Assembly (NCBI GenBank): GCA_017535865.1
Contig: JAFXTM010000001.1
Location: 99,312-163,311 of the forward strand
Origin: Oscillospiraceae bacterium
GTDB lineage: Bacteria > Bacillota > Clostridia > Oscillospirales > Oscillospiraceae
Reading direction: 5' to 3'
Length of the DNA stretch: 64,000 bases
Positions 1 through 64,000 of the stretch are shown piece after piece; the stretch's first letter is position 1, and every line of letters starts with the position of its first letter. The position numbers and the translations under genes were made by a program. The notes under the pieces are model-generated. The model saw only the letters and a program-made list of their open reading frames with translations, was not told the DNA's origin and searched no databases.

Positions 1-540
1 GCCGCCGCAGGCCGCGATGATCGGGCTGGCGAGATACTCCTTCAGGTTTTTGAGGGAGATGCCGCCCGTCGGCATGACCTTGAACATCGGGAACGGCCCG
101 GAGAGAGCCTTGATCTTGGCGAGGCCGCCGCTCTGCTCGGCCGGGAAGAACTTGATGACTTCGAGGCCGAATTTCAGCGCCTGGTGATACTCGCTCGCGG
201 TGGTGCAGCCCGGATAGATGGGGACGCCCTTTTCCTGGGCATAGGCCACGAGCTCGGGATCGAAGCCGGGGCTCACGATGAAGTCGCCGCCCGCCGCGAT
301 CACCGCGTCGATCTGGGCGGTGTTGGTCACGGTGCCCGCGCCGACCAGCATGTCCGGGCATGCTTCTTTCATCAGACGGATGGCGGTGTCCGCGCCCGCG
401 GCGCGGAAAGTGATCTCCGCCACGGGCACGCCGCCCGCGCAGAGAGCCTTGCCAAGCGCGGCCGCGTCGCGCTCGGGATGGTTGAGCTTGATGACCGGCA
501 CCACGCCGATCGCGGAAATACGCTTGTTCATTTCAGTCAT
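1..540 (-). CDS. eda: KDPG/KHG aldolase (3' end outside window)
   Basis: Class I aldolase that splits 2-keto-3-deoxy-6-phosphogluconate into pyruvate and glyceraldehyde-3-phosphate, the last step of hexuronate breakdown, in the cytoplasm. The 180 visible codons start with MTEMNKRISAIGVVPVIK. They include the general-base glutamate (E42 in VAEITFR), the PGCTTASE phosphate/substrate loop and the Schiff-base lysine K130 in KFFPAE, followed by PTGGI. The family is about 205-215 aa, so only the last C-terminal segment is missing. The ATG lies 3 bp downstream of the uxuB stop, so it is the distal gene of the uronate operon. Identity is clear; the exact substrate split (KDPG versus KHG) cannot be read from sequence. 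Confidence 0.93.
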   Translation of the reverse strand, partial: MTEMNKRISAIGVVPVIKLNHPERDAAALGKALCAGGVPVAEITFRAAGADTAIRLMKEACPDMLVGAGTVTNTAQIDAVIAAGGDFIVSPGFDPELVAYAQEKGVPIYPGCTTASEYHQALKFGLEVIKFFPAEQSGGLAKIKALSGPFPMFKVMPTGGISLKNLKEYLASPIIAACGG

Positions 541-543
541 GGT

Positions 544-2100
544 TCATTCCTCCGTCACAGCTTTGTGCAGCGTCGCGCGGACGGCGCCGGGGCCGGCGGT
601 CAGCGCGGTAAAGTAAGCGCAGACCTTGTCCGCCAGACCCGCCTCGATAAGATCGACGCCGAAGATCGTCTTGCTGCGCAGCAGGCCCTCGAGCTTCGCG
701 CAATCGGGTTTTTCGCCGAGCTTCATGTCCCTGACGTAGCTCTGCGCGGTCTCCAGCAGCGGATCCGGGCTCGGCTCAAAGGGCTTCCCCTCGTCGTCCA
801 CGGCCATGAGGTAGCGCAGCCAGCCGGCGTGTACCAGCGGGATCAGCTTGAGGTCCTTCACGTCCAGTGTGTCGGACGCCAGATAGGCCTTGATCGTCTC
901 GCCGAAGCGGATCGGCAGCTTCTGCGAGGTGTCGGTGGCGATGCGCTGCGGCGTGTCCGGCATGAAGGGGTTGGGGATGCGGACCTTCACGACCGTGTCG
1001 ATGAAGTCCTGCGGCTTGATGATGCCGGGATCGGTCACGACGGGCAGGCCCTCTTTGTAGCCGATGGTCTCCACGAGCTTTCTGAGATCCTCGTCCTGCA
1101 TTTCCGCGGAGATCTTTTCAAAGCCCAGCAGACAGCCGTAGACGGCGAGCGCCGTGTGCAGGGGGTTGAGGCAGGTGCAGACCTTCATGCGCTCGACCTT
1201 GTCCACGGTCGCGCGCGCGGTGAAGAAGAAGCCGGCCGTTTCGCGCGGCGGGCGGCCGGTCGGGAAGTCGTCCTCGAGCACCAGATACTCGCTCTCCTCG
1301 GCGTTGACGTAGGGCGCCTTGACCGTGCCGCGGGCATTGCGCACCGGGGCGAAGCCCTCGAGCCCGTCCGCCTCGAGCATCGCGCCGATCGTGAGATCGG
1401 GGCTCGGGGTGATCTTGTCGATCATCGTCCAGGGGAAGGAGACCTTTTTGCCGTCCTCGACGTAGGCCTTGAAGCCCTCGTCGCCCCAGGCCTCGGCAAA
1501 GGCGGCCATGGCGGCTTTCAGCTTGTCGCCGTTGTGCGAGCAGTTGTCGGTGCTGACCATGGCGATCGGATAAGCGCCGGCCCGATAGCGCTCGAGCAGG
1601 AGCGCCGCGACCTTGCCCATATAGCTCTTGGCTTCCTCCGGCCCGACCGTCAGATCGGCCTTCACGTCCTCGGCTGCGAGACTGTAACCTTTCTCGGTGA
1701 TGGTGAAGGTGGCGAGCTGCAGCGAGGGATTGCGGAAGATCTCCTTCATCCGCTCCTCGCCCCCGTAGAGATAGCAGGTCTCCGCCAGCGCGCCGAGGAT
1801 GTTCTTCTCCACGCTGCCGTCGGCCTTGAGCGTCACGACGACCGCCAGATCGTCGAAGGTCTCGCCGCCGCGGTTCATGCGCTCGACGGCGATGATGCCC
1901 TTGTCCAGCACGCCCTCGTTCAGCAGCCGCTCGGCGGCCATGCCGTGCAGAGCCTTGAAGATGTTGCCCGCGCCGAAGTGCAGCCAGGTCGGGTCGGCCT
2001 TCGTCCGCTCGACCATGGCCTCGCGGTCATACGCCGGCAGGCGGTAGCCCTTTGCTTCCCACTCGGCCCGGTTTCTCAGCGTCTCGTTGTTCAGTACCAT
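544..2100 (-). CDS. uxuB: D-mannonate oxidoreductase / fructuronate reductase (mannitol dehydrogenase family)
   Basis: NAD-dependent reduction of D-fructuronate to D-mannonate in the cytoplasm. The 518-aa protein has the family's N-terminal LHFGAGN(I) nucleotide-binding segment near residue 40, the STDNCSHNGDKL segment (around residues 180-195) and the C-terminal helical half with CLNPLHTALAVYG. Length fits polyol/mannonate dehydrogenases. It has its own GGGAG ribosome site and lies between uxuA and the aldolase, which favours fructuronate reductase over mannitol dehydrogenase. A 58-bp palindromic repeat separates it from uxuA, so it may also be differentially expressed. Confidence 0.88.
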   Translation of the reverse strand: MVLNNETLRNRAEWEAKGYRLPAYDREAMVERTKADPTWLHFGAGNIFKALHGMAAERLLNEGVLDKGIIAVERMNRGGETFDDLAVVVTLKADGSVEKNILGALAETCYLYGGEERMKEIFRNPSLQLATFTITEKGYSLAAEDVKADLTVGPEEAKSYMGKVAALLLERYRAGAYPIAMVSTDNCSHNGDKLKAAMAAFAEAWGDEGFKAYVEDGKKVSFPWTMIDKITPSPDLTIGAMLEADGLEGFAPVRNARGTVKAPYVNAEESEYLVLEDDFPTGRPPRETAGFFFTARATVDKVERMKVCTCLNPLHTALAVYGCLLGFEKISAEMQDEDLRKLVETIGYKEGLPVVTDPGIIKPQDFIDTVVKVRIPNPFMPDTPQRIATDTSQKLPIRFGETIKAYLASDTLDVKDLKLIPLVHAGWLRYLMAVDDEGKPFEPSPDPLLETAQSYVRDMKLGEKPDCAKLEGLLRSKTIFGVDLIEAGLADKVCAYFTALTAGPGAVRATLHKAVTEE

Positions 2101-2120
2101 TTTTCTTATTCTCCCCTCGT

Positions 2121-2178
2121 TGTAGGGGCGGATATCATCCGCCCGATCGTTGACGGGCGGCAGGTTGCCGCCCCTACG
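2121..2178. repeat. REP-like double-hairpin palindromic element
   Basis: The outer arms GTAGGGGCGG (2122-2131) and CCGCCCCTAC (2168-2177) are perfectly complementary. Inside are two small GC hairpins, GGCGG/CCGCC around ATATCAT and GGCGG/CCGCC around CAGGTTG, and the inner arms CCGCCCG (2139-2145) and CGGGCGG (2154-2160) can also pair. Such GTAGGGGCGG-bounded palindromes resemble intergenic REP-type repeats of Oscillospirales, a similarity recalled rather than searched. It sits in the only sizeable gap between uxuA and uxuB. Confidence 0.7.
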
Positions 2179-2186
2179 ATGTCGGT

Positions 2187-3272
2187 TCAGGCTTTTTCCT
2201 TGTCCATGAGATCCCAGGCGCCCAGCATGTACATGATGCCCAGGGCGCGGTCGTACAGGCCGTAGCCGGGGCGGACGTTGCCCGGCTTTTCGTCCCAGAG
2301 GTGCCGGCCGTGGTCGGGACGGATATAGCCCTCGAAGCCGCCGTCGTGATAGGCGCGCAGGATGTCGAGGATGCCGGTCTCGCCGTCGCAGTCGCGGTGG
2401 CTGGCCTCGGAGAAGTCGCCGTTCGGGAAGTGCTTGACGTTGCGGATATGCGCGAAGGCGATGCGGTCGACGTGCTTCCGGACGATCTCGGCCACGTTGT
2501 TGGCGGGGTTGGCGTTCAGCGAGCCGGAGCAGAGCGTCAGGCAGTTGTACGGATCGTCCACCATTTTGAGGAAGCGGTCGATGCTCTCCTCATCCACCAG
2601 CAGCCGGGGCAGACCGAAGATGTCCCAGGGGGGATCGTCCATGTGGACCGCCATCTTGATGCCGGTCTCGCGGCACACGGGCATGAGCTTTTCGAGGAAG
2701 TACCGGAAGTTGGCCCAGAGCTTCTCCTTGGTCACGTCCTTGTAGGCCTCAAAGAGCTCGTCGAGCTTCGCCATACGCTCGGGCTCCCAGCCCGGGAAGG
2801 TCATATGGTACTTCTCGGTCAGGCCCATGACGTAGTCGGCCATCTCCTTCGGGTCGTCCTGGATCATGTCCTTCTGGTAGAACAGCGCTGTGGAGCCGTC
2901 GCCGACGGGATGGAACATGTCCGAGCGCGTCCAGTCGAAGATCGGCATGAAGTTGTAGCAGATGACCTTCACGCCGAAGGGCGCGAGGTTGCGGATGGTC
3001 TGGATATAGTTTTCGATGTACCCGTCGCGGCTCGGCAGGCCGATCTTGATGTCGTCGTGCACGTTCACGCTTTCCACCACGTCGGCGTTGAAGCCCGCGG
3101 CCCGGATCTCCTCCACCACGGGGGCGATCTCCTCCGGCTGCCAGACTTCGCCCGGCATTTTGCCGTGCAGCGCCCAGACGATGGTGCTCACGCCGGGGAT
3201 CTGCCGGATATCGCTGAGCTTGATCTTATCGTTGCCTTCGCCGTACCAGCGAAAACCCATTTGCATTGGCAT
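2187..3272 (-). CDS. uxuA: Mannonate dehydratase
   Basis: Dehydrates D-mannonate to 2-keto-3-deoxygluconate, a metal-dependent TIM-barrel enzyme. The 361-aa protein opens with MGFRWYGEGNDKIKLSDIRQ, matching the family's N-terminal FRWYG...V/ISL start. It carries the metal-site segments MAVHMDDPPWDIFGLPR, CLTLCSGSLNANPANN, HIRNVKHF and IRPDHGRHLW. Length matches family norms. An AGGAGG site lies 8 nt before the chosen ATG; an in-frame ATG two codons later is an alternative start. It is located 18 bp downstream of the first GH31 gene, in the same operon. Confidence 0.96.
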   Translation of the reverse strand: MPMQMGFRWYGEGNDKIKLSDIRQIPGVSTIVWALHGKMPGEVWQPEEIAPVVEEIRAAGFNADVVESVNVHDDIKIGLPSRDGYIENYIQTIRNLAPFGVKVICYNFMPIFDWTRSDMFHPVGDGSTALFYQKDMIQDDPKEMADYVMGLTEKYHMTFPGWEPERMAKLDELFEAYKDVTKEKLWANFRYFLEKLMPVCRETGIKMAVHMDDPPWDIFGLPRLLVDEESIDRFLKMVDDPYNCLTLCSGSLNANPANNVAEIVRKHVDRIAFAHIRNVKHFPNGDFSEASHRDCDGETGILDILRAYHDGGFEGYIRPDHGRHLWDEKPGNVRPGYGLYDRALGIMYMLGAWDLMDKEKA

Positions 3273-3290
3273 ACGGTGATCCTCCTTTTT

Positions 3291-5801
3291 TTATTCGTCG
3301 TCCATGCCGATGAGGTCGAACTTTTCCGTCGAGACGACGATGTCGAAGCGGTCCTTCTTCGGCTTGGGGCATTTTACCAGGATGCTCCGGTCGGAGAGCT
3401 CGTAATACCAGCCTGCCTCGCTCTCCTCCCAGTTGTCCCGCACGAGGAAGCGCGGGATCGCTTCGCCGTCCACACTGACCCAGAACGCGCCTTTTTTCTT
3501 GCTGACGAGGCGGAGTGTCAGGCGCTCGATCGTGTCGGGGTAGCCGCCCTTCTTCTCAAAGCGGATGCGCGTGCGCTCGCCCGCCGTGACGGTGATCTCG
3601 GTCTCGGCGTAAACGCCTTTCTTATAGTCCTCGCTGTGGCCGTCGTCGTCGTAGTAGACGAAGCGGCTGTCGCCCTCGGCGGCAACGAGCAGGTCGAGCT
3701 GCCGGACCTTGTCACGCAGGATGCGCTTGACGTCCTCGCTCGTACAGAAGACGGCGCTGCCGCGCAGGAACATCGGGATGCTGCCGAGCCCGACCGGCAC
3801 TTCGATCGTCTGCCCGCCCTCGTACGCGCGCAGCCTGTCGTTCATGTCGTACCAGACCGTACCCTTCGGGAGGTACACGCGCCTTGTCGCCGCGCCCTTC
3901 TCCACCACGTTCGCCACCAGCACCGCGGGACCGTACATAAAGCAGAGGTTCTCGTCCGTATAGCAGGCGGGATCGTCCGGAAACTCGAGGAAGAGCGGGC
4001 GCATGACGGGCAGGCCGTCCACGCTCGCCTCACGCATCAGCGAGTAGAGATAGGGCAGCATCCGGTAGCGCAGGGCATAGGCCTCGCGCACATAGGGCAG
4101 GTGCTCGGCATACATCCAGGGCTGGGTCACGGTGTTGTCGGAGTTGGCGGAGTTGATGGTGAAGCGGGGCTGGAACACGCCGCTCTGGATCCAGCGCAGC
4201 AGCAGCTCGCCCTCGGGCGCGCCGCCGGCGAAGCCGCCGATGTCGCAGCCCATGTTGGCGCAGCCGGACAGACCCATCCCCAGGATGGTGGCAAGGTTGA
4301 ACTTCACCGTGCGCCAGTCGGTCAGGTTGTCGCCGCCCCAGACCTGGGCGTAGCGCTGGATGCCCGCGAAGCCCGCGCGGTTGATGACGTAGGGCCGCTC
4401 GTTGGGGTAGACGTCGGCGATCGCCTGCACGGCGGTGTAGGCCATCATGTTGGAGTGGATGATCTTCAGATCCTCCATGGTCCCCTTCGCGCCCTCGTAG
4501 TCGCACTGGGAGAGCCGGTCCTCGATGCCGTCGATCTCGCAGTTGTCGTTCCAGACGGTCCTGGTGCCCTTCTTGAGGATGTTCTCCTCGAGCAGATGCT
4601 TCCAGGCCTCGCGCCCTGCGGGCCCCGTGAAGTCGATGAAGCGGCCCTCGCCGCCCCACCAGCGGCCCGTCGCGTCGGCCTTGCCGTCCGGGGTCTTGAT
4701 GAAAGCGTCCCGCTCCTCGTAGTACCGCGCGTAGGGGTGGTTCTTCAGCACGCCGGGCTTGAGGTTGCAGATGACGTTGATGCCCATGGCGTTCATCTTC
4801 TCGAAGAAGCCCTCGGGGTCCGGGAAGCGCCTGCGGTTCCAGTTGAAGGTGTAGCGCAGGTTGTCCTCCTCGCCGGAGGAATAGCCGGAGGCCAGCCAGA
4901 AGTTGTCGATCCAGATCTGCTCCTGCAGGTGTTTCTCGACGACCTTGTAGATCTCCCGGTCGCAGTCCTTTTCGAGCTCCGCGTAATACATGGTGGACAT
5001 GCAGTAGCCCAGGGACTGTTTGGTGGGCAGGATCGTCCGGCCGGTCAGCCAGGTGTAGCGGGAGATCACGTCCTTCATGGAGGGGCCGTTTATAAGGAAC
5101 AGGTCGATGTCACCGCCGTCGGTCTGGTAATAGCAGTAGCGCTCCCAGTAGCCGGAGATCTCCTGCCCCAGATCAAAGACGCAGTCGTAGGAGTTGTGGT
5201 AGAACAGGCCCAGCGCGCGGCGGTCCTCCTCGTTGACGCGGATATAAAAGGGAATGTGCTTGTACATGGGATCGCCCGTCTCGGGATCGTGGCCGATGGC
5301 GTCCTTCGGGCTCATGCGCAGCCGGCGGAATTTTTTGTCCAGATGCCCGGTCTTCTCGCCGAAGCCGTAGAAGTGGTCCTTCTCGCGGTCCATGCAGGAA
5401 TAGTGGCTGAGACGGCTAAGGTGGTCCTTCTCGAAGGCGCGCTCGGGGAGGTCGCGGTAGAGGCTGCGCCCCTGCCTGTCCAGAAGCGCGAAGGAGAAGG
5501 GCTCCTTGCGCAGCCGCAGCTCCAGCGTCGCGGTCTCAAAGTGCAGGAACTTCTCGTCCTCCTCACAGGCGACGTCCAGCGCCTTGATCCGCCGCCTCTC
5601 CCCCTCAAAGAGGGGGTCGAGGCGGTCGGCCCAGGCAGTGGTGACCAGGGTATAGGAGGCCTCGTCGAATCTCCGGTCAAAATTGACGCGGACGCGGATC
5701 ACATCGTCCGAGAGAAACACGAGCAGAACGTCGGCGGTATCCGCGTGCAGCAGCCAGCCGTTTTCCGTTTTCTCCCGGGATTCATAGCGTTTTACGAGCA
5801 T
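3291..5801 (-). CDS. GH31 alpha-glycosidase, paralogue 1
   Basis: 836-aa glycoside hydrolase of family 31 (retaining alpha-glucosidase/alpha-xylosidase clan) without signal peptide, so intracellular. An N-terminal galactose-mutarotase-like beta-domain is followed by the catalytic barrel and C-terminal beta-domains. The nucleophile is predicted as D419 in VWNDNCEID and the acid/base as D491 in WGGDNLTDW, a spacing normal for the family. FYGFGEKTG, IPFYIRVN and FQPRFTINS are family blocks. It is homologous along its whole length to the next gene upstream, 12 bp away, so the pair arose by duplication. The uronate operon context suggests it trims an imported alpha-linked oligosaccharide; the real substrate is unknown. 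Confidence 0.92.
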   Translation of the reverse strand: MLVKRYESREKTENGWLLHADTADVLLVFLSDDVIRVRVNFDRRFDEASYTLVTTAWADRLDPLFEGERRRIKALDVACEEDEKFLHFETATLELRLRKEPFSFALLDRQGRSLYRDLPERAFEKDHLSRLSHYSCMDREKDHFYGFGEKTGHLDKKFRRLRMSPKDAIGHDPETGDPMYKHIPFYIRVNEEDRRALGLFYHNSYDCVFDLGQEISGYWERYCYYQTDGGDIDLFLINGPSMKDVISRYTWLTGRTILPTKQSLGYCMSTMYYAELEKDCDREIYKVVEKHLQEQIWIDNFWLASGYSSGEEDNLRYTFNWNRRRFPDPEGFFEKMNAMGINVICNLKPGVLKNHPYARYYEERDAFIKTPDGKADATGRWWGGEGRFIDFTGPAGREAWKHLLEENILKKGTRTVWNDNCEIDGIEDRLSQCDYEGAKGTMEDLKIIHSNMMAYTAVQAIADVYPNERPYVINRAGFAGIQRYAQVWGGDNLTDWRTVKFNLATILGMGLSGCANMGCDIGGFAGGAPEGELLLRWIQSGVFQPRFTINSANSDNTVTQPWMYAEHLPYVREAYALRYRMLPYLYSLMREASVDGLPVMRPLFLEFPDDPACYTDENLCFMYGPAVLVANVVEKGAATRRVYLPKGTVWYDMNDRLRAYEGGQTIEVPVGLGSIPMFLRGSAVFCTSEDVKRILRDKVRQLDLLVAAEGDSRFVYYDDDGHSEDYKKGVYAETEITVTAGERTRIRFEKKGGYPDTIERLTLRLVSKKKGAFWVSVDGEAIPRFLVRDNWEESEAGWYYELSDRSILVKCPKPKKDRFDIVVSTEKFDLIGMDDE

Positions 5802-5812
5802 GGCGGTCTCCT

Positions 5813-8308
5813 TTACATGCCGATCAGGTCAAAGTCCTCAAAGCTGACGGTGAGCGTGACGTTTTCCTTCGGGTTGGGGTACTTGACGAGTACGGCCTTC
5901 TTCGACTGGCTGTAATACCAGCCCTTTTCGGCCGCCTCGAACTTGCGGCGGTTGAGGAAGTGCTCGAGCTTCTCCTCGCCCAGCGCCACCCAGAAGGGGC
6001 TGCGGTCCTTGCGGATCATCTCGACCAGGACCGTCTCCACGAAGTCCGTGTACGCGCCCTCGGCCTTGAAGTCCACCTTGACGACGCTCGTGCCGTGCAT
6101 GGCGATCTCGGTCTTGCGGAAGACGCCCCTGCGGAAGTCGTTCGTGACGCCGTCGTCGTCGTAGAGCGTGTAGCGGCGCTCGCCGCCCGGCGCGAGGATC
6201 AGGTGCAGCGCGGTCATGTGGTCGCGCTCCATGCTCATGAGCTGGTTGTCCGCCATCGGCAGGATCGCGCCCTCGCGGATGAACATCGGAATGCTCGCCA
6301 TGTCCACCGGCACCTCGATGGTCTGGCCGCCCTCGTAGCAGCGGAACTTGTCGTTCCAGTCGTACCACTTGCAGCCGGCGGGGAGATAGACCTTCCGGGT
6401 CTTCGCGCCCGGCTCGATGACGTTGGCCACCAGCAGGTCGCGGCCGTACAGGAACTCGAAGCTCTCGTCCCAGACCTTCGGGTCGTCCTGGAACTCATAG
6501 ACCAGCGCGCGCATGATCGGCGCGCCGGTCCGGCTCGCCTCGTACTCGGCGGAGTAGAGATAGGGCGTCAGCCGGTAGCGCAGGAGGATCGCGTCGCGGA
6601 TCAGCGGCGCGGAATCGCGGAACATCCAGGGCTCGGTGACGGTGTTGTCGTTCGAGGCGGAGTGGATGGAGAAGCGGGGCTGGAAGACGCCGTTCTGCAC
6701 CCAGCGGACGAAGAGCTCCTCATCGGGCGCGGGGCCTGCGAAGCCGCCGATGTCGGCGCCCTCGTTGGGCTGGCCGGAAAGGCCCATGCCGGTGATGATG
6801 GGGATGTTGTACTGCAGCGAGGTCCAGCTCGTGTAGTTGTCGCCGCACCAGGTCTGGGCGTACTTCTGGATGCCGGAGCTGCCGCTGCGGCAGACGACGT
6901 AGGGCCGCGCGTCTGCGTTGTGCTCCTCGACGGCCTCGTTGCCCAGCTTGCACATGATCGTGCACATGATGGGCTTGAGCTGGCCGATCGTACCGCCCTT
7001 GCCGTCGAAGTCCACCTTCGCGTCCTTGTCCAGCAGGCTGTCATACTCGCAGTTGTCGTCCCAGACGGAATCGGTGCCGACGTCGATGACGTTTTCAATG
7101 AGATAATCCTTCCACGCGCGGCGGGCAGATGGCTTGGTGTAGTCCCAGAAGGCGCCGGGACCGCCCCACCAGTTGCCGACGGCGCAGCGGGAGGGATCCT
7201 TGCTGTCCTTGACGAAGACGTCCTTCGCGTTGAACTCGTCGAACCAGGGGTGGCAGAGCAGGATGCCCGGCTTGACATTGGGCACGTTCTGCGCGCCTTT
7301 TTCGTTCATCGCCGCGAAATAGGCGCGGGGATCCTTGAAGCGCTCGGTGTTCCAGGTGAAGACGCAGCGCTTGTTGTTCCAGCTCGTATAGCCGGAGGAG
7401 AGATGGAAGCCGTCGATTGGGAAGCCCTCCTCCTTGATCGTGTCGATGAAGCCGAGCACGGCCTCGTCGCTGTCCTTTTCGAGCTCGGGGTAGTACATGC
7501 TCGAGCCCTGATAGCCCAGCGCGCGCTTCGGAAGCAGCGCCGGCCGGCCGGTCAGCAGCGTGTAGTTGTCGACCACACGTTTGAGCGTATTGCCGCCGAG
7601 CAGGAAGAGGTCGACGTCGCCGCCGTCGGCCTGCCAGTAGGTGTAGCGCGGCCAGTAGTTCGACTTCTCGCGGCCCATGTTGAACACGGACTCGTAGAAG
7701 TTGTGATAGAAGACGCCCACGGCCTTCTTCGTGTCGCGGTCCAGCCGGATGTAGAAGGGGATATGCTTGTAGAGCGTATCCATTTTGGTCGCGTCATAGC
7801 CCATGGCGTCGGTCGCGCGTTCACGCAGGAACTCCTTGTTCTTGTTGAGCGCGCCGGTCTTCTCGCCGAAGCCGTAGAAGCAGTCCTCCTCCTTCATGCG
7901 GCTGTAGGCCGTCACGCGGCGGTTAGCGTCGAGCGTGAAAGGGCAGCCCGCGAGCGTGCTGTAGAGCTCGGTCCCCTCCGCGTCAAAGAGGCGCAGGCAG
8001 AGCGGATCGCGGTCGATCTCGAGCCGGAGCGCGGCCGAGGCGAACACGAGGGTCTTTTCCCCCTCCTCCAGCGCCGGGACGACCGGCTCCACCCGGGTAC
8101 GCTCGCCTTCGAAGAGCGGATCGAGGCGGTCTTCCCAGGCGGTGGTGGCGAGGACATAGCTCTCCTCGGCGAGCTCTTTATCAAAGGAGACGCGCACGCG
8201 CGCGATCTCGTCGGTCACAAAGCAGAGCTTGATATCGGCGGCGTCGGTGTGGAGCAGATACGCGCCGTCGAGACGTTCCAGCCCGGTGAGTTTGGTACAG
8301 ATTTCCAT
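5813..8308 (-). CDS. GH31 alpha-glycosidase, paralogue 2
   Basis: 831-aa cytoplasmic GH31 enzyme, full-length paralogue of the neighbouring gene: both begin with a YLLHTDAADI / WLLHADTADV block and share FYGFGEKTG, IPFYIR and the C-terminal FDLIGMD-type ending. The predicted nucleophile is D418 in WDDNCEYD and the acid/base D490 in WCGDNYTSW. Substitutions around the nucleophile (WDDNCEYDSLLD versus WNDNCEIDGIED) suggest different substrates for the two copies. It follows dctM after a 103-bp gap holding a hairpin. Whether it is a glucosidase, xylosidase or acts on an alpha-glucuronide cannot be decided from sequence. Confidence 0.92.
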   Translation of the reverse strand: MEICTKLTGLERLDGAYLLHTDAADIKLCFVTDEIARVRVSFDKELAEESYVLATTAWEDRLDPLFEGERTRVEPVVPALEEGEKTLVFASAALRLEIDRDPLCLRLFDAEGTELYSTLAGCPFTLDANRRVTAYSRMKEEDCFYGFGEKTGALNKNKEFLRERATDAMGYDATKMDTLYKHIPFYIRLDRDTKKAVGVFYHNFYESVFNMGREKSNYWPRYTYWQADGGDVDLFLLGGNTLKRVVDNYTLLTGRPALLPKRALGYQGSSMYYPELEKDSDEAVLGFIDTIKEEGFPIDGFHLSSGYTSWNNKRCVFTWNTERFKDPRAYFAAMNEKGAQNVPNVKPGILLCHPWFDEFNAKDVFVKDSKDPSRCAVGNWWGGPGAFWDYTKPSARRAWKDYLIENVIDVGTDSVWDDNCEYDSLLDKDAKVDFDGKGGTIGQLKPIMCTIMCKLGNEAVEEHNADARPYVVCRSGSSGIQKYAQTWCGDNYTSWTSLQYNIPIITGMGLSGQPNEGADIGGFAGPAPDEELFVRWVQNGVFQPRFSIHSASNDNTVTEPWMFRDSAPLIRDAILLRYRLTPYLYSAEYEASRTGAPIMRALVYEFQDDPKVWDESFEFLYGRDLLVANVIEPGAKTRKVYLPAGCKWYDWNDKFRCYEGGQTIEVPVDMASIPMFIREGAILPMADNQLMSMERDHMTALHLILAPGGERRYTLYDDDGVTNDFRRGVFRKTEIAMHGTSVVKVDFKAEGAYTDFVETVLVEMIRKDRSPFWVALGEEKLEHFLNRRKFEAAEKGWYYSQSKKAVLVKYPNPKENVTLTVSFEDFDLIGM

Positions 8309-8345
8309 ATACGGTTCCTCCTGAAACGAAGATCATGGAAAAAAA

Positions 8346-8396
8346 CGGCGGTCCGCCGCTCTCCCGCGCGGAGCGTGGGCAGGTGGAGGACCGCCG
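8346..8396 (-). other. Hairpin between transporter and enzyme genes
   Basis: The arms CGGCGGTCC (8346-8354) and GGACCGCCG (8388-8396) pair perfectly, with an inner CGCTC/GAGCG stem. No U-run follows on the transcribed strand, so it looks like an RNA-stability or processing element separating dctM from the GH31 genes rather than a full terminator. Confidence 0.55.
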
Positions 8397-8411
8397 GTAA
8401 CGATGCCGGGA

Positions 8412-9743
8412 TCAGTTGAGCCAGCCCATGCCGCCCTCGATGAGGTGCGTCCAATAGGGAAGGCTGAGGGAGATCTGCGGGATATAGGTGACGAGGAACA
8501 GGGACACCACCATGGCCACGAAGATGGGCACGATGTACTTGGTGACGCCCTCGATCTTGACCTTGGCCACGCCGCAGCCGACGAAGAGGCAGGAGCCGAC
8601 CGGCGGGGTGACGGAGCCGATGCCGAGGTTCAGGATCAGCATCAGGCCGAAGTGCACCTCGCTCATACCGATCTTGCGGATGATCGGCAGAAAGATCGGC
8701 ACAAAGATCAGCACGGCCGGAGTCAGATCCAGGAACATGCCCATGACCAGCAGGAACACGTTCATGATGAGCAGGATCACGTAGCGGTTGTCGGAGATGC
8801 CCATGATCAGATCGGAGATCGCGCTGGGGATGCCGGTGCGCGCCATGACGTAGGCCATGATGGAGGAGGCGGCGATCAGGAAGAGGATCGTCGCGCTGCT
8901 CTTCATGGTGTCCGCGAGCAGATTGTAGAAGGTCTTGAAATCCATCTCGCGGTAGATGACGGCAAGCAGCCCGCAGTAAAGGCACATCACGACGCCGGCT
9001 TCGGTCGCGGTGAAGATGCCGGCCAGGATGCCGCCCATGACGATGATGACCGCGAGCAGAGAGGGGATCGCGTCCAGGCAGATCTTCCAGCTGGGATCGG
9101 GATCCTTCACGTCGGACTTTTTGTAGCCGAGCTTTACGGCGAGCACGATCGCCATAACGGCGACGCAGACGCCGAGGAGCGCGCCGACAAAGTAACCGCC
9201 CATGAACAGCGCCGCAACAGATACGCCGCTGCCGACGGTGATCGCGTAAAGGATCAGCGGACCGGAGGGCGGGATCAGGATGCCGGTGGGCGCGGAACAG
9301 ATGTTGACCGCGGCGGAGTAGTTGGGATCATAGCCCTCGTCCGCCTCCAGCGGGGAGAGGATGGAGCCCATGGCGGAGGTGGCGGCCACGGAGGAGCCGG
9401 ACACCGCGCCGAAGAACATGTTGGCCAGCACGTTGGTGGCGGCAAGGTAGCCGGGGATCTTGCCGACGAGCAGACGGGCGAAGCGTACGAGACGCTTGGC
9501 GATGCCGCCCTTGTTCATGATGTTGCCGCCCAGCGAGAAGAAAGGCAGGGCGAGCAGCGAGAAGCTGTCGAGGCCGGAGAAGCATTTCTGTGCGGCGGTG
9601 AAGGCGAAGCCGTCAAAGGTGGACTTGCCGCTCACGCAGATAGCGATGATGGAGGCGATTCCGATGCCGGCGGAGATCGGGACGCCCGCAAAGAGCATCA
9701 CAAAGAAGGAGGCGAACAGAACGATCGTAGCGGTAATGACCAT
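8412..9743 (-). CDS. dctM: TRAP transporter large permease DctM
   Basis: Sodium-driven secondary importer subunit in the cytoplasmic membrane; works with DctQ and the binding protein DctP. The 443-aa protein is almost entirely hydrophobic with about 12 membrane segments, beginning FASFFVMLFAGVPISAGIG. It contains the DctM blocks FSLLALPFFSLGGNIM, GSSVAATSAMGSILSP, SAPTGILIPPSGPL, FTATEAGVVMCLYCG and NLGIGSVTPPVGSCLFV. Its ATG overlaps the dctQ stop in a TGATG junction, so the two are translationally coupled. The uronate-pathway genes downstream imply a hexuronate-type substrate. Confidence 0.95.
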   Translation of the reverse strand: MVITATIVLFASFFVMLFAGVPISAGIGIASIIAICVSGKSTFDGFAFTAAQKCFSGLDSFSLLALPFFSLGGNIMNKGGIAKRLVRFARLLVGKIPGYLAATNVLANMFFGAVSGSSVAATSAMGSILSPLEADEGYDPNYSAAVNICSAPTGILIPPSGPLILYAITVGSGVSVAALFMGGYFVGALLGVCVAVMAIVLAVKLGYKKSDVKDPDPSWKICLDAIPSLLAVIIVMGGILAGIFTATEAGVVMCLYCGLLAVIYREMDFKTFYNLLADTMKSSATILFLIAASSIMAYVMARTGIPSAISDLIMGISDNRYVILLIMNVFLLVMGMFLDLTPAVLIFVPIFLPIIRKIGMSEVHFGLMLILNLGIGSVTPPVGSCLFVGCGVAKVKIEGVTKYIVPIFVAMVVSLFLVTYIPQISLSLPYWTHLIEGGMGWLN

Positions 9744-10225
9744 CAGGCTTGCTTACCTCCTTTCTTCTCAGCGAAGAGCTGTACATACTTGAGGATACGG
9801 GCGAGAACGATCAGCACGCCGCAGATCGGCTCGATCAGATACAGGGTCTTCATCGGGATGCGCATGACGGAGGAGAGGTTCGTCGCGGTCGAGGAGAGCT
9901 TGATGCCGCCGTAGATGAAGACATAGATCACAAAGAAAAGGATGCAGAGCTCAATAAAGATTTCAAGGATCACCTTGAAAGGCCCCTTGGCCTTGTCGGT
10001 GATCAGCGTGAGCGCGAGGTGCTCATCGCGATAAAAGCAGTAGGCGGAACCGATCATGCCGGCGATGATGAGTACATAGCGCAGCAATTCATCGGTGAAG
10101 GTGGAGGGGTTCTGCAGGACCCAGCGGGTGAAGATCTGCCAGGTGCCGAAGACGACCAGCGTCAGCATGGAGATCGCCATGAGGAAACGCATGACGGCGT
10201 CCAGCACCTTTTCAACTTTTTTCAA
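9743..10225 (-). CDS. dctQ: TRAP transporter small permease DctQ
   Basis: 160-aa four-helix membrane subunit of a TRAP importer. It has the typical pattern of four hydrophobic segments, with F-G-T-W-Q-I-F-T-R-W in helix 1-2, ELLRYVLIIAGMIGSAYCF, a DEHLALTLI segment and VLIVLARILKYVQLF at the end. It shares the TGATG overlap with dctM and is separated from dctP by a 146-bp gap with a terminator-like hairpin. Confidence 0.93.
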   Translation of the reverse strand: MKKVEKVLDAVMRFLMAISMLTLVVFGTWQIFTRWVLQNPSTFTDELLRYVLIIAGMIGSAYCFYRDEHLALTLITDKAKGPFKVILEIFIELCILFFVIYVFIYGGIKLSSTATNLSSVMRIPMKTLYLIEPICGVLIVLARILKYVQLFAEKKGGKQA

Positions 10226-10273
10226 CTTCTACCATCTCCTTATTGTTTGGATTCGTCGATCACGTTGCAGAAA

Positions 10274-10310
10274 AGAGCGGCTTAACCCCCACCGGGTGCC
10301 AAGCCGCTCT
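10274..10310 (-). terminator. Partial terminator between dctP and dctQM
   Basis: On the minus strand, AGAGCGGCTT and AAGCCGCTCT form a 10-bp stem around a 17-nt loop, followed by CTCTTTTC. The weak U-run suggests partial termination, which would raise binding-protein output over permease output, a common arrangement for transport operons. Confidence 0.65.
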
Positions 10311-10371
10311 CTGTTCCTGACAAACAGGCAGGTCTGTGCTGTTGTGATCAGGGCGCGGCAGTCCGAAAGGC

Positions 10372-11421
10372 TCAGCCGGCGGCCTGGATGCGCTCGACGA
10401 AGGCGTAGGTGGCGGGATCGCTGCTCTTCAGATTCTCATACAGAGGAGCGACGGCAGCCTGGAAAGCGGCCTTGTCCACATCGGTGACATACTCGACCTT
10501 GCCCTCGACCTGAGCCTTGACGTCCTCTTCGAACTTGGCCCAGAGTTCCTTGTAATTTGCGACCATGTCGGCGGCGGTCTTGGTCATGATCTCGCGCTGG
10601 CTGTCGCTCATCTCGTTCCAGACCTTGGTGGAGATGACGATGACGTCGGGGATCATGGTGTGCTCGTCATAGCAGTAGTACTGGGTCACGTCGGCGTGGT
10701 CGCGCATGGCGGTGATGTTGTTCTCGGCGCCGTCGACGACACCCTGCTGCATGCCGGTGTAGATGTCGCCGTAGCCCATGACGGTGGCGGAGCCGCCGAA
10801 CGCGTTCATCATGTCGATGGCCATCTGGCTGTCCATGGTGCGGATCTTCAGGCCCTTGAGGTCATCGGGGGTGCGGATCGGGGTCTTCGCGGTGTAGAAG
10901 CAGCGGGTGCCGGACTCGAGCCAGGCCAGACCGACAAAGCCGTCCTTCTCGGTCAGCTTGTAGAGGTCCTGTCCGATCTCGCCGTTCATGACCTTATAGA
11001 GGTGATCCTTGCTGGTGAAGACATAGGGGACGGAGACGCAGTTCCACTCAGAGGCGAAGTTGGCGAGCGTGCCGGCGGAGACCTTGGTCATCTCCAGCTG
11101 GCCGGCCTGGATCTGGCTGACGCAGTCGGCCTCGGAGCCGAGCGTGCCGCCGAAAGCGATGTCGATGTTGATGGTGCCGCCGGAGGCCTCCTTAACGGCA
11201 GCGGCCCAGGCAGTCAGAGCGACGTTGATCGCGTGGTCCTCGGCCATATTGTGGGCAAGCGTCAGGTTGAAGGTCTTATCCGCGGGGGCGGCTTCCTGGG
11301 GAGCGGCCTCCTGAGCCGGAGCCTGGGTGGCGGCGGGGGCGCTGGTCTTGCTGCCGCAGGCGGCGAAAGCGAAGACCATCACAAGGCAGAGCGCCAGGGC
11401 AATGATTCTTTTCATGTTCAC
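10372..11421 (-). CDS. dctP: TRAP transporter solute-binding lipoprotein DctP
   Basis: Extracytoplasmic substrate-capture protein of a TRAP importer. The signal peptide MNMKRIIALALCLVMVFAF ends in the lipobox FAAC, giving a membrane-anchored lipoprotein, followed by an Ala/Pro/Gln/Glu-rich tether (about residues 24-48). The DctP fold is shown by LTLAHNMAEDHA, GLKIRTMDS (the Arg usually salt-bridging a substrate carboxylate), GYGDIYTGMQQGVVDGAENN and the C-terminal helices. First gene of the operon, with a strong promoter upstream. The family commonly binds uronates and other organic acids, which matches uxuA/uxuB downstream. Confidence 0.95.
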   Translation of the reverse strand: MNMKRIIALALCLVMVFAFAACGSKTSAPAATQAPAQEAAPQEAAPADKTFNLTLAHNMAEDHAINVALTAWAAAVKEASGGTINIDIAFGGTLGSEADCVSQIQAGQLEMTKVSAGTLANFASEWNCVSVPYVFTSKDHLYKVMNGEIGQDLYKLTEKDGFVGLAWLESGTRCFYTAKTPIRTPDDLKGLKIRTMDSQMAIDMMNAFGGSATVMGYGDIYTGMQQGVVDGAENNITAMRDHADVTQYYCYDEHTMIPDVIVISTKVWNEMSDSQREIMTKTAADMVANYKELWAKFEEDVKAQVEGKVEYVTDVDKAAFQAAVAPLYENLKSSDPATYAFVERIQAAG

Positions 11422-11482
11422 GATTCCTCCTTAATTGATTTGGGGACGTTTTCAACAACGGTTTATCCGCTTTGTAGTTTGT

Positions 11483-11511
11483 ATTTTACTGGAAAACCGG
11501 CCGACTGACAA
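11483..11511 (-). promoter_or_regulatory. Sigma-A promoter of the dctP-uxu operon
   Basis: On the minus strand: -35 TTGTCA (11506-11511), 17-nt spacer, -10 TAAAAT (11483-11488), about 60 nt ahead of dctP. The region 11422-11660 holds no gene; no operator palindrome was recognised with confidence. Confidence 0.75.
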
Positions 11512-11660
11512 GCCTGTAATATTCACTATATCATCCATCCCCGGAAAATTGTGAAATGTGCGCAAAAGGCGCCATGCTCTTTTGGGCATGTCGCCTTGCT
11601 CCGCGGGAGGATACCCGGCTCTTTCCGTACCGGGAACCGGACTGCCGCGCCGCTTTTCTC

Positions 11661-12227
11661 TCATTTTTCTTTCAGATCGCGCAGCAGCTGCCGCAGGTCG
11701 TAGAGGTTGAGACTCAGGATGCTCTTCTCCCTTCGCCAGGTCAGCCCGGTCTTCTCTCCGACAAAGGCCTTGAAGGCCTCCTCCTGCTTCGGCTGCAGAG
11801 AAGCCCGCTCCAGCATGCAGACCGAATCGCGCGAGACGAACAGGTAGAAATACCCGTTGTCCTCCGCCAGGCGCGTGAACTTTCCGTAGGGGATATCCAT
11901 GCTGCCCTCGCCCTGCAGATGCAGTCCGTCCGCTTCAAAGACGTACTTCATCACGGGCAGGGAGGCCTTGCGCTCGCTCAGCGCGCAGTCCGCGCGCACG
12001 GAGGCCGGGAAATCCCGGCTGGCGAGCAGCCAGCAGCCCAGCAGGAGCAGCAGCGCCCGCGCCCAGGCAGGGACGGCGGCGAGCAGCGCGGCAGCCACGA
12101 GCGCGAGGCCGAGCGCCATCCGCAGCAGCATGCGCCGCTTGCCATAGGCGTAGTACTGTGTTTTGTAGAGCTGCTGGATCGTCTTTTCCGTATGGGTGAT
12201 GCTCGCCCGATACAAGCCTTCCGCCAT
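11661..12227 (-). CDS. YcxB-like membrane protein
   Basis: 188-aa protein with a soluble N-terminus (KTIQQLYKTQYYAYGKRR), two adjacent membrane helices (about residues 35-70) and a C-terminal soluble domain. That domain carries ADGLHLQGEGSMDIPYGKFTRLAEDNGYFYLFVSRDSV, characteristic of the YcxB-like PH-related fold. Function of the family is unknown. It stands alone between the uronate operon promoter and the Crp/Fnr gene. Family assignment rests on this motif pattern. Confidence 0.75.
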   Translation of the reverse strand: MAEGLYRASITHTEKTIQQLYKTQYYAYGKRRMLLRMALGLALVAAALLAAVPAWARALLLLLGCWLLASRDFPASVRADCALSERKASLPVMKYVFEADGLHLQGEGSMDIPYGKFTRLAEDNGYFYLFVSRDSVCMLERASLQPKQEEAFKAFVGEKTGLTWRREKSILSLNLYDLRQLLRDLKEK

Positions 12228-12317
12228 GCTCCATCCCGCCTTTCGACAATCTTTTTTTATTTTCTCATGGTATCCCGACGCCGTCAGCCGACATTTGCCG
12301 CCGCGGCGTCTCCGCGT

Positions 12318-12971
12318 TCACAGCAGGACAAAATGATTTTTCCGCGTCCGGATCAAGCCCTCGTCGCGCATGCGGCCGAGCTCTTTGGAAATGACGCTGC
12401 GCTCCAGATTCAGGTAGTCCGCGAGCTGCTGCCGATCAAAGGGAATGTCAAATTCCCTGCTTTGCTTTTGAATAGCCGTGCCGTTCAGATAGGCCATGAT
12501 CCTGGCGCGGGCGCTCTTTGGGGCGGTGTGGATGCTTCGCCCGGTGAGCATCAGATTCTTCTGCGCCGCGATCGACAGAAGGTTTGCGAGCATCCTGGCC
12601 GCCCAGGGGTGCTGCTCGGGGGAGATCGTGCGCAGCGCGCCGATGTTCAGGGAGAGGATGCGGCAGCTCTCGTTGGCAACGACGTCCACAAGCATGATCT
12701 CCTCCCGCAGCCAGGCAAAGCTCGCGGCAAAATAGCCGCCTCTGCCGACATGGGACAGGATCATGCGGTTGCCCCAGAGATCGTTGGACTGCACGGACAC
12801 GCTGCCGGAGAGCACCAGTCCCATCCATTCCGTCGTATGGCCGGCGCTCAGGATCTGCGCGCCCTTTTCGAATCGCTTCTCCTGTGCCTGCAGGACTGCG
12901 AGCGCGAGGGGGATCTCCTCCTCGCGGAGCTGACGAAAAAGGACACATTGCGAAAGGACACTGTTTTCCAT
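12318..12971 (-). CDS. Crp/Fnr-family transcription regulator, divergent from nrfA
   Basis: 217-aa regulator with an N-terminal cyclic-nucleotide-binding-type beta-barrel (about residues 10-120, FEKGAQILSAGHTTEWMGLVLSG) and a C-terminal winged helix (FDRQQLADYLNLERSVISKELGRMRDEGLI). The start MENSVLSQ at 12971 is preferred because GAGGTG lies about 7 nt upstream; a start 14 codons earlier would run into the operator. No Fnr-type four-cysteine cluster is seen, so a different signal (for example nitric oxide through haem, or another ligand) is likely. It probably activates nrfA and represses itself through the palindrome at 12994-13007. Confidence 0.88.
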   Translation of the reverse strand: MENSVLSQCVLFRQLREEEIPLALAVLQAQEKRFEKGAQILSAGHTTEWMGLVLSGSVSVQSNDLWGNRMILSHVGRGGYFAASFAWLREEIMLVDVVANESCRILSLNIGALRTISPEQHPWAARMLANLLSIAAQKNLMLTGRSIHTAPKSARARIMAYLNGTAIQKQSREFDIPFDRQQLADYLNLERSVISKELGRMRDEGLIRTRKNHFVLL

Positions 12972-12993
12972 GGCGACACCTCGTGCGGCAAAA

Positions 12994-13007
12994 GTTGTTG
13001 GAACAAC
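12994..13007. promoter_or_regulatory. Crp/Fnr-type operator GTTGTT-GG-AACAAC
   Basis: Perfect 6-bp inverted repeat with a 2-bp centre. Its centre (13000.5) lies about 41.5 bp upstream of the nrfA start predicted from the -10 box at 13030-13035, the classic class II activator position. It also falls about 9-22 bp downstream of the predicted start of the divergent regulator gene, fitting autorepression. Confidence 0.75.
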
Positions 13008-13022
13008 ATACATACCGTTGCC

Positions 13023-13051
13023 AGCATACTATACTGGTCATGGAAAAGCAA
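13023..13051 (-). promoter_or_regulatory. Promoter of the Crp/Fnr gene
   Basis: Minus strand: -35 TTGCTT (13046-13051), 17-nt spacer, -10 TATGCT (13023-13028). It overlaps the nrfA promoter back to back. Confidence 0.6.
13030..13035 (+). promoter_or_regulatory. -10 box of the nrfA promoter (activator dependent)
   Basis: TATACT with no recognisable -35 element (CATACA-like sequence 17 bp upstream), as expected when a Crp/Fnr activator bound at -41.5 replaces -35 contacts. Confidence 0.65.
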
Positions 13052-13090
13052 GCTATTCTGTTTCGCAAAAAAATGAAAAGGAGGGATACC

Positions 13091-14323
13091 ATGAAAAAAC
13101 CCCTGTCTCTGCTGTTGGCGGTTGTACTGCTGCTGGCGCTTGCCGTGCCGGCCTATGCCGCACCCGCCAACAAGGTCGAGACGAAATCCGGCGTCGTCGT
13201 CATGCATGCCGAGGACTGGAAAGAGGCGTTCCCCCTCCAGTATGAGACCTGGCTCCAGAACGGCGAGAACGACGAGATCGTGGATTACCTTGAGCAGTAC
13301 CCCTATCTCCGTACCCTGTACGAGGGCTACGGCTTTGCCATCGACTACGGCTCCGCCCGCGGCCATTTCTACGACGTGCAGGACATCGAAGCGACCGGAC
13401 GTCCGCATCCCCTTGCCAACTGCTGGACCTGCAAGACGCCCGACTTCACCAACATGGTGAACGAGGAGGGCATCGAGGCCTACAAGAAGGAATGGACCGA
13501 GGTCCAGGCGCAGATCACCGAGGGCATCTCCTGCTTCACCTGCCACGCGAACACCCCCGGCGAGATCACCGTGACCCACACCTACTGGATCGACGCGGTG
13601 GGCGAGGACTTTGACAGGATCGCCGGCGCCAACCTCGCCTGCGGCCAGTGCCACAACGAGTATTACTTCGCGCCCGATACCAAGGCGACCTCCATCGCGC
13701 ACACGAGCCTGGAGAGCATGGCGCCCGAGACGATGCTGGCCTTCTTCAACGACGGGTCCAATTTCCCGACCGGCGAGCCCTTCACCGACTGGACCAACCC
13801 CCGCACCGGCGTTCAGATGATCAAGGTACAGCATCCCGAGTTTGAGACCTATCTCGGCGCCGGCAGCCAGCACGCCGCCCTCTTCACCTGCGCGGACTGC
13901 CACATGGCCAAGCAGACGGCCGAGGATGGGACCGTTTACCACAGCCACTATCTCACTAGCCCTCTGCAGAATGAGGAGCTCCTCTCCACCACCTGCTCGC
14001 TCTGCCACAACGGCAGCGTCCAGAAGGAGCTGCCCGAGCTCGTCGCCTCCATCCAGGCTGCGACCGAGGAGCGCACCAACGCCATCGGCTTCCAGCTGCA
14101 GGACCTGACCGAGAAGCTGGCCGAGCTCGTTGCCAACGGCGCGACCGACGAACAGCTTTCCGAAGCCCGCTCCCTGGCCCGCGACGCGCAGTTCTACTGG
14201 GACTTCGTGTTTGTGGAGAACTCCGAGGGCGCGCACAACTCGACGCTCACCAACGACTGCCTTGATAGGGCCGAGGCCCTCTGCGCCGAGGCGCTGAAAG
14301 CCCTCGACAGCCTGAGCGCCTGA
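13091..14323 (+). CDS. nrfA: Ammonia-forming cytochrome c nitrite reductase NrfA
   Basis: Pentahaem enzyme that reduces nitrite to ammonium with six electrons on the outer face of the membrane. The 410-aa protein starts at MKKPLSLLLAVVLLLALAVPAYA, a cleavable signal peptide with an AAAGGAGG site ahead. The five haem sites are CWTCK (the NrfA active-site haem with lysine ligand), CFTCH, CGQCH, CADCH and CSLCH. CGQCHNEYYF carries the catalytic tyrosine region, and KVQHPEFE the lysine/glutamine/histidine segment near the calcium site. Length is slightly short of proteobacterial enzymes. No nrfH quinol dehydrogenase is next to it; resB and ccsA follow after a terminator-like hairpin. Confidence 0.97.
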   Translation: MKKPLSLLLAVVLLLALAVPAYAAPANKVETKSGVVVMHAEDWKEAFPLQYETWLQNGENDEIVDYLEQYPYLRTLYEGYGFAIDYGSARGHFYDVQDIEATGRPHPLANCWTCKTPDFTNMVNEEGIEAYKKEWTEVQAQITEGISCFTCHANTPGEITVTHTYWIDAVGEDFDRIAGANLACGQCHNEYYFAPDTKATSIAHTSLESMAPETMLAFFNDGSNFPTGEPFTDWTNPRTGVQMIKVQHPEFETYLGAGSQHAALFTCADCHMAKQTAEDGTVYHSHYLTSPLQNEELLSTTCSLCHNGSVQKELPELVASIQAATEERTNAIGFQLQDLTEKLAELVANGATDEQLSEARSLARDAQFYWDFVFVENSEGAHNSTLTNDCLDRAEALCAEALKALDSLSA

Positions 14324-14339
14324 TCGTTCAGGATTTCGA

Positions 14340-14367
14340 CTGCCCGCCCGGATGGGCGGGCAGTTTT
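14340..14367 (+). terminator. Intrinsic terminator after nrfA
   Basis: 10-bp GC stem CTGCCCGCCC / GGGCGGGCAG with a GGAT loop, followed by TTTT. It lies between nrfA and resB and probably limits read-through, keeping assembly factors below the level of the cytochrome. Confidence 0.85.
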
Positions 14368-14389
14368 CGTCAGTCAGGGGGACGACGCC

Positions 14390-15637
14390 ATGAAAAAAGT
14401 ATTCAAATATCTGCGCTCCATGCGCTTCGGTATCCTGCTGCTGATCCTCATCGGCGTCTGCTCCGTGGCGGGAACGCTGATCCCGCAGGGCCGCGAGCTC
14501 GCCTATTACGCGCAGCTCTCTCCCTCCCTCCACCCCTTGATCCTGCTGCTGCGCCTGGACCGCGTCTTTGAGAGCTGGTACTTCATCGCGCTGCTGGCGC
14601 TGCTGTGCCTCAATCTCTGCCTCTGCTCCCTGCTGCGGATCCGAAACGTCGTGCGGGCCGGGCGAGGCGAGACGGAGCGCGCCGCCGGGATGCCCGATAC
14701 CGTCTGTCTGAGCGGCGAGGGCGTGGAAAAGCTGCACGCCTGGCTGAAGGACCGGCGCTGCCGCAGCGAAACGCTGGGCGAGGCGACGGTTTACCGCAGG
14801 CACAGCCTCGGCCGCTACGGCAGCTTTATCACGCACCTGTCCATCCTGCTCACGGTGCTTTTCGGGGCGCTCGCGCTCTATACGCCGACGGTGACGGACC
14901 AGAGCTGCATGCCCGGCGAATCCCTCGCCCTGCCGGACGGCACGTCGATCTACGTCGAGGATTTCCGCATCACGGATGACGCCGGGCGGCTCGATTATCA
15001 AAGCCGCATCGAGGTCACGCTGCCCGACGGCCGCAGCAGCGGGCTCAGAGAGCTCAAGGTCAATCATCCCCTGAGCTTCGGCTCGTACAAGATCTTCCAG
15101 CAGAGCTTCGGCACGGCGGGCTCCGTCACCGTCACGGACACCGCGACCGGCGGCGTCGACACCTTCCGGTTGACCGAGCCCTCCTATCTCACCGCGGATG
15201 GGATAACCGGGATCCTCTATCAGACGCTCTATCCCGATTTTCTCCGGGATCCCAGCGGGAACATCACGCTCATCACCATCACGGAGGGGAGTTATCCCCA
15301 TCCCATCTACCAGATCCAGGTGATCGCGGACGGTGAATTCACGCCGGCGCTCGCGGAGCCGGGGGAAACGCTGGAGCTTGGGAGCCTGCTCTTTGCGTTC
15401 AACGCTCCGGTCGAATACCCGGGCCTGCGCATCAAGCACGTCTCCGCGCTCTGCAACGGCCTTTTGATCGCCGCTTTCGCGCTGATGATCGCAGGTCTGT
15501 ACATCACCTTCTTCTATGAGCCCGTGCTGGTCAAGGTGGACGCGGCGGGCTACGCGGTCGGCGGAGCGAAGCCGGAACGGATGCGGCTGGAGCTCGGCGA
15601 GGAATTCAGAGAATATGAACGGGAGGGTTCTGCATGA
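14390..15637 (+). CDS. resB: Cytochrome c assembly protein ResB (Ccs1)
   Basis: System II cytochrome c synthetase subunit: membrane protein that helps keep apocytochrome and haem ready for ligation outside the cell membrane. The 415-aa protein starts MKKVFKYLRSMRFGILLLILIG, with the ResB hallmark SMRFGI/GTLIPQG in helix 1. It has three N-terminal membrane segments, a large external beta domain (about 170-355, containing KVNHPLSFGSYKIFQQSFG) and a last helix near residue 365-385. It overlaps ccsA by 4 bp (ATGA). The position directly behind nrfA suggests dedicated service to that enzyme. Confidence 0.94.
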   Translation: MKKVFKYLRSMRFGILLLILIGVCSVAGTLIPQGRELAYYAQLSPSLHPLILLLRLDRVFESWYFIALLALLCLNLCLCSLLRIRNVVRAGRGETERAAGMPDTVCLSGEGVEKLHAWLKDRRCRSETLGEATVYRRHSLGRYGSFITHLSILLTVLFGALALYTPTVTDQSCMPGESLALPDGTSIYVEDFRITDDAGRLDYQSRIEVTLPDGRSSGLRELKVNHPLSFGSYKIFQQSFGTAGSVTVTDTATGGVDTFRLTEPSYLTADGITGILYQTLYPDFLRDPSGNITLITITEGSYPHPIYQIQVIADGEFTPALAEPGETLELGSLLFAFNAPVEYPGLRIKHVSALCNGLLIAAFALMIAGLYITFFYEPVLVKVDAAGYAVGGAKPERMRLELGEEFREYEREGSA

Positions 15638-16419
15638 AAGCGCTGTTTTTCGTTGCCCTGGTGCTGTACGGGCTCGCGGTGATCCTGGAGTTTACGGGTA
15701 CGGCCTTCAAAAAAGACCGTTTTTTGAAGGCGGCCTGGTATGTCTTCCTTGCCGCCGCCGTGCTGCACACGGCCTTTATCGTCACGCGCGGCGTCATCGC
15801 AAAGCGCCTGCCGCTGTCGAACCAGTTTGAATTTGCCAACGCCTTCGCCTGGGGCGTGGCGCTGATGCTGATCGCCATGCGCCCGCGGCTGAAGATCGAC
15901 TGGCTCTCGGTCGCGGCCATGCCGGCAACGCTGCTGGTGATGACCTACGCCGCTCTGCAGCCCATGGAGATCCGGGACCTGATGCCCGCCCTGCGCAGCG
16001 CCTGGTTCGGCGTTCACATCGGCTCGGCGGTCCTCAGCTACGCCGCTTTCGTGATCGCCGGCTGCGTCGGCCTGCGCTATCTGCTCTCAGCAAAGAAGGG
16101 CGCGGACAGCCGGGCGCTGGATCAGATGGACTATATCAGCTACCGTATGGTGGCCTTCGGCTTTCTGTTCCTGACCGTGGTGATCCTCTCCGGGGCGATC
16201 TGGGCCGAGCAGGCCTGGTCCGCCTTCTGGACCTGGGACCCGAAGGAGGTCTGGGCGCTCATCACCTGGATCATTTACGCGGTGTATCTGCACCTGCGCC
16301 TGCGCATGAAGCGCAAAGGCGCGGTCATGGCCTGGTTTCTGGTAATCGCCGTGCCGGTGGTCTTTTTCACCTTTGCGGGCGTCAACACGCTCATGAAAGG
16401 GATGCATACCTACGGCTGA
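15634..16419 (+). CDS. ccsA: Cytochrome c assembly haem lyase CcsA (ResC)
   Basis: 261-aa polytopic membrane protein that presents haem for thioether bonding together with ResB. It carries the tryptophan-rich haem-handling WWD domain WAEQAWSAFWTWDPKEVWALITW (about residues 190-212) and conserved histidines in GVHIGSAVLSYAAF and near the C-terminus. Translationally coupled to resB. Because NrfA needs a CXXCK-competent lyase, this CcsA may be the specialised type known from epsilonproteobacterial nrf clusters; this is inference from context. Confidence 0.94.
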   Translation: MKALFFVALVLYGLAVILEFTGTAFKKDRFLKAAWYVFLAAAVLHTAFIVTRGVIAKRLPLSNQFEFANAFAWGVALMLIAMRPRLKIDWLSVAAMPATLLVMTYAALQPMEIRDLMPALRSAWFGVHIGSAVLSYAAFVIAGCVGLRYLLSAKKGADSRALDQMDYISYRMVAFGFLFLTVVILSGAIWAEQAWSAFWTWDPKEVWALITWIIYAVYLHLRLRMKRKGAVMAWFLVIAVPVVFFTFAGVNTLMKGMHTYG

Positions 16420-16523
16420 CCCAGCCCGCCGCGGGATCGCACAGTCTCCCTCCGCTTTTCGGTACTTTCTGTTTTTCGAGGCCTTCCGTATAGAAAAAAG
16501 CAAGCGCTTTCGGTCAAACGAGC

Positions 16524-16569
16524 GCCGAAACGAAGCAGCCGCCCTTGTGGGCGGCTGCTTCGTTTCGGC
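16524..16569 (+). terminator. Long terminator hairpin after ccsA
   Basis: 21-bp perfect stem (16524-16544 with 16549-16569) and a TTGT loop. The downstream CAAAGGGCATGTGTTTTG resembles the sequence following the hairpin at 23461-23499. The rest of 16420-16869 holds the kdpD promoter and leader; no further gene is seen. Confidence 0.85.
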
Positions 16570-16773
16570 AAAGGGCATGTGTTTTGTTTCTTTCTGTCGG
16601 AGCAACGTGCGCCGCAAGCCCGTTGACCGTCTGCTTTCCATTCGTTTCCGGGAAGCATCTTAACACATTCTTTATACCGACGCAGAAGATATTACCCAGA
16701 TTTAAAGAAGGCTTTGGCATAATAGAGGCACAGGACGGGTGAAAGAATCCACTCCCCTTCTCAGCCTGGAGCG

Positions 16774-16802
16774 TTGTCTTCTGATAGGTGCAACGCTATA
16801 AT
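16774..16802 (+). promoter_or_regulatory. Promoter of the potassium operon
   Basis: -35 TTGTCT (16774-16779), 17-nt spacer, -10 TATAAT (16797-16802). A 7-bp inverted repeat AGCGTTG/CAACGCT overlaps both boxes and could be an operator. The roughly 60-nt leader can form a GCGGGC/GCCCGC stem; no c-di-AMP riboswitch consensus was recognised. Confidence 0.75.
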
Positions 16803-16869
16803 GTCTCCGTTGAGCCTGCGGGCGAAGCCGGTCGACCCTGCCCGCCCCGCATGAAGGAGGAATGAATCC

Positions 16870-18759
16870 TTGGAAAAAATACTTGCCTGCCTGTCTCCCT
16901 CTCCATCCAACCCGAAAATCCTGCGCGCTGCGGCAGATATGGCCGGAGACGGCGCCGAACTGGTCGCGCTGTTTGTCGAGACGCCGCAGTTCCCGCGGCT
17001 GGCCAATGCGGATCGGCGGAGGCTGCAGGAGAATATGCAGATCGCGGAACAGCTTGGTGCAGCCATTCAAACCGTCAGCGGAGACGACGTGGCTTTCCAG
17101 CTCGCAGAATACGCAAAGCTGTCCGGCATCCGGAAAATCGTGCTCGGTCAAAGCGATTTCAAGCTGTCCGTCCTGCCCTCTCAGCCCACCCTGCCCGACA
17201 GACTGGCGGAATACCTGCCGGAAGCGGAGATCCATGTGATCCCGGATCGAAAACGGGGCGTCTATCTGCCGCCTCAGCGAACCGCAGTCAGCAAGCGGCG
17301 AATCCTGATGGACGTTATCGTCACGCTGTCCCTGCTGACGGCCGCCACGCTTCTGGGGATGGTTCTTTACGGCTCCAATCTCTCCAATTCCAGCATCATG
17401 ATGGTCTATCTGCTGGCGGTCCTGCTCATCGCGGTGATCACGTCGCACCGGGCGTACAGCATGGCAGCCTCGGTCGCTTCTCTGTTTCTCTTCAATTTTT
17501 TCTTTGTGCAGCCGCGCTATTCTCTGGTCGCCTATGAGCCCGGGTATCCCGTCAGCTTTCTCGTCATGTTTCTGACGGCCATGATTGCCGGCACGCTCGC
17601 AAACCGCCTCAAGCAGACGGCGTCTCAGGCGGCGCGGACGGCGTTCCGGACCCGGATCATCTCCGAAACGGATCAGCTTCTGGCCAAGGCGGGCAGCAGG
17701 GACGACATCCTACGCTGCTGCGCGGAGCAGAGCGCGAAGCTCCTCGGACGCGGCGTCGTGCTGTACGAAGTGGTAAAGGGCGATGCGTTCCGTCGATTTG
17801 CCATTCCGGAAGATCTCGCCCGGGAGGAAAACCGGACGCTGCCGCTGACGGAAAAGCTTTCGCGCGGACAGGAAGAAAACTGGTGTTACCCGATCCATCT
17901 CCAGGAAAAGCTCTATGCCGTCCTGCAGGTCGCGGATCATGACCCGCCTCCCGAACTCCCCACGCAGAACACGCTGACGTCGGTGCTGGGAGAATGCGCG
18001 CTCGCCCTGGAGAATGAGCAAAACGCCCGGGAAAAGGAGGCGGCCGCTGTTCTGGCCGAGAACGAACGTCTCCGCGCGAATCTGCTGCGCAGCATCTCTC
18101 ATGATCTCCGCACCCCGCTGATGTCCATCGCCGGAAACGCGGGGGCGCTGCTGACCGACGAGAGCCGATATTCGGAAGAAACACGTCATCGGCTTTATTC
18201 GGACATCTATCAGGATTCTCTCTGGCTGATGGATCTGGTGGAAAACCTGCTGGCCAGCACGAGGCTGGAGGGCGGGGCCGACAATCTGCGGCTCTCGACC
18301 GAGCTGCTGGAAGACATCTTTGAGGAGGCCGCCGCCCATGTACATGCGGACAGCGGACACCGTGTGGTCACCGAGACGCCTCCGGACATGCTGATGGTCC
18401 GCGCGGATCCCCGTCTGATCGTTCAGGTCCTTGTCAATCTCATCGGAAACGCCTTGAAGTATACCCCTCCCGGCTCAACGATCCTGATTTCGGCAAAACG
18501 GACGGGAGATACGGCGACCGTATCCGTCGCGGACGACGGCCCCGGCATTTCGTCTGAGGAAAAGGAACATGTCTTTGATATGTTCTTCGTCGGCGGGAAC
18601 GCGGCTTCCGACGGCAGGAGGAGCCTCGGCCTCGGCCTGGCGCTCTGCAAGACGATCGTCAACACCCACGGCGGCGAGATTTGGGTAGAGGACAACAGCC
18701 CGCATGGCTCGGTCTTCTCCTTTACCCTTCCGGTCGAGGAGGTTTCGGAAAATGGATAA
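16870..18759 (+). CDS. kdpD: KdpD-like sensor histidine kinase lacking the KdpD ATPase domain
   Basis: Membrane sensor kinase of 629 aa. Order: UspA-like domain (about 1-125), four closely spaced membrane helices of the DUF4118 type (about 145-245), a GAF-like region (about 265-385), HisKA with phospho-acceptor in LLRSISHDLRTPLMSIAGNAG (about 405), and HATPase (VNLIGNALKYTPPGS, VADDGPGI, LGLGLALCKTIV). Full KdpD (about 890 aa) begins with a Walker-containing KdpD domain that is absent here. TTG start with AAGGAGG 9 nt upstream. It overlaps the response regulator gene by 8 bp. No kdpFABC pump is visible; the genes downstream are Kup and KimA. Confidence 0.9.
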   Translation: MEKILACLSPSPSNPKILRAAADMAGDGAELVALFVETPQFPRLANADRRRLQENMQIAEQLGAAIQTVSGDDVAFQLAEYAKLSGIRKIVLGQSDFKLSVLPSQPTLPDRLAEYLPEAEIHVIPDRKRGVYLPPQRTAVSKRRILMDVIVTLSLLTAATLLGMVLYGSNLSNSSIMMVYLLAVLLIAVITSHRAYSMAASVASLFLFNFFFVQPRYSLVAYEPGYPVSFLVMFLTAMIAGTLANRLKQTASQAARTAFRTRIISETDQLLAKAGSRDDILRCCAEQSAKLLGRGVVLYEVVKGDAFRRFAIPEDLAREENRTLPLTEKLSRGQEENWCYPIHLQEKLYAVLQVADHDPPPELPTQNTLTSVLGECALALENEQNAREKEAAAVLAENERLRANLLRSISHDLRTPLMSIAGNAGALLTDESRYSEETRHRLYSDIYQDSLWLMDLVENLLASTRLEGGADNLRLSTELLEDIFEEAAAHVHADSGHRVVTETPPDMLMVRADPRLIVQVLVNLIGNALKYTPPGSTILISAKRTGDTATVSVADDGPGISSEEKEHVFDMFFVGGNAASDGRRSLGLGLALCKTIVNTHGGEIWVEDNSPHGSVFSFTLPVEEVSENG

Positions 18760-19447
18760 ATGGAAAATCATGGTCGTTGAGGACGACGCGCCGGTCCGGC
18801 ACCTGATCACCGCCTCTCTGTCCGCCGAGGACTATACCGTGATCGTCGCGGAAACCGCAGCGGCGGCGGTGCAGCTCGCCGCCACGCAGAATCCGGACAT
18901 CATTCTTCTGGATCTCGGGCTCCCCGACGGGGACGGCGTGGATGTGATCGCGAAGATCCGCCTCTGGACGGAAACGCCGATCATCGTGATCAGCGCCCGC
19001 GACGAGGACACGGACAAGATCGAGGCGCTCGACGCCGGGGCGGACGATTATCTGACCAAACCGTTCTCCGTGGCCGAGCTCCTTGCACGCCTTCGCTCGA
19101 CGCAGCGCCGCCTGACGCATCTGGCCGCGGGCAATTCGGAGGCCATGTTCAAAAACGGAGATCTCATCATTGACTATGCAGCAGGCTGCGCCTATCTCGC
19201 CGGACAGGAGCTGAAGCTGACGCCGATCGAATACCGCCTCCTTTGTCTGCTGGCGCAGAATGTGGGAAAAGTTTTGACGCACAAGTACATTACGCAGAAG
19301 GTGTGGGGCGTCGGCTGGGAAAACAACATCGCTTCCCTGCGCGTATTTATGGCGACACTGCGGAAAAAGCTTGAGGCTTCGCCCGATTCACCGACCTATA
19401 TCCAGACGCACATCGGCGTCGGATACCGCATGCTGAAGATCGATTAG
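18752..19447 (+). CDS. kdpE: KdpE-like OmpR-family response regulator
   Basis: 231-aa transcription factor: receiver domain with VVEDDAPVRH, phospho-acceptor Asp in IILLDLGLPDGDG, ISARDE and the KPF lysine, followed by an OmpR-type winged helix (TPIEYRLLCLLAQNVGKVLTHKYI ... RVFMATLRKKLE ... GVGYRM). The start MDKWKIMVVED at 18752 is set by GAGGAGG upstream and overlaps the kinase stop. It presumably receives phosphate from the adjacent kinase and controls the potassium transporters. Confidence 0.94.
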   Translation: MDKWKIMVVEDDAPVRHLITASLSAEDYTVIVAETAAAAVQLAATQNPDIILLDLGLPDGDGVDVIAKIRLWTETPIIVISARDEDTDKIEALDAGADDYLTKPFSVAELLARLRSTQRRLTHLAAGNSEAMFKNGDLIIDYAAGCAYLAGQELKLTPIEYRLLCLLAQNVGKVLTHKYITQKVWGVGWENNIASLRVFMATLRKKLEASPDSPTYIQTHIGVGYRMLKID

Positions 19448-19489
19448 TCCGAAGCCGGGGGGCAGACGAGACGGAAAGGAGGCATCTGC

Positions 19490-21508
19490 ATGAAACAAAA
19501 GAAGCGCGTTCGATCCGGGTTCCTTCTGGCTGCTCTCGGCATGATTTACGGCGACATCGGCACTTCCCCGCTGTATGTGCTGAAATACATCGTCGCGGAA
19601 AGCGGCGAAAGCGCCGTGGGCGAGGCGTTGATCCTCGGTGCGCTCTCTCTGATCCTGTGGACGCTCCTCCTTTTGGCTACGGTAAAGGGCGTGCTGCTTC
19701 TGCTGCGGGCGGACAACCAGGGGGAAGGCGGGCATTTTGCTCTGTTTGCGCTGGTGCGTGACCGCGGGCACTGGCTTCTCTTCCCGGCCGCGCTTGGCGG
19801 CGCCGCCCTGCTGGCCGATTCGGTCCTGACGCCTGCCCTGACCTTTACAGCCGCGGTGGAAGGCAGCTTCACCCTTGTTCCGGCCGCTTCTTCCGGCTTG
19901 GGCAGTCGCGGAGTCGTGCTGCTTGTCTTTTTCCTGCTCTCTGCGCTGTTCATGCTGCAGGGGCTCGGCAGTCGGCGGACCGGCCGCTTCCTCGGGCCGA
20001 TCATGCTGACCTGGTTCCTCTTCATCGGCGCGACCGGAGCCTTGCAGCTGAGCGGGGCGTTCACGGTGCTGCGCGCACTTGATCCGCGGCTGGGCGTCCG
20101 TTTTCTTTTCAGTTCTCTCAACCCCATGGGCTTTGCCCTGCTGGGGCTCGTTTTTCTCTCCGTCACGGGCACGGAGATCCTGTATGCCAATCTGGATTTC
20201 AGCGGGAGAAAAGCGATCACGCGCGCATGGCCCTTTGTGCTGCTCTGCCTCTGCCTGAGTTATCTCGGCCAGGGGGCCTGGTTCCTCAGAACAGCCGATG
20301 CGGCGACAGGCCTTTCCGGCGAGGGGATCGATCCCTTCTTTCAGATGCTGTCTCCGGGGCTCCGTATCCCGGCGCTGCTTCTGGCGCTCTCCGCGGCATG
20401 GGCTGCGTCTCAAACCGTAATAAACGGCTCCTTTACGCTGGTATCGGAGGCGATCCGGTTGAACCTTCTCCCTCCGCTGGAGATCCGGTATCCTTCCGCG
20501 TCCATTCGGCAGGAGTATATCCCCGCCGTGAACGTCCTGATGTGGCTCTTCAGCTGTACGGCTGTGGCGGTCTTTCAGCGCGGACAGCGCATGGCGTCCG
20601 TCTATGGGCTGACCATCGCGATCTCGATGCTGACCACCACGGTCATGCTGTTCGTCTATTACCGGAGAAAACAAGGGAAGGCCTGGCCGATATACTGTCT
20701 GCTGGCTGTGTTCGGCCTGCTTGAAACGTTTTTCCTGGCGGCAAGCATGGAAAAGCTCCTGACCGGCGGCGTGGTGACTCTTCTGATGACCCTGTTTCTG
20801 TTGGCGGCCATGCTCTCCTGGGATCGCGGAGAAGCGATCGAGAGGCGATTCAGCGCCCGGCTCCCGCTGCGGGATTATCTCGCTCAGCTCGAGCAGCTGC
20901 GCTCGGATACGGATTATCTGAAAACCGCCGACAATCTCGTGTATATCGACAGAGGGAACGAAACGGAGACGGTGGATCAGGCGATCCTGTACTCCGTTCT
21001 GGACCGGGGACCCAAGCGGGCGGAGGCCTATTGGTTCGTCAGCGTCAACACCGACAGCGAGCCCTATCTGCAGCGTTATCGGGTGGAGACCTTCGGAACC
21101 GACTGCGTTTTTCGGCTGAACCTGGATCTCGGATACAAATGCAGCAGACCGCTGACCTGGTACCTGAAAGATGTGTTTCTGGACATGGAAAGGAAGCGCC
21201 TGGCTCCGATCAGCAGAAAGCCCTACTGTCTGAGCGAGGATTCTGCGCTCGGCACCTTCCATTACTGCGTCCTGCGCAGGCGGGGCTCCGGAGCCGAATC
21301 CCTCTCCACGGCGGATCTGTGGGCCATGCGTATGCGAAGCCTGCTCCAGGGTCTGACCGGCATTCGGGAAGAGTGGTATACGGATGAAAATACCGACGTC
21401 GAAGTTGAGTGGATCCCTCTGTCGCTCATCGAAGAAGCGCCCATAGAGCGCATCCGGCGTCTGCTGAAGGACCCGGAAGCGTCCGATAAATCAGAAACAG
21501 AGGAATGA
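19490..21508 (+). CDS. kup: Kup-family potassium transporter
   Basis: 672-aa proton-coupled K+ importer. The N-terminal signature AALGMIYGDIGTSPLYVLKYI is diagnostic of the KUP/HAK family. About 12 membrane segments occupy the first 440 residues, including GEGGHFALFALVRD and ADSVLTPALTFTAAVEGS. A soluble C-terminal domain (about 440-672) follows. Length is normal. It lies 42 bp after kdpE with its own AAAGGAGG site and is followed by kimA. Confidence 0.95.
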   Translation: MKQKKRVRSGFLLAALGMIYGDIGTSPLYVLKYIVAESGESAVGEALILGALSLILWTLLLLATVKGVLLLLRADNQGEGGHFALFALVRDRGHWLLFPAALGGAALLADSVLTPALTFTAAVEGSFTLVPAASSGLGSRGVVLLVFFLLSALFMLQGLGSRRTGRFLGPIMLTWFLFIGATGALQLSGAFTVLRALDPRLGVRFLFSSLNPMGFALLGLVFLSVTGTEILYANLDFSGRKAITRAWPFVLLCLCLSYLGQGAWFLRTADAATGLSGEGIDPFFQMLSPGLRIPALLLALSAAWAASQTVINGSFTLVSEAIRLNLLPPLEIRYPSASIRQEYIPAVNVLMWLFSCTAVAVFQRGQRMASVYGLTIAISMLTTTVMLFVYYRRKQGKAWPIYCLLAVFGLLETFFLAASMEKLLTGGVVTLLMTLFLLAAMLSWDRGEAIERRFSARLPLRDYLAQLEQLRSDTDYLKTADNLVYIDRGNETETVDQAILYSVLDRGPKRAEAYWFVSVNTDSEPYLQRYRVETFGTDCVFRLNLDLGYKCSRPLTWYLKDVFLDMERKRLAPISRKPYCLSEDSALGTFHYCVLRRRGSGAESLSTADLWAMRMRSLLQGLTGIREEWYTDENTDVEVEWIPLSLIEEAPIERIRRLLKDPEASDKSETEE

Positions 21509-21533
21509 GTTTCTGCGGAAAGGTGGAGATGGT

Positions 21534-23384
21534 GTGAAAGAAAAACTGTTGACCTTCTTTCTCGGGAGACGCCTGGAGGACACCGAACTGAGCGAGGAAA
21601 AATTCAATGTCCTTTGGGGCATCCCGATCTTTGCCAGCGACGCGATCTCGTCGGTCAGCTACGCCGGGGAAGAGATCCTGCTGGTGCTGGTGCCGGTGCT
21701 CGCGATGGCCTCTTTCCGTGTCTTCCTGCCGATCGTCGCGGCGATCATCTGCCTGCTTGCCATCCTCGTGTTCTGCTACCGGCAGACCATTGAAGCTTAT
21801 CCCGAGGGCGGCGGCGCGTACATCGTGGCCTCGGACAATCTGGGAGAAAAGATCGGCCTGATCGCGGGCGGCTCGCTGATCATGGACTACATTCTGACGG
21901 TGGCGGTCAGCTCCTGTGCGGGCGCGGCAGCCATCACCTCGGCGTTTCCCTCCATGCTCCCCTACAAGGCGCTCCTGGCCTTTCTCATCATCTGCCTGCT
22001 GACCTGGGGCAACCTTCGCGGTATCCGCGATTCCTCCGTGATGTTCGGCGTGCCGACATACCTGTTTATTCTGACGATGTTCAGTTTGATCGCGACCGGC
22101 ATCGTCAAGTACAGCCTTGGTCTGGCCACACCCGCCGAAGAGGCGGTCATGACTGCCAACTCCTCCGAGCTTATGACCGATGCGTCGGTGATCCTGATCC
22201 TCAAGGCCTTTGCCTCCGGATGCACGGCGCTGACGGGCGTGGAGGCGGTGTCCAACGGCGTGCCGAATTTCAAGGAGCCTGCGCCGCAGCACGCCAAGAA
22301 AGTACTGCTCGCGATGGCGAGCTTTGTGTGCATCATCTTCTTCGGGGTAAGCCTGCTGATCTCCCTCTACAAGATCGTGCCTTCCGAGGACGCCACGGCC
22401 GTCAGCATGCTGGCCGCCGCCGTCTTTGGCAAGGGCAGCGCCATGTTCTATGTTACGCAGGTCATGACCGTGGTCATCCTGTCGCTGGCGGCGAACACCG
22501 CCTTTGCGGACCTGCCGCTGCTGATGAGCCTCATCGCCAGCCATGGGTATCTGCCGAAGCAGCTCGTCAACCGCGGCTCCCGTCTGAATTTTTCCAACGG
22601 CATTTTGTTCCTGTTCGGGATGGCTTCCATCCTGGTGTTCATCTTCCGGGGCAGCCAGCACCTGCTGCTGCCGCTGTACGCCAGCGGCGTGTTCATCTCC
22701 TTCTTCCTGAGCCAGTTCGGCATGCTCACGCATTGGCGCAAGCGGAAGGGACCGCACTGGAGATTCAAAGCGGCCGTAAACGGGTTTGGCAGCGTTCTCA
22801 CCGGATCGGTGCTGATCATCATCGTGATCATGAAATTCATGCGCGGCGCCTGGGTCGCTCTGCTGCTCATCTCGCTGTTTATCCTGATCATGCTTAAAAT
22901 CAAGCGCCATTATGAGAAGGTCAGTGAGGATCTGACCATCTCCTCCGTTGAAAAGGCGCTGGCGGAGATCAACCACGATAAGACCGCGCGGGTCATCATC
23001 CCCGTGCAGGGCCTGAACAAGTCCTTTATCAAAACCCTCAACTGCGCTTTGAGCTGCGGTTTTACTTCCATGGAGCTGTACAGCGTATGCAGCACGGAGG
23101 AACAGGCGGTGAAGATCAAGGAGCAGATCGAGGCGCTGGGCGTCGACTGCGAGTACCGCTATGACATCACGACCCTGCGCAACACCAACGACATCCTGCT
23201 CGCGCACATCAAACGGGAGGCGGACACCTTGGAGAATGAACGGCTGATCGTCATGATGGGCGGTCTTGTGGTGACCTCTCCCTTCAAAAAGATCCTGCAC
23301 AACAGTACGACGCACCGCCTGATGCGAAAGATGGAAACGTATCGAAACGTCTATGTCTTTTCCGTCCCGTATGTCATAGAATAA
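21534..23384 (+). CDS. kimA: KimA-type high-affinity potassium importer (APC superfamily)
   Basis: 616-aa permease whose N-terminal block WGIPIFASDAISSVSYAGEEILLVL matches Bacillus KimA (YdaO). Other family blocks are AYPEGGGAYIVASDNLG, CTALTGVEAVSNGVPNF and AFADLPLLMSLIASHGYLPKQLV. It has about 12 membrane helices and a cytosolic C-terminal domain (about 465-616) of the kind that binds c-di-AMP in KimA. GTG start with AAAGGTGG upstream. Last gene of the potassium operon, so two unrelated secondary K+ importers are co-expressed. Confidence 0.9.
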   Translation: MKEKLLTFFLGRRLEDTELSEEKFNVLWGIPIFASDAISSVSYAGEEILLVLVPVLAMASFRVFLPIVAAIICLLAILVFCYRQTIEAYPEGGGAYIVASDNLGEKIGLIAGGSLIMDYILTVAVSSCAGAAAITSAFPSMLPYKALLAFLIICLLTWGNLRGIRDSSVMFGVPTYLFILTMFSLIATGIVKYSLGLATPAEEAVMTANSSELMTDASVILILKAFASGCTALTGVEAVSNGVPNFKEPAPQHAKKVLLAMASFVCIIFFGVSLLISLYKIVPSEDATAVSMLAAAVFGKGSAMFYVTQVMTVVILSLAANTAFADLPLLMSLIASHGYLPKQLVNRGSRLNFSNGILFLFGMASILVFIFRGSQHLLLPLYASGVFISFFLSQFGMLTHWRKRKGPHWRFKAAVNGFGSVLTGSVLIIIVIMKFMRGAWVALLLISLFILIMLKIKRHYEKVSEDLTISSVEKALAEINHDKTARVIIPVQGLNKSFIKTLNCALSCGFTSMELYSVCSTEEQAVKIKEQIEALGVDCEYRYDITTLRNTNDILLAHIKREADTLENERLIVMMGGLVVTSPFKKILHNSTTHRLMRKMETYRNVYVFSVPYVIE

Positions 23385-23460
23385 GCGCAAAAAAGGCGGC
23401 GTTGGTCGTTTCCCGACAGTCCGACGGCCTGCCGCGTCAAGCCTTTCCGGCAGAAAAAAC

Positions 23461-23499
23461 GAAACAGCAGATCGACCGATCGGTTCGATCTGCTGTTTC
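23461..23499 (+). terminator. Terminator between kimA and glmS (convergent)
   Basis: 15-bp perfect stem GAAACAGCAGATCGA / TCGATCTGCTGTTTC with a CCGATCGGT loop, A-run upstream and TTCTTC downstream, so it may work in both directions. The flanks 23424-23460 and 23500-23526 resemble other terminators in this window (16.5 and 53.0-53.5 kb). Confidence 0.8.
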
Positions 23500-23624
23500 T
23501 TCTTCGGCAGAAGGCATGTGCTTTGAGCCGATAATTCATTCTCGGGTGAAGGCGGTTCCTTTTGAAATGCCCCCGGGGAAAAGGACCGGCTTCTGCCGCA
23601 GCCCTCTTTCAAGCCGCAGTTTTT

Positions 23625-25448
23625 CTATTCCACCGTGACGGACTTCGCCAGATTCTTCGGCTTGTCGATGTCGCAGCCCTTCTCTTTTGCCGCGTAATAG
23701 GCCAGAAGCTGCAGCGGTACGACGGCCAGGATAGCAGAAAAGATCGTGTCGATCCGCGGGATGAAGATCACGTCGTCCGCCTGGGAAACGATCCTGGTAT
23801 TCCCGCGGAAGGCCAGCGCCAGCACCTTTGCGCCGCGGGCCTTGACTTCCACGATGTTGCTGAGCGTTTTGTCCGCCAGCGCCTCGTTGCAGCAGACGGC
23901 GATCACGGGCTGCCCCTCGTCGATGAGCGCGATCGTGCCGTGCTTGAGTTCTCCGGCCGCGTAGGATTCCGCGTGGAGGTAGGAGATCTCCTTCATCTTG
24001 AGCGCGCCTTCGAGCGCGACGGCGTAATCGGTGTTGCGCCCGATGAAGAACAGGGACTGACTGGCGTAGCGGGAAGCCACCGTCGGGAGCAGATAGTTCA
24101 TGTCGATCGTCTCCTGCAGGAGCTTCGGCAGCTGCATCAGCTTCTTTATCAGTGCGGCATAGTCTTTTTCGTCCAGCCGCCCGAGCCGTTCGGCGATATA
24201 GATCGCGAGCAGGTACAGGACCGCGAGCTGCGTGGTATAGCCCTTGGTGGTCGCCACGGCGATCTCCGGCCCCGCCCAGGTGTAGAGCGTGTGGTCGGCG
24301 AGCTTGGCGATCGTGCTGCCGACGACGTTGACGATGCCGATGATCTTCGCCCCGCGGCTGCGGCACTCCTTCAGCGCGGCGATGGTGTCGGCGGTCTCAC
24401 CGGACTGGGAGATCACGAGCACCAGTGTGTGCTCGTCCACCATGGGATCGCCGTAACGCAGCTCGCTGGCGAGCTCCGCCTGAACCGGGATCCGGCACAG
24501 TCTTTCGATCGCATAGCGTCCGGAGCAGCCTGCATAGTAAGCCGAACCGCAGGCGGTGATGATGATCTTGTTGATCCCCCGCAGTTCCTCCGCGGAGAGC
24601 TCAAAGTCGTCCAGCCGGATCCTGCCCTCGTGCAGGCGCGGCACGAGCGCGGCCTTGACGGCGCCCGGCTGCTCCATGATCTCCTTGAGCATGAAATGCT
24701 CATACCCGCCCTTTTCGGCCGCTTCCACATTCCACGTCACGCGGCTGACGGGCTTTTTGATCTCCTGCCCCGTGCAGTCATACACCCGGATGGACGCCGA
24801 CGTGAGCTCCGCCATCTCCCCGTCTTCCAGGTAGATGACGTTTTTGGTGTGGGCGACAAGCGCGGTGACGTCCGAGGCAAAATAGTTCTCGCCCACTCCG
24901 ATGCCGAGGATCAGGGGGCTCGACTCCCGAACCGCATAGAGCGTATCCGGCGCGTCGGTGCAGAGGATGCCGAGCGCGTAGGAGCCCTCGAGCCGGGCGG
25001 CGGTCTTCATGACGGCGGCTTTGATGTCCCCGTCGTAGTTGAACTCCAGCAGATGGACGATGGTCTCGGTATCGGTCTCGCTCTCAAAAACGTAGCCGTC
25101 CGCGATCAGCTCCTCCCGCAGGGCGAGATAATTCTCTATGATCCCGTTGTGAACGATCGCAAAGCGCCCGTCGTTGGACAGGTGAGGATGGGCGTTCGTA
25201 TCTGTCGGCGCGCCGTGGGTGGCCCAGCGGGTGTGTCCGATGCCGGTCACGCCGGGGACCGCCGCGCCGTCCCGGGTCTTTTCACAGAGTTTGGCGATCC
25301 GCCCGCTGACCTTCTCCACGTCGATCGCGCCGCCGGCCAGCACGGCGATCCCCGCCGAATCATAGCCCCGGTATTCCAGCTGCCGCAATCCCTTGAGAAG
25401 GATCGGCGCCGCGCTGCGCGCGCCGGTAAAGCCTACGATGCCGCACAT
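23625..25448 (-). CDS. glmS: Glutamine--fructose-6-phosphate aminotransferase
   Basis: Makes glucosamine-6-phosphate for cell-wall amino sugars. The 607-aa protein has the Ntn glutaminase domain with Cys2 (MCGIVGFTG), RGYDSAGIA and HTRWATHGAPTDTNAHPH, then two SIS isomerase domains (TACGSAYYAGCSGRYAIE, SQSGETADTIAAL, YLHAESYAAGELKHGTIALID), ending LAKSVTVE. Length is canonical. Only 31 nt separate it from glnN, leaving no room for a glmS ribozyme; it is probably expressed with glnN and so tied to nitrogen status. Confidence 0.97.
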   Translation of the reverse strand: MCGIVGFTGARSAAPILLKGLRQLEYRGYDSAGIAVLAGGAIDVEKVSGRIAKLCEKTRDGAAVPGVTGIGHTRWATHGAPTDTNAHPHLSNDGRFAIVHNGIIENYLALREELIADGYVFESETDTETIVHLLEFNYDGDIKAAVMKTAARLEGSYALGILCTDAPDTLYAVRESSPLILGIGVGENYFASDVTALVAHTKNVIYLEDGEMAELTSASIRVYDCTGQEIKKPVSRVTWNVEAAEKGGYEHFMLKEIMEQPGAVKAALVPRLHEGRIRLDDFELSAEELRGINKIIITACGSAYYAGCSGRYAIERLCRIPVQAELASELRYGDPMVDEHTLVLVISQSGETADTIAALKECRSRGAKIIGIVNVVGSTIAKLADHTLYTWAGPEIAVATTKGYTTQLAVLYLLAIYIAERLGRLDEKDYAALIKKLMQLPKLLQETIDMNYLLPTVASRYASQSLFFIGRNTDYAVALEGALKMKEISYLHAESYAAGELKHGTIALIDEGQPVIAVCCNEALADKTLSNIVEVKARGAKVLALAFRGNTRIVSQADDVIFIPRIDTIFSAILAVVPLQLLAYYAAKEKGCDIDKPKNLAKSVTVE

Positions 25449-25479
25449 CTTTCCGCCCCTCCCTTTCGCGTCTTGCCCG

Positions 25480-27573
25480 TCACACCCTGAACAGCAGGTC
25501 GCCGTAGGTCGGGAAGGGCCAGTAATCCGCGGCGGTCAGGGTCTCGGCCTCGTCGCACAGCGCACGGAGCGCCGCCATTTCCTTAAGCACGCTGTCCCGG
25601 ATGTAGAAGGCCTGTTCCGTCATGTCGGCCTCGGCACGTGCAGAGACCGTCTCCTCGAGGCTCTCGATGGCGTCGTCGATGCCGTCCGCCAGAGCGGAGA
25701 GCCTGGTGAGCAGCTTGGTTTCCACCCGGCACGGCAGCACCGGAACGGCCTTCTTCTGTTCATTCAGGCTCGCGGACAGGTCGCTCAGATAGCGCAGGAT
25801 GGCCGGAAGGATCTCTTTTCTTGCCATGTCCACCATGGTCAGCGCCTCGATGCGGACCGTGCGGACATAGTTCTCCATCGTGATCTCATAGCGGGAGGCG
25901 ATCTCCGCCTCGGTGAACACCCCGTGCCGCGTGAGCATCTCCACGTTTTCCGGATGCAGGACCATCTGCAGCGCGTCCGGGGTCGTACGCAGATTCAGCA
26001 GACCGCGGACCTCCGTCGCCTCCTTGATCCAGGCGTCGTCGTAGCCGTTGCCGTTGAAGAGGATCCGCTTGTGTGCGGAGATGGTTTCCCTGATGAGCGC
26101 ATGCAGACGGACGTCGAAGTCGCCCGACCCGCTCTCCAGCGTGTCTGCGAACTGACGCAGCGCCTCCGCCACGGCGGCGTTGAGCATGATGTTGGCACAG
26201 GAGATGGAATCGTTGGAGCCCACCATGCGGAACTCAAACTTGTTGCCCGTAAAGGCAAAGGGCGAGGTGCGGTTGCGGTCCGTCGCGTCGCGGTTGAAGC
26301 GCGGGAGCACGTCCGCGCCGAGGCGCAGGCGGCGCTTCTCCGTGCCCGCGTAAGGGCTGTCGCTCTCGATGGCGTTCAGCACGGCGGTGAGCTCGTCGCC
26401 CAGGAAGATCGAAATGACCGCGGGCGGGGCCTCATTCGCGCCGAGGCGGTGGTCGTTCCCGGCCGAGGCCACGCTCAGCCGCAGCAGGCCCTGATACTCG
26501 TCCACGGCCTTGATGACCGCCACCAGGAAGAGCAGGAACTGGGCGTTCTCGTAGGGCGTGTCGCCGGGGCTCAGGAGATTCACGCCCGTATCCGTTGACA
26601 GAGACCAGTTGTTGTGCTTGCCGCTGCCGTTCACGCCGGCGAAGGGCTTTTCATGCAGCAGGCACATGAGGTTATGCTTGCGCGCGACCTTTTTCATGAT
26701 CTCCATCATCAGCTGGTTGTGGTCGGCAGCGATGTTGCTCACCGTGAAGATCGGGGCGAGCTCATGCTGGCAGGGGGCGACCTCGTTATGCTCGGTCTTG
26801 GCGTAGATGCCGAGCTTCCAAAGCTCCTCGTTCAGCTCCTCCATGAAGGCCTTGACGCGGGGCTTGATCGCACCGAAGTAGTGGTCTTCCAGCTCCTGCC
26901 CTTTCGGCGGCTTCGCGCCGAACAGGGTCCTGCCGGTGTAGATCAGATCCTTGCGCTTGAGATACAGGTCCCGGTCGATCAGGAAATACTCCTGCTCCGG
27001 ACCGACATTGGGCACGACGCGCTTCACATCGGCGTTGCCGAAGAGCCGCAGCACCCGCAGCGCCTCGCGGTTGAGCGCCTCCATGCTGCGCAGCAGGGGC
27101 GTTTTCTTGTCCAGCGCCTCGCCGCCGTAGGAGCAGAAGGCGGTGGGGATGCAGAGCGTCTTTTCTTTTATGAACGCGTAGGAGGTCGGGTCCCAGGCCG
27201 TATAGCCCCGCGCCTCGAAGGTGGCGCGCAGACCGCCGGAGGGGAAGCTGGAGGCGTCGGGCTCGCCGGTGATGAGCTCCTTGCCGGAGAACTTCATGAT
27301 CACGTGGCTGTCCGGCGCGGGAGAAAGAAAGCCCTCATGCTTCTCTGCCGTGATGCCGGTCAGAGGCTGGAACCAATGGGTGAAGTGGGTCGCGCCGTTT
27401 TCGACGGCCCAGGCGCACATGGCGTCTGCCACCGCGTTTGCGACGGACAGGTCCAGTTTCTTTCCTTTGCGGATCGTGTCCTTCAGGCTGTGATATACCT
27501 CTGCCGAAAGCCTTGCGCGCATGACCTTGTCGTCAAATACCATGCTTCCGAACAGTTCCGGAACACTGCTCAT
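25480..27573 (-). CDS. glnN: Type III glutamine synthetase GlnN
   Basis: ATP-dependent ammonium assimilation into glutamine. The 697-aa protein is of the large GSIII class (about 700 aa). Typical blocks are [66 protein letters not shown] and [18 protein letters not shown]. The start [13 protein letters not shown] at 27573 is chosen because AAGGAGG lies just upstream; a reading 15 codons longer has no such site. It lies between the Amt-PII gene and glmS, with its own promoter and leader hairpin. Confidence 0.96.
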
Positions 27574-27618
27574 AATCCTTTCCTCCTTAGATCCTGTCTT
27601 GTTGACTGGAAAAAGCAT

Positions 27619-27641
27619 TTGAGAGGCCGGGCGCCTCTCAA
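27619..27641 (-). promoter_or_regulatory. Leader hairpin with U-tract upstream of glnN
   Basis: On the minus strand TTGAGAGGC / GCCTCTCAA form a 9-bp stem with a GCCCG loop, followed by ATGCTTTTTCC. It lies at the very 5' end of the predicted transcript, 46 nt before the start codon, and could act as an attenuator or stabilising hairpin. Confidence 0.5.
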
Positions 27642-27650
27642 CATGCGGTC

Positions 27651-27679
27651 ATTTTACGCTGTTGGATGGCAAAAAGCAA
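27651..27679 (-). promoter_or_regulatory. Promoter of glnN-glmS
   Basis: Minus strand: -35 TTGCTT (27674-27679), 17-nt spacer, -10 TAAAAT (27651-27656). Confidence 0.65.
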
Positions 27680-27754
27680 GAAGGAATATATGGAGTCCGC
27701 CCTTATCATTTACATTGCGTATGATAAAGAAAAGGCCCCTCCTATGTTTCCGGT

Positions 27755-29437
27755 CTACTCGGCTATCTGCAGCGCATCGTAACCGGACTCTCCGGTACGG
27801 ATACGGACCACGTCCTCCACGTCGCAGACAAAGATCTTGCCGTCTCCGATCTCGCCGGTATGCAGCGCCGCGTTCGCCGCCGCTACCACGAGCTCCGGAT
27901 CGACTTTCGAAACCACGATGTCGACCTGCAGCTTGGGCGTGAGATGCATGCTCATCTCGATGCCGCGGTACTGACCGGTCTTGCCTTTTTGTGTGCCGCA
28001 GCCCATGACGTTGGTGACCGTCATGCCTGTGACGCCGATCCCGGCCATCGTATCCCGCAGCGTGCCGAAGCGCGCCTCGTCGCAGAGGATGCGCACCAGC
28101 GTATACCGCTTCTGTCCGACCGGCGTTTCACGCAGTCCGGACGAGAGCGAGAGAGGAAAAGGCTGAAGGCCCTCGGTGTCGACCGGGCCGTCGGAATGCA
28201 CGCCCAAGGTGGATTCGATGGGAATGAAGTCCGCATAGGCATTGGCCAGGCCGTGTTCCGTCACATCCAGGCCTTCGATCTCCTCTTCCGCACCGGCACG
28301 CAGACCGATCGTTCCCCGGATAAGCTTGAAAACCAGGATCATACACAGGACCGTATAGGTCCCGACGACGAGCACGCCGAGGCATTGCACGCCCAGCTGC
28401 CGCAACCCGCCGCCGTAGAACAATCCTTTTGTTCCGTAATTCTCGTTGCAGGCAAAGAGCCCGACGGCAACGGTGCCCCAGATACCGTTGACGCAGTGGA
28501 CTGCAACCGCCCCGACCGGGTCGTCCACATGGAAACGGATATCCAGGTTTTCCACAGCCAAGTCCACAAGAATGCCGGAGACGACGCCGATGACCGCAGC
28601 GCCGGCGGCGTCCACGCTGGCGCAGCCCGCGGTGATGGCGACCAGTCCGGCCAGCGAGGCGTTGAGGCACATGGAAACGTCGGGCTTGCCGTTTTTCATC
28701 CAGGTAAAGAGCATACAGGTGACTGTCGCCACAGCCGGAGCGATCGTCGTGGTCCCGAAAATACGGGCCATTTCTTCCACATCTGCGGCCGCCGCGCCGT
28801 TAAAGCCATACCAGGCGAACCAGAGAATGAAAACGCCCAAAGCTCCCAAGGTCACCGAGTGTCCCGGGATCGCGTTGGAGACGATGCTGCCGTCCTCTTT
28901 CTTCGTATACTTTCCGATGCGGGGCCCAAGGATCGCCGCGCCGACCAGCGCCGACAGGCCGCCCACCATATGGATAACACAGGACCCGGCAAAGTCGACA
29001 AAGCGCTGCTTCGACAGCCAGCCGCCGCCCCAGACCCAGCCTGCCTCGATCGGATAAATGAGCAGGCTGATGATCGCGGAATACAAACAATAGGCGGAAA
29101 ACTTTGTTCGCTCCGCCATGGCGCCGGACACGATCGTGGCGGCCGTCGCGCAAAACACCAGTTGGAATACGAAAGACGACCAGTCGAAGCTCTCAAAGTC
29201 CAGGAACATCCCCCAGTCCGGTCTGCCGATCAGGCCAAAAGCGCCGTGCCGCCCCATCATCAGCCCATATCCAAGCAGAAAAAACATGACCGTACCGATG
29301 CAAAAGTCCATCAGGTTTTTCATAATGATATTGCCTGCGTTCTTTGCCCTTGTGAAACCGGTCTCTACCATGGCGAAGCCGCATTGCATGAAAAAGACGA
29401 GGATCGCGCTGACGAGAAACCAAACCGACATGTCCAT
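27755..29437 (-). CDS. amtB: Ammonium transporter fused to a PII signalling domain
   Basis: 560-aa fusion. Residues about 1-405 are an 11-helix Amt channel, with twin-histidine pore residues in CVIHMVGGLSALVG and VAVHCVNGIWGTVAVG. After a linker, residues about 445-550 are a GlnB/GlnK domain (RYTLVRILCDEARFGTLRDTMAGIGVTGMT, T-loop GTQKGKTGQYRG, B-loop TGEIGDGKIFV, C-loop RIRTGE). The T-loop residue equivalent to Tyr51, the uridylylation site, is Met (RGIEMSM), so uridylylation is unlikely; ligand-binding Lys and Arg residues are kept. The start MDMSVWF is set by GGAGGT 7 nt upstream. It presumably gates ammonium entry in cis by ATP/ADP/2-oxoglutarate. Confidence 0.94.
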   Translation of the reverse strand: MDMSVWFLVSAILVFFMQCGFAMVETGFTRAKNAGNIIMKNLMDFCIGTVMFFLLGYGLMMGRHGAFGLIGRPDWGMFLDFESFDWSSFVFQLVFCATAATIVSGAMAERTKFSAYCLYSAIISLLIYPIEAGWVWGGGWLSKQRFVDFAGSCVIHMVGGLSALVGAAILGPRIGKYTKKEDGSIVSNAIPGHSVTLGALGVFILWFAWYGFNGAAAADVEEMARIFGTTTIAPAVATVTCMLFTWMKNGKPDVSMCLNASLAGLVAITAGCASVDAAGAAVIGVVSGILVDLAVENLDIRFHVDDPVGAVAVHCVNGIWGTVAVGLFACNENYGTKGLFYGGGLRQLGVQCLGVLVVGTYTVLCMILVFKLIRGTIGLRAGAEEEIEGLDVTEHGLANAYADFIPIESTLGVHSDGPVDTEGLQPFPLSLSSGLRETPVGQKRYTLVRILCDEARFGTLRDTMAGIGVTGMTVTNVMGCGTQKGKTGQYRGIEMSMHLTPKLQVDIVVSKVDPELVVAAANAALHTGEIGDGKIFVCDVEDVVRIRTGESGYDALQIAE

Positions 29438-29460
29438 ATCCGCACCTCCAAAAAACGAAA

Positions 29461-29492
29461 GCAAAGATACTGCGCTGCGCGCGGCATCTTTG
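29461..29492 (-). promoter_or_regulatory. Terminator-like leader hairpin upstream of amt
   Basis: Minus strand GCAAAGAT ... ATCTTTGC stem with a GC-rich interior, followed by TTTCGTTTTTT directly before the ribosome site. Its place between promoter and start codon suggests transcription attenuation; the anti-terminating signal is not recognisable. Confidence 0.6.
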
Positions 29493-29512
29493 CCGTTTGA
29501 AAACTGAACGTG

Positions 29513-29541
29513 ATTATACCGGCAGGGAAAAGCGAAGTCAA
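29513..29541 (-). promoter_or_regulatory. Promoter of the Amt-PII gene
   Basis: Minus strand: -35 TTGACT (29536-29541), 17-nt spacer, perfect -10 TATAAT (29513-29518). Confidence 0.85.
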
Positions 29542-29668
29542 GTCTCCGGCCATACTGTTTTTCTTATGAAAGCCAGAGGCTTTGCCAATGGATTTGTTCG
29601 TCGGATCATACGATTTTTATATGGCTTGACCAACAGGATACATATTTTCTTTCTTTTTGGGTCTGTGT

Positions 29669-29955
29669 TATAGTGCTCTTGTCTCCGGGAGATCGACCGG
29701 GGATACAAGCAAAAGGCCATGAGGGAGACAGGCCGCAAAAGAATGCCGTCACAGCGAGCCGGGGATCGGTGGAAGCCCGGTATGGGCGCTTTTGTCCGGT
29801 AACACTCCGGAGCCGCGAACCCAAAGCGAAAGCCGGTAGGGGAGCTGCAAGCCCAGCGTTAACGGGGCAGGGGTTGTCGGACCCCGGCGAGAGACCGCGT
29901 CAGCGGTGAAAAAAGGTGGCACCACGGATACGCAGCTTATCCGTCCTTTTGGATG
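29669..29955 (+). promoter_or_regulatory. T-box riboswitch, asparagine specifier
   Basis: The tRNA-sensing leader starts from the -10 box TATAGT at 29669-29674. Stem I features include AGCGAGCCGGGGATCGGTGG and AAGCCCGG near 29755-29780. The specifier AAC (Asn) sits at 29801-29803 in CCGGTAACACTCCGGAG. The T-box proper is AAGGTGGCACCACGG (29913-29927). The terminator stem ACGGATA/TATCCGT (29924-29930, 29938-29944) is followed by CCTTTT. Uncharged tRNA-Asn should pair here and allow asnB transcription. Confidence 0.92.
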
Positions 29956-29991
29956 GATGAAGCTGCGATTATTATCCGGAGGTGTTTTTTT

Positions 29992-31575
29992 ATGTGTTGT
30001 GTGATGGGTTTTCTGAGCAAGCTCTATTCCCCCGAGCAGATCCGGCCGTATTTTGACCGGACGAAATCCCGCGGCCCGGACGACACGCGGATCGAAACGA
30101 TCCCGGGCGGCCTGCTCTGCTTTCACCGCCTGGCCATCATGGGCCTGCACGACGAAGGCATGCAGCCCTTTTCGCTGGGAAAGAACACTGTCGTCTGCAA
30201 CGGGGAGCTCTACGGCTGGCGGCCGGTGCGCCGGGAGTTGGAGGCAAAGGGCTATGTCTTTCGGAGCGATTCCGACTGCGAGCTGCTGCTGCCCCTGTAC
30301 GAGCAGTACGGCCTCGGCATGTTCGAGAAGCTGGACGCGGAGTTTGCCCTGATCCTCTACGATGGGGAGCGGGATCGTCTGATCGCGGGGCGCGACCCCA
30401 TCGGCATCCGTCCGCTCTACTACGGGTATTTTTCCGACGGCAGCATCGCCTTCGCCAGCGAGGCGCAGAACCTGCTGGGCCTTTGCGAGACGATCCTGCC
30501 CTTCCCGCCCGGCCACTATTACGACGGCGAGCGCTTTGTCCGCTACGCCGATCTGACGACGGTGGAGACCTGCAGCGCGGACGATTTGGAAACGGTCTGC
30601 GCGCAGATACGCGAAAAGCTGATCGCCGGGGTGGAAAAGCGCCTTGACGCGGACGCGCCGCTCGGCTTTCTGCTCTCCGGCGGCCTGGATTCGAGCCTGG
30701 TCTGCGCGATCTCCGCGAAGCTCCTGGGCCGTAAGATCCGGACCTTCGCCATCGGCATGGATCTCGACCCGATCGACCTGAAATACGCGCAGATCGCGGC
30801 GGACTATATCGGTGCGGAGCACACGGCCTTCCACATGACGCGCGAGGATGTTCTTTCGGCGCTGGAGGAAGTGATCCGCCTGCTCGGCACCTGGGACATC
30901 ACCACGATCCGCGCGAGCCTGGGCATGTATCTCTGCTGCAAGGCGATCCACGAGACGACTGACGTGCGCGTGCTGATGACAGGCGAGATCTCCGACGAGC
31001 TGTTCGGATATAAATACACGGACTTTGCCCCCTCGGCCGAGGCCTTCCAGGCGGAGGCGAAGAAGCGCATCGACGAGCTGCACATGTACGACGTGCTGCG
31101 CGCAGACCGCTGCATCTCGGTCAACTCTCTCGAGGCGCGCGTACCCTTCGGCGATCTCGATTTCGTGCGCACCGTCATGCGCATCAACCCCGAGCTGAAG
31201 CTCAACACCTACGGTATGGGGAAATACCTGCTGCGCCACGCCTTTGAAAAGGACCGCATCCTGCCCGACGAGATCCTGTGGCGGCAGAAAGCGGCCTTCT
31301 CCGACGCGGTGGGGCACTCGATGGTCGACGATCTCAAAGCCTACGCGGAGACCGTCTATTCCGACGAGGCTTTCCGGGAGGGCTGCGCAAAGTATGACTA
31401 TCACGCGCCTTTTACAAAGGAGAGCCTGCTTTACCGCGACATCTTTGAGAAGTACTATCCCGGCCAGGCGGCGATGATCGCGGACTTCTGGATGCCGAAC
31501 CCGGATTGGGAGGGCTGCCGCGTGGACGATCCCTCCGCCCGGGTTCTCTCAAACTACGGCGCAAGCGGAAAATAG
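29992..31575 (+). CDS. asnB: Asparagine synthetase (glutamine-hydrolysing)
   Basis: Converts aspartate, glutamine and ATP to asparagine. The 527-aa protein has an Ntn glutaminase domain with Cys2 exposed after Met removal (MCCVMGFLSK), SRGPDDTR, CFHRLAIMG, CNGELYGW and the synthetase domain with PP-loop LLSGGLDSSLVCAIS, TGEISDELFGYKYT and LEARVPFGDLDFV. The start at 29992 is required to put Cys at position 2; GGAGGTG precedes it. Slightly shorter than E. coli AsnB (554). Controlled by the Asn T-box directly upstream. Confidence 0.95.
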   Translation: MCCVMGFLSKLYSPEQIRPYFDRTKSRGPDDTRIETIPGGLLCFHRLAIMGLHDEGMQPFSLGKNTVVCNGELYGWRPVRRELEAKGYVFRSDSDCELLLPLYEQYGLGMFEKLDAEFALILYDGERDRLIAGRDPIGIRPLYYGYFSDGSIAFASEAQNLLGLCETILPFPPGHYYDGERFVRYADLTTVETCSADDLETVCAQIREKLIAGVEKRLDADAPLGFLLSGGLDSSLVCAISAKLLGRKIRTFAIGMDLDPIDLKYAQIAADYIGAEHTAFHMTREDVLSALEEVIRLLGTWDITTIRASLGMYLCCKAIHETTDVRVLMTGEISDELFGYKYTDFAPSAEAFQAEAKKRIDELHMYDVLRADRCISVNSLEARVPFGDLDFVRTVMRINPELKLNTYGMGKYLLRHAFEKDRILPDEILWRQKAAFSDAVGHSMVDDLKAYAETVYSDEAFREGCAKYDYHAPFTKESLLYRDIFEKYYPGQAAMIADFWMPNPDWEGCRVDDPSARVLSNYGASGK

Positions 31576-31577
31576 GA

Positions 31578-31606
31578 TTGCGCAAATCATAGGAATCGTG
31601 TATACT
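31578..31606 (+). promoter_or_regulatory. Promoter of the LysR-fumC unit
   Basis: -35 TTGCGC (31578-31583), 17-nt spacer, -10 TATACT (31601-31606). The 165-nt leader contains CCATGCGC/GCGCATGG and CGCCGC/GCGGCG stems of unknown role. Confidence 0.65.
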
Positions 31607-31771
31607 TTCTCTCATAAATTTCCATGCGCCATGTGTTTTGCCGAGACACGCAAGCGTTGAGCGCATGGGGATCTGTCGTGCATCAAAACCGGTCGCCGCG
31701 TCAGCGGCGCGGTTCTGGCGCGTTAAAAAACTCCCGTGGCAGCGCAGCTTTCACAGAAAGAAGGTGTGCAT

Positions 31772-32722
31772 ATGGATCTCAGAGCCTTGCACTATTTTGT
31801 CGTGGTCGCGGAGGAGCTCAATATCACCCGCGCCGCCGAACGCCTGAACATGAGCCAGCCGCCGCTCTCGGCCCAGATCAAAGGCCTGGAAGATGAGCTG
31901 GGCGTCCAGCTTTTTATCCGGGGAAAGCGCCATCTGACGATCACGGAGGCCGGTCTCCATCTGTACCGCCGGGCACGTCAGATCCTGGAGCTCACGGACC
32001 AGACGCAGCAGGAGCTGACGACCCTGGATGGGCTTTCCGGGGATTTCCGCATCAGTCTGGTGGAGGGGCGAGCCCCTTTTCTGCTTGCCCGCTGGATCGC
32101 CGGTTTTCATTCCGAGTTTCCGCGCGTCGCGGTCCATCTGTGGAACGGCAGCGGTGACGAAGCCATGGAGCGGCTCCAGCGCGGGCTGGCCGATCTGGCG
32201 CTCGTCGCAGCGCCCTATAACCAGGAGCAGTTCGACGGGATCGTTGTCGGTCGGGAGCCCTGGGTCGCCATGATATCGAAGCAGCATCCTCTTTCAAAAG
32301 AGGAGGGCGCTTTCCTTCCGCTTCAGAAGCTGGCCGGTCATTCCCTGTATATCCCGAGCCGCCGTTCCCGTCTGGATTCCATCCGGGCCTGGTTTGGAGA
32401 GATCGGAGAAGAGCCGAACATCGCGGGCGATCTATCCAGCTATATCGACGCCGTGGCCCTCTCGGAGCAGAACGCCGGGATCTGTATCTACCCCATGACG
32501 ACCTATAACGAAAGCGATCTGATCGTAAAGAAGATCATCACCGAGACTGCACGGCAGGTCGAATATGCGCTTATCTGGAAGCGCAACGTGCGGCAGACAG
32601 AACTTCAACAGGAATTCATCAACTACGTACAGGACTGCATGGAGGAAGAGCGGAGAGGGACACAGCGGTATCTGCTGCCCGAGCGGGAGTATATTCCCCC
32701 GGCGGGTACGAAGTATCTGTGA
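31772..32722 (+). CDS. LysR-family transcription regulator
   Basis: 316-aa LysR-type regulator. The N-terminal winged helix is MDLRALHYFVVVAEELNITRAAERLNMSQPPLSAQIKGLEDELGVQLF, and the C-terminal effector domain follows (about 90-300). The start MDLRAL is supported by AGAAGGTG upstream. It is unusual among LysR genes in being co-directional with and directly ahead of its likely target fumC, 32 bp away. A C4-dicarboxylate or aromatic effector is possible but not shown by sequence. Confidence 0.9.
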   Translation: MDLRALHYFVVVAEELNITRAAERLNMSQPPLSAQIKGLEDELGVQLFIRGKRHLTITEAGLHLYRRARQILELTDQTQQELTTLDGLSGDFRISLVEGRAPFLLARWIAGFHSEFPRVAVHLWNGSGDEAMERLQRGLADLALVAAPYNQEQFDGIVVGREPWVAMISKQHPLSKEEGAFLPLQKLAGHSLYIPSRRSRLDSIRAWFGEIGEEPNIAGDLSSYIDAVALSEQNAGICIYPMTTYNESDLIVKKIITETARQVEYALIWKRNVRQTELQQEFINYVQDCMEEERRGTQRYLLPEREYIPPAGTKYL

Positions 32723-32754
32723 CACCGGCTTGCGCAGGCAAAGGAGAACTGCCC

Positions 32755-34143
32755 GTGAAGGAAGACAAAACTGTGCGCATGGAGCGGGACACCATGGGAG
32801 AGCTTTTTGTCCCATCGGATCGTTACTGGGGTCCCCAAACGCAGCGGAGCCTGGAACACTTCCCCATCGGAGTCGGGTATGAGACCATGCCCATCGAGAT
32901 CCTCAAAGCATTTGGCATCATCAAGCACGGGGCTGCTCTTGCCAATCACAGGCTGCTTCCCGATAAGCTGACGGAAGAGAAGCTGTCTGTGATCGCGCAG
33001 GCCGCGGAAGAGGTCGCCAACGGACTGTTGAACGCGCATTTCCCTCTCGTCGTCTGGCAGACCGGCTCGGGTACGCATACCAACATGAATGTCAACGAGG
33101 TCATTGCGAACCGGGCAAATGAACTTGCCGGAAAAAAGATTTGCCATCCCAACGACGACGTGAATATGAGCCAGTCCTCCAACGACTGCTTTCCGACCGC
33201 GCTCTGCATTTCCTCCGTTCTCTCCCTGGAGCGGAGGCTGCTTCCCGCCGTGCATACGCTGATCGGCGTTTTTGCGGAACTGGAAGAGAAAAACCGGGAC
33301 GTCATAAAATGCGGACGAACGCATCTGCAGGATGCCGTGCCTCTTTCTTTTGCACAGGAGATCAGCGGCTGGCGCAGTTCTCTGGAACGGGATGCCGACT
33401 TGATCGGTCTTGCTCTGGAGCCGCTGCGGGATCTGGCTTTGGGCGGCACGGCGGTCGGGACCGGGCTGAACGCGCCGGCCGGATTTGCGGAAATAGCGGC
33501 GGAAGAGATCTCCCGCCTGGCCGGGACCGGATTCTCCAGCGCGAAAAACAAGTTCCATGCGCTGACCTCGCTCGATGAGATCGTTTTTGCTCACGCTGCG
33601 GTCAAATCGCTGGCCGCCGACATGATGAAGATCGCCAACGACATCCGCTGGCTGGCCAGCGGGCCGCGCTGCGGTCTGGGCGAAATACGGATCCCCGCCA
33701 ATGAGCCGGGCAGTTCGATCATGCCCGGCAAGGTCAATCCCACACAATGCGAGCAGGTCACCATGGTGGCCGTTCAGGTCATGGGGAATGATACGACCAT
33801 CGGCGTCGCCGCTTCGCAGGGGAACTTCGAATTGAATGTGTTTCTTCCGGTCGTAGCGTATAACATCCTGCAGTCTGTACGGCTGCTGTCCGAGTCCATC
33901 GCCGCCTTTACCTCCTTTTGTGCGGAGGGGATCGAGCCAAACGCGGAGATCATGCGCCGCGATCTCGACCGATCGCTGATGGTCGCAGCGGCGCTGAATC
34001 CGATAATCGGGTACGAGAACGCTGCCCGGGCCGCCTCGCTGGCCCTCTCGGAAAACATCAGCCTGCGGGAGGCCTGCGTGAAGCTGGACCTGCTGAGCGG
34101 AGAGCGATTTGATGAGATCGTCCGGCCGGACAAGATGATTTGA
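32755..34143 (+). CDS. fumC: Class II fumarate hydratase
   Basis: Interconverts fumarate and malate. The 462-aa protein has the fumarase/aspartase blocks TGSGTHTNMNVNEVIANRA, SSNDCFPTA, GRTHLQDAVPLS, GTAVGTGLNAP and the signature GSSIMPGKVNPTQCE. TQCE, instead of aspartase PxxPE, points to fumarase. GTG start at 32755 with AAAGGAG about 8 nt upstream. As the window also has fumarate-reductase-like flavoproteins, it could supply fumarate for anaerobic respiration or the reductive TCA branch. Confidence 0.92.
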   Translation: MKEDKTVRMERDTMGELFVPSDRYWGPQTQRSLEHFPIGVGYETMPIEILKAFGIIKHGAALANHRLLPDKLTEEKLSVIAQAAEEVANGLLNAHFPLVVWQTGSGTHTNMNVNEVIANRANELAGKKICHPNDDVNMSQSSNDCFPTALCISSVLSLERRLLPAVHTLIGVFAELEEKNRDVIKCGRTHLQDAVPLSFAQEISGWRSSLERDADLIGLALEPLRDLALGGTAVGTGLNAPAGFAEIAAEEISRLAGTGFSSAKNKFHALTSLDEIVFAHAAVKSLAADMMKIANDIRWLASGPRCGLGEIRIPANEPGSSIMPGKVNPTQCEQVTMVAVQVMGNDTTIGVAASQGNFELNVFLPVVAYNILQSVRLLSESIAAFTSFCAEGIEPNAEIMRRDLDRSLMVAAALNPIIGYENAARAASLALSENISLREACVKLDLLSGERFDEIVRPDKMI

Positions 34144-34217
34144 GAAAGCCGGCTCGCACTATACTTTTCTTGTATGATTCTTCTTTTGCGTATCCTATAA
34201 CAGCGGCTGCGGTGTTC

Positions 34218-34247
34218 TTGACAGGCCCGGCAGCCGTGTGTTATAGT
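34218..34247 (+). promoter_or_regulatory. Promoter of the pyrG-guaA-purA-purB cluster
   Basis: Consensus -35 TTGACA (34218-34223), 18-nt spacer, -10 TATAGT (34242-34247). Confidence 0.8.
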
Positions 34248-34261
34248 GTGAGCCGTATTGA

Positions 34262-35962
<1,701 letters not shown>

Positions 35963-35965
35963 GCG

Positions 35966-37500
35966 ATGCAGAAGATCCTGATCCTGGACTTCGGCGGCCA
36001 GTACAACCAGCTGATCGCCCGCCGTGTACGCGAAAACCACGTTTATTGCGAGGTCCATCCCCACTCCCTGTCCCGGGAGGAGATCCTGCACTTCGACCCG
36101 ATCGGCGTGATCTTTACGGGAGGCCCGCGCTCGGTTTACGATGCGGACGCGCCGCACGTCGACCCGGTCGTGTTTTCGCTCGGCGTTCCGATATTGGGCA
36201 TCTGCTACGGCTGCCAGCTTCTGGCGCAGACGCTCGGCGGCGAGGTCGTCCCCGCGCAGGACGCCTCCGCGCGCGAGTACGGCAAGACCCTCACGCGCTT
36301 TGAGCGCAGCTGCACGCTCTTTCGCGACCTGCCGGAGGAGAGCGTCACCTGGATGAGCCACGGCGACTACCTCTCCAGGGTGCCGGAGGGCTTTTCCCTC
36401 GCCGCCCGCAGCGCGGCCTGCCCGACGGCGGCCATCTGTGATGAGAAGAGACGGTTCTACGGCGTACAGTTCCACCCGGAAGTCAACCACACGCAGTACG
36501 GCACGGCCATGCTGCGCGCCTTTCTCTATGAGGTCTGCGGCGCCGTCGGCGACTGGTCGATGGCCGGTTTCCGGGACAGCGCGATCGCGGCGATCCGCGA
36601 AAGGTCGGCAGCGGCAGGGTGCTGCTCGCTCTGTCCGGCGGCGTGGATTCCTCGGTCGCCGCGGCCCTGCTCGCGGAGGCGGTGGGAAAGAAGCTCAACT
36701 GCGTATTCGTCGACCACGGCCTGATGCGCCTGCATGAGGGCGACGAGATCGAGGCTGTTTTCTCCCAGCGGGATCTGCATTTCGTGCGCGTCAACGCCGA
36801 GGAGCACTTTCTCTCCCGCCTTGCGGGCGTCACGGAGCCGGAGCGGAAACGGAAGATCATCGGCGAGGAGTTCATCCGCGTCTTTGAGGAAGAAGCCAGA
36901 AAGATCGGCGCCGTGGATTTTCTTGCCCAGGGTACGATCTACCCGGACGTGATCGAGTCCGGACGCGGGGACGCCGCCGTGATCAAAAGCCATCACAACG
37001 TAGGCGGTCTGCCCGACACGGTGGACTTCAAGGAGATCCTCGAGCCGCTGCGCCTGCTCTTCAAGGACGAGGTGCGCCAGCTCGGCCGCGAGCTCGGTCT
37101 GCCCGAGGCGCTCGTGTCGCGCCAGCCCTTTCCGGGGCCGGGTCTCGGCATCCGCGTGATCGGCGAGGTGACAAGGGAAAAGCTCGACCTGCTGCGTGAG
37201 GCCGACGCGATCTTTCGCGATGAGATGGCGCACGCGGGGCTCGCGGAGAGCAGCGGTCAGTATTTCGCCGCGCTGACCAACATGCGCTCCGTGGGCGTCA
37301 TGGGAGACGGGCGAAGCTATGATTACGCCGTCGCACTTCGCAGTGTGCAGACCTCGGACTTCATGACCGCCGACTGGTCGCGCCTGCCTTACGAGCTGCT
37401 CGACCGCGTGTCGGTGCGTATCGTAAACGAGGTGCGCGGCGTCAACCGCGTGCTCTACGACATAACCTCCAAACCGCCCGCAACCGTGGAATACGAATAA
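35966..37500 (+). pseudogene. guaA: GMP synthase with a -1 frameshift in the middle
   Basis: XMP to GMP amination. Frame 1 (35966 to about 36603) encodes the whole glutaminase domain: ILDFGGQYNQLIARRVRE, ILGICYGCQLLAQTLGG, GVQFHPEVNHTQYG. The synthetase domain (from about 36606, [17 protein letters not shown] to the canonical end PPATVEYE) is in another frame. Alignment to the usual family sequence [16 protein letters not shown] shows that GAAAGGTC at 36598-36605 lacks one A. Everything else is intact and conserved, and the gene is normally essential for de novo GMP, so a sequencing or assembly error is the likeliest cause. A programmed shift, two separate subunits (archaeal style) or a true lesion are alternatives. 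Confidence 0.85.
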
Positions 37501-37514
37501 GGGGGGCTCTGAAC

Positions 37515-38789
37515 ATGAAGAGCTGTGCGATCGTCGGCATCAACTGGGGCGACGAGGGAAAAGGCCGCATGGTCGATCTGCTGACGCGGGAATACGACGT
37601 GGTGATCCGCTATCAGGGCGGGGGCAACGCCGGTCACACTGTCGTCAACGAATACGGGAAGTTTGCTCTGCATCTGCTCCCGTCCGGGATCTTCCACGCA
37701 GGCGTCGTCAATGTGCTGGGAAACGGAGTCGCGCTGGATGCAGAGAATCTGTGGACCGAGATTGAGGCCGTACGGCGCCGGGGCGTGGCCGTGACGCCGT
37801 ACAATCTGAAAATCAGCGATCGGGCGTCCCTCCTGCTGCCCTGGCACCGGCAGCAGGACGCGCTGGAAGAGGCTCGCCTCGCGGCCAGACAGTACGGCTC
37901 GACCAAACAGGGTATCGCCCCGTTTTACTCCGACAAATATCAAAAGAAAACGATCCTCGCCGGAGAGCTGTTTTATCCGGAACAGCTTCGGGAACATCTT
38001 CTGGAGCTGCTGGAGTGGAAAAACCTGACCTTGTCCGGCGTGTACGGTGCGGAGCCGTACTCCCCGGAGAGCGTGACAGCCTGGATCGACACCTATGGCG
38101 AGAAGCTCAAGCCCTTCCTCTGCGATGCAAACGCCTGTCTCCGTCAGGCTGTTGCCGAGGGAAAGAACCTCCTGTTTGAAGCGCAGCTGGGCGCTCTGCG
38201 GGATCTGGACTACGGCATCTGCCCCTATACGACCTCTTCCAATGCGCTCGCAGCATACGCGCCTGTCGGCTCCGGCCTGCCGACCGCGAAGCTGGATGAG
38301 ATCGTCGGCGTCGTCAAGGCGTACTCGACCTGCGTGGGAGAAGGGCCCTTTGTCTGCGAGATGTTCGGAGAAGAGGCGTCTCGTCTGCGCGAGGCGGGCG
38401 GAGAATACGGCGCAAAGACCGGGCGGCCCCGCCGCGTCGGGCCGATCGACCTGGTGGCCACACGCTACGGCGTTCAGGTACAGGGGGCCTCTGCCCTTGC
38501 GCTGACCAAGCTCGACGTGTTAAGCTATATGCAGCGGATCCCGGTCTGTACGCAGTATGAGCTGAACGGCAAAGCGACCGCTGTGTTCCCGTTCCCGACA
38601 GCGCTCGAACAGGCAAAGCCGATCCTGGAGCATCTAGACGGCTGGTGCTGCGATATCTCCGGCGTGAGGCGCTGGGAGGAGCTTCCCGCGGCGGCGCGCC
38701 GTTTTGTGGAGTTTGTTGAAGACCGTGTCGGCTGCCCGATCCGGTATATCTCGGTCGGCGCCGAGCGGGACGCCATTATTCTGAGATGA
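37515..38789 (+). CDS. purA: Adenylosuccinate synthetase
   Basis: Joins IMP and aspartate with GTP, the first AMP-specific step. The 424-aa protein begins with the GTP-loop CAIVGINWGDEGKGRMVDLL, followed by RYQGGGNAGHTVV, STKQGIAPFYSDK, YPYTTSSN-type CPYTTSSNALAA, GEGPFVCE and GRPRRVGPIDLVATRYGVQVQG and the C-terminal KLDVLS. Arg replaces the usual last Lys of the GDEGKGK loop, a conservative change. Canonical length, 14 bp after guaA. Confidence 0.95.
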   Translation: MKSCAIVGINWGDEGKGRMVDLLTREYDVVIRYQGGGNAGHTVVNEYGKFALHLLPSGIFHAGVVNVLGNGVALDAENLWTEIEAVRRRGVAVTPYNLKISDRASLLLPWHRQQDALEEARLAARQYGSTKQGIAPFYSDKYQKKTILAGELFYPEQLREHLLELLEWKNLTLSGVYGAEPYSPESVTAWIDTYGEKLKPFLCDANACLRQAVAEGKNLLFEAQLGALRDLDYGICPYTTSSNALAAYAPVGSGLPTAKLDEIVGVVKAYSTCVGEGPFVCEMFGEEASRLREAGGEYGAKTGRPRRVGPIDLVATRYGVQVQGASALALTKLDVLSYMQRIPVCTQYELNGKATAVFPFPTALEQAKPILEHLDGWCCDISGVRRWEELPAAARRFVEFVEDRVGCPIRYISVGAERDAIILR

Positions 38790-38801
38790 GGTTTATCGCG
38801 A

Positions 38802-40220
38802 ATGAACGATCGATATGAGTCCCCCCTCGCAGCGCGCTATGCTTCTGCGTTTATGCAGACGCTTTTTTCCCCGCAGAAACGGGTGGAGACATGGCGGCGT
38901 CTTTGGGCCGCTCTCGCCCGCACGGAGCACGAGCTCGGTCTGCCGATCTCGGCGGAGCAGGTGGAGGAGCTCGAGGCGCACATCACGGATATCGACTTTG
39001 CCTACGCCGCGCAGCGGGAAAAGGAAGTCCGACACGACGTCATGGCGCATATCGACGCCTACGGAAAAGCCGCGCCGTCGGCGGCGGGCATCCTCCACCT
39101 CGGCGCGACCAGCTGCTATGTCACGGATAACGGCGATCTGATCCTCTATCGGGAGGGACTCCGCTATCTGCGCGGCGAACTGCTGAAGCTGCTGAAAAGC
39201 CTCGCCGTCTTTGCCGAGCGATACAAGGCTGTGCCGACGCTGGGCTATACCCACTATCAGCCGGCTCAGCTCGTTACCGTTGGCAAACGCGCCGCCCTCT
39301 GGATGCAGGACTTTCTTGCCGATCTGGAGGAGCTGGATTTTGTCCTTGGCGCCATGCGTTTTCTCGGCTGCCGCGGGACCACGGGCACGGAGGCGAGCTT
39401 TTTGGATCTGTTCGACGGGGATGAGAAAAGAATCGACGAGCTCAATCGTCGGCTCGCCGGGAAATTCGGTTTTTCCGCATGCTTTCCCGTCTGTGGGCAG
39501 ACCTATCCCCGCAAAGCGGACAGCCGCATCCTGAACAGCCTGAGCGCCATAGCCCAAAGTGCTTACCGGATGGCGCAGGATATCCGTCTCCTTCAGCACG
39601 ACCGCCAGTTGGAGGAGCCTTTCGAGGACAGCCAGATCGGCTCCTCGGCCATGGCCTACAAGCGGAACCCCATGCGATGCGAGCGGATCTGTTCTCTCAG
39701 CCGTTACCTGATGGTCGATGCGATGAACGCCCCTCTTACGGCCTCCGCACAATGGCTGGAACGCAGTCTGGACGACTCCGCAAACCGCCGCCTCTCCCTG
39801 CCGGAAGCCTTTCTCTGTGCCGACGCGATCCTGCGGCTGGCGCAGAATGTGAGCACCGGGCTGCGCGTCAATGAGAAGATCGTCGATAAAACCGTGCGGG
39901 AATATCTCCCCTTCATCGCCACGGAAAACCTCCTGATGGAAGCCGTCAAGCGCGGCGGCAATCGTCAGATTCTGCATGAGACCATCCGCCGCTGCTCCAT
40001 GGAGGCCTCCGCGAGGATGAAAGAGGGAGAGGCCTGCGATCTGCTGGAACGCCTGGCGGCCTGTCCGGAATTCGGCCTGGACGACGAGCAGGCGTTGGCG
40101 CAATGGCTCGACCCGGCAGACTATATCGGCCGCTGTCCTCAGCAGGTGGATTCGTTTCTGGAAACCCTGCAGCCCTTGCTGTGCGGCGTCGAGCTTCCTG
40201 CCGACCATCTTCCCGTATAG
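38802..40220 (+). CDS. purB: Adenylosuccinate lyase
   Basis: Cleaves SAICAR and adenylosuccinate in purine synthesis. The 472-aa fumarase-superfamily protein has LGATSCYVTDNGD, TLGYTHYQPAQLVTVGKRA, CRGTTGTEASFLDLF and the signature loop GSSAMAYKRNPMRCERI. 12 bp behind purA; last gene of the nucleotide cluster, followed by a strong terminator. Confidence 0.95.
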   Translation: MNDRYESPLAARYASAFMQTLFSPQKRVETWRRLWAALARTEHELGLPISAEQVEELEAHITDIDFAYAAQREKEVRHDVMAHIDAYGKAAPSAAGILHLGATSCYVTDNGDLILYREGLRYLRGELLKLLKSLAVFAERYKAVPTLGYTHYQPAQLVTVGKRAALWMQDFLADLEELDFVLGAMRFLGCRGTTGTEASFLDLFDGDEKRIDELNRRLAGKFGFSACFPVCGQTYPRKADSRILNSLSAIAQSAYRMAQDIRLLQHDRQLEEPFEDSQIGSSAMAYKRNPMRCERICSLSRYLMVDAMNAPLTASAQWLERSLDDSANRRLSLPEAFLCADAILRLAQNVSTGLRVNEKIVDKTVREYLPFIATENLLMEAVKRGGNRQILHETIRRCSMEASARMKEGEACDLLERLAACPEFGLDDEQALAQWLDPADYIGRCPQQVDSFLETLQPLLCGVELPADHLPV

Positions 40221-40288
40221 CCGCGGCCCCTCCCCACTCCGCAGGGGCGCCGCTGCGTTTCATTGCAGCGACATACCGGACAAAAAAA

Positions 40289-40306
40289 GGACCGCCGAAG
40301 CGGTCC
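40289..40306. terminator. Bidirectional terminator (purB / micro-ORF pair)
   Basis: GGACCGC-CGAA-GCGGTCC stem with a run of A before and CTTTTTTT after, so it can stop transcription from purB on plus and from the micro-ORF unit on minus. Confidence 0.88.
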
Positions 40307-40320
40307 CTTTTTTTATTTCA

Positions 40321-40368
40321 TCACTTGCCCTCGCGATGCGAGAAGCTTTCATAATACTCCTTCAGCAT
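40321..40368 (-). CDS. 15-residue micro-ORF, second copy
   Basis: Encodes MLKEYYESFSHREGK and then TGA, identical to the peptide of the upstream copy at 40420-40467. AGAAAGAAGG lies 8-9 nt before the ATG as ribosome site, and an in-frame TAG six codons upstream of the ATG rules out a longer product. All five nucleotide differences from the other copy within the ORF are synonymous third-position changes (Y, S, H, G, K codons), which points to selection on the peptide. No signal peptide or membrane segment; charged and aromatic composition. Function unknown. Confidence 0.6.
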   Translation of the reverse strand: MLKEYYESFSHREGK

Positions 40369-40419
40369 GATCGGCGCCTTCTTTCTCTAAAGATTTCCGT
40401 GGATTTGCAGCAGCAAAAG

Positions 40420-40467
40420 TCATTTCCCCTCGCGGTGAGAGAAGCTTTCGTAATACTCCTTCAGCAT
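40420..40467 (-). CDS. 15-residue micro-ORF, first copy
   Basis: Encodes MLKEYYESFSHREGK, TGA stop at 40420-40422. Preceded by AGAAAGAAGGCGC at a proper ribosome-site distance and by an in-frame stop 13 codons upstream. It is promoter-proximal in a small complete unit: promoter 40520-40548, this ORF, second copy 99 bp downstream, terminator 40289-40306. The repeated unit also includes AAATCCAC before the ribosome site. Unknown peptide, possibly signalling or regulatory; small length makes the call tentative. Confidence 0.6.
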   Translation of the reverse strand: MLKEYYESFSHREGK

Positions 40468-40519
40468 TTTCAGCGCCTTCTTTCTGTGTGGATTTGTCCT
40501 GTTCCCTCAGGACGCTTGT

Positions 40520-40548
40520 ATCATAGCACGAAAAGTATAAAAAATAAA
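40520..40548 (-). promoter_or_regulatory. Promoter of the micro-ORF pair
   Basis: Minus strand: -35 TTTATT (40543-40548), 17-nt spacer, -10 TATGAT (40520-40525), about 45 nt ahead of the first ribosome site. Confidence 0.55.
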
Positions 40549-40551
40549 ATA

Positions 40552-40590
40552 CATATTATAAGGATTTTATAATATGATTTTTATATTATA
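40552..40590. repeat. AT-rich overlapping palindromes
   Basis: CATATTATAA (40552-40561) pairs with TTATAATATG (40567-40576) around 5 nt. The same middle arm TATAATAT can instead pair with ATATTATA (40583-40590). The stretch is pure A/T in a GC-rich genome and lies just upstream of the micro-ORF promoter, so it may be an operator. 40591-40799 contains a short GCAGGCCGCTCC tandem repeat and no gene that I can support. Confidence 0.6.
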
Positions 40591-40799
40591 CGATTTAGGT
40601 GCGAATGGCATCCCGATCACAGGAAAGCGGAACGCCGCAGGCCGCTCCGCAGGCCGCTCCGCATCAGGCTCCCGCGGCTGATCCGCGCTCGAATCGAGCT
40701 CACCCGTTCGATACCGGCCGCTTACGTAAAAAAACAGGCCCCGCCGCATGGCGCAATCTGTCTTTTTGGCAAAGAAACCGTACTTTGATACAATGAAAT

Positions 40800-40823
40800 G
40801 AGGCGGCCCATGAGAGCCGCCTC
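40800..40823 (-). terminator. Hairpin downstream of the beta-helix lipoprotein gene
   Basis: GAGGCGGC/GCCGCCTC 8-bp stem 50 nt after the stop codon of the minus-strand gene; no clear U-run follows, so termination is uncertain. Confidence 0.4.
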
Positions 40824-40872
40824 TTATGCTTTCAGTTTCTGAACACAAAGATCCAGCAGACAAAGAATATGG

Positions 40873-42462
40873 CTATATCGTTCCGGTCAGCGCCGCGCCG
40901 TTGACATACAGGGTGTAGCCGTTGGAGATCACGTTTTCTGCGCTGCCGTTGAACTCGGTAATATAGCTGTCGCCGGTCAGCGTCCAGGTGCTGGTGCTGT
41001 CCAGCGTGACGGAAACGGCGCCAACCTCAGCGGAGACCGTTTCGCCCTTGGCGTTGACGATGCTGCCGTCGATGCTGCCCTCAAAGCTCGAGCCGTCCGT
41101 CAGCTCCAGCGTGAGGCTCGAATCGCTGCCGACCTTGACCGCGCCGACGAGCTTCTGGGCAACGGCTTTAAGTTCTGCGATGTTGCTGCCGCCGCTCCAG
41201 CCGTCCGCGCAGACGGAGAGCAGAATGTTGTCCACATCCTCGTTGACGATCTCCACGCCCTCCAGCGTGATGACCGCGTTGGTATTGGTCACATGAAAAA
41301 CGTGGCCGCTCTTGCTGGTGAGGCTGCCGCCCGTCATGGTGAAGTGGCTGGTGCCGCTGGCCGCGTCGCCGGACATGGACTGGTAGATCATGATCGTATC
41401 CAGGAAGGTGGCGTTGCTGTTGCGCCGGGTGTTGTTGGCAGTCAGGTCGCAGTCATTCAGTGTGATCGAATTAAGGCCCTCGATGCACACGCCTTCGGAG
41501 AGATTGGAGATCAGCGTGGCGTTGGACACCGTGATGTCGGCCGTGGAGTAGATGGCCGGAGAACCGAGGCCGTTGGTGGTGTAGCTGCCTCCGTCCACCA
41601 TGACGGTGCCGCCGCCGCGGTCGGTGCGGATGGCCGCGCTGGAACGGCCGGAGGTAGTCACGTCCAGGTCATAAGCATACGTCACGCCGCCGCCCGTGGT
41701 CATGATGCCGCCCGAGCCGTCGCCTGTGGTGACGATGGTGGTGCCGCGGATGATAAGCGTCGTGCCGTCGCCGTCAGCACCGTTCCGCCCGCCGTTGCCG
41801 CCGTAGCAGAAGACGCCGTTTGCGCCGTCTGCATCGGAAGTGATCGTGCCGCCCTCGATGGCGGCGGTCGCGCCGTCCTTGACGAGCACAGCCGCGTTCA
41901 GACCGTAGAAGTTGCAGCTGTCGCCGCCGTCGGAATCGCCGGACTTGGTGACCATGGGATCGGTGATCGTGACTTCATCGGAGGCGCTGATCAGAAGCGC
42001 GCTCTCGTCGGCCGCGGTACTGGTATAGGTCTGGCCTGTCTGCGTATCGCCGGAAGTGATTTCAACTGTGCCTGCATAGTCGATATCTGCGCTGCCTCTA
42101 CCCGGACCGCCGCCGGGCATTCCGCCGCCAAAGCCTCCGGGAGGCGTGCCGCCGGGCCCACCGTTCATTCCCTCAGGAAGACCTCCGGGAGGGGTACCGC
42201 CGGGGCCGCCGTTTCCGTCCGGTTTTTCGGGCGGCGTACCGCCGGGGCCGTCCTCGGGAGGATCGCCGGGAGGCGTCCCTTCGGGCGGTTCACCCGGCAT
42301 TTCTCCGGACGGAGCTCCATGGATTTCCTCAGCAGAAAGCGCTTCCGTCTGCGCATCTATTGCCGGGTTCTCCGAATCCGCAGCGGCTGAAGCGCTTCCG
42401 CAGGCTGTTAAGGTCATGAGCAGAAGGGCCGCTGACAATACGATCGCAAAATACTTTTTCAT
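40873..42462 (-). CDS. Surface lipoprotein with Pro/Gly linker and beta-helix domain
   Basis: 529-aa exported protein. The start MKKYFAIVLSAALLLMTLTAC is fixed by AAAGGAGG upstream; the signal peptide ends in lipobox LTAC. Residues about 35-125 are a low-complexity linker of PGG/GGTPPG units. The remainder (about 130-500) is Ser/Thr/Gly/Asn-rich with regular short strands (VTITDPMVTKSG, TLIIRGTTIVTTGDG, TVMVDGGSYTTNG, ITVSNATLI, ITLNDCDLTANN), typical of a right-handed parallel beta-helix as in pectin-lyase-like and carbohydrate-binding (DUF4353-type) proteins. It probably binds or attacks a polysaccharide or acts as an adhesin. Confidence 0.8.
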   Translation of the reverse strand: MKKYFAIVLSAALLLMTLTACGSASAAADSENPAIDAQTEALSAEEIHGAPSGEMPGEPPEGTPPGDPPEDGPGGTPPEKPDGNGGPGGTPPGGLPEGMNGGPGGTPPGGFGGGMPGGGPGRGSADIDYAGTVEITSGDTQTGQTYTSTAADESALLISASDEVTITDPMVTKSGDSDGGDSCNFYGLNAAVLVKDGATAAIEGGTITSDADGANGVFCYGGNGGRNGADGDGTTLIIRGTTIVTTGDGSGGIMTTGGGVTYAYDLDVTTSGRSSAAIRTDRGGGTVMVDGGSYTTNGLGSPAIYSTADITVSNATLISNLSEGVCIEGLNSITLNDCDLTANNTRRNSNATFLDTIMIYQSMSGDAASGTSHFTMTGGSLTSKSGHVFHVTNTNAVITLEGVEIVNEDVDNILLSVCADGWSGGSNIAELKAVAQKLVGAVKVGSDSSLTLELTDGSSFEGSIDGSIVNAKGETVSAEVGAVSVTLDSTSTWTLTGDSYITEFNGSAENVISNGYTLYVNGAALTGTI

Positions 42463-42764
42463 GTTTTTTCCTCCTTTGCTTTGTCTGGAGCGAATATACC
42501 ATGCGAACCTTAAAGGAAACTTAGTCGCGGGGGATACGAATCGCTTCCGCCTGTGGGCGTCCCTTTTTCGGCTCTTTTTGTCCCGCCTCACTTGCCGGGC
42601 GTCAGCCCGGCGGCGCTCGCCGGGCTCTTGATTCGCTCAAAAACTGCCGGCTCACAGGTGCTTCACAGTCCTCGCAGAGCGGATCTGGGCCGGGACAAGA
42701 CGCAGCAGGCAGAGAATACTTCCGATCTTTCAATGACTGCAGCGCCGTATCAGCCCAAGTCTGC

Positions 42765-42808
42765 CCGCGTAACCCGGCATGGGTTCGAATCCACCACGTC
42801 CAGCCACT
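42765..42808 (+). other. Possible tRNA 3' fragment
   Basis: GGGTTCGAATCC followed by ACCACGTCCAGCCA looks like the T-arm and 3' end of a tRNA, immediately before the hairpin of the first array module. No 5' half with matching acceptor is found upstream and the T-stem pairs poorly. It may be a degraded tRNA or an attachment-site relic. 42463-42764 shows no gene. Confidence 0.35.
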
Positions 42809-42809
42809 A

Positions 42810-42881
42810 AAGAAACCTCTTTTGTCTACCAAAGGCAGAAGAGGTTTTCTTGTTGTACAACTAGATCAAGTATTGTATAAT
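42810..42881 (+). repeat. Array module copy 0: hairpin plus promoter
   Basis: Terminator-like hairpin beginning AAGAAACCTCTTTTGTC (42810-42852), then a promoter TTGTAC (42853-42858), 17-nt spacer, TATAAT (42876-42881) that drives the methyltransferase gene. Same order as copies 1 and 2. This copy lacks the pair of 30-bp repeats. Confidence 0.75.
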
Positions 42882-42919
42882 CATCTCAACAAACCGGAAT
42901 TTGTAAGGGGGAGATGCGC

Positions 42920-43675
42920 ATGAATATTACGCAAACCTTTTATAATAATTTGGCAAGTCAATACGATAAGCTCTTTCAGGATTGGCAGGCAACAACGCAT
43001 GAGCAGGCCGTAATCCTGAACAACCTCTTTGCTGAGAGCGGTTTTGACAAAACGGCTCGAATTCTCGACTGTGCCTGCGGGATCGGAACACAGGCGATTG
43101 GACTGGCCACCCTTGGCTATACCATGACTGCTTCGGATATCAGTGATGAGGAGCTCGTTAAGGCGTCCGAGCGTGCTGAGAAAAACGGTGTGACCATTCG
43201 TTTTGAACATGCGGATTTCTGCGCCTTGTCGGATACCTTCTCTGAACAGTTTGATATTGTGATCGCGATGGACAACGCTCTGCCGCATATGCTTTCAAGC
43301 GAAGCTCTGGAATCGGCGGTCAAGAGTATTACAAATCAGATCAAGTTGGGTGGTATCTTTGTCGCCAGTATCCGCGACTATGACAGCCTTCTGGCTGAGA
43401 AACCTCCATATTCACCGCCGTATATCCACAAGACGGACAAAGGACAGCGCGTTTCCTTCCAGACATGGGTTTGGAACGGGAATCACTATCGGCTGACGCA
43501 GTACATTGTCGATGACGAGGAGAAACTTCAAATCAGCAAGTTCGAGTGTGAATACAGAGCTGTACGCAGAGAAGAATTGACAAACCTGCTTAAATCCAAT
43601 GGATGCGGAGAAGTGGCCTGGAAGTTCCCTGAGGAAACAGGGTTTTATCAGCCGATCGTAGTAGCACGGAAGTGA
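42920..43675 (+). CDS. Class I SAM-dependent methyltransferase
   Basis: 251-aa protein with motif I ILDCACGIGTQAIGLATLGY, acidic motif II TASDIS, motif III HADFCALSDTF and IVIAMDNALPHML, followed by GGIFVASIRDYD. It resembles glycine/sarcosine-type small-molecule N-methyltransferases; the substrate is unknown. The ATG at 42920 is preferred, with GGGGGAG 6 nt ahead; an ATG at 42914 touches that site. Codon use is more A/T-rich than neighbouring core genes, suggesting acquisition. First gene of the repeat-bounded array. Confidence 0.88.
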   Translation: MNITQTFYNNLASQYDKLFQDWQATTHEQAVILNNLFAESGFDKTARILDCACGIGTQAIGLATLGYTMTASDISDEELVKASERAEKNGVTIRFEHADFCALSDTFSEQFDIVIAMDNALPHMLSSEALESAVKSITNQIKLGGIFVASIRDYDSLLAEKPPYSPPYIHKTDKGQRVSFQTWVWNGNHYRLTQYIVDDEEKLQISKFECEYRAVRREELTNLLKSNGCGEVAWKFPEETGFYQPIVVARK

Positions 43676-43686
43676 TAACTTCCCGG

Positions 43687-43833
43687 TTGTCGAGCTGTTC
43701 GCCGTGCACCTTTTACGCGGACTTTCTATGGTCTCGTACCTTTTACGCGTACTTAGCCATGAAAGAAACCTCTTTTGTCTGCCAAAAGGACAAAAGAGGT
43801 TTTCTTGCCGTTTTCAAAACAATATGCTATATT
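43687..43833 (+). repeat. Array module copy 1: 30-bp repeats, hairpin, promoter
   Basis: Begins TTGTCGAG 11 nt after the methyltransferase stop. Two 30-bp repeats follow with ACCTTTTACGCG at 43708 and 43738, then the hairpin AAGAAACCTCTTTTGTC / GACAAAAGAGGTTTTCTT (43763-43806). Last is promoter TTGCCG (43805-43810), 17-nt spacer, TATATT (43828-43833). The hairpin ends the upstream gene and the promoter starts the next. Confidence 0.8.
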
Positions 43834-43869
43834 CAGCATAACCCATCTTGATCTTTGGAGGGGGACCGG

Positions 43870-45102
43870 ATGACAGTGCTGACAAAAACACAGGCACGAA
43901 TGTTTATTCTGGCTAAACAGGGATTGCTTGGCAATTATCGTTTTTCCGGCAAAGATGGCGCTTTTGCCTATGTGCGGCAAGCAGGGTGCATTCAGTACGA
44001 CCCGGTGGACGTTTGTGGAAAGAATGCGGAACTCACACTCCAATCGAGGGTAAAAGGATTTCGAAAGTCCATGTTGGCTGAGCTTTTGTACAAGGACCGG
44101 CTGCTGGTGGACTATGCAGACAAGGAACTTTCTATCTGGCCTGCAGAGGACTGGCCGTATTTTTTCCCTTATCGGGAACGCAGCCGGAAACTCGGCGCCG
44201 GTTTTCCCGGTCTTGCGGAGTTGGAACAGAAAGCGTTGGCTTATATTCGAGCAAACGGCCCGGTTTCCAGCGATACGCTCCCGATCGGCGGTGAGATTTT
44301 CTGGCATTCCTCGATGCATTGGAGCGGGCATTGGCATAAGGATTCCAAGGCTGCCCGGTCAGTCCTGGAACAGCTGTATACCGACGGAACACTCGTAATC
44401 CACCACAAAAACGGCTCCCGGAAGTTTTATGATCTGGCCGAGCGCTATTTGGAGGCATCGTTGCTGACAGCGGATTTTCCCTGCGCGGATAACGAGGATC
44501 TGCTGTGCTGGCGCGTTCTTCGGCGGATCGGAGCGGTCGGACTGCTCTGGGACAAGAATTCGCCCGCCTTTCTGGGTATCGAATTAAAAGCAGACCAGCG
44601 TAAGTCTGTATTATCCACTCTGGAAGCCCGCGGCGCGATACTGTCCGCACGGGTCGAGGGGATCAAACCGGTGTTTTATTATCGCGCAGAGGACGAACCG
44701 CTGATGCGAGCGGTCCTTGCGGGAACGACAGATAATAAAGCGCGTATGGAGTTCCTGGCACCTCTTGACCCGCTGCTTTGGGATAAAACGATGCTTGCCG
44801 CGCTCTGGGATTTCCGCTATTCATGGGAGATCTACACGCCTGCCAGCAAGCGGAAATATGGCTATTATACTCTGCCTGTCCTTTGGGGCAGCGACTTCAT
44901 CGGGCGGATCGAGGCGGTGGCCGATCAGAAAGAGGACACGCTCCGCGTTAAAAACATATGGCTCGAGCCCGGCGTCCGGCAGACCAGAAAGCTGCAACTC
45001 GTATTTGACCGGACACTCCGCCGCTTTGCGAGTTTTAACGATTGTACGAGGGTGGCGCTTTGCGGGGAAAGTGCCGGCATCAGCGTGGATGCTGCACGAT
45101 AG
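43870..45102 (+). CDS. AlkX/YcaQ-like winged-helix DNA glycosylase
   Basis: 410-aa protein of the HTH_42 (formerly DUF1006) family, whose members excise bulky alkyl lesions and unhook interstrand crosslinks. The family's catalytic Q-aromatic-D motif is visible as QYDPVDV (about residue 35), the QxD form found in AlkX/YcaQ rather than the QxQ of AlkZ. Other family segments are LWDKTMLAALWDFRYSWEIYTPASKRKYGYYTLPVLWG and the C-terminal LRRFASFNDC. ATG at 43870 with GGAGGGGG 6 nt ahead. Second gene of the array, between module copies 1 and 2. Confidence 0.88.
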   Translation: MTVLTKTQARMFILAKQGLLGNYRFSGKDGAFAYVRQAGCIQYDPVDVCGKNAELTLQSRVKGFRKSMLAELLYKDRLLVDYADKELSIWPAEDWPYFFPYRERSRKLGAGFPGLAELEQKALAYIRANGPVSSDTLPIGGEIFWHSSMHWSGHWHKDSKAARSVLEQLYTDGTLVIHHKNGSRKFYDLAERYLEASLLTADFPCADNEDLLCWRVLRRIGAVGLLWDKNSPAFLGIELKADQRKSVLSTLEARGAILSARVEGIKPVFYYRAEDEPLMRAVLAGTTDNKARMEFLAPLDPLLWDKTMLAALWDFRYSWEIYTPASKRKYGYYTLPVLWGSDFIGRIEAVADQKEDTLRVKNIWLEPGVRQTRKLQLVFDRTLRRFASFNDCTRVALCGESAGISVDAAR

Positions 45103-45167
45103 CAGACCGTTTCCCCGTCATGCACGCGGAAAGGAAAGAGCTTATTTGCACGCTTTTCCATGGTTTT

Positions 45168-45296
45168 GTACTTTTTGGGCGGATTTCTCTCAGCTTCGTA
45201 CCTTTCACGCGGACTTTCACATCAAAGGAACCTCTTTTGTCTGCCATTGGACAAAAAGGGGGGCTTGTTGTCTAGTTGGGTCAAATACAGTATCAT
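45168..45296 (+). repeat. Array module copy 2: 30-bp repeats, hairpin, promoter
   Basis: GTAC...GGCGGA repeats begin at 45168 and 45198 (30-bp period). The hairpin with CCTCTTTTGTC / GACAAAAAGGGG follows at 45223-45266. The promoter is TTGTCT (45268-45273), 17-nt spacer, TATCAT (45291-45296). The sequence CTTGTTGT...TCATCTCAACA is near identical to copy 0, showing common ancestry of the promoter segments. Confidence 0.78.
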
Positions 45297-45373
45297 CATC
45301 TCAACAGGTATTTGGAGAGATGACAGCATGAGTTTCCGGAATACTGCAGAAAGCAGAGGTGGGGAGGATCAAT

Positions 45374-45847
45374 ATGCTTAACTACAATATTGTTGATTTA
45401 CCAAAAATTGCAATTATTGGAAAGGAAGGCTTATGCACGAAAGAAAAGAATATCGTTCAGGATCTGTGGCAGCAAGCCAATTCCAATTTCAGTGATATTG
45501 CAGATATCGGAATGAAAAACTCAGACGGTTCTTTTGTCGGTTTTTGGGGAGCCATGAGCGATGAAACGATGTCTTTTATGCCGTGGACGGACGGTTTCTC
45601 CAGGGGATTGTATTTGGCAGGCGTTGAAGTATATGAGGATACGGCAGTTCCGGATGGATGGGTAAAGTGGGTTATGCCAGCCAGAAAGTATCTTGTGACC
45701 GAGGTTCATCCGGAAAACTATGGCGAGATATTTGAATACGTGATCAAGAATCTTATTCCGGACCTCGGGTTGAAACTTGCAGGTGCGGTATGTGATTTTA
45801 CTGAACCGGTAACCGGACAGAACAAATTGTTTTTTCCAGTGGAGTGA
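45374..45847 (+). CDS. GyrI-like small-molecule-binding protein
   Basis: 157-aa stand-alone GyrI-like/SHS2 domain (MLNYNIVDLPKIAIIGKEGLC ... GFWGAMSDETMSF ... YLAGVEVYE ... WVKWVMPARKYLVTEV). The domain binds cationic or hydrophobic ligands in BmrR-type regulators; stand-alone members protect gyrase or hydrolyse cyclopropanoid genotoxins in described cases. No DNA-binding domain. GGGGAGG precedes the ATG at 45374. Third gene of the array. Confidence 0.82.
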   Translation: MLNYNIVDLPKIAIIGKEGLCTKEKNIVQDLWQQANSNFSDIADIGMKNSDGSFVGFWGAMSDETMSFMPWTDGFSRGLYLAGVEVYEDTAVPDGWVKWVMPARKYLVTEVHPENYGEIFEYVIKNLIPDLGLKLAGAVCDFTEPVTGQNKLFFPVE

Positions 45848-45864
45848 GAGAATCAAATTCCGAT

Positions 45865-45974
45865 TTGTCGAGATGCTTGACATGAACCTTTCAGGCGGAT
45901 TCTCTGTCGTTTTGTACCTTTTGCGCGGATTTTCATCAAGGAAAGCTCTTTTGTCTACCGGAAGGTGAAAGAAA
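45865..45974 (+). repeat. Array module copy 3 (terminal, decayed)
   Basis: TTGTCGAG 18 nt after the GyrI-like gene, then ACCTTTC-GGCGGA and ACCTTTT-GCGCGGA 30 bp apart (45886, 45916). A degraded CTCTTTTGTCTACC half-hairpin follows, with no good promoter. The rest of 45975-46230 shows no gene. Confidence 0.7.
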
Positions 45975-46230
45975 CCGCGGAGCGCTTCGGAATCAGGGAA
46001 TAACGGTCTTCCTGGTTTCCGGCCCTTTGACCGGATCGTGTCGCCCCGACAAAGGGGAGGGTCATGCTGTGGGATCCTTGTCTGACGTAAGCTTCGTCGA
46101 GCTGACGCTGGCGGTCCTGCGGGGGCGAGCAGCCTGTGAGAAAAGGTCATCACGAAGCGGCGGGCAAAGCGGATCATCCTGTGCTTCGGTCCTTTTCGTG
46201 GCCTTGCACGAGAAAGATTTTTTTCTGTTT

Positions 46231-47574
46231 TCAAACCTCCAGCGCAGTGCGCAGGAGAATATCTTCCCCGATCTCATCCGGCGTCCACCGGATATAATGA
46301 TCGACCGGCAGGCCCTTTCCGCCCACGCCGCGGCCTTCATAGGCTGCGGCGGTCATCGCGATCGGGTAAGAGAGTGTCATGTGCTCGTTGAGCTTCACCG
46401 TGATGGGGTCGAAGGTGTCCAGTGTCCCCATCGTGGGGCGGCCGACTGTCACGACCTTCTTTCCGCAGCGCTGCGCCATGGCGGCGAACTGCTCGCCCTC
46501 GTCCTCGCAGAAGGTGTCCATGATCAGCACGACCTTCTCCGGCGCGCTCTCCGCCGGGCAGATCGGCACGTCCTTAAACGGCTCGGCGGGCTTGAAGCAC
46601 AGCCCCTTGCCGTAGTTGTCGAGATAAAAGCGACGCTCCTGCGCGACAAGGGCGATCTGCTCCGGATCGGAGAGCGTCTTCTCGCAGTCGGACAGGATGC
46701 GATAGCGCAGCTCGCAGTTGCTTTTCGTGCAGTTGATGTAGCTCCCTTCGTCCGAGAGCAGCGTGTTCATATCGGTCTCGTGATCGACCAGATACGGGAA
46801 AAGATCCCAGCAGGCATCCTCGTCGCCGCCGACGCAGCGGCGCAGATCGAGGATCAGCTTCCGGCATGTGGCGATTTCCGCCTCATGCTCGGCCAGGAGT
46901 CTGTCCATGACAGTACGATCCATGCGCTCAAGCTTCATGTATGTTGTATCAGCCGAAAGCTTGCGAAATTCGATCGGGTATTCCACCTCTTCCGCCGGAA
47001 ACGAAGGCAGCTTCACGATCTCGACACTGCCGTCCGCGTGCTCGACCTCGACGGAAGCAGCCATGCGGAGATAGCCGCCCCAGAGCTCCCGCTCCGGTTC
47101 GGCGCTGTAGAAGCCGGTGCCGCGCAGCAGGCGCCGGATCTTCTCAGGGCTCATGCTCTGGACAGAGAGGATCTTATCACCCAAAACGAGTCCTGTCTCC
47201 GGAGCCGCCTCCGTGACCCAGAGGCAGTCCCGCTGCGCACGCACACGATATTTCATCGCGGCGTTGCGATAGTCGATCCAGTCGTCGCAGTGGAAACGCA
47301 GGTGACGATCCTGCATGTCCGCCGTGAACTGATGAAGCGAGCGGGCAAGCATCTGGAACGTAAGCGTGTTATAGCGGTAATGAGAGAGGATATAGGTTCG
47401 GTACTCGTTGGGCATGAAGCGGCGCTCCCGTCCGGGAAAGCCGACATAGTTGTCGTGTATGCTCTCGACCATGACCTGAAAGATCTCATCCAGGTCGATC
47501 GGATCCTCCTGAAGTGGGGCATAGAGATTGCGGCGTGCGCTGCGTTTCTGTTCCTCGCGTTCCTTGATTCCCAT
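46231..47574 (-). CDS. S41-family peptidase-like protein, nucleophile missing
   Basis: 447-aa cytoplasmic protein (no signal peptide) with a PDZ-like middle (about 140-185, LVLGDKILSVQSMSPEKI) and a C-terminal tail-specific-protease fold: LILDLRRCVGGDEDA, VVLIMDTFCEDEGEQFAAMAQRCGKKVVTVGRPTMG. In active S41 enzymes the segment after the strand reads xxSAAE; here the serine position is Asp in CEDEGEQ, so it is probably not a normal protease. The start MGIKEREEQK at 47574 is set by AGGAGA upstream. Role unknown. Confidence 0.75.
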   Translation of the reverse strand: MGIKEREEQKRSARRNLYAPLQEDPIDLDEIFQVMVESIHDNYVGFPGRERRFMPNEYRTYILSHYRYNTLTFQMLARSLHQFTADMQDRHLRFHCDDWIDYRNAAMKYRVRAQRDCLWVTEAAPETGLVLGDKILSVQSMSPEKIRRLLRGTGFYSAEPERELWGGYLRMAASVEVEHADGSVEIVKLPSFPAEEVEYPIEFRKLSADTTYMKLERMDRTVMDRLLAEHEAEIATCRKLILDLRRCVGGDEDACWDLFPYLVDHETDMNTLLSDEGSYINCTKSNCELRYRILSDCEKTLSDPEQIALVAQERRFYLDNYGKGLCFKPAEPFKDVPICPAESAPEKVVLIMDTFCEDEGEQFAAMAQRCGKKVVTVGRPTMGTLDTFDPITVKLNEHMTLSYPIAMTAAAYEGRGVGGKGLPVDHYIRWTPDEIGEDILLRTALEV

Positions 47575-47621
47575 GGCGGTCTCCTGTCTGTCGCGCCGCT
47601 CCCGCGGCATTTCTGAAAAAT

Positions 47622-47652
47622 GGGCTCCGCCGCCATGCATGCGGCGGAGCCC
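47622..47652 (-). terminator. Terminator of the FMN/FAD reductase gene
   Basis: 12-bp stem GGGCTCCGCCGC / GCGGCGGAGCCC with CATGCAT loop; ATTTTTC follows on the minus strand. Confidence 0.85.
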
Positions 47653-47702
47653 GCGGTTATAAGTGGATTATAGCGTTATCTCTCCGTGGACGCAAGCTCG
47701 GA

Positions 47703-50087
47703 TCAGAGCGCCGCGACGATCTGGCCGGCGAGCCAGCCGTGGGTCGTGGCCATGCCGATGGAGTTGCCGGCGGAAGGGCAGCTGTAGCCGAGGCCGTAGC
47801 GCCCGCCGAGGCTGTTGCCGACGGCGTAGAGACCCTTGATGAGGCTGTTGTCGTTGCGCATGACGTTGAGGTTCTCGTCCGTCATGAGGCCGGTCATCGT
47901 GACCATCATCGGGGTGGGCGCGCGCTGGCTCAGCGTTGTGACGGAGGCGAAGAACGGCGCGGTCTCGATCGGCTGCAGCGCGCAGGCGCCCTTGCCGTAG
48001 TCGCTGTCGACGCCCTTGTGGCAGAGCTCGTTGTAGCGCTCGATGCTCTTGAGCGCCGTGGCGATCACATCGTCCTCGTAGCCGCAGAGCTTCAGCAGTT
48101 CTTCCAGCGTATCGGCCTTGTACATCGAGGCATAGCCGCGCTCCATGATGGTGCCGGTCAGGATGGAGATCTGGCCGTTCTCATCGGGCTCGCTGTTCAT
48201 GCCCTCGATCACGTCGGCCAGGAACTGCGGACGGCCGAAGTCGGGGCCGCCGTGCTCCATGCCGGAGCCGGCCACGCTCTTGAGCCAGTTGCCGTCGACC
48301 AGCATGACGGCGGTGCCGTTCTGCTGCAGGAAGGTGGCGCGGTTGGCGGAGGAGATATGGCCCTCGTTGGTGAAGCGCTTGCCCTTACTGTTGAGCCAGA
48401 GGCAGGAATTGGCGCCCCAGGGGGAGGACGGGCCGCCGCCCAGGATCATCGTGCCGCGCGGGGCGGGATCGACGAAGCCGCCGGCCCAGCAGCCGAGCTT
48501 GACGGAGGAGCCGTCGCGGCCGCCCATGAAGGAGAAGAAGCTCTCCTTGTCGCCGCCGAGGCGTTCGTTCTCTTCCATATACTCGGTCAGCAGCGCCCAG
48601 CACATATCCTTGTTGCCCGCGTAGTCGCCGCCGGCGAGGATGACGCCCTTGGAGGCGTTGTACTGCACATACTTGCCGTCCTTCTTGGCAATGACGCCGG
48701 TGACGTTCCCCTCCTCATCCTGCACCAGGACCTGGGCGGGCGAGGAGAAGACGATCTGCGCGCCGAGCTCGACCGCCTTGGCGAGGCAGGCGCTCTCGAC
48801 ATAGCGGAGGGTGGAGTTCGCCGCGACGCCCTGGATGGGCTCCCAGTTGTACAGGCCGGCGAAGGTGACCGTGGAGGCCCAGGTCTTGGTGCCCGGGGTC
48901 AGCGGATAATTCGTGAGGTTCTCGCAGTCATAGACGTCCGCGCCGGAGATGGCCTTCTCGGCGTCGATGTTGGTCTGGATGAAGAGCTGGCCGTCGGGGC
49001 TGTTGTCGTAGGTCAGCATGACCGGGTCGAGCGTCAGGACGTTGTTCTCGAGCACCGTGCCCGCGATGCCGGGCAGGGCGGCAAAGCGCTCCTTATCGGC
49101 GCAGACTTCCTTCGCGACGGCGAGCATGTTGTTCATCATGGGGCCGGAGTTCTGCACGAAGAGTCGGATCACGTCGGGGTTGCAGCGGCCGCCGGAACGG
49201 TTGATGTACTCGAGAGTGATCTCGCCCAGATCGTACTCCTTCAGGCCGTGCTCCTTCGCAAGATCGCAGTTGTAGGCGGCGATGTCTTCGCCGTACCAGT
49301 CGAAGATCGTGGCGCTCTGTGCTTCCAGCACGACGACCTTCGCGCCGGCCTGGGAGGCGGAAAGCGTGGCCTGCGTGCCGGAATGTCCGGCGCCGACGAC
49401 GACGATCTCGGTATCGACGATCTCATCGGGCAGGATGGTAGGCGCAACGCCCAGCCAGTCGCCGGGGCCGGCATAGCCCTTGACGCGGCCGTCCTCGGTC
49501 ACCGAAGAGACAAAGGGCTCCACGGGAGCAGCCGGTCCACCGCCGGGACCGCCCGGACCGCCGGGACCGCCCGGACCGCCGGGGCCTCCCGGACCGCCGG
49601 GACCGCCCGCGGCTTCCTCGACCGCAGCGACCTCGGCCGAGCCCTTGGCCTGCTCGATGACCGCGTTCAGCGCATTGCGCACGGCGTTGGAGGTCATGGT
49701 GGCGCCCGCGACGCCATCGATCTCGGCGCTCTGGGCGTTCAGGACCTGCTGGATCAGTTCGTCGGCGGCGGTGCGGCCGATGCCCTCGGTCTCACCGGTG
49801 ACGTCGAGAACGATCTTGGTGATGCTCTTCTCGCTGAAGGTGGCCTCCAGCACGACGTTGCCCATGCCCGAGGCGCTCGCAGTATAAGTGCCGGGGGTAT
49901 AGAGCACATCGCCGATGGCCTCGTTGAGCGCGACGATCTGCTCTGAGGTCAGCTCGCCCTCTTTGAGCACAGCGTCGGCAGCGAAAGCCTTAACGTCGCG
50001 GCCGGCCAGACCGAACATACCTGCGCTGACCGCGGCGGCTGCGGCGCCCTTCAGAAACTCGCGGCGGGAAATGGCCTGTTTTTTCAT
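47703..50087 (-). CDS. Tat-exported FMN- and FAD-binding reductase (N-terminal FMN domain)
   Basis: 794-aa secreted flavoprotein. The twin-arginine signal has SRREFLK at residues 7-13. The N-terminal FMN-binding domain has the ApbE flavinylation motif DGVAGATMTS (T130 the likely acceptor). A linker of about eight Gly-Gly-Pro repeats (about 160-185) follows. The C-terminal FAD domain of the fumarate reductase/succinate dehydrogenase type has IVVVGAGHSGTQATLSASQAGAKVVVLE, GVILAGGDYAGNKD and GLYAVGNSLGGRYGLGYSCPSAGNS. Such proteins are extracellular terminal reductases for organic acceptors (fumarate, urocanate and others). The actual acceptor is unknown. Followed by a terminator; the next flavoprotein lies 76 bp upstream, so they may be co-transcribed. 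Confidence 0.9.
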   Translation of the reverse strand: MKKQAISRREFLKGAAAAAVSAGMFGLAGRDVKAFAADAVLKEGELTSEQIVALNEAIGDVLYTPGTYTASASGMGNVVLEATFSEKSITKIVLDVTGETEGIGRTAADELIQQVLNAQSAEIDGVAGATMTSNAVRNALNAVIEQAKGSAEVAAVEEAAGGPGGPGGPGGPGGPGGPGGPGGGPAAPVEPFVSSVTEDGRVKGYAGPGDWLGVAPTILPDEIVDTEIVVVGAGHSGTQATLSASQAGAKVVVLEAQSATIFDWYGEDIAAYNCDLAKEHGLKEYDLGEITLEYINRSGGRCNPDVIRLFVQNSGPMMNNMLAVAKEVCADKERFAALPGIAGTVLENNVLTLDPVMLTYDNSPDGQLFIQTNIDAEKAISGADVYDCENLTNYPLTPGTKTWASTVTFAGLYNWEPIQGVAANSTLRYVESACLAKAVELGAQIVFSSPAQVLVQDEEGNVTGVIAKKDGKYVQYNASKGVILAGGDYAGNKDMCWALLTEYMEENERLGGDKESFFSFMGGRDGSSVKLGCWAGGFVDPAPRGTMILGGGPSSPWGANSCLWLNSKGKRFTNEGHISSANRATFLQQNGTAVMLVDGNWLKSVAGSGMEHGGPDFGRPQFLADVIEGMNSEPDENGQISILTGTIMERGYASMYKADTLEELLKLCGYEDDVIATALKSIERYNELCHKGVDSDYGKGACALQPIETAPFFASVTTLSQRAPTPMMVTMTGLMTDENLNVMRNDNSLIKGLYAVGNSLGGRYGLGYSCPSAGNSIGMATTHGWLAGQIVAAL

Positions 50088-50163
50088 GTCTTATGCATTC
50101 CTTTCCTTTTTATTCTCGTTTGCCGGGGTCAGCATGTGCCGACCCCGGCAAGAAACGATCCGA

Positions 50164-51858
50164 TCAACCCTCGTTGTGCAGATTCTCGGCGCTGGGTGCG
50201 GCGTCGTTCTGGTTGTCCAGCAGCTTGCCGTACCAGTCCTCCGCGACCGTCACGCCGCAGAGAGTCTCCAGCGCGTGGCGGGCGGCCTTGGAACCGGCCC
50301 ACATGGCAGCGGGCTGGCAGGAGCCGCCGCCGTAGAGCTCGCCGTCCCAGCCGGAGGTGCAGACGCCGGCCGCATAGAGACCCGTGATGGGCCGGAAGCG
50401 CGCGTCAACGACCTGGGCGTTGCGGTTGATGCGGATGCCGCCGTTGGTGTTCACCATGCCGGAGGAAATACGGAAGGCATAGTAGGGGGCGGTGTCGCAG
50501 GGCCAGAGGTTCTCGGCGGATTTGCCCCACTCCTCGTCCACGCCGCTCTCGGCGTATTTCGTGTAGTTGGCGACCGTCTCGGCCAGCGCCGCGGGGTCCA
50601 CGCCGATCTTTTCTGCCAGTTCCTCAACGGTATCGGCCTTGAAGACCACAGCGCTCAGCTTCTCGTTGGTAAGCGCGGCGTCGAGCTCCGTCTGCAGATC
50701 CAGCTCGGCGCCCACGCAGGCGTCGGCGAAGCCGGAGTAGTGGCGGGTGCAGCCGCCGTGCTCATAGCGCTCCACCATGGACTGGTCCAGGATCGACCAG
50801 ACGTAGCCCTCGCCCTCGATCAGCTTGCCGGACTCGGAGGTGCCGAGCATGCCGCCCTGGCTCTCGTCGGCGAAGCGGATGCCGTCCTCGTTGACGAAGA
50901 GGTCGGTGTACTGCATGGCGACGGCGACGCCCAGAGGCGAGTCATAGGCAATGCCTTCGACGTTGTTGAACAGGGAGGAGACGGTCAGATGGTTGGCGCG
51001 GCCGTGCGCGGTCTGCTCGGCCAGCAGATGGCCGTCGCCGTCCTGGCCGGCGCCCCAGCCGATGGTCTTCTCCATGTCCTGGGAGGAATAATAGGCCAGC
51101 AGGGCTTTGTTGGTGGACATGCCGCCGGTGCAGAGGATGACGGCCTTGGCGTTGAGCTGGACGACCTTGCCGTCCTTGTCCGTATACTGCACGCCGGTGC
51201 AGGTGTAGTCGTCCGCCATGATCAGGGCCTTGGCGCGGGCGTTGCTGCGCATGTCGACGCCGAGCGCCTCCGCGTCGGGGGCGAGATACTTGTTGATGGC
51301 GCTGCTGCCGTTGCCGCCCTCGTAAAAGGCGGGGCCCATGTTCTGATACCAGCCGACGCGGTGCTTGCCGAAGAGCCAGGCGGAGTTCACGCCGGCGTCC
51401 AGCGCCTGCTCATACCAGAGCATCGGGTGCGCGATGTAGTTGGTGCTCTTCAGATGGGAGGCAGCGACCTTTCTGGCCTCCTCCGGGGTCTTCACGGAAG
51501 CCGGACCGTTGCATTCGGCAAACAGGGTGGAGCCGCCCCAGAAGCCGTTCTTTTCGAGGAGGACGATCTTCAGATCGGGAGCCTGCTCTTTGGCGATCAT
51601 AGAGGCCATGAACCCTGCAATACCGGAGCCGACCACGACGATGTCGGCGTCCTCGACGCTGTCCGCTTCGGACACGATGCCGATGCCGGCGGCGTTATCA
51701 TAGCCATTGCAGTACTTGGTCTCCAGCTGGGCGTTCTGAGTTTCTTCCGCAAAGGCGGCCGGAACGCCAAGGGCGCCCAGGGCGGTAGCGGCGGCCATGG
51801 CGGCTGCGCCTGCGGCCGAACCCTTCAGAAACTCACGGCGAGAAATCCATTTACTCAT
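50164..51858 (-). CDS. Tat-exported FAD-binding reductase (no FMN domain)
   Basis: 564-aa flavoprotein with Tat signal SRREFLKGSAAGAAAMAAATALGALG, then a complete fumarate-reductase-like FAD domain: DIVVVGSGIAGFMASMIAKEQ, AVILCTGGMSTNKALLAYY, GGIRINRNAQVVDARFRPITGLYAAGVCTSGWDGELYGGGSCQ. It has no FMN-binding domain, so electrons must come from a partner, perhaps the FMN domain of the adjacent gene. The divergent LysR gene upstream likely controls it. Confidence 0.9.
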   Translation of the reverse strand: MSKWISRREFLKGSAAGAAAMAAATALGALGVPAAFAEETQNAQLETKYCNGYDNAAGIGIVSEADSVEDADIVVVGSGIAGFMASMIAKEQAPDLKIVLLEKNGFWGGSTLFAECNGPASVKTPEEARKVAASHLKSTNYIAHPMLWYEQALDAGVNSAWLFGKHRVGWYQNMGPAFYEGGNGSSAINKYLAPDAEALGVDMRSNARAKALIMADDYTCTGVQYTDKDGKVVQLNAKAVILCTGGMSTNKALLAYYSSQDMEKTIGWGAGQDGDGHLLAEQTAHGRANHLTVSSLFNNVEGIAYDSPLGVAVAMQYTDLFVNEDGIRFADESQGGMLGTSESGKLIEGEGYVWSILDQSMVERYEHGGCTRHYSGFADACVGAELDLQTELDAALTNEKLSAVVFKADTVEELAEKIGVDPAALAETVANYTKYAESGVDEEWGKSAENLWPCDTAPYYAFRISSGMVNTNGGIRINRNAQVVDARFRPITGLYAAGVCTSGWDGELYGGGSCQPAAMWAGSKAARHALETLCGVTVAEDWYGKLLDNQNDAAPSAENLHNEG

Positions 51859-51897
51859 GTGAATACCCTCCTTTAATTTTTTTTATGGGCTGATTTT

Positions 51898-51926
51898 ATT
51901 ATAGAAAGAAAACACTTGCATTTGAA
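51898..51926 (-). promoter_or_regulatory. Promoter of the FAD reductase genes
   Basis: Minus strand: -35 TTCAAA (51921-51926), 17-nt spacer, -10 TATAAT (51898-51903); overlaps the divergent LysR promoter. Confidence 0.65.
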
Positions 51927-51944
51927 TACCGGATTGCTTATAAT
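51916..51944 (+). promoter_or_regulatory. Promoter of the LysR gene
   Basis: -35 TTGCAT (51916-51921), 17-nt spacer, -10 TATAAT (51939-51944). Confidence 0.8.
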
Positions 51945-51948
51945 GGCT

Positions 51949-51963
51949 TTAAGATAATCTTAA
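51949..51963. promoter_or_regulatory. Candidate LysR operator TTAAGAT-A-ATCTTAA
   Basis: Perfect 7-bp inverted repeat with a 1-bp centre. It sits around the lysR transcription start and 23-37 bp upstream of the -35 box of the divergent reductase promoter. That fits autorepression combined with activation of the reductase genes. Confidence 0.65.
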
Positions 51964-51980
51964 TGCCAGGAGGCCTCCAA

Positions 51981-52871
51981 ATGCTACGTCATCAACTGAA
52001 AACCTTTCTGACGGTCTGTGAGACCGGGAGCTTTTCCAAGGCGGCTGCGGCTCTTTATATCACGCCGAGCGCTGTTCTTCAACAGATCCAGACGCTGGAG
52101 GCAGATTTCAATGTTTCGCTCTTTAACCGTACATCAAAAGGCGTTTCTCTGACGCAGGCAGGAGAATTCCTGGAGCTTCGCGGCAGAGCCCTCTCTCATA
52201 TGAGCGAAGAACTCCGACGCGACATGCAGAGTTTTGTCTTAAACGCCAAACCCATCTGCGTGGGAACCTCCATCATGGAAAAGATTCGCCTCCTGTACGA
52301 ACTCTGGGTGCTGTTTTCAGAGGAGGAAAAAGACTGTGAGATCCAAATGGTCAATATCGACGTAGCGCACAACATTCCGGCCAACACCGATCTGATCGAG
52401 AGCATCAACAGCGGCATCGACTGGATGCGGGAATGGGAGTTTTTCGAAATCTGCCGGGTGCCTTTCGGCTTTGCCGTCGCAAACAGCCATCCGCTCGCAC
52501 AAAAAAAGCTAATCCGACAGAACGACCTTGCCGGACAAACGGTAATGACGATCAACGAAGGCTCCTGCGATGTCGTAGCGGATCTCCTGGATCTGCTCCG
52601 CAGAAGCCATGCCCAGGTCGTTTTCCCGGGCAGGCACAGTACAAATCCGCTCTGGGAGTCCGCCTTCCGCCGCGATGCCCTGCTTGTTCCCATGTGTTGG
52701 ACGGATATCCTGATCAACATGACAGTCATCCCCTTTGAGTTTGATTATTCGCTCCCTTACGGGATTTTCTATCGCTCACAGCCGCATGCGTCCGTGCAGC
52801 GGTTTTTGGATTTCATAAAACTCACTTACGGCGAAGGGAATTCACACGGTATTGTCCCCGTTCTGGCATGA
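51981..52871 (+). CDS. LysR-family regulator, divergent from flavoprotein reductases
   Basis: 296-aa LysR-type protein: N-terminal helix-turn-helix MLRHQLKTFLTVCETGSFSKAAAALYITPSAVLQQIQTLEADFNVSLF, C-terminal co-inducer domain less conserved. Start ATG at 51981 with AGGAGG 8 nt upstream. Its divergent position and the shared operator suggest it senses the acceptor or product of the exported reductases. Confidence 0.9.
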   Translation: MLRHQLKTFLTVCETGSFSKAAAALYITPSAVLQQIQTLEADFNVSLFNRTSKGVSLTQAGEFLELRGRALSHMSEELRRDMQSFVLNAKPICVGTSIMEKIRLLYELWVLFSEEEKDCEIQMVNIDVAHNIPANTDLIESINSGIDWMREWEFFEICRVPFGFAVANSHPLAQKKLIRQNDLAGQTVMTINEGSCDVVADLLDLLRRSHAQVVFPGRHSTNPLWESAFRRDALLVPMCWTDILINMTVIPFEFDYSLPYGIFYRSQPHASVQRFLDFIKLTYGEGNSHGIVPVLA

Positions 52872-52873
52872 TT

Positions 52874-53010
52874 AAACGGCTGCCCCATAGTTCAGAGATT
52901 CCCCATGATTCAGCGATTGAAAAGCGCAAGATGCAGTGATTGGCCCTGTCAGAGCTCAGATGCGCTGCATCTTGCGCTTTCGTATATTCAAATGAATCGC
53001 CCGCGTTTCA
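52874..53010 (+). repeat. Hairpin element, copy 1
   Basis: Iteron-like 5' part (CCCCATAGTTCAGAGATT, CCCCATGATTCAGCGATT), then a 16-bp stem AAAGCGCAAGATGCAG (52921-52936) / CTGCATCTTGCGCTTT (52965-52980). The tail ATTCAAATGAATCGCCCGCG...TTTCA is shared with copy 2 (53305-53450). The stem sequences of the two copies differ but remain paired. Confidence 0.7.
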
Positions 53011-53110
53011 GAAGCCCTGCGGCGTCAGGCTTTTCCGGGCATGAAAAAAACAGGAGATCGACCGGTATGCCGGATCTTCGGCGCGAAATACCAATCGCCG
53101 TAAACAATGC

Positions 53111-53257
53111 TGGTCTGTGCTGGCTACCGCATTGCCGGGCAGGCTGCTGCACCATGCACACGTGGTGTACATCCGGGGCCAGACCTACCGTCTGCGTGAC
53201 CGCCTCAAGTCCGGTGTCCAGCCGGCACCTCCAGCGGGAATCCCGGAAAACGTGTGA
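53111..53257 (+). pseudogene. istB: Remnant of an IS21-type IstB ATPase (C-terminus)
   Basis: Reads GRLLHHAHVVYIRGQTYRLR followed by DRLKSG and a stop at 53255-53257, resembling the C-terminal end of IstB helper ATPases of IS21-family elements. Only about 48 codons remain and no start is present. The repeated GTTAAAT/CCATAATTTAACGA motifs just downstream would fit the multiple terminal repeats of IS21 ends. Assignment is from memory of the family ending. Confidence 0.6.
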
Positions 53258-53304
53258 CCGGCGTACCGGTTTCCGGCGTGGAAAACCGGCGTTGCATTCG
53301 GCGT

Positions 53305-53450
53305 TTGGGTCATTATTTAACCGACGTTTAACGATTCTCCATAATTTAACGAAAAGAAAGCACAGTATATGGTAGTTCGGCTGCAATACAGCGAATCCTT
53401 AAGCCATATATTGTGCTTTCACTTATTCAAATGAATCGCCCGCGTTTCAA
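53305..53450 (+). repeat. Hairpin element, copy 2
   Basis: Direct repeat of copy 1 about 439 bp downstream. Iteron-like 5' part with TTTAACGATTCTCCATAATTTAACGA, 17-bp stem GAAAGCACAGTATATGG (53356-53372) / CCATATATTGTGCTTTC (53404-53420) with one mismatch, 31-nt loop, then ATTCAAATGAATCGCCCGCG and TTTCA. It follows the istB remnant and may be an IS end or a miniature element. Confidence 0.7.
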
Positions 53451-53482
53451 AATGCCTGCCGTATCGGCCTTTCCGGGCATAA

Positions 53483-53525
53483 AAAAACGAAACAGGAGAC
53501 TGACACATTGTATCAATCTCCTGTT
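53483..53525 (-). terminator. Distal terminator after tRNA-Glu
   Basis: AACAGGAGA/TCTCCTGTT stem, followed on the minus strand by TCGTTTTTTT. The flank CCTGCCG...GGCCTTTCCGG resembles that at 23424-23460. Confidence 0.6.
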
Positions 53526-53532
53526 CCGGATC

Positions 53533-53552
53533 TGGTGACCCGAACGGGACTC
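53533..53552 (-). other. Partial duplicate of the tRNA-Glu 3' end (attachment-site-like)
   Basis: TGGTGACCCGAACGGGACTC matches 19 of 20 bases of the 3' end of tRNA-Glu (53685-53704). Direct duplication of a tRNA 3' end is the usual scar of integrase-mediated insertion. The intervening 132 bp (53553-53684) hold only nested GC palindromes (GGCGTGCC/GGCACGCC within GGGCGCGG/CCCGCGCCC) and the tRNA terminator. Confidence 0.6.
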
Positions 53553-53647
53553 CCGCCTGCGGGCGGGCCGGGGCGCGGCTCTGGCGTGCCCCCGGCACGC
53601 CATTCACTCCCGCGCCCTTCGAGTCCCGCGGGAGACGGGAGTTATCA

Positions 53648-53684
53648 AAAACAAGCAGCCCACCTTCGGTGAGCTGCTTGTTTT
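53648..53684 (-). terminator. Terminator of tRNA-Glu
   Basis: AACAAGCAGC/GCTGCTTGTT stem extended by TCACC/GGTGG, with TTTTTGA following on the minus strand. Confidence 0.85.
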
Positions 53685-53759
53685 TGGTGACCCGTACGGG
53701 ACTCGAACCCATGTTACCGCCGTGAAAGGGCGGTGTCTTAACCACTTGACCAACGGGCC
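53685..53759 (-). tRNA. tRNA-Glu (anticodon TTC)
   Basis: 75 nt including encoded CCA. Acceptor GGCCCGT/ACGGGTC, D-arm GTCAAGTGGTTAAGAC, anticodon stem-loop CCGCC-CTTTCAC-GGCGG with anticodon TTC, T-loop GGGTTCGAGTCCC. Confidence 0.95.
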
Positions 53760-53764
53760 GGAAA

Positions 53765-53798
53765 AAGACGCAGCCTGATAAACTGTTCTGCTGCGTCT
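53765..53798 (-). terminator. Hairpin between tRNA-Val and tRNA-Glu
   Basis: AAGACGCAG/CTGCGTCTT stem with TTTTTCC after it on the minus strand; probably a terminator or processing signal of tRNA-Val. Confidence 0.65.
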
Positions 53799-53875
53799 TG
53801 GTGGAGAGTGGCGGACTCGAACCGTCGACCTTCCGCGTGTGAGGCGGACGCTCTAACCAGCTGAGCTAACCCTCC
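53799..53875 (-). tRNA. tRNA-Val (anticodon CAC)
   Basis: 77 nt with encoded CCA. Acceptor GGAGGGT/ACTCTCC-type pairing, D-arm AGCTCAGCTGGTTAGAGC, anticodon stem TCCGC/GCGGA with loop CTCACAC giving anticodon CAC, T-arm GGTTCGAGTCC. Confidence 0.93.
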
Positions 53876-53886
53876 GTAGCCTGTAT

Positions 53887-53915
53887 ACTATAGCATATCC
53901 TTCCGGACATTTCAA
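53887..53915 (-). promoter_or_regulatory. Promoter of the tRNA-Val/Glu unit
   Basis: Minus strand: -35 TTGAAA (53910-53915), 17-nt spacer, -10 TATAGT (53887-53892), about 10 nt ahead of tRNA-Val. Confidence 0.8.
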
Positions 53916-53966
53916 GAGAAATTTTTTGTTTCCCGCCTCTTTTTGCGTTTCCGGTGAAAAAAGCTG

Positions 53967-53995
53967 TTGACAAGCACCGTACCATCTGCTAAAAT
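53967..53995 (+). promoter_or_regulatory. Promoter of tRNA-Met
   Basis: -35 TTGACA (53967-53972), 17-nt spacer, -10 TAAAAT (53990-53995). Confidence 0.85.
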
Positions 53996-54016
53996 CAACT
54001 CTGCTGTGAAAAACAC

Positions 54017-54093
54017 GGCGGCATAGCTCAGTTGGCTAGAGCATGCGGTTCATACCCGCAGTGTCCCCGGTTCGAATCCAGGTGCCGCTACCA
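54017..54093 (+). tRNA. tRNA-Met (anticodon CAT, elongator type)
   Basis: 77 nt with encoded CCA. Acceptor GGCGGCA/TGCCGCT, D-arm AGCTCAGTTGGCTAGAGC, anticodon stem TGCGG/CCGCA with loop TTCATAC (CAT), T-loop GGTTCGAATCC. Close to Bacillus elongator tRNA-Met by recall; an Ile2 identity with lysidine modification is the less likely alternative. Confidence 0.92.
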
Positions 54094-54094
54094 A

Positions 54095-54126
54095 AAAGAC
54101 CATCCACGTTTGTGGATGGTCTTTTC
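54095..54126. terminator. Bidirectional terminator between tRNA-Met and reductase gene
   Basis: AAAGACCATCCAC-GTTT-GTGGATGGTCTTT, 13-bp stem with A-run before and T-run after; serves the tRNA on plus and the flavoprotein gene on minus. Confidence 0.88.
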
Positions 54127-54144
54127 GTTTGCTTTTGCTTTGCT

Positions 54145-56178
54145 CTACTTCGCAAGCTCCAGTGCCGCGGCGACAGCTTCCTTGAAGCCGGCCGTGGTCA
54201 TGGACGCGCCGGAGGCGCCGTCGATGGCGGCGGAGTTTGCGGCGATGGCCTGACTGACCAGCTTGGGCAGCGCGAGCGCGCCGATATCCTCCGACTCGCT
54301 GTGGCTGACGATCTCGACGCCGGTGATCCTGCCCCCTTCCACTGTGACGGCGACGTGGATCTCGCCGTTGCGGCCCGTACCGGTGCCCTCATAGACGCCG
54401 TCGTTGTACACGGTGCTGTCGGTCACGACCGCGGCGACGTCCTCACCCTTGAGCGCCAGCAGCTCGTCGTAGGGGGTGAGCTCCTCGCCGGTGTCGGCCG
54501 CGCCGGGCATGACCTCGCCCAGACGGTAGCCCCAGATGAAGCAGCGGCCGTTGGAGTTGCCCGCCATGTTGATGGGATAGTCGATCGCATACAGGTCACC
54601 GGAGGCGTTGCCGGTGGCGAACAGGCCGGGGATGGGCTGCCGCTCGGTGTTGAGCACCTGCAGGTCGGTGTTGACGGACAGGCCGCCCACGACCGCCAGC
54701 AGCGCCACGCCGACCTTCGCGGCGTAGAAGGGGCCTTCCTCCACGGGATAGAGGAACTCCGCGGGTTTATGGAAGTCGTCGTCGTACTTCCGGGCGACCA
54801 GCTCGTTGTAGCGCGCGATGGTGGCGAGGAAGGTGTCGACCGGGCAGCCGATCTTCTCCGCCAGTTCCTCGAGCGTGTCGGCCATGAGGGTATTGCCGTT
54901 GGCGACGTCGCTCTCGACAGTGGCGGTCACATCGTCGTCGGCAAAGGGCTGACCGATCGAGGCCATCATGGTGTCCCAGAACATGCCGCCGCCGGTGCCG
55001 CCCTCGAGGGACTGCCGGTTATAGGAGCCGTAGTTCCTGTCGAAGATGGAGTAGGCGATGTTGCCGGTCTGGTTCATGATGTTCATGGACTTGCCCTGCA
55101 CCCAGGTGCCCTCGTTCATGAAGCGCTCGCCTTCGAGGTTTACGAAGGGGAAGCAGCCGTGGAACATGGCGTTGGCCTGGGGATGGAGCATCAGCGGGAA
55201 GGAGCCGCCCTCCTGCATCTTGCCGCCGACCCAGAGACCCATCTTCTGGCCGTCGCCGGTGGAGAAGCCGGCCGGGCCGTGCTCGCAGCGCTGGACGCGG
55301 TTGATGTAGTCGTCGCAGTAATAGGCGGTCATCTCGGGGTCCTCGTGGATGCCGCCGGTGGCCAGCACGACGCCCTTGGTGCCGCGGAAGAGCCAGAGCT
55401 CCCCGTCGCGCTCGGCGAAGACGCCGACCACGCGGCCTTCCTCGACCAGCAGGTCCTGCGCCTTGGTGTTGAAGAAGAACACCGCGGGCTTGGCGTGCTT
55501 GTCGGCGCGCTGGGCGTCGGTATAGCAGACGTTGCTCGCCGCGAAGTAGCCGCACTTCTCGTCGAACTCATAGCCCGCCACGCCGTAGAACATGTGGTAG
55601 TCGTAGGACTCGGGAATGATCGCGTTCGGCGCGTGCGCACGGAAGGATACAGGGACGACGCCGTACTCGGCGCACTTGTCGATCAGCCATTCGCCGGTGG
55701 CGGGGGCCTTGTTGAACCACATCGAGACCAGCTTTTCGTTCACACGGCTGCCGCAGCGCTGGATCCAGATGTTCTGGTGCTGCACCACGTCGGTATCGTG
55801 CTCCATCAGACCCTGCTCGACGAGGCTCTCGACGAATTTGGTGTTGGCCATGCCGATGCCGCCGCCCTGGCCGTGGATGACGTTCTGCTGCTCGATGACG
55901 ACGGTCTGGACCTCGCTGTCCGCCAGCGCCGCCGCGGCGGCGCAGCCGGCGTTGCCCGCACCGACGACCACGACCTCAGCCGTCACGACCTTGGCCGCGT
56001 CCGCCGCCGTGTGGTTATAAGGGTTGGTAAAGAAGCCCGGCTTTTCGGCCGGATCCTTGCTGTTGAGCCCCGCGGCCTCAGCCTGAACGGAGCCCACGCC
56101 GATCCCCGACAGGGTCAGGGCGGCCGCCCCGGCCAGCGAGCCCTTCAGAAAATCTCTGCGCGTTACTTTTTTGCTCAT
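54145..56178 (-). CDS. Tat-exported FAD/FMN reductase (C-terminal FMN domain)
   Basis: 677-aa secreted flavoprotein. Tat signal TRRDFLKGSLAGAAALTLSG (residues 6-25). The FAD domain has VVVVGAGNAGCAAAAALADSEVQTVVIEQ, GVVLATGGIHEDPEMTAYY and PIPGLFATGNASGDLYAIDYPINMAGNSNGRCFIWG. The C-terminal FMN-binding domain has YNDGVYEGTGTGRNGEIHVAVTVEGG and the flavinylation motif DGASGASMTT near the end. The domain order is the reverse of the reductase at 47703-50087, so the two are not recent duplicates. It probably reduces a different extracellular acceptor; electrons likely enter through the covalent FMN. Confidence 0.9.
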   Translation of the reverse strand: MSKKVTRRDFLKGSLAGAAALTLSGIGVGSVQAEAAGLNSKDPAEKPGFFTNPYNHTAADAAKVVTAEVVVVGAGNAGCAAAAALADSEVQTVVIEQQNVIHGQGGGIGMANTKFVESLVEQGLMEHDTDVVQHQNIWIQRCGSRVNEKLVSMWFNKAPATGEWLIDKCAEYGVVPVSFRAHAPNAIIPESYDYHMFYGVAGYEFDEKCGYFAASNVCYTDAQRADKHAKPAVFFFNTKAQDLLVEEGRVVGVFAERDGELWLFRGTKGVVLATGGIHEDPEMTAYYCDDYINRVQRCEHGPAGFSTGDGQKMGLWVGGKMQEGGSFPLMLHPQANAMFHGCFPFVNLEGERFMNEGTWVQGKSMNIMNQTGNIAYSIFDRNYGSYNRQSLEGGTGGGMFWDTMMASIGQPFADDDVTATVESDVANGNTLMADTLEELAEKIGCPVDTFLATIARYNELVARKYDDDFHKPAEFLYPVEEGPFYAAKVGVALLAVVGGLSVNTDLQVLNTERQPIPGLFATGNASGDLYAIDYPINMAGNSNGRCFIWGYRLGEVMPGAADTGEELTPYDELLALKGEDVAAVVTDSTVYNDGVYEGTGTGRNGEIHVAVTVEGGRITGVEIVSHSESEDIGALALPKLVSQAIAANSAAIDGASGASMTTAGFKEAVAAALELAK

Positions 56179-56313
56179 AGATCTGCCTCCTTGATTGTCT
56201 CTTGTTTTTTTCCGGCGGTCAACCGCCGCATACTGGTAATTATTTTACACAATCCTCCTCCGTCTGTCCATCTCTTTTTTCTCCGGCACGCAAAGGAGAA
56301 AATGATTTCTCAA

Positions 56314-56343
56314 TTGACAAGTTTCCCCTGCCGGGACTATACT
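56314..56343 (+). promoter_or_regulatory. Promoter of the HtrA-like lipoprotein gene
   Basis: -35 TTGACA (56314-56319), 18-nt spacer, -10 TATACT (56338-56343). Confidence 0.8.
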
Positions 56344-56385
56344 TTTTTATACAGGAACACCGCGGAACCGAAAGGAGTCGCTGTC

Positions 56386-58287
56386 ATGAGAAAACGGTTT
56401 TTGCTCATTTTCCTTGTGCTTGTCCTGCTTTTGACATTATGCGCCTGCGCTTCCCGGGCCCCCGCCGTCTATGAGGTCCGCTTCGAGCTCAACGGCGGTA
56501 CCCTCGTCTCCGGCCAACTCCTCCAGCAGATCGAGGATGGCGGTGCCGCCGAGGCCCCGACAGTCGAGCGCGAGGGCTATGTCTTTGACGGCTGGAACGA
56601 AAAGCTCGACGCCATTTCCGCCAACACCGTCGCCGTCGCCCAGTGGGTCAAGGCCGAGGCTGCCCCCGCCGTCTATGAGGTCCGCTTTGAGCTCAACGGC
56701 GGCACCCTCGTCTCCGGCCAGCTCCTCCAGCAGATCGAGGAGGGCGGCGCCGCCGAGGCCCCGACGGTCGAGCGCGAGGGCTATGTCTTTGACGGCTGGA
56801 ACGAAAAGCTCGACGCCATTTCCGCCAACACCGTCGCCGTCGCCCAATGGGTCAAGGCCGAGGCTGCCCCCGCCGTCTACGAGGTCCGCTTTGAACTCAA
56901 CGGCGGCACCCTCGTCTCCGGCCATCTCCTGCAGCAGATCGAGGAGGGCGGCGCTGCCGAGCCCCCCGAGGTCGAGCGCGATGGTTACGCTTTTGTCGGT
57001 TGGAGCGAGGAGCTCTCCCCGATCACGGGCAACACGATCGCCGCTGCGATGTGGGAGTGCTTCTATCAGGTGCGCTTTGACCCCGCAGGCGGACGCGTCG
57101 TCTCCGGTGAGAGCGAGCAGCTCGTCCGGCGCGGCGATACGCCCGTGCCGCCTGAGGTCGAACGGGATTTCTTCTCCTTCAACGGCTGGTCTCCCACTGT
57201 CGGCGCCGTCCGGGACGACGCCACCTTCACCGCCCAGTGGAAGGCGCGAAAGCTCAGCTCCGAGGAGATTTTCGACAAGATCTCTCCCGCGGTGGCGGAG
57301 ATCGCGGCCTATGAGCCCTCCGGCAAGTATTACAGTCTGGGCTCCGGCTTCTTCATCGACGACACCGGCCGTCTGGTCACGAACTACCATGTCATCGAGG
57401 GTACCAACGCCGGGGAGGTCACGCTGGCCGATGGCAGCAACCGCGACATCCTCGCCGTGCTCGCCTATGACAAGTCGCTGGATCTCGCCGTGCTTCAGAT
57501 CGACATCACGGGCAATCCCTTCCTGACCATCAGCAGCGGGCCCGTGACCACGGGCGAGGCAGTCTACGCGCTGGGCAGCTCCCAGGGTCTGACCAGCACT
57601 TTCTCCTCCGGCATCGTCTCGACCGCGCTGCGGGAGATCGACGGAGTCAAGTTCATCCAGACCACCGCGCCCATCTCCGAGGGCAACAGCGGCGGTCCGC
57701 TGGTCGATCCTTACGGCGAAGTCGTGGGCGTCAACTCCATGACGCTCGTGACCGGACAGAATCTGAACTTTGCCATCGATATTCACGAGCTCGACCGCCT
57801 CGCAGAGGATAAGGCCCTCACCCTTGCGGAGGTCTACGCGCTCGAATACCCCGACGGGGAAAACAGCCAGAAGCCCGAAGACGTGGGCTTCTATGCCGAT
57901 GCGGAGCGCGCCGAGGAGGAGTCCAACGACATCTTTCTGCTCTCCGATCTGCTGGAAAACGAGATCTGGATCGCGGGCGAAATCGGTTCGGCCGACGACA
58001 TGGATTTCTTCTATCTGACGCTCGATGCGCCCGGCGACGTGAGCTTTGAGGTCGTCCCCTACTACACCGACGACATGGACTATCTGCTCTGCGGGATCCT
58101 CTCCCTCACGGATGACGACGATGTGGAGCTGATGGACGCGCTCACGCCCACCAACGTCGACGGCTACGACGCCATGGTCGGGACCATTCACTTTGACGCC
58201 GCGGGCTCCTACTTCCTCCTGCTGTGCGTGGATGAGGCCTATCCCTACGACGAACCCGCGTATTACGCTGTTCGGGCGTGCTGGTAA
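56386..58287 (+). CDS. HtrA-like serine protease lipoprotein with InlB-type repeats
   Basis: 633-aa surface lipoprotein. Start MRKRFLLIFLVLVLLLTLCAC (AAAGGAG ahead), lipobox LCAC. Residues about 27-230 hold three near-identical 68-aa repeats of the Listeria-Bacteroides (Flg_new/InlB B) type, VRFELNGGTLVSGQLLQQI ... GYVFDGWNEKLDAI, then a divergent fourth copy (FYQVRFDPAGG). A trypsin-like domain follows (about 290-490) with catalytic His in VTNYHVIEG, Asp in KSLDLAVLQ and Ser in SEGNSGGPL. The C-terminal beta domain (about 510-633) resembles pre-peptidase C-terminal modules. Likely cell-surface proteolysis or stress response; no PDZ domain is seen, unlike classical HtrA. Confidence 0.9.
   Translation: MRKRFLLIFLVLVLLLTLCACASRAPAVYEVRFELNGGTLVSGQLLQQIEDGGAAEAPTVEREGYVFDGWNEKLDAISANTVAVAQWVKAEAAPAVYEVRFELNGGTLVSGQLLQQIEEGGAAEAPTVEREGYVFDGWNEKLDAISANTVAVAQWVKAEAAPAVYEVRFELNGGTLVSGHLLQQIEEGGAAEPPEVERDGYAFVGWSEELSPITGNTIAAAMWECFYQVRFDPAGGRVVSGESEQLVRRGDTPVPPEVERDFFSFNGWSPTVGAVRDDATFTAQWKARKLSSEEIFDKISPAVAEIAAYEPSGKYYSLGSGFFIDDTGRLVTNYHVIEGTNAGEVTLADGSNRDILAVLAYDKSLDLAVLQIDITGNPFLTISSGPVTTGEAVYALGSSQGLTSTFSSGIVSTALREIDGVKFIQTTAPISEGNSGGPLVDPYGEVVGVNSMTLVTGQNLNFAIDIHELDRLAEDKALTLAEVYALEYPDGENSQKPEDVGFYADAERAEEESNDIFLLSDLLENEIWIAGEIGSADDMDFFYLTLDAPGDVSFEVVPYYTDDMDYLLCGILSLTDDDDVELMDALTPTNVDGYDAMVGTIHFDAAGSYFLLLCVDEAYPYDEPAYYAVRACW
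56467..57078 (+). repeat. Three tandem 204-bp coding repeats
   Basis: GTCTATGAGGTCCGCTT recurs at 56467, 56671 and 56875. Copies 1 and 2 are almost identical at the nucleotide level over their full length; copy 3 diverges in its second half. The even 68-codon period allows copy-number change without frameshift. Confidence 0.9.
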
Positions 58288-58323
58288 GCGTTTCCCGTTC
58301 CGCCTTCCCGAACCCGCATACAC

Positions 58324-58366
58324 AAGCCGGCGCTTCTCCGTTGCGCGGAGAGGCGCCGGCTTTCTT
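58324..58366 (+). terminator. Terminator after the HtrA-like gene
   Basis: AAGCCGGCGC/GCGCCGGCTT stem with inner CTCCG/CGGAG, followed by TTCTTT. Confidence 0.85.
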
Positions 58367-58414
58367 TATGAAAAAAACGCGTCGGAACAAGCGCAATTTT
58401 ATGCAAAAAGACTG

Positions 58415-58443
58415 TTTACTTATCCAGAAAACCGGTATATAGT
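58415..58443 (+). promoter_or_regulatory. Promoter of the aminotransferase gene
   Basis: -35 TTTACT (58415-58420), 17-nt spacer, -10 TATAGT (58438-58443). Confidence 0.65.
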
Positions 58444-58519
58444 TATAGCATTCTTTTTGTCGGACGGGCGCGCCGCACGGAGTCTGCCTCCCGCTTCGGC
58501 AAGTCCAGGAGGGAATTCT

Positions 58520-59716
58520 ATGCAGTTCAAGCTTTCTCAGCGTATCCTCAAGCCGGATTTCCAAGGCGAATTCACCGCCAGCATCCTGGCGGCCGCCGCC
58601 TCGCCGGATATCATCTCTTTCGCCGGCGGTCTTCCCAACCCCGTGTCCTTCCCCATCCCCGAGATGGAGGCAGCCACACAAAAAGTCCTGGAGACCAACG
58701 GCGTCATCGCCCTGCAATACAGCTCCACCGCCGGCTGGCCCGCTCTGCGCAGGTGGATCGCGAAGCGCTATGAGACCATGGGCGTCTACGGCGTGGAGGC
58801 AGACGACATCATCGTCACCAACGGCTCCCAGCAGGCGCTGGCCATGATCGGCGCGGCCATGCTCGACGCGGGCGACAAGGTGCTCGTGGAGGATCCCACC
58901 TATCTGGTGGCGCTGCAGTCCTTCCATGTGTTCGACCCCGTGGTCGTGCCCGTCGCGATCAACGCCGACGGCATCGACTGCGAAAAGCTGGCCGAGGCCG
59001 TGAAGGCCAACCCCGACGCCAAGTTCATGTATGTGATCCCGAATTTCCAGAACCCGACCGGTCTGAGCTACAGCCAGGAGGTCCACGACAAGGTGGTCGA
59101 AATCTTCAAGGGCACGAACATCCTCCTTCTCGAGGACAACCCCTATCGCGAGCTGCGCTTCGCCGGCACGGCGACCAACAGCTTCGGCGCGGAGCTGGGC
59201 GAGCAGTGCTGCATGCTGGGCACCTTCTCCAAGATCGTGACGCCGGGCATGCGCATCGGCTGGATCTGTGTGCGCAACAGGGAGCTGCGCGCGAAGCTCC
59301 TGGGCTACAAGGCCACCGCCGATCTGCACACCAACATTTTCAGCCAGATGGTCCTCGCGCAGTACCTCGCGGACAACGATGTGGACGCGCACATTGAGAA
59401 GACCAAGGCGCTCTACAAGCAGAAGGCCGAGTGGATGATGGCCTGCATGCGCAAATACCTGCCCGCCGGCGTCACCTTCACGCCGACCGAGGGCGGCATG
59501 TTCCTCTGGGCCACGCTGCCCGAGGGCATCACCGCGGTGGAGCTCTACCGCAAAGGGCTGGAAAAGGGCGTAGCGATCTGCCCGGGCGATCCCTTCTACG
59601 AGACGGAGCGCAACGTGCGCACCTTCCGCATCAACTATTCCAACAGCAGCGACGAGGTCATCGAAAAGGGCATCCGCATCCTCGGCGAGGTCTGCGAGGA
59701 GCTTCTGAACCAGTAA
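58520..59716 (+). CDS. PLP-dependent class I/II aminotransferase (LysN/2-aminoadipate type)
   Basis: 398-aa fold-type I aminotransferase without the GntR domain of MocR proteins. Blocks: DIISFAGGLPNPVSFP, LQYSSTAGWPALRRWIA, TNGSQQALAMIGAAMLDAGDKVLVEDPTY, IPNFQNPTGL, LEDNPYRELRF and GTFSKIVTPGMRIGW with the PLP lysine in FSK. This pattern is that of the 2-aminoadipate/aromatic/branched-chain transaminase subgroup. CAGGAGGG precedes the ATG. Substrate not decidable; flanked by terminators, so monocistronic. Confidence 0.9.
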   Translation: MQFKLSQRILKPDFQGEFTASILAAAASPDIISFAGGLPNPVSFPIPEMEAATQKVLETNGVIALQYSSTAGWPALRRWIAKRYETMGVYGVEADDIIVTNGSQQALAMIGAAMLDAGDKVLVEDPTYLVALQSFHVFDPVVVPVAINADGIDCEKLAEAVKANPDAKFMYVIPNFQNPTGLSYSQEVHDKVVEIFKGTNILLLEDNPYRELRFAGTATNSFGAELGEQCCMLGTFSKIVTPGMRIGWICVRNRELRAKLLGYKATADLHTNIFSQMVLAQYLADNDVDAHIEKTKALYKQKAEWMMACMRKYLPAGVTFTPTEGGMFLWATLPEGITAVELYRKGLEKGVAICPGDPFYETERNVRTFRINYSNSSDEVIEKGIRILGEVCEELLNQ

Positions 59717-59734
59717 AGCCTCGGTACATGACAA

Positions 59735-59774
59735 CATGACGCCTCCCGGTTTCCGGGAGGCGTCATGCTGTTTT
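59735..59774. terminator. Terminator after the aminotransferase gene
   Basis: 15-bp stem CATGACGCCTCCCGG / CCGGGAGGCGTCATG with TTT loop, then CTGTTTTA; it lies between convergent genes and may also stop the Nudix transcript. Confidence 0.85.
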
Positions 59775-59777
59775 ATC

Positions 59778-60266
59778 TCACTCGGAAACGCCGTCCTGCC
59801 GCTCCGCCTGCTTCTGCGCCGCCCAGGCGCGCAGCGCGGGAATGTTCATGGAGGCCAGCTCCTCGTCAGGCGGCAGCTCGTCCCAGGCAAAAAAGCGCAG
59901 CTCCTCCACCTCGCCGGGCTGCGGCCGCGGCGTGCCGGTCCAGGCCGTGCAGCGGTACACATGGTCGATGTTGGAGACCTCGTCCCCGTTCGGGTAAACG
60001 AAATGCATCTCCGGTCCGGAGAACACTCCGAAGAGTTCAAGGCTTTCCGCACGCAGGCCCGTCTCTTCAAAGAGCTCCCGCTTCGCTGCCTCCTCGACCA
60101 CCTCGTCGAGCTCCACAGCGCCGCCGTGATAGCCCCAGAGATGGCAGTCGGCGCGCCGCTGCAGCAGCAGCCGTCCCCGCTCATCCTCCAGCAGCACGCT
60201 CGCCCCGGCCTGCAGCAGCGGCCGGTGTCCCACGAAGCGGCGCATCTCCTTGATAAAATCGGACAT
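59778..60266 (-). CDS. Nudix hydrolase
   Basis: 162-aa pyrophosphohydrolase with a complete Nudix box GAVELDEVVEEAAKRELFEETGL (about residues 49-71, GX5EX7REUXEEXGU). It is preceded by ASVLLEDERGRLLLQRRA and followed by a typical beta domain with EVEELRFFAWDELP. It probably hydrolyses a nucleotide-linked pyrophosphate; the substrate is not predictable. Located downstream of the LRR gene on the same strand but separated by a terminator. Confidence 0.92.
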   Translation of the reverse strand: MSDFIKEMRRFVGHRPLLQAGASVLLEDERGRLLLQRRADCHLWGYHGGAVELDEVVEEAAKRELFEETGLRAESLELFGVFSGPEMHFVYPNGDEVSNIDHVYRCTAWTGTPRPQPGEVEELRFFAWDELPPDEELASMNIPALRAWAAQKQAERQDGVSE

Positions 60267-60282
60267 CGTCCTCTCCTTTCAA

Positions 60283-60313
60283 AACAGCCCCCACCGGCAG
60301 GGTGGGGGCTGTT
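60283..60313 (-). terminator. Terminator after the short LRR lipoprotein gene
   Basis: 13-bp stem AACAGCCCCCACC / GGTGGGGGCTGTT, then TTGAAAGG on the minus strand with a short U-run. Confidence 0.75.
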
Positions 60314-60316
60314 CGC

Positions 60317-61723
60317 TCAATACAGCGGATCGTTGTACGTATAGGCGTAGCTCCCGGGAGCCTGGTCGTAACCCATGACCTCGCGGAGCCGCTCATAGGA
60401 CGGCGCCAGCTTGTTCATCCCGATCTCGTCGTACCCGATGTAGCGCCAGCGGCCGCTCGTCGGGTCTTCGATCTCGGTGTCGACCTCGCAGTCCGGATGG
60501 AGCTCCTTGAAGCGTTCCACCTGCTCGCTCGGCACAGGCGAAAGCATCCCCAGATACAGGCGCTTGAGGTTCGGCAGTTCATAGAGCGGGGTGATGTCGT
60601 GCAGCGCGTAGCAGTAGCAGAGGTTCAGATCCTGCAGATTCTGCAGCTTCATCAGCGGGCGCAGATCGCTCAGTGAGGTCGTCTGCAGCTCGGCGTACCA
60701 CAGCTTGGGGCAATTCTCCAGCGGGGAAGCGTCGAACCAGTCGCCCATCGCGAGCACGACCATCTCCAGATCGGGCATATAAGCCACGAAGCTGATGTCC
60801 CGCATGTAGGAGTTGTGGCCCACGTCGAGGTACTTGACTTTGGTGCAGTACTTGAGCGACTTGGTGTTCTCCTCGTCGAGCTCGCCCCCGATCCCCGGGT
60901 TCGAGGCCAGGATCCTGGTCACGTTCGTACGGACCGAGTAGCCGGCGAAGCCGTGGCCGACCTCGCCGAACCAGATGCGCCAGACCACCTCGGTGTTCGG
61001 CAGCGCGTCGCGGATCTCCGCCATGTGCTCGTCGTCCACGCCGCAGCTGTCCATATCCAGATAGACGAGCTTCGGCATGCAGGACGTGACGGATTTGACC
61101 AGCGCGCCCTGATCGTCCATCTTGATATGCGTCAGGTTCATCTCCGTGCTCTCCAGCGTGAACTCCTGTCCGTAGAGCGTGAAGCGGTAGCGGATCTCGA
61201 TCTCCGGCCGCTCGGCGCGCAGTGCGGCGAGCGCATCCCAGGGGATACCGCTGTCCGCGGCGTCGCCGGAGCCGAACTCGATGCTCCTCAGCCTCGGCAT
61301 GCAGGCCGCCCAGTCCAGCCAGGTGCGCATGCTCGCCGGATTTGCCGTGCGCAGATCCAGGTGGATAACGTCGATGCTGCCGCCCTTTCCGTCCACGGAA
61401 AAGTCGTACAGGAACTCGACGTCGGGCCGCAGCGCGCAGAGCGTCCGGTACTGTTCGACTGTCAAGCTGTCCTCGGCGAGGGTGGCCTTTTTCAGCTCGG
61501 TGAGCTCCGGCAGGCTCGCGCAGAGCTCCTCAAAGCTCGTCTCGGAAAAGCTCATCTCCGCCTCGCCGCGATAGACCTCCGGGGTCGGTTCCGGCGTCGG
61601 CTCCGACGTCGAGTTCGATGCCGCGGGGAACATCGGCAGCGCGGGCAGACTGCAGCCGGCGAGCAGGCACAGGCAGAGCGCGAGGCACAGCAGAATGCTT
61701 ATTCTCTTTTCAGCAGGGGTCAT
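60317..61723 (-). CDS. Leucine-rich-repeat lipoprotein
   Basis: 468-aa exported protein: signal peptide ISILLCLALCLCLLAGC with lipobox LAGC, a Pro/Thr/Glu tether (about 40-52), then irregular leucine-rich repeats. Examples are VKYLDVGHNSYMRDISFVAYMPDLEMVVLAMGD, LWYAELQTTSLSDLRPLMKLQNLQDLNLCYCYALHDITPLYELPNLKRLYLG. It is paralogous to the gene upstream: both contain NLTHIKMDDQGA / NHIKMDDQGA, LDMDSCGV and VVWRIWFG. It ends in an acidic/aromatic YAYTYNDPLY tail matching YAFSWNDPKY of the paralogue. Likely surface binding protein; ligand unknown. Confidence 0.85.
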   Translation of the reverse strand: MTPAEKRISILLCLALCLCLLAGCSLPALPMFPAASNSTSEPTPEPTPEVYRGEAEMSFSETSFEELCASLPELTELKKATLAEDSLTVEQYRTLCALRPDVEFLYDFSVDGKGGSIDVIHLDLRTANPASMRTWLDWAACMPRLRSIEFGSGDAADSGIPWDALAALRAERPEIEIRYRFTLYGQEFTLESTEMNLTHIKMDDQGALVKSVTSCMPKLVYLDMDSCGVDDEHMAEIRDALPNTEVVWRIWFGEVGHGFAGYSVRTNVTRILASNPGIGGELDEENTKSLKYCTKVKYLDVGHNSYMRDISFVAYMPDLEMVVLAMGDWFDASPLENCPKLWYAELQTTSLSDLRPLMKLQNLQDLNLCYCYALHDITPLYELPNLKRLYLGMLSPVPSEQVERFKELHPDCEVDTEIEDPTSGRWRYIGYDEIGMNKLAPSYERLREVMGYDQAPGSYAYTYNDPLY

Positions 61724-61772
61724 GGGTTTGCCTCCCGTTCAAAGTCTGTGCGGCAAAACGCGCCGGAAAAGA

Positions 61773-63638
61773 TCAGTAGCTGCTCTCGTACAGCAGTTCT
61801 CCGGGAGGATCCTCCAGCACATCCGGAATGATGTTGTTCTCCGGGATCACATAGTCCTCGTCCAGGAAAGAGGTGTCGATCACGTGGGTGTTGACCGGCG
61901 CGACCGTGGGATCGTGCGCCTCGTACTTGGGATCGTTCCAGCTGAAAGCGTAGGCGGCTTCGGTAAGGTTATACTGGAAGGCCTTGTAGACGACCTTGTA
62001 CCAGCCGAGCGGGCGCGAAGAGGGGAAGTAGCCGGTCTGGCTGTAATAGTTCCAGTCGACCGTCAGATACTGCTGATAGCACTTCCAGTTGCCCAGCACG
62101 AAGCCCTCGTTGTTGACATTGCCGTTGGCGTCGGTCTCCAGGCCGGTCGGCACCGAGGTATTGACCTCGCAGTCGGGGTGCAGCGCGCGCATCTGCTCGA
62201 CCTGCTCCTTGGGGACCGGGTCGCCGATGCCGAGCCAGAGCCGCTTCAGGTTCAGGCCGTAGAGCGGCGTGATATCGCTCAGCTTCAAATTGGTGCCCAC
62301 GTTCAGATGCCGCAGCGTCGTGCACTCGGCCAGCGGGCTGAGGTCGGTGATCCTGCAGTTGCCGGCCTCAATGTACTTGATGTTGGGGCAGCTGGTGAAG
62401 GGGCTGAGGTCGCTGACGGAGGTAATGGAAATGACGGCGATCTCCAGATCCGGCATAAAGCGGATAAAGCCGATGTCCGACAGGTCGTCGTTGTGGCCGA
62501 GATCGAGATAGCGCACCTTGGTGCAGTACTTGAGCTGGTCGCCCACGTTGTTGTAGAGCACGCCGCCCTTGGAGGGCTTGGAGGCCAGGATCTTGGTCAC
62601 GTTGGTACGCACGGAGTAGTTGGAGCCGAACCAGATGCGCCACACCACATCCACATCCGGGTTCTCGTCGCGGATGACGGCCATGTTCTCATTGGACACG
62701 CCGCAGCTGTCCATATCGAGCACGCGGCAGTTCTTCATATAGGGCAGGACCCGGCGCACGGCCGCGCCCTGATCGTCCATCTTGATATGGTTCAGGTCGA
62801 GCATGTTGTCGGAGAGGTTCACGGCTTTGCCCCAGAGCGTGAACTCATAGTCCAGACTCGCGTCCGGGCAGGCGGCGTTCACCGCCGCGACCGTATCCCA
62901 GGTGATGGTCCCGCCCTCTTCTCCGAGATTGATCATAGTGAGGTTCGGCATGCCCGACAGAAGCGGCAGCACCATGGCCAGATCTTCCTCGGTCGCGCCG
63001 GTCAGATCCAGGCTGTCGGTCTCCGCATCAATGATCTGGCCGAGTACCTGGATGCTGTAACGCAGGTCCACTTCGGGCAGCTGCGCGCGCAGCGTCTCCA
63101 CGTCCGCCTGACTGAAGCCGTCGGCGCCGACGACGCCCAGCTCTACGCTCTCAAGCCCCGTCAGCATGGGCAGCCGGCTGATCGCCTCCGGCACGTCGGC
63201 CGCTTTCAGCCCGCTCAGATCCAGCGTCTTTTCCTTGTTGCTCACGAGCGCGCCATTCGGCATCTGCACCGTGTAAGTCACGTCGACCTGCGGGTTGGCG
63301 TCCGCCCAGGCGACGATCTCCTCCACATTGCCGCTGCCGCTGAAGTCCGCCCTGCGCAGCTTGCTGAAACTGTCCAGCAGCGCTGTCTCACCGGAGATGA
63401 GCTGGACCTTCAGCTCCTCGGAATCCACCGGAAAGCTCCCCGCTGTCAGCGTCACCCGCGGCGTGACGAAGGGCAGCGAGATCTTCGGCTTTTCCGCCGT
63501 CTCCGTCTGTGCGGTCCCATCTCCCGTTTCCGCCGGGTCGACCGCATGGGAAGGCTGAACAGGGGAGTAGGCGCAGAGAATCAGAAAGGCAAGAAAGGCA
63601 AGAGAGAGAATCAGTTTAATCACGCGCCGAGCGCTCAT
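61773..63638 (-). CDS. Leucine-rich-repeat surface protein, membrane-anchored
   Basis: 621-aa protein with an N-terminal hydrophobic segment (VIKLILSLAFLAFLILCAY) that may be a signal anchor or atypical lipobox, followed by a Thr/Glu-rich spacer and many leucine-rich repeats (about 95-480). Examples are TLDLSGLKAADVPEAISRLPMLTGLESVELG, RYLDLGHNDDLSDIGFIRFMPDLEIAVISITSVSDLSPF and CTTLRHLNVGTNLKLSDITPLYGLNLKRLWLG. The C-terminal aromatic domain contains NWKCYQQYLTVDWNYYSQTGYFPSSRPLGWYKVVYKAF. ATG at 63638 with GGAGG 9 nt ahead; first gene of a two-gene unit with its paralogue. Confidence 0.85.
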   Translation of the reverse strand: MSARRVIKLILSLAFLAFLILCAYSPVQPSHAVDPAETGDGTAQTETAEKPKISLPFVTPRVTLTAGSFPVDSEELKVQLISGETALLDSFSKLRRADFSGSGNVEEIVAWADANPQVDVTYTVQMPNGALVSNKEKTLDLSGLKAADVPEAISRLPMLTGLESVELGVVGADGFSQADVETLRAQLPEVDLRYSIQVLGQIIDAETDSLDLTGATEEDLAMVLPLLSGMPNLTMINLGEEGGTITWDTVAAVNAACPDASLDYEFTLWGKAVNLSDNMLDLNHIKMDDQGAAVRRVLPYMKNCRVLDMDSCGVSNENMAVIRDENPDVDVVWRIWFGSNYSVRTNVTKILASKPSKGGVLYNNVGDQLKYCTKVRYLDLGHNDDLSDIGFIRFMPDLEIAVISITSVSDLSPFTSCPNIKYIEAGNCRITDLSPLAECTTLRHLNVGTNLKLSDITPLYGLNLKRLWLGIGDPVPKEQVEQMRALHPDCEVNTSVPTGLETDANGNVNNEGFVLGNWKCYQQYLTVDWNYYSQTGYFPSSRPLGWYKVVYKAFQYNLTEAAYAFSWNDPKYEAHDPTVAPVNTHVIDTSFLDEDYVIPENNIIPDVLEDPPGELLYESSY

Positions 63639-63684
63639 GAGTATCCGCCTCCGTTTGTCACAGACTTACAAGAAAATATAATTT

Positions 63685-63713
63685 AGTATACCACCCCTGC
63701 GCGTGCTTTTCAA
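63685..63713 (-). promoter_or_regulatory. Promoter of the LRR gene pair
   Basis: Minus strand: -35 TTGAAA (63708-63713), 17-nt spacer, -10 TATACT (63685-63690). Confidence 0.75.
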
Positions 63714-63741
63714 GAATCCTGTTGCCGTTCGCACAAAAAAA

Positions 63742-63772
63742 GGGACTGCCGCAAAAGCCTTGCGGCAGTCCC
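63742..63772 (-). terminator. Terminator of the dehydratase-activator gene
   Basis: 13-bp stem GGGACTGCCGCAA / TTGCGGCAGTCCC followed by TTTTTTTG on the minus strand. Confidence 0.92.
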
Positions 63773-63795
63773 CTGAACGGGTGTCCGTATCTGTT

Positions 63796-64000
63796 TCAGT
63801 TCGCCTTGGCGAGGCCCTTCTGGCGGGCATACTCCGCGGCGCCCAGCGCGCCCATCAGCTGCGGGTCCGTCTTCAGGTTGATGACCTTCAGCTTCAGTAC
63901 GTGCTCGATGGCCTCCTTCAGACCGTCGTTCTTCGCGCAGCCGCCCGTCAGCGTGATGCTGTCAGTCGCCCCCGCCTTCTTCGCCATCACAAAGCACCGC
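63796..64000 (-). CDS. BadF/BcrAD ATPase, 2-hydroxyacyl-CoA dehydratase activator (C-terminal part)
   Basis: The last 67 codons of a gene that continues beyond the window. The segment SITLTGGCAKNDGLKEAIEHVLKLKVINLKTDPQLMGALGAAEYA matches the C-terminal nucleotide-binding end (TGGxAKNxG ... QLMGALGAAxxA) of the iron-sulfur ATPases that activate (R)-2-hydroxyacyl-CoA dehydratases in amino-acid-fermenting anaerobes. The dehydratase subunits, expected nearby, are outside the window. Confidence 0.88.
   Translation of the reverse strand, partial: RCFVMAKKAGATDSITLTGGCAKNDGLKEAIEHVLKLKVINLKTDPQLMGALGAAEYARQKGLAKAN

Follow-up and report, generated by a model that had tools for sequence, protein, structure and literature searches.

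Organization of the Array

The window, i.e., the whole stretch of 64,000 nucleotides that was analyzed, carries three genes (42914-43675, 43870-45102, and 45374-45847) and the recurring repeats that the initial annotation had reported between them. As also claimed there, the genes are more A/T-rich than their surroundings (GC content of 49% in the array versus 61% in the window). The array had been said to begin at a sequence resembling the 3' end of a tRNA; the fragment is present, but ARAGORN calls no tRNA there. The geometry of this fragment and of the array start is that of 27 called tRNAs which end exactly at a cassette left end. An Rfam search of positions 42400-46300 gave 0 matches. The features are the following:

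42781..42806, + strand: tRNA gene remnant, 3' part with terminal CCA (GGGTTCGAATCC, acceptor strand, GCCA), putative attachment point of the array, read from the sequence
42807..43759, + strand: cassette 1, ends set by rules from cassette-end comparisons
42807..42855, + strand: left end of cassette 1, two bases and then a terminator-like hairpin
42854..42881, + strand: promoter-like pair of cassette 1 (promoter scan)
42885..42903, + strand: 5' copy of the inner inverted repeat (CTCAACAAACCGGAATTTG), in the leader ahead of the cassette 1 gene
42914..43675, + strand: cassette 1 gene, SAM-dependent methyltransferase domain protein (PF13649, 1.7e-15)
43706..43759, + strand: right end of cassette 1, two direct repeats with 30-bp spacing, closing in CA
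43760..45221, + strand: cassette 2, 93.5% identical to G025:C143 (L182)
43760..43812, + strand: left end of cassette 2 (hairpin)
43805..43833, + strand: promoter-like pair of cassette 2 (promoter scan)
43870..45102, + strand: cassette 2 gene, AlkZ-like DNA glycosylase (PF06224, 5.1e-47)
45168..45221, + strand: right end of cassette 2 (paired repeats and alignment to G025:C143)
45222..45935, + strand: cassette 3
45222..45275, + strand: left end of cassette 3, with a hairpin in partial decay
45268..45296, + strand: promoter-like pair of cassette 3 (promoter scan)
45374..45847, + strand: cassette 3 gene, Cass2/GyrI-like effector-binding protein (PF14526, 8.7e-9)
45854..45872, + strand: 3' copy of the inner inverted repeat (CAAATTCCGATTTGTCGAG), behind gene 3
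45884..45935, + strand: right end of cassette 3; by eye, it has some 2 bp less ahead of CA than the other right ends
45936..45961, + strand: decayed left end that keeps just the first hairpin half, interpreted as the relic of a fourth cassette

All three copies indeed hold the 21-bp motif twice, exactly 30 bp apart (43706/43736, 45168/45198, and 45884/45914), and the spacing is 30-31 bp across cassettes. This pair is not a product of chance since it recurs in other genomes, with E-values down to 3.8e-17. The sequence TTGTCGAG, described as shared after each gene, follows genes 1 and 3 (43687 and 45865) but is absent after gene 2; it is also seen outside the array, at 16973 and 46616. Hairpin stability differs among the copies: it is high in copies 0 and 1 (-21.9 and -22.5 kcal/mol; z of -6.7 and -5.8 relative to simple base shuffles) and lower in copy 2 (-17.0 kcal/mol; z of -2.4 relative to the same kind of shuffles); copy 3 has lost the hairpin (z of 0.2), just the first half being left. 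The hairpins are terminator-like; a simple terminator scan accepts that of copy 0 only. Promoter-like pairs do lie at a common place in copies 0-2, although the 17-bp spacer announced for the first one depends on the reading (TGTACA with a 16-bp spacer by the scan, TTGTAC-17-TATAAT by eye); the region holds 8 promoter-like sites versus 3.2 ± 1.7 in shuffles. We infer that these sequences function as terminators and promoters of the cassettes.

Cassette Unit and Its Exact Ends

As judged from the sequences, the repeated module is what marks the ends of mobile gene cassettes. The modular nature of the units was correctly proposed, but we rejected the gene plus its following module as the unit of capture, since the comparison of ends reveals terminator-first units, i.e., terminator, promoter, gene, and repeat pair. 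A cassette comprises, in this order, two bases, the conserved terminator-like hairpin, the promoter-like pair, usually one gene, and two direct repeats closing in ..CA. Complete spans (n = 64) have a median length of 0.80 kb and range from 0.5 to 3.6 kb, and 88 of the 92 right ends close in CA.

The precision of these ends is best seen in homologous cassettes found in different contexts, 12 of the 17 pairs listed being informative. The alignment of cassette 2 to G025:C143 (43752-45221) starts 8 bp before the left end and stops at the CA of the right end, the identity holding end to end. Among 14 right-end pairs, mismatches number 0/14 at either base of the CA, whereas the next two bases differ in 9/14 and 10/14; just before the joint, at positions -5 to -3, 9/42 cells differ versus 47/770 at -60 to -6. 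The two bases following the joint are the same on either side in 4 of the 18 loci shown with both ends, and no constant target-site duplication was seen in these 18. In two pairs (L009/L083 and L066/L093), homology begins at the inner repeat near the gene and not at the left end, which suggests that the left parts of cassettes are also swapped by another route. This inner inverted repeat is found in many cassettes, not in all.

The two ends look unrelated by eye. The left-end hairpin has covarying pairs: across 48 left ends, 9 of its 12 pairs are changed on both sides, a level reached by 0/500 shuffles. For the right end, RNAalifold finds 0 pairs across 51 sequences. The possibility that the left-end motif represents one more copy, the third, of the right-end unit was rejected, as the motif beats shuffles in just 1/48.

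tRNA Genes as Docking Sites

Among 110 distinct left ends, 27 lie exactly two bases past a called tRNA (10 isotypes), the cassette being located directly past the tRNA CCA, between the tRNA and its own terminator; 32 others lie exactly after a right end, directly behind the ..CA of the preceding cassette. The remaining 51 have no called tRNA or recognized right end before them. CA still precedes 40 of these, in several cases together with a tRNA 3' tail; among the other 11, some look like antisense matches of the palindromic hairpin. The placement of the array start at a tRNA 3' end hence holds, but its meaning changes, from a chance start to an attachment site. In one MAG, one cassette (97.6%) is found after both tRNA-Gly and tRNA-Leu, with a different terminator-like sequence behind each. 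Moreover, empty sites are present in relatives: in two genomes (G018 and G370), the sequences on either side of one cassette, once joined, match without a break across the junction, and there the CCA of tRNA-Leu is directly followed by a terminator-like hairpin.

Distribution and Cargo

When genomes were searched for the repeat pair and for the genes between its copies, the modules were found to flank many different genes at many loci. Cassettes of this kind are present in many bacteria of the rumen. At E ≤ 0.01, 41 of 102 congeneric genomes carry a right end and 61 show none; across the family, at E ≤ 1e-4, 16 of the 106 genera sampled carry one. Every genome here is a MAG, and contigs frequently break off at arrays. 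In a wider contig search, 31 of 39 right-end-like stretches score at least 40, and 8 in other phyla score below. The right-end pattern gave 0 matches in IMG/VR, and cassette 1 as sole query gave no match against plasmids and phages. The cargo is diverse and includes acetyltransferases (GNATs), a methyltransferase, AlkZ, and a Cass2-like protein; one genome adds the aminoglycoside phosphotransferase APH(3'). At the level of sequence comparison, the ends, the target, the movement of whole units, the empty site, and the variety of cargo are established.

Search for a Recombinase

Recombinases linked to the motif were sought, and no fitting family was found. In 10 cassette-rich and 8 cassette-free genomes, we saw no family confined to the rich ones among PF00239, PF00589, PF01548, and PF01797, the matches being compared by score and frame length and not by tree. 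The Y1 transposase is found in 4/10 cassette-rich versus 4/8 cassette-free genomes, and IS110 in 2/10 versus 3/8, these MAGs being incomplete. As initially annotated, there is no integron integrase: IntI (TIGR02249) is above cut-off in 0/14 genomes, with sub-threshold matches in 13/14, control genomes behaving alike and the MAGs being incomplete. By eye, no integrase gene was recognized inside cassettes in the listed genes or in 25 of the 88 cargo families, apart from one 73-aa integrase-like fragment in the L155 span. No circular junction of a cassette was seen.

Several candidate genes were rejected. A Xer-like pair (L195/L196) has neighbors that point to a housekeeping role. A 301-aa tyrosine integrase beside a right end (L238) looks like an island integrase, since it adjoins a tRNA-Leu end and has its own terminator. 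Two small tyrosine recombinases (L304 and L305, open frames of 213-215 aa) were set aside, that of L304 lying beside phage-type genes (by eye). Run with XerC/XerD as queries on ORFs from a set of cassette loci, phmmer revealed no gene like that of L238 recurring at other arrays, although distant ones could be missed this way. As to an element that would exploit XerCD, a dif-like sequence, ACTTATTTTAAYCARAATTATGTAAA, recurs in several genomes of the genus and has no likeness to the cassette junction (by eye); the dif call rests on this recurrence, because a control pattern gave about the same number of matches.

Proposed Mechanism

We propose, with a probability of about 0.87, that these are mobile cassettes with a defined left end (NN followed by the AAAGAAACCTCTTTTGTCTACC hairpin) and a defined right end, moved by a site-specific recombinase acting in trans. 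This enzyme would join both ends of an excised, probably circular cassette, which would be inserted by a short crossover at CA, directly after the tRNA CCA or the ..CA of a cassette already in place. On insertion, the new left end would replace the terminator of the tRNA, which would thus remain intact and terminated. The cassette gene would have its own promoter, and its transcription would stop at the native terminator, now displaced, or at the left end of the next cassette; arrays would be built up through repeated insertion. We infer the circular form, the direction of array growth, the recombinase, and its type; we favor, at about even odds, a tyrosine recombinase tolerant of mismatched overlaps. 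In Tn916-type tyrosine recombination, ends are likewise joined without sequence identity across a short overlap, but Tn916 is large, autonomous, and not tRNA-directed, and no such recombinase is tied to the cassettes here. Casposons also insert at tRNA 3' ends; they encode Cas1 and generate target duplications of about 14 bp, whereas no duplication of this size was seen in the cassette loci shown with both ends.

It is quite probable that this represents a second, integron-independent natural cassette system, in which a recombinase acting in trans attaches self-contained expression units at the CCA of nearly any tRNA gene and collects them into tandem arrays, with exchange between genera of rumen Clostridia. 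If true, gut Clostridia would possess a parallel to integrons with a different logic, the docking site being a generic part of every genome; tRNA function would be kept because the cassette brings a terminator, and every gene would be expressed on its own. The cassette ends would also offer something specific to search for when tracing how small genes circulate unnoticed in the rumen, APH(3') among them in one genome. We found such a system undescribed in the portions of the open-licence PMC literature consulted.

Alternative Explanations and Known Systems

The modules are repeated and intergenic, as expected of dispersed BOX-like repeats or of a local duplication without gene exchange. This explanation is extremely improbable: the modules are not restricted to this locus and these three genes, whole gene units stand at new loci with sharp ends, and relatives have the empty site. 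Non-autonomous derivatives of insertion sequences with passenger genes (MITE-like, or of the IS200/IS605, IS607, or IS110 type) are the least unlikely of the alternatives, though still improbable. Short defined ends around units in which no movement gene is recognized would suit them, and a shared core of 2 bp would be compatible with IS110 or a serine recombinase, but the absence of a constant target-site duplication, the many unrelated cargos, and the Y1 and IS110 counts given above speak against them. Target-site duplication is a hallmark of DDE transposons as well as of MITEs.

Insertion at tRNA 3' ends, the tRNA 3'-tail fragments ahead of some left ends, the integrase gene near one right end, and the fragment in the L155 span could evoke remnants of ordinary tRNA-targeting islands or satellites that lost their integrase. 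Islander-class islands have sizes peaking at 13.6 and 39.9 kb, and they contain both an integrase and a tRNA fragment that was displaced (PMC4383910). They share with the cassettes the chromosomal tRNA 3' ends as attachment sites and a target tRNA kept intact. In contrast, the cassettes are far smaller (64 spans, median above) and without recognized integrase, no tRNA fragment was found as a direct repeat at their far end (by eye, the flanks of the cassettes compared share only CA), and one set of conserved ends, around different genes, serves 10 isotypes. We therefore consider this origin very unlikely.

Slightly less likely still is an integron with diverged attC-type sites and IntI-moved cassettes. 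Integrons are the textbook natural gene-capture platform (IntI/attI/attC) and are known mainly from other phyla. The analogy drawn at the outset holds in function: what we describe looks like a gene-collecting system and works like integron cassettes, but it fails the integron tests on IntI and on the attC fold, the right end having no conserved fold by RNAalifold. Furthermore, each cassette here has its own terminator-like and promoter-like sequences, and the platform is the tRNA 3' end, at the CCA of many isotypes, instead of attI. Both systems have tandem arrays of small mobile units, most of them with a single gene, in which the recombination sequence follows the gene, and both have a varied adaptive cargo, represented here by GNATs, the Cass2-like protein, and one aminoglycoside-modifying enzyme.

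Organization of the Array and of Its Cassettes

In the window, three genes carried on the + strand form an array flanked on one side by the 3′ fragment of a tRNA gene and on the other by an S41-peptidase gene:

42807-43759, + strand: cassette 1
43760-45221, + strand: cassette 2
45222-45935, + strand: cassette 3
Gene products, + strand: a methyltransferase, an AlkZ-like glycosylase and a Cass2/GyrI-like protein

The initial annotation described AT-rich genes, each followed by a module of repeats, hairpin and promoter. Indeed, the GC content of the array is 49%, versus 61% for the window, and the 21-bp motif is paired at exactly 30 bp in 3/3 copies. The modules are less uniform than proposed, since the second one is devoid of the supposedly common sequence TTGTCGAG and the hairpin of the last copy lacks its second half. 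Between genes, the order begins with the right end, i.e., two repeats (CTTTTRSGCGNNCTT..) separated by 30 or 31 bp and then ..CA. On its 3′ side, two free bases precede a hairpin whose loop is conserved (AAAGAAACCTCTTTTGTCTACC..); next come a promoter-like pair, often an inner repeat (CTCGACAAATCGGGATTTG), a ribosome site and the gene, which is often followed by the inverse of the inner repeat and by the next right end. This inner inverted repeat flanks the gene in many, not all, cassettes (at 42885-42903 and 45854-45872 in the window). One locus from another genome, L224, carries a right end grown to four tandem 31-bp units (7880-7973).

The alignment of 48 left-end hairpins contains 12 pairs, nine of them changed on both sides, and 96.5% of its cells pair, compared with 88.9% for shuffles and no more than 73.6% for slid versions. 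No conserved fold of the right end was found. Taken together, these alignments indicate that what is maintained is a hairpin at the left end, most simply read as a terminator, and direct repeats of DNA at the right end.

Boundaries of the Moving Unit

Cassette 2 of the window and its copy in another genome (G025:C143) are 93.5% identical across 1470 bp, from 8 bp 5′ of the left end to the CA of the right end, and the pairs L167/L171 (93.2%) and L041/L178 (77.5%) show the same end behaviour. Moreover, one cassette occupies two sites on separate contigs of a single MAG, 3′ of tRNA-Gly (L087) and 3′ of tRNA-Leu (L095); the left hairpins are alike and the hairpins 3′ of the cassette differ. Among 14 right-end pairs, no mismatch affects either CA base, versus 9/14 and 10/14 at the following two bases, and mismatches are in excess at −5 to −3 (9/42 cells versus 47/770 at −60 to −6). 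In L009/L083 and L066/L093, homology starts at the inner repeat and not at the left end, from which we infer that left parts were exchanged; this counts against a perfectly clean unit.

tRNA Genes as Insertion Places

Among 110 distinct left ends, 27 lie exactly two bases 3′ of a called tRNA (Ser 7, Leu 5, Val 4, Pro 3, Arg 3, and Gly, Asn, Ala, Glu and Cys 1 each), 32 lie exactly 3′ of a right end and 51 elsewhere. Forty of these 51 are preceded by CA, and several, as in the window, by a tRNA 3′ tail. CA also closes 88/92 right ends. Of these 92, 29 are followed by a left end, 45 by a hairpin carrying a T-run and 18 by something that a simple test rejected. In L040, a duplicate tRNA-Gln 3′ end stands 133 bp 3′ of the intact gene, with the cassette on the duplicate; L063 and L232 show the same arrangement less exactly, and in L051 the tail of a different tRNA stands 3′ of tRNA-Arg.

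The joined flanks of one cassette (G046:C62), which lie ~845 bp apart in G046, give an unbroken match spanning the joint in both G018:C23 (query 1-398) and G370:C17 (9-398). In the seven loci of this flank search that were read, the joint is CCA and then the left end in G046, CCA and then a hairpin of other sequence in five (G018, G370, G025, G361 and G043), and a hairpin 3′ of a tRNA ending in ACTG in G029. The cassette-free joints argue that the native state is a tRNA with its own terminator, the cassette entering between the two.

In nine loci (L050, L053, L155, L167, L178, L186, L187, L192 and L227), ~20-nt tRNA 3′ tails (CGAATCC..CCA) lie directly 5′ of the left end, the rest of the tRNA being absent and the upstream sequence unrelated; they may be what is left of the attachment sites of other islands that integrate at tRNA genes. 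In this group, native tRNA terminators are often followed by an inverted tRNA-3′-tail-like sequence, an example being TGGCACGCTGTAAGGGATTCGAAT at a tRNA-Arg locus, 3′ of it. Such sequences were listed as follows:

L049: after 3160
L040: near 6440
L081, L086, L092 and L052: downstream of the right end

In L047, L048, L060 and L069, the right end is followed by a recurrent tail, in which a terminator-like CACGGTAATTTTGATAGAATTGCCGTG is accompanied by a promoter-like box and by a stretch that is conserved (GACGAGGCCGAGGGCCTG..CTGGATGATGACTGG).

Candidate Recombinases and Known Systems

The analogy with integron cassettes drawn initially holds for the way the array works, but such tests for an integron as could be applied had a negative outcome, and IntI exceeded the cut-off in 0/14 genomes. 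With tRNA islands, the cassettes share the docking place but not the ends, the size or the integrase. A comparison of 10 cassette-rich with 8 cassette-free genomes revealed no fitting family of serine or tyrosine recombinases; neither IS110 (2/10 versus 3/8) nor Y1 transposases (4/10 versus 4/8) fit. Xer-like high scorers were the sole type found in 9/10 cassette-rich genomes, as expected of housekeeping genes. The dif-like sequence of the genus, called by recurrence with a control pattern about equally frequent, is unlike the junction by eye. PF00589 had no match in G423, an incomplete MAG with three right ends. Either a serine recombinase or a tyrosine recombinase as tolerant as that of Tn916 would fit a shared core reduced to CA, flanking mismatches that are tolerated and an insertion that is direction-specific. 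In L238, a gene for a 301-aa tyrosine integrase (5508-6595) starts ~120 bp from the right end of a cassette and points away from it, near a tRNA-Leu 3′ end; it resembles an island integrase. To our knowledge, no system of this kind has been described, and none was found in open-licence PMC, the literature covered here.

Distribution and Cargo

The 131-bp module matches 26/61 congeneric genomes (E ≤ 0.001). A sequence-only right-end model built from 51 copies matches 41/102 genomes of the genus (E ≤ 0.01), at no more than 10 places per genome, and 25/400 sampled family genomes (E ≤ 1e-4), i.e., 16/106 genera; a strict pattern matches 5/300 family genomes, versus 1/300 for its reversed control. 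Across 84,980 species genomes, a slightly longer pattern yielded 39 stretches, 31 of which reach a right-end score of at least 40. Their records are titled Ruminococcaceae, Oscillospiraceae, Clostridia or Clostridiales, with single records titled Saccharofermentans, Mageeibacillus and Solobacterium, and a ruminant gut sample is mentioned in many of the titles. The remaining eight, from other phyla, scored below 40. The right-end pattern was not found in IMG/VR, nor did cassette 1 of the window, the only cassette queried, match plasmid and phage collections.

Complete cassette spans (n = 64) have a median of 805 bp. Among the 25 families listed of 88, GNAT acetyltransferase models match 15/68 cassette ORFs, and others match AlkZ, M29 peptidase, GyrI-like, HTH, beta-lactamase-family hydrolase and TPR models. 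PADLOC matches are mainly to generic-looking domains. One ORF of G286 encodes an APH(3′) phosphotransferase (245.6 bits versus an NCBIfam cut-off of 205); its cassette has a weak right end (score 28.5) and adjoins an AlkZ cassette 86% identical to cassette 2 of the window. In L009, two right ends enclose a span of 4.3 kb that encodes a 735-aa protein, TIR-domain-like by eye, with a 230-aa partner (2382-5278), possibly a defence pair.
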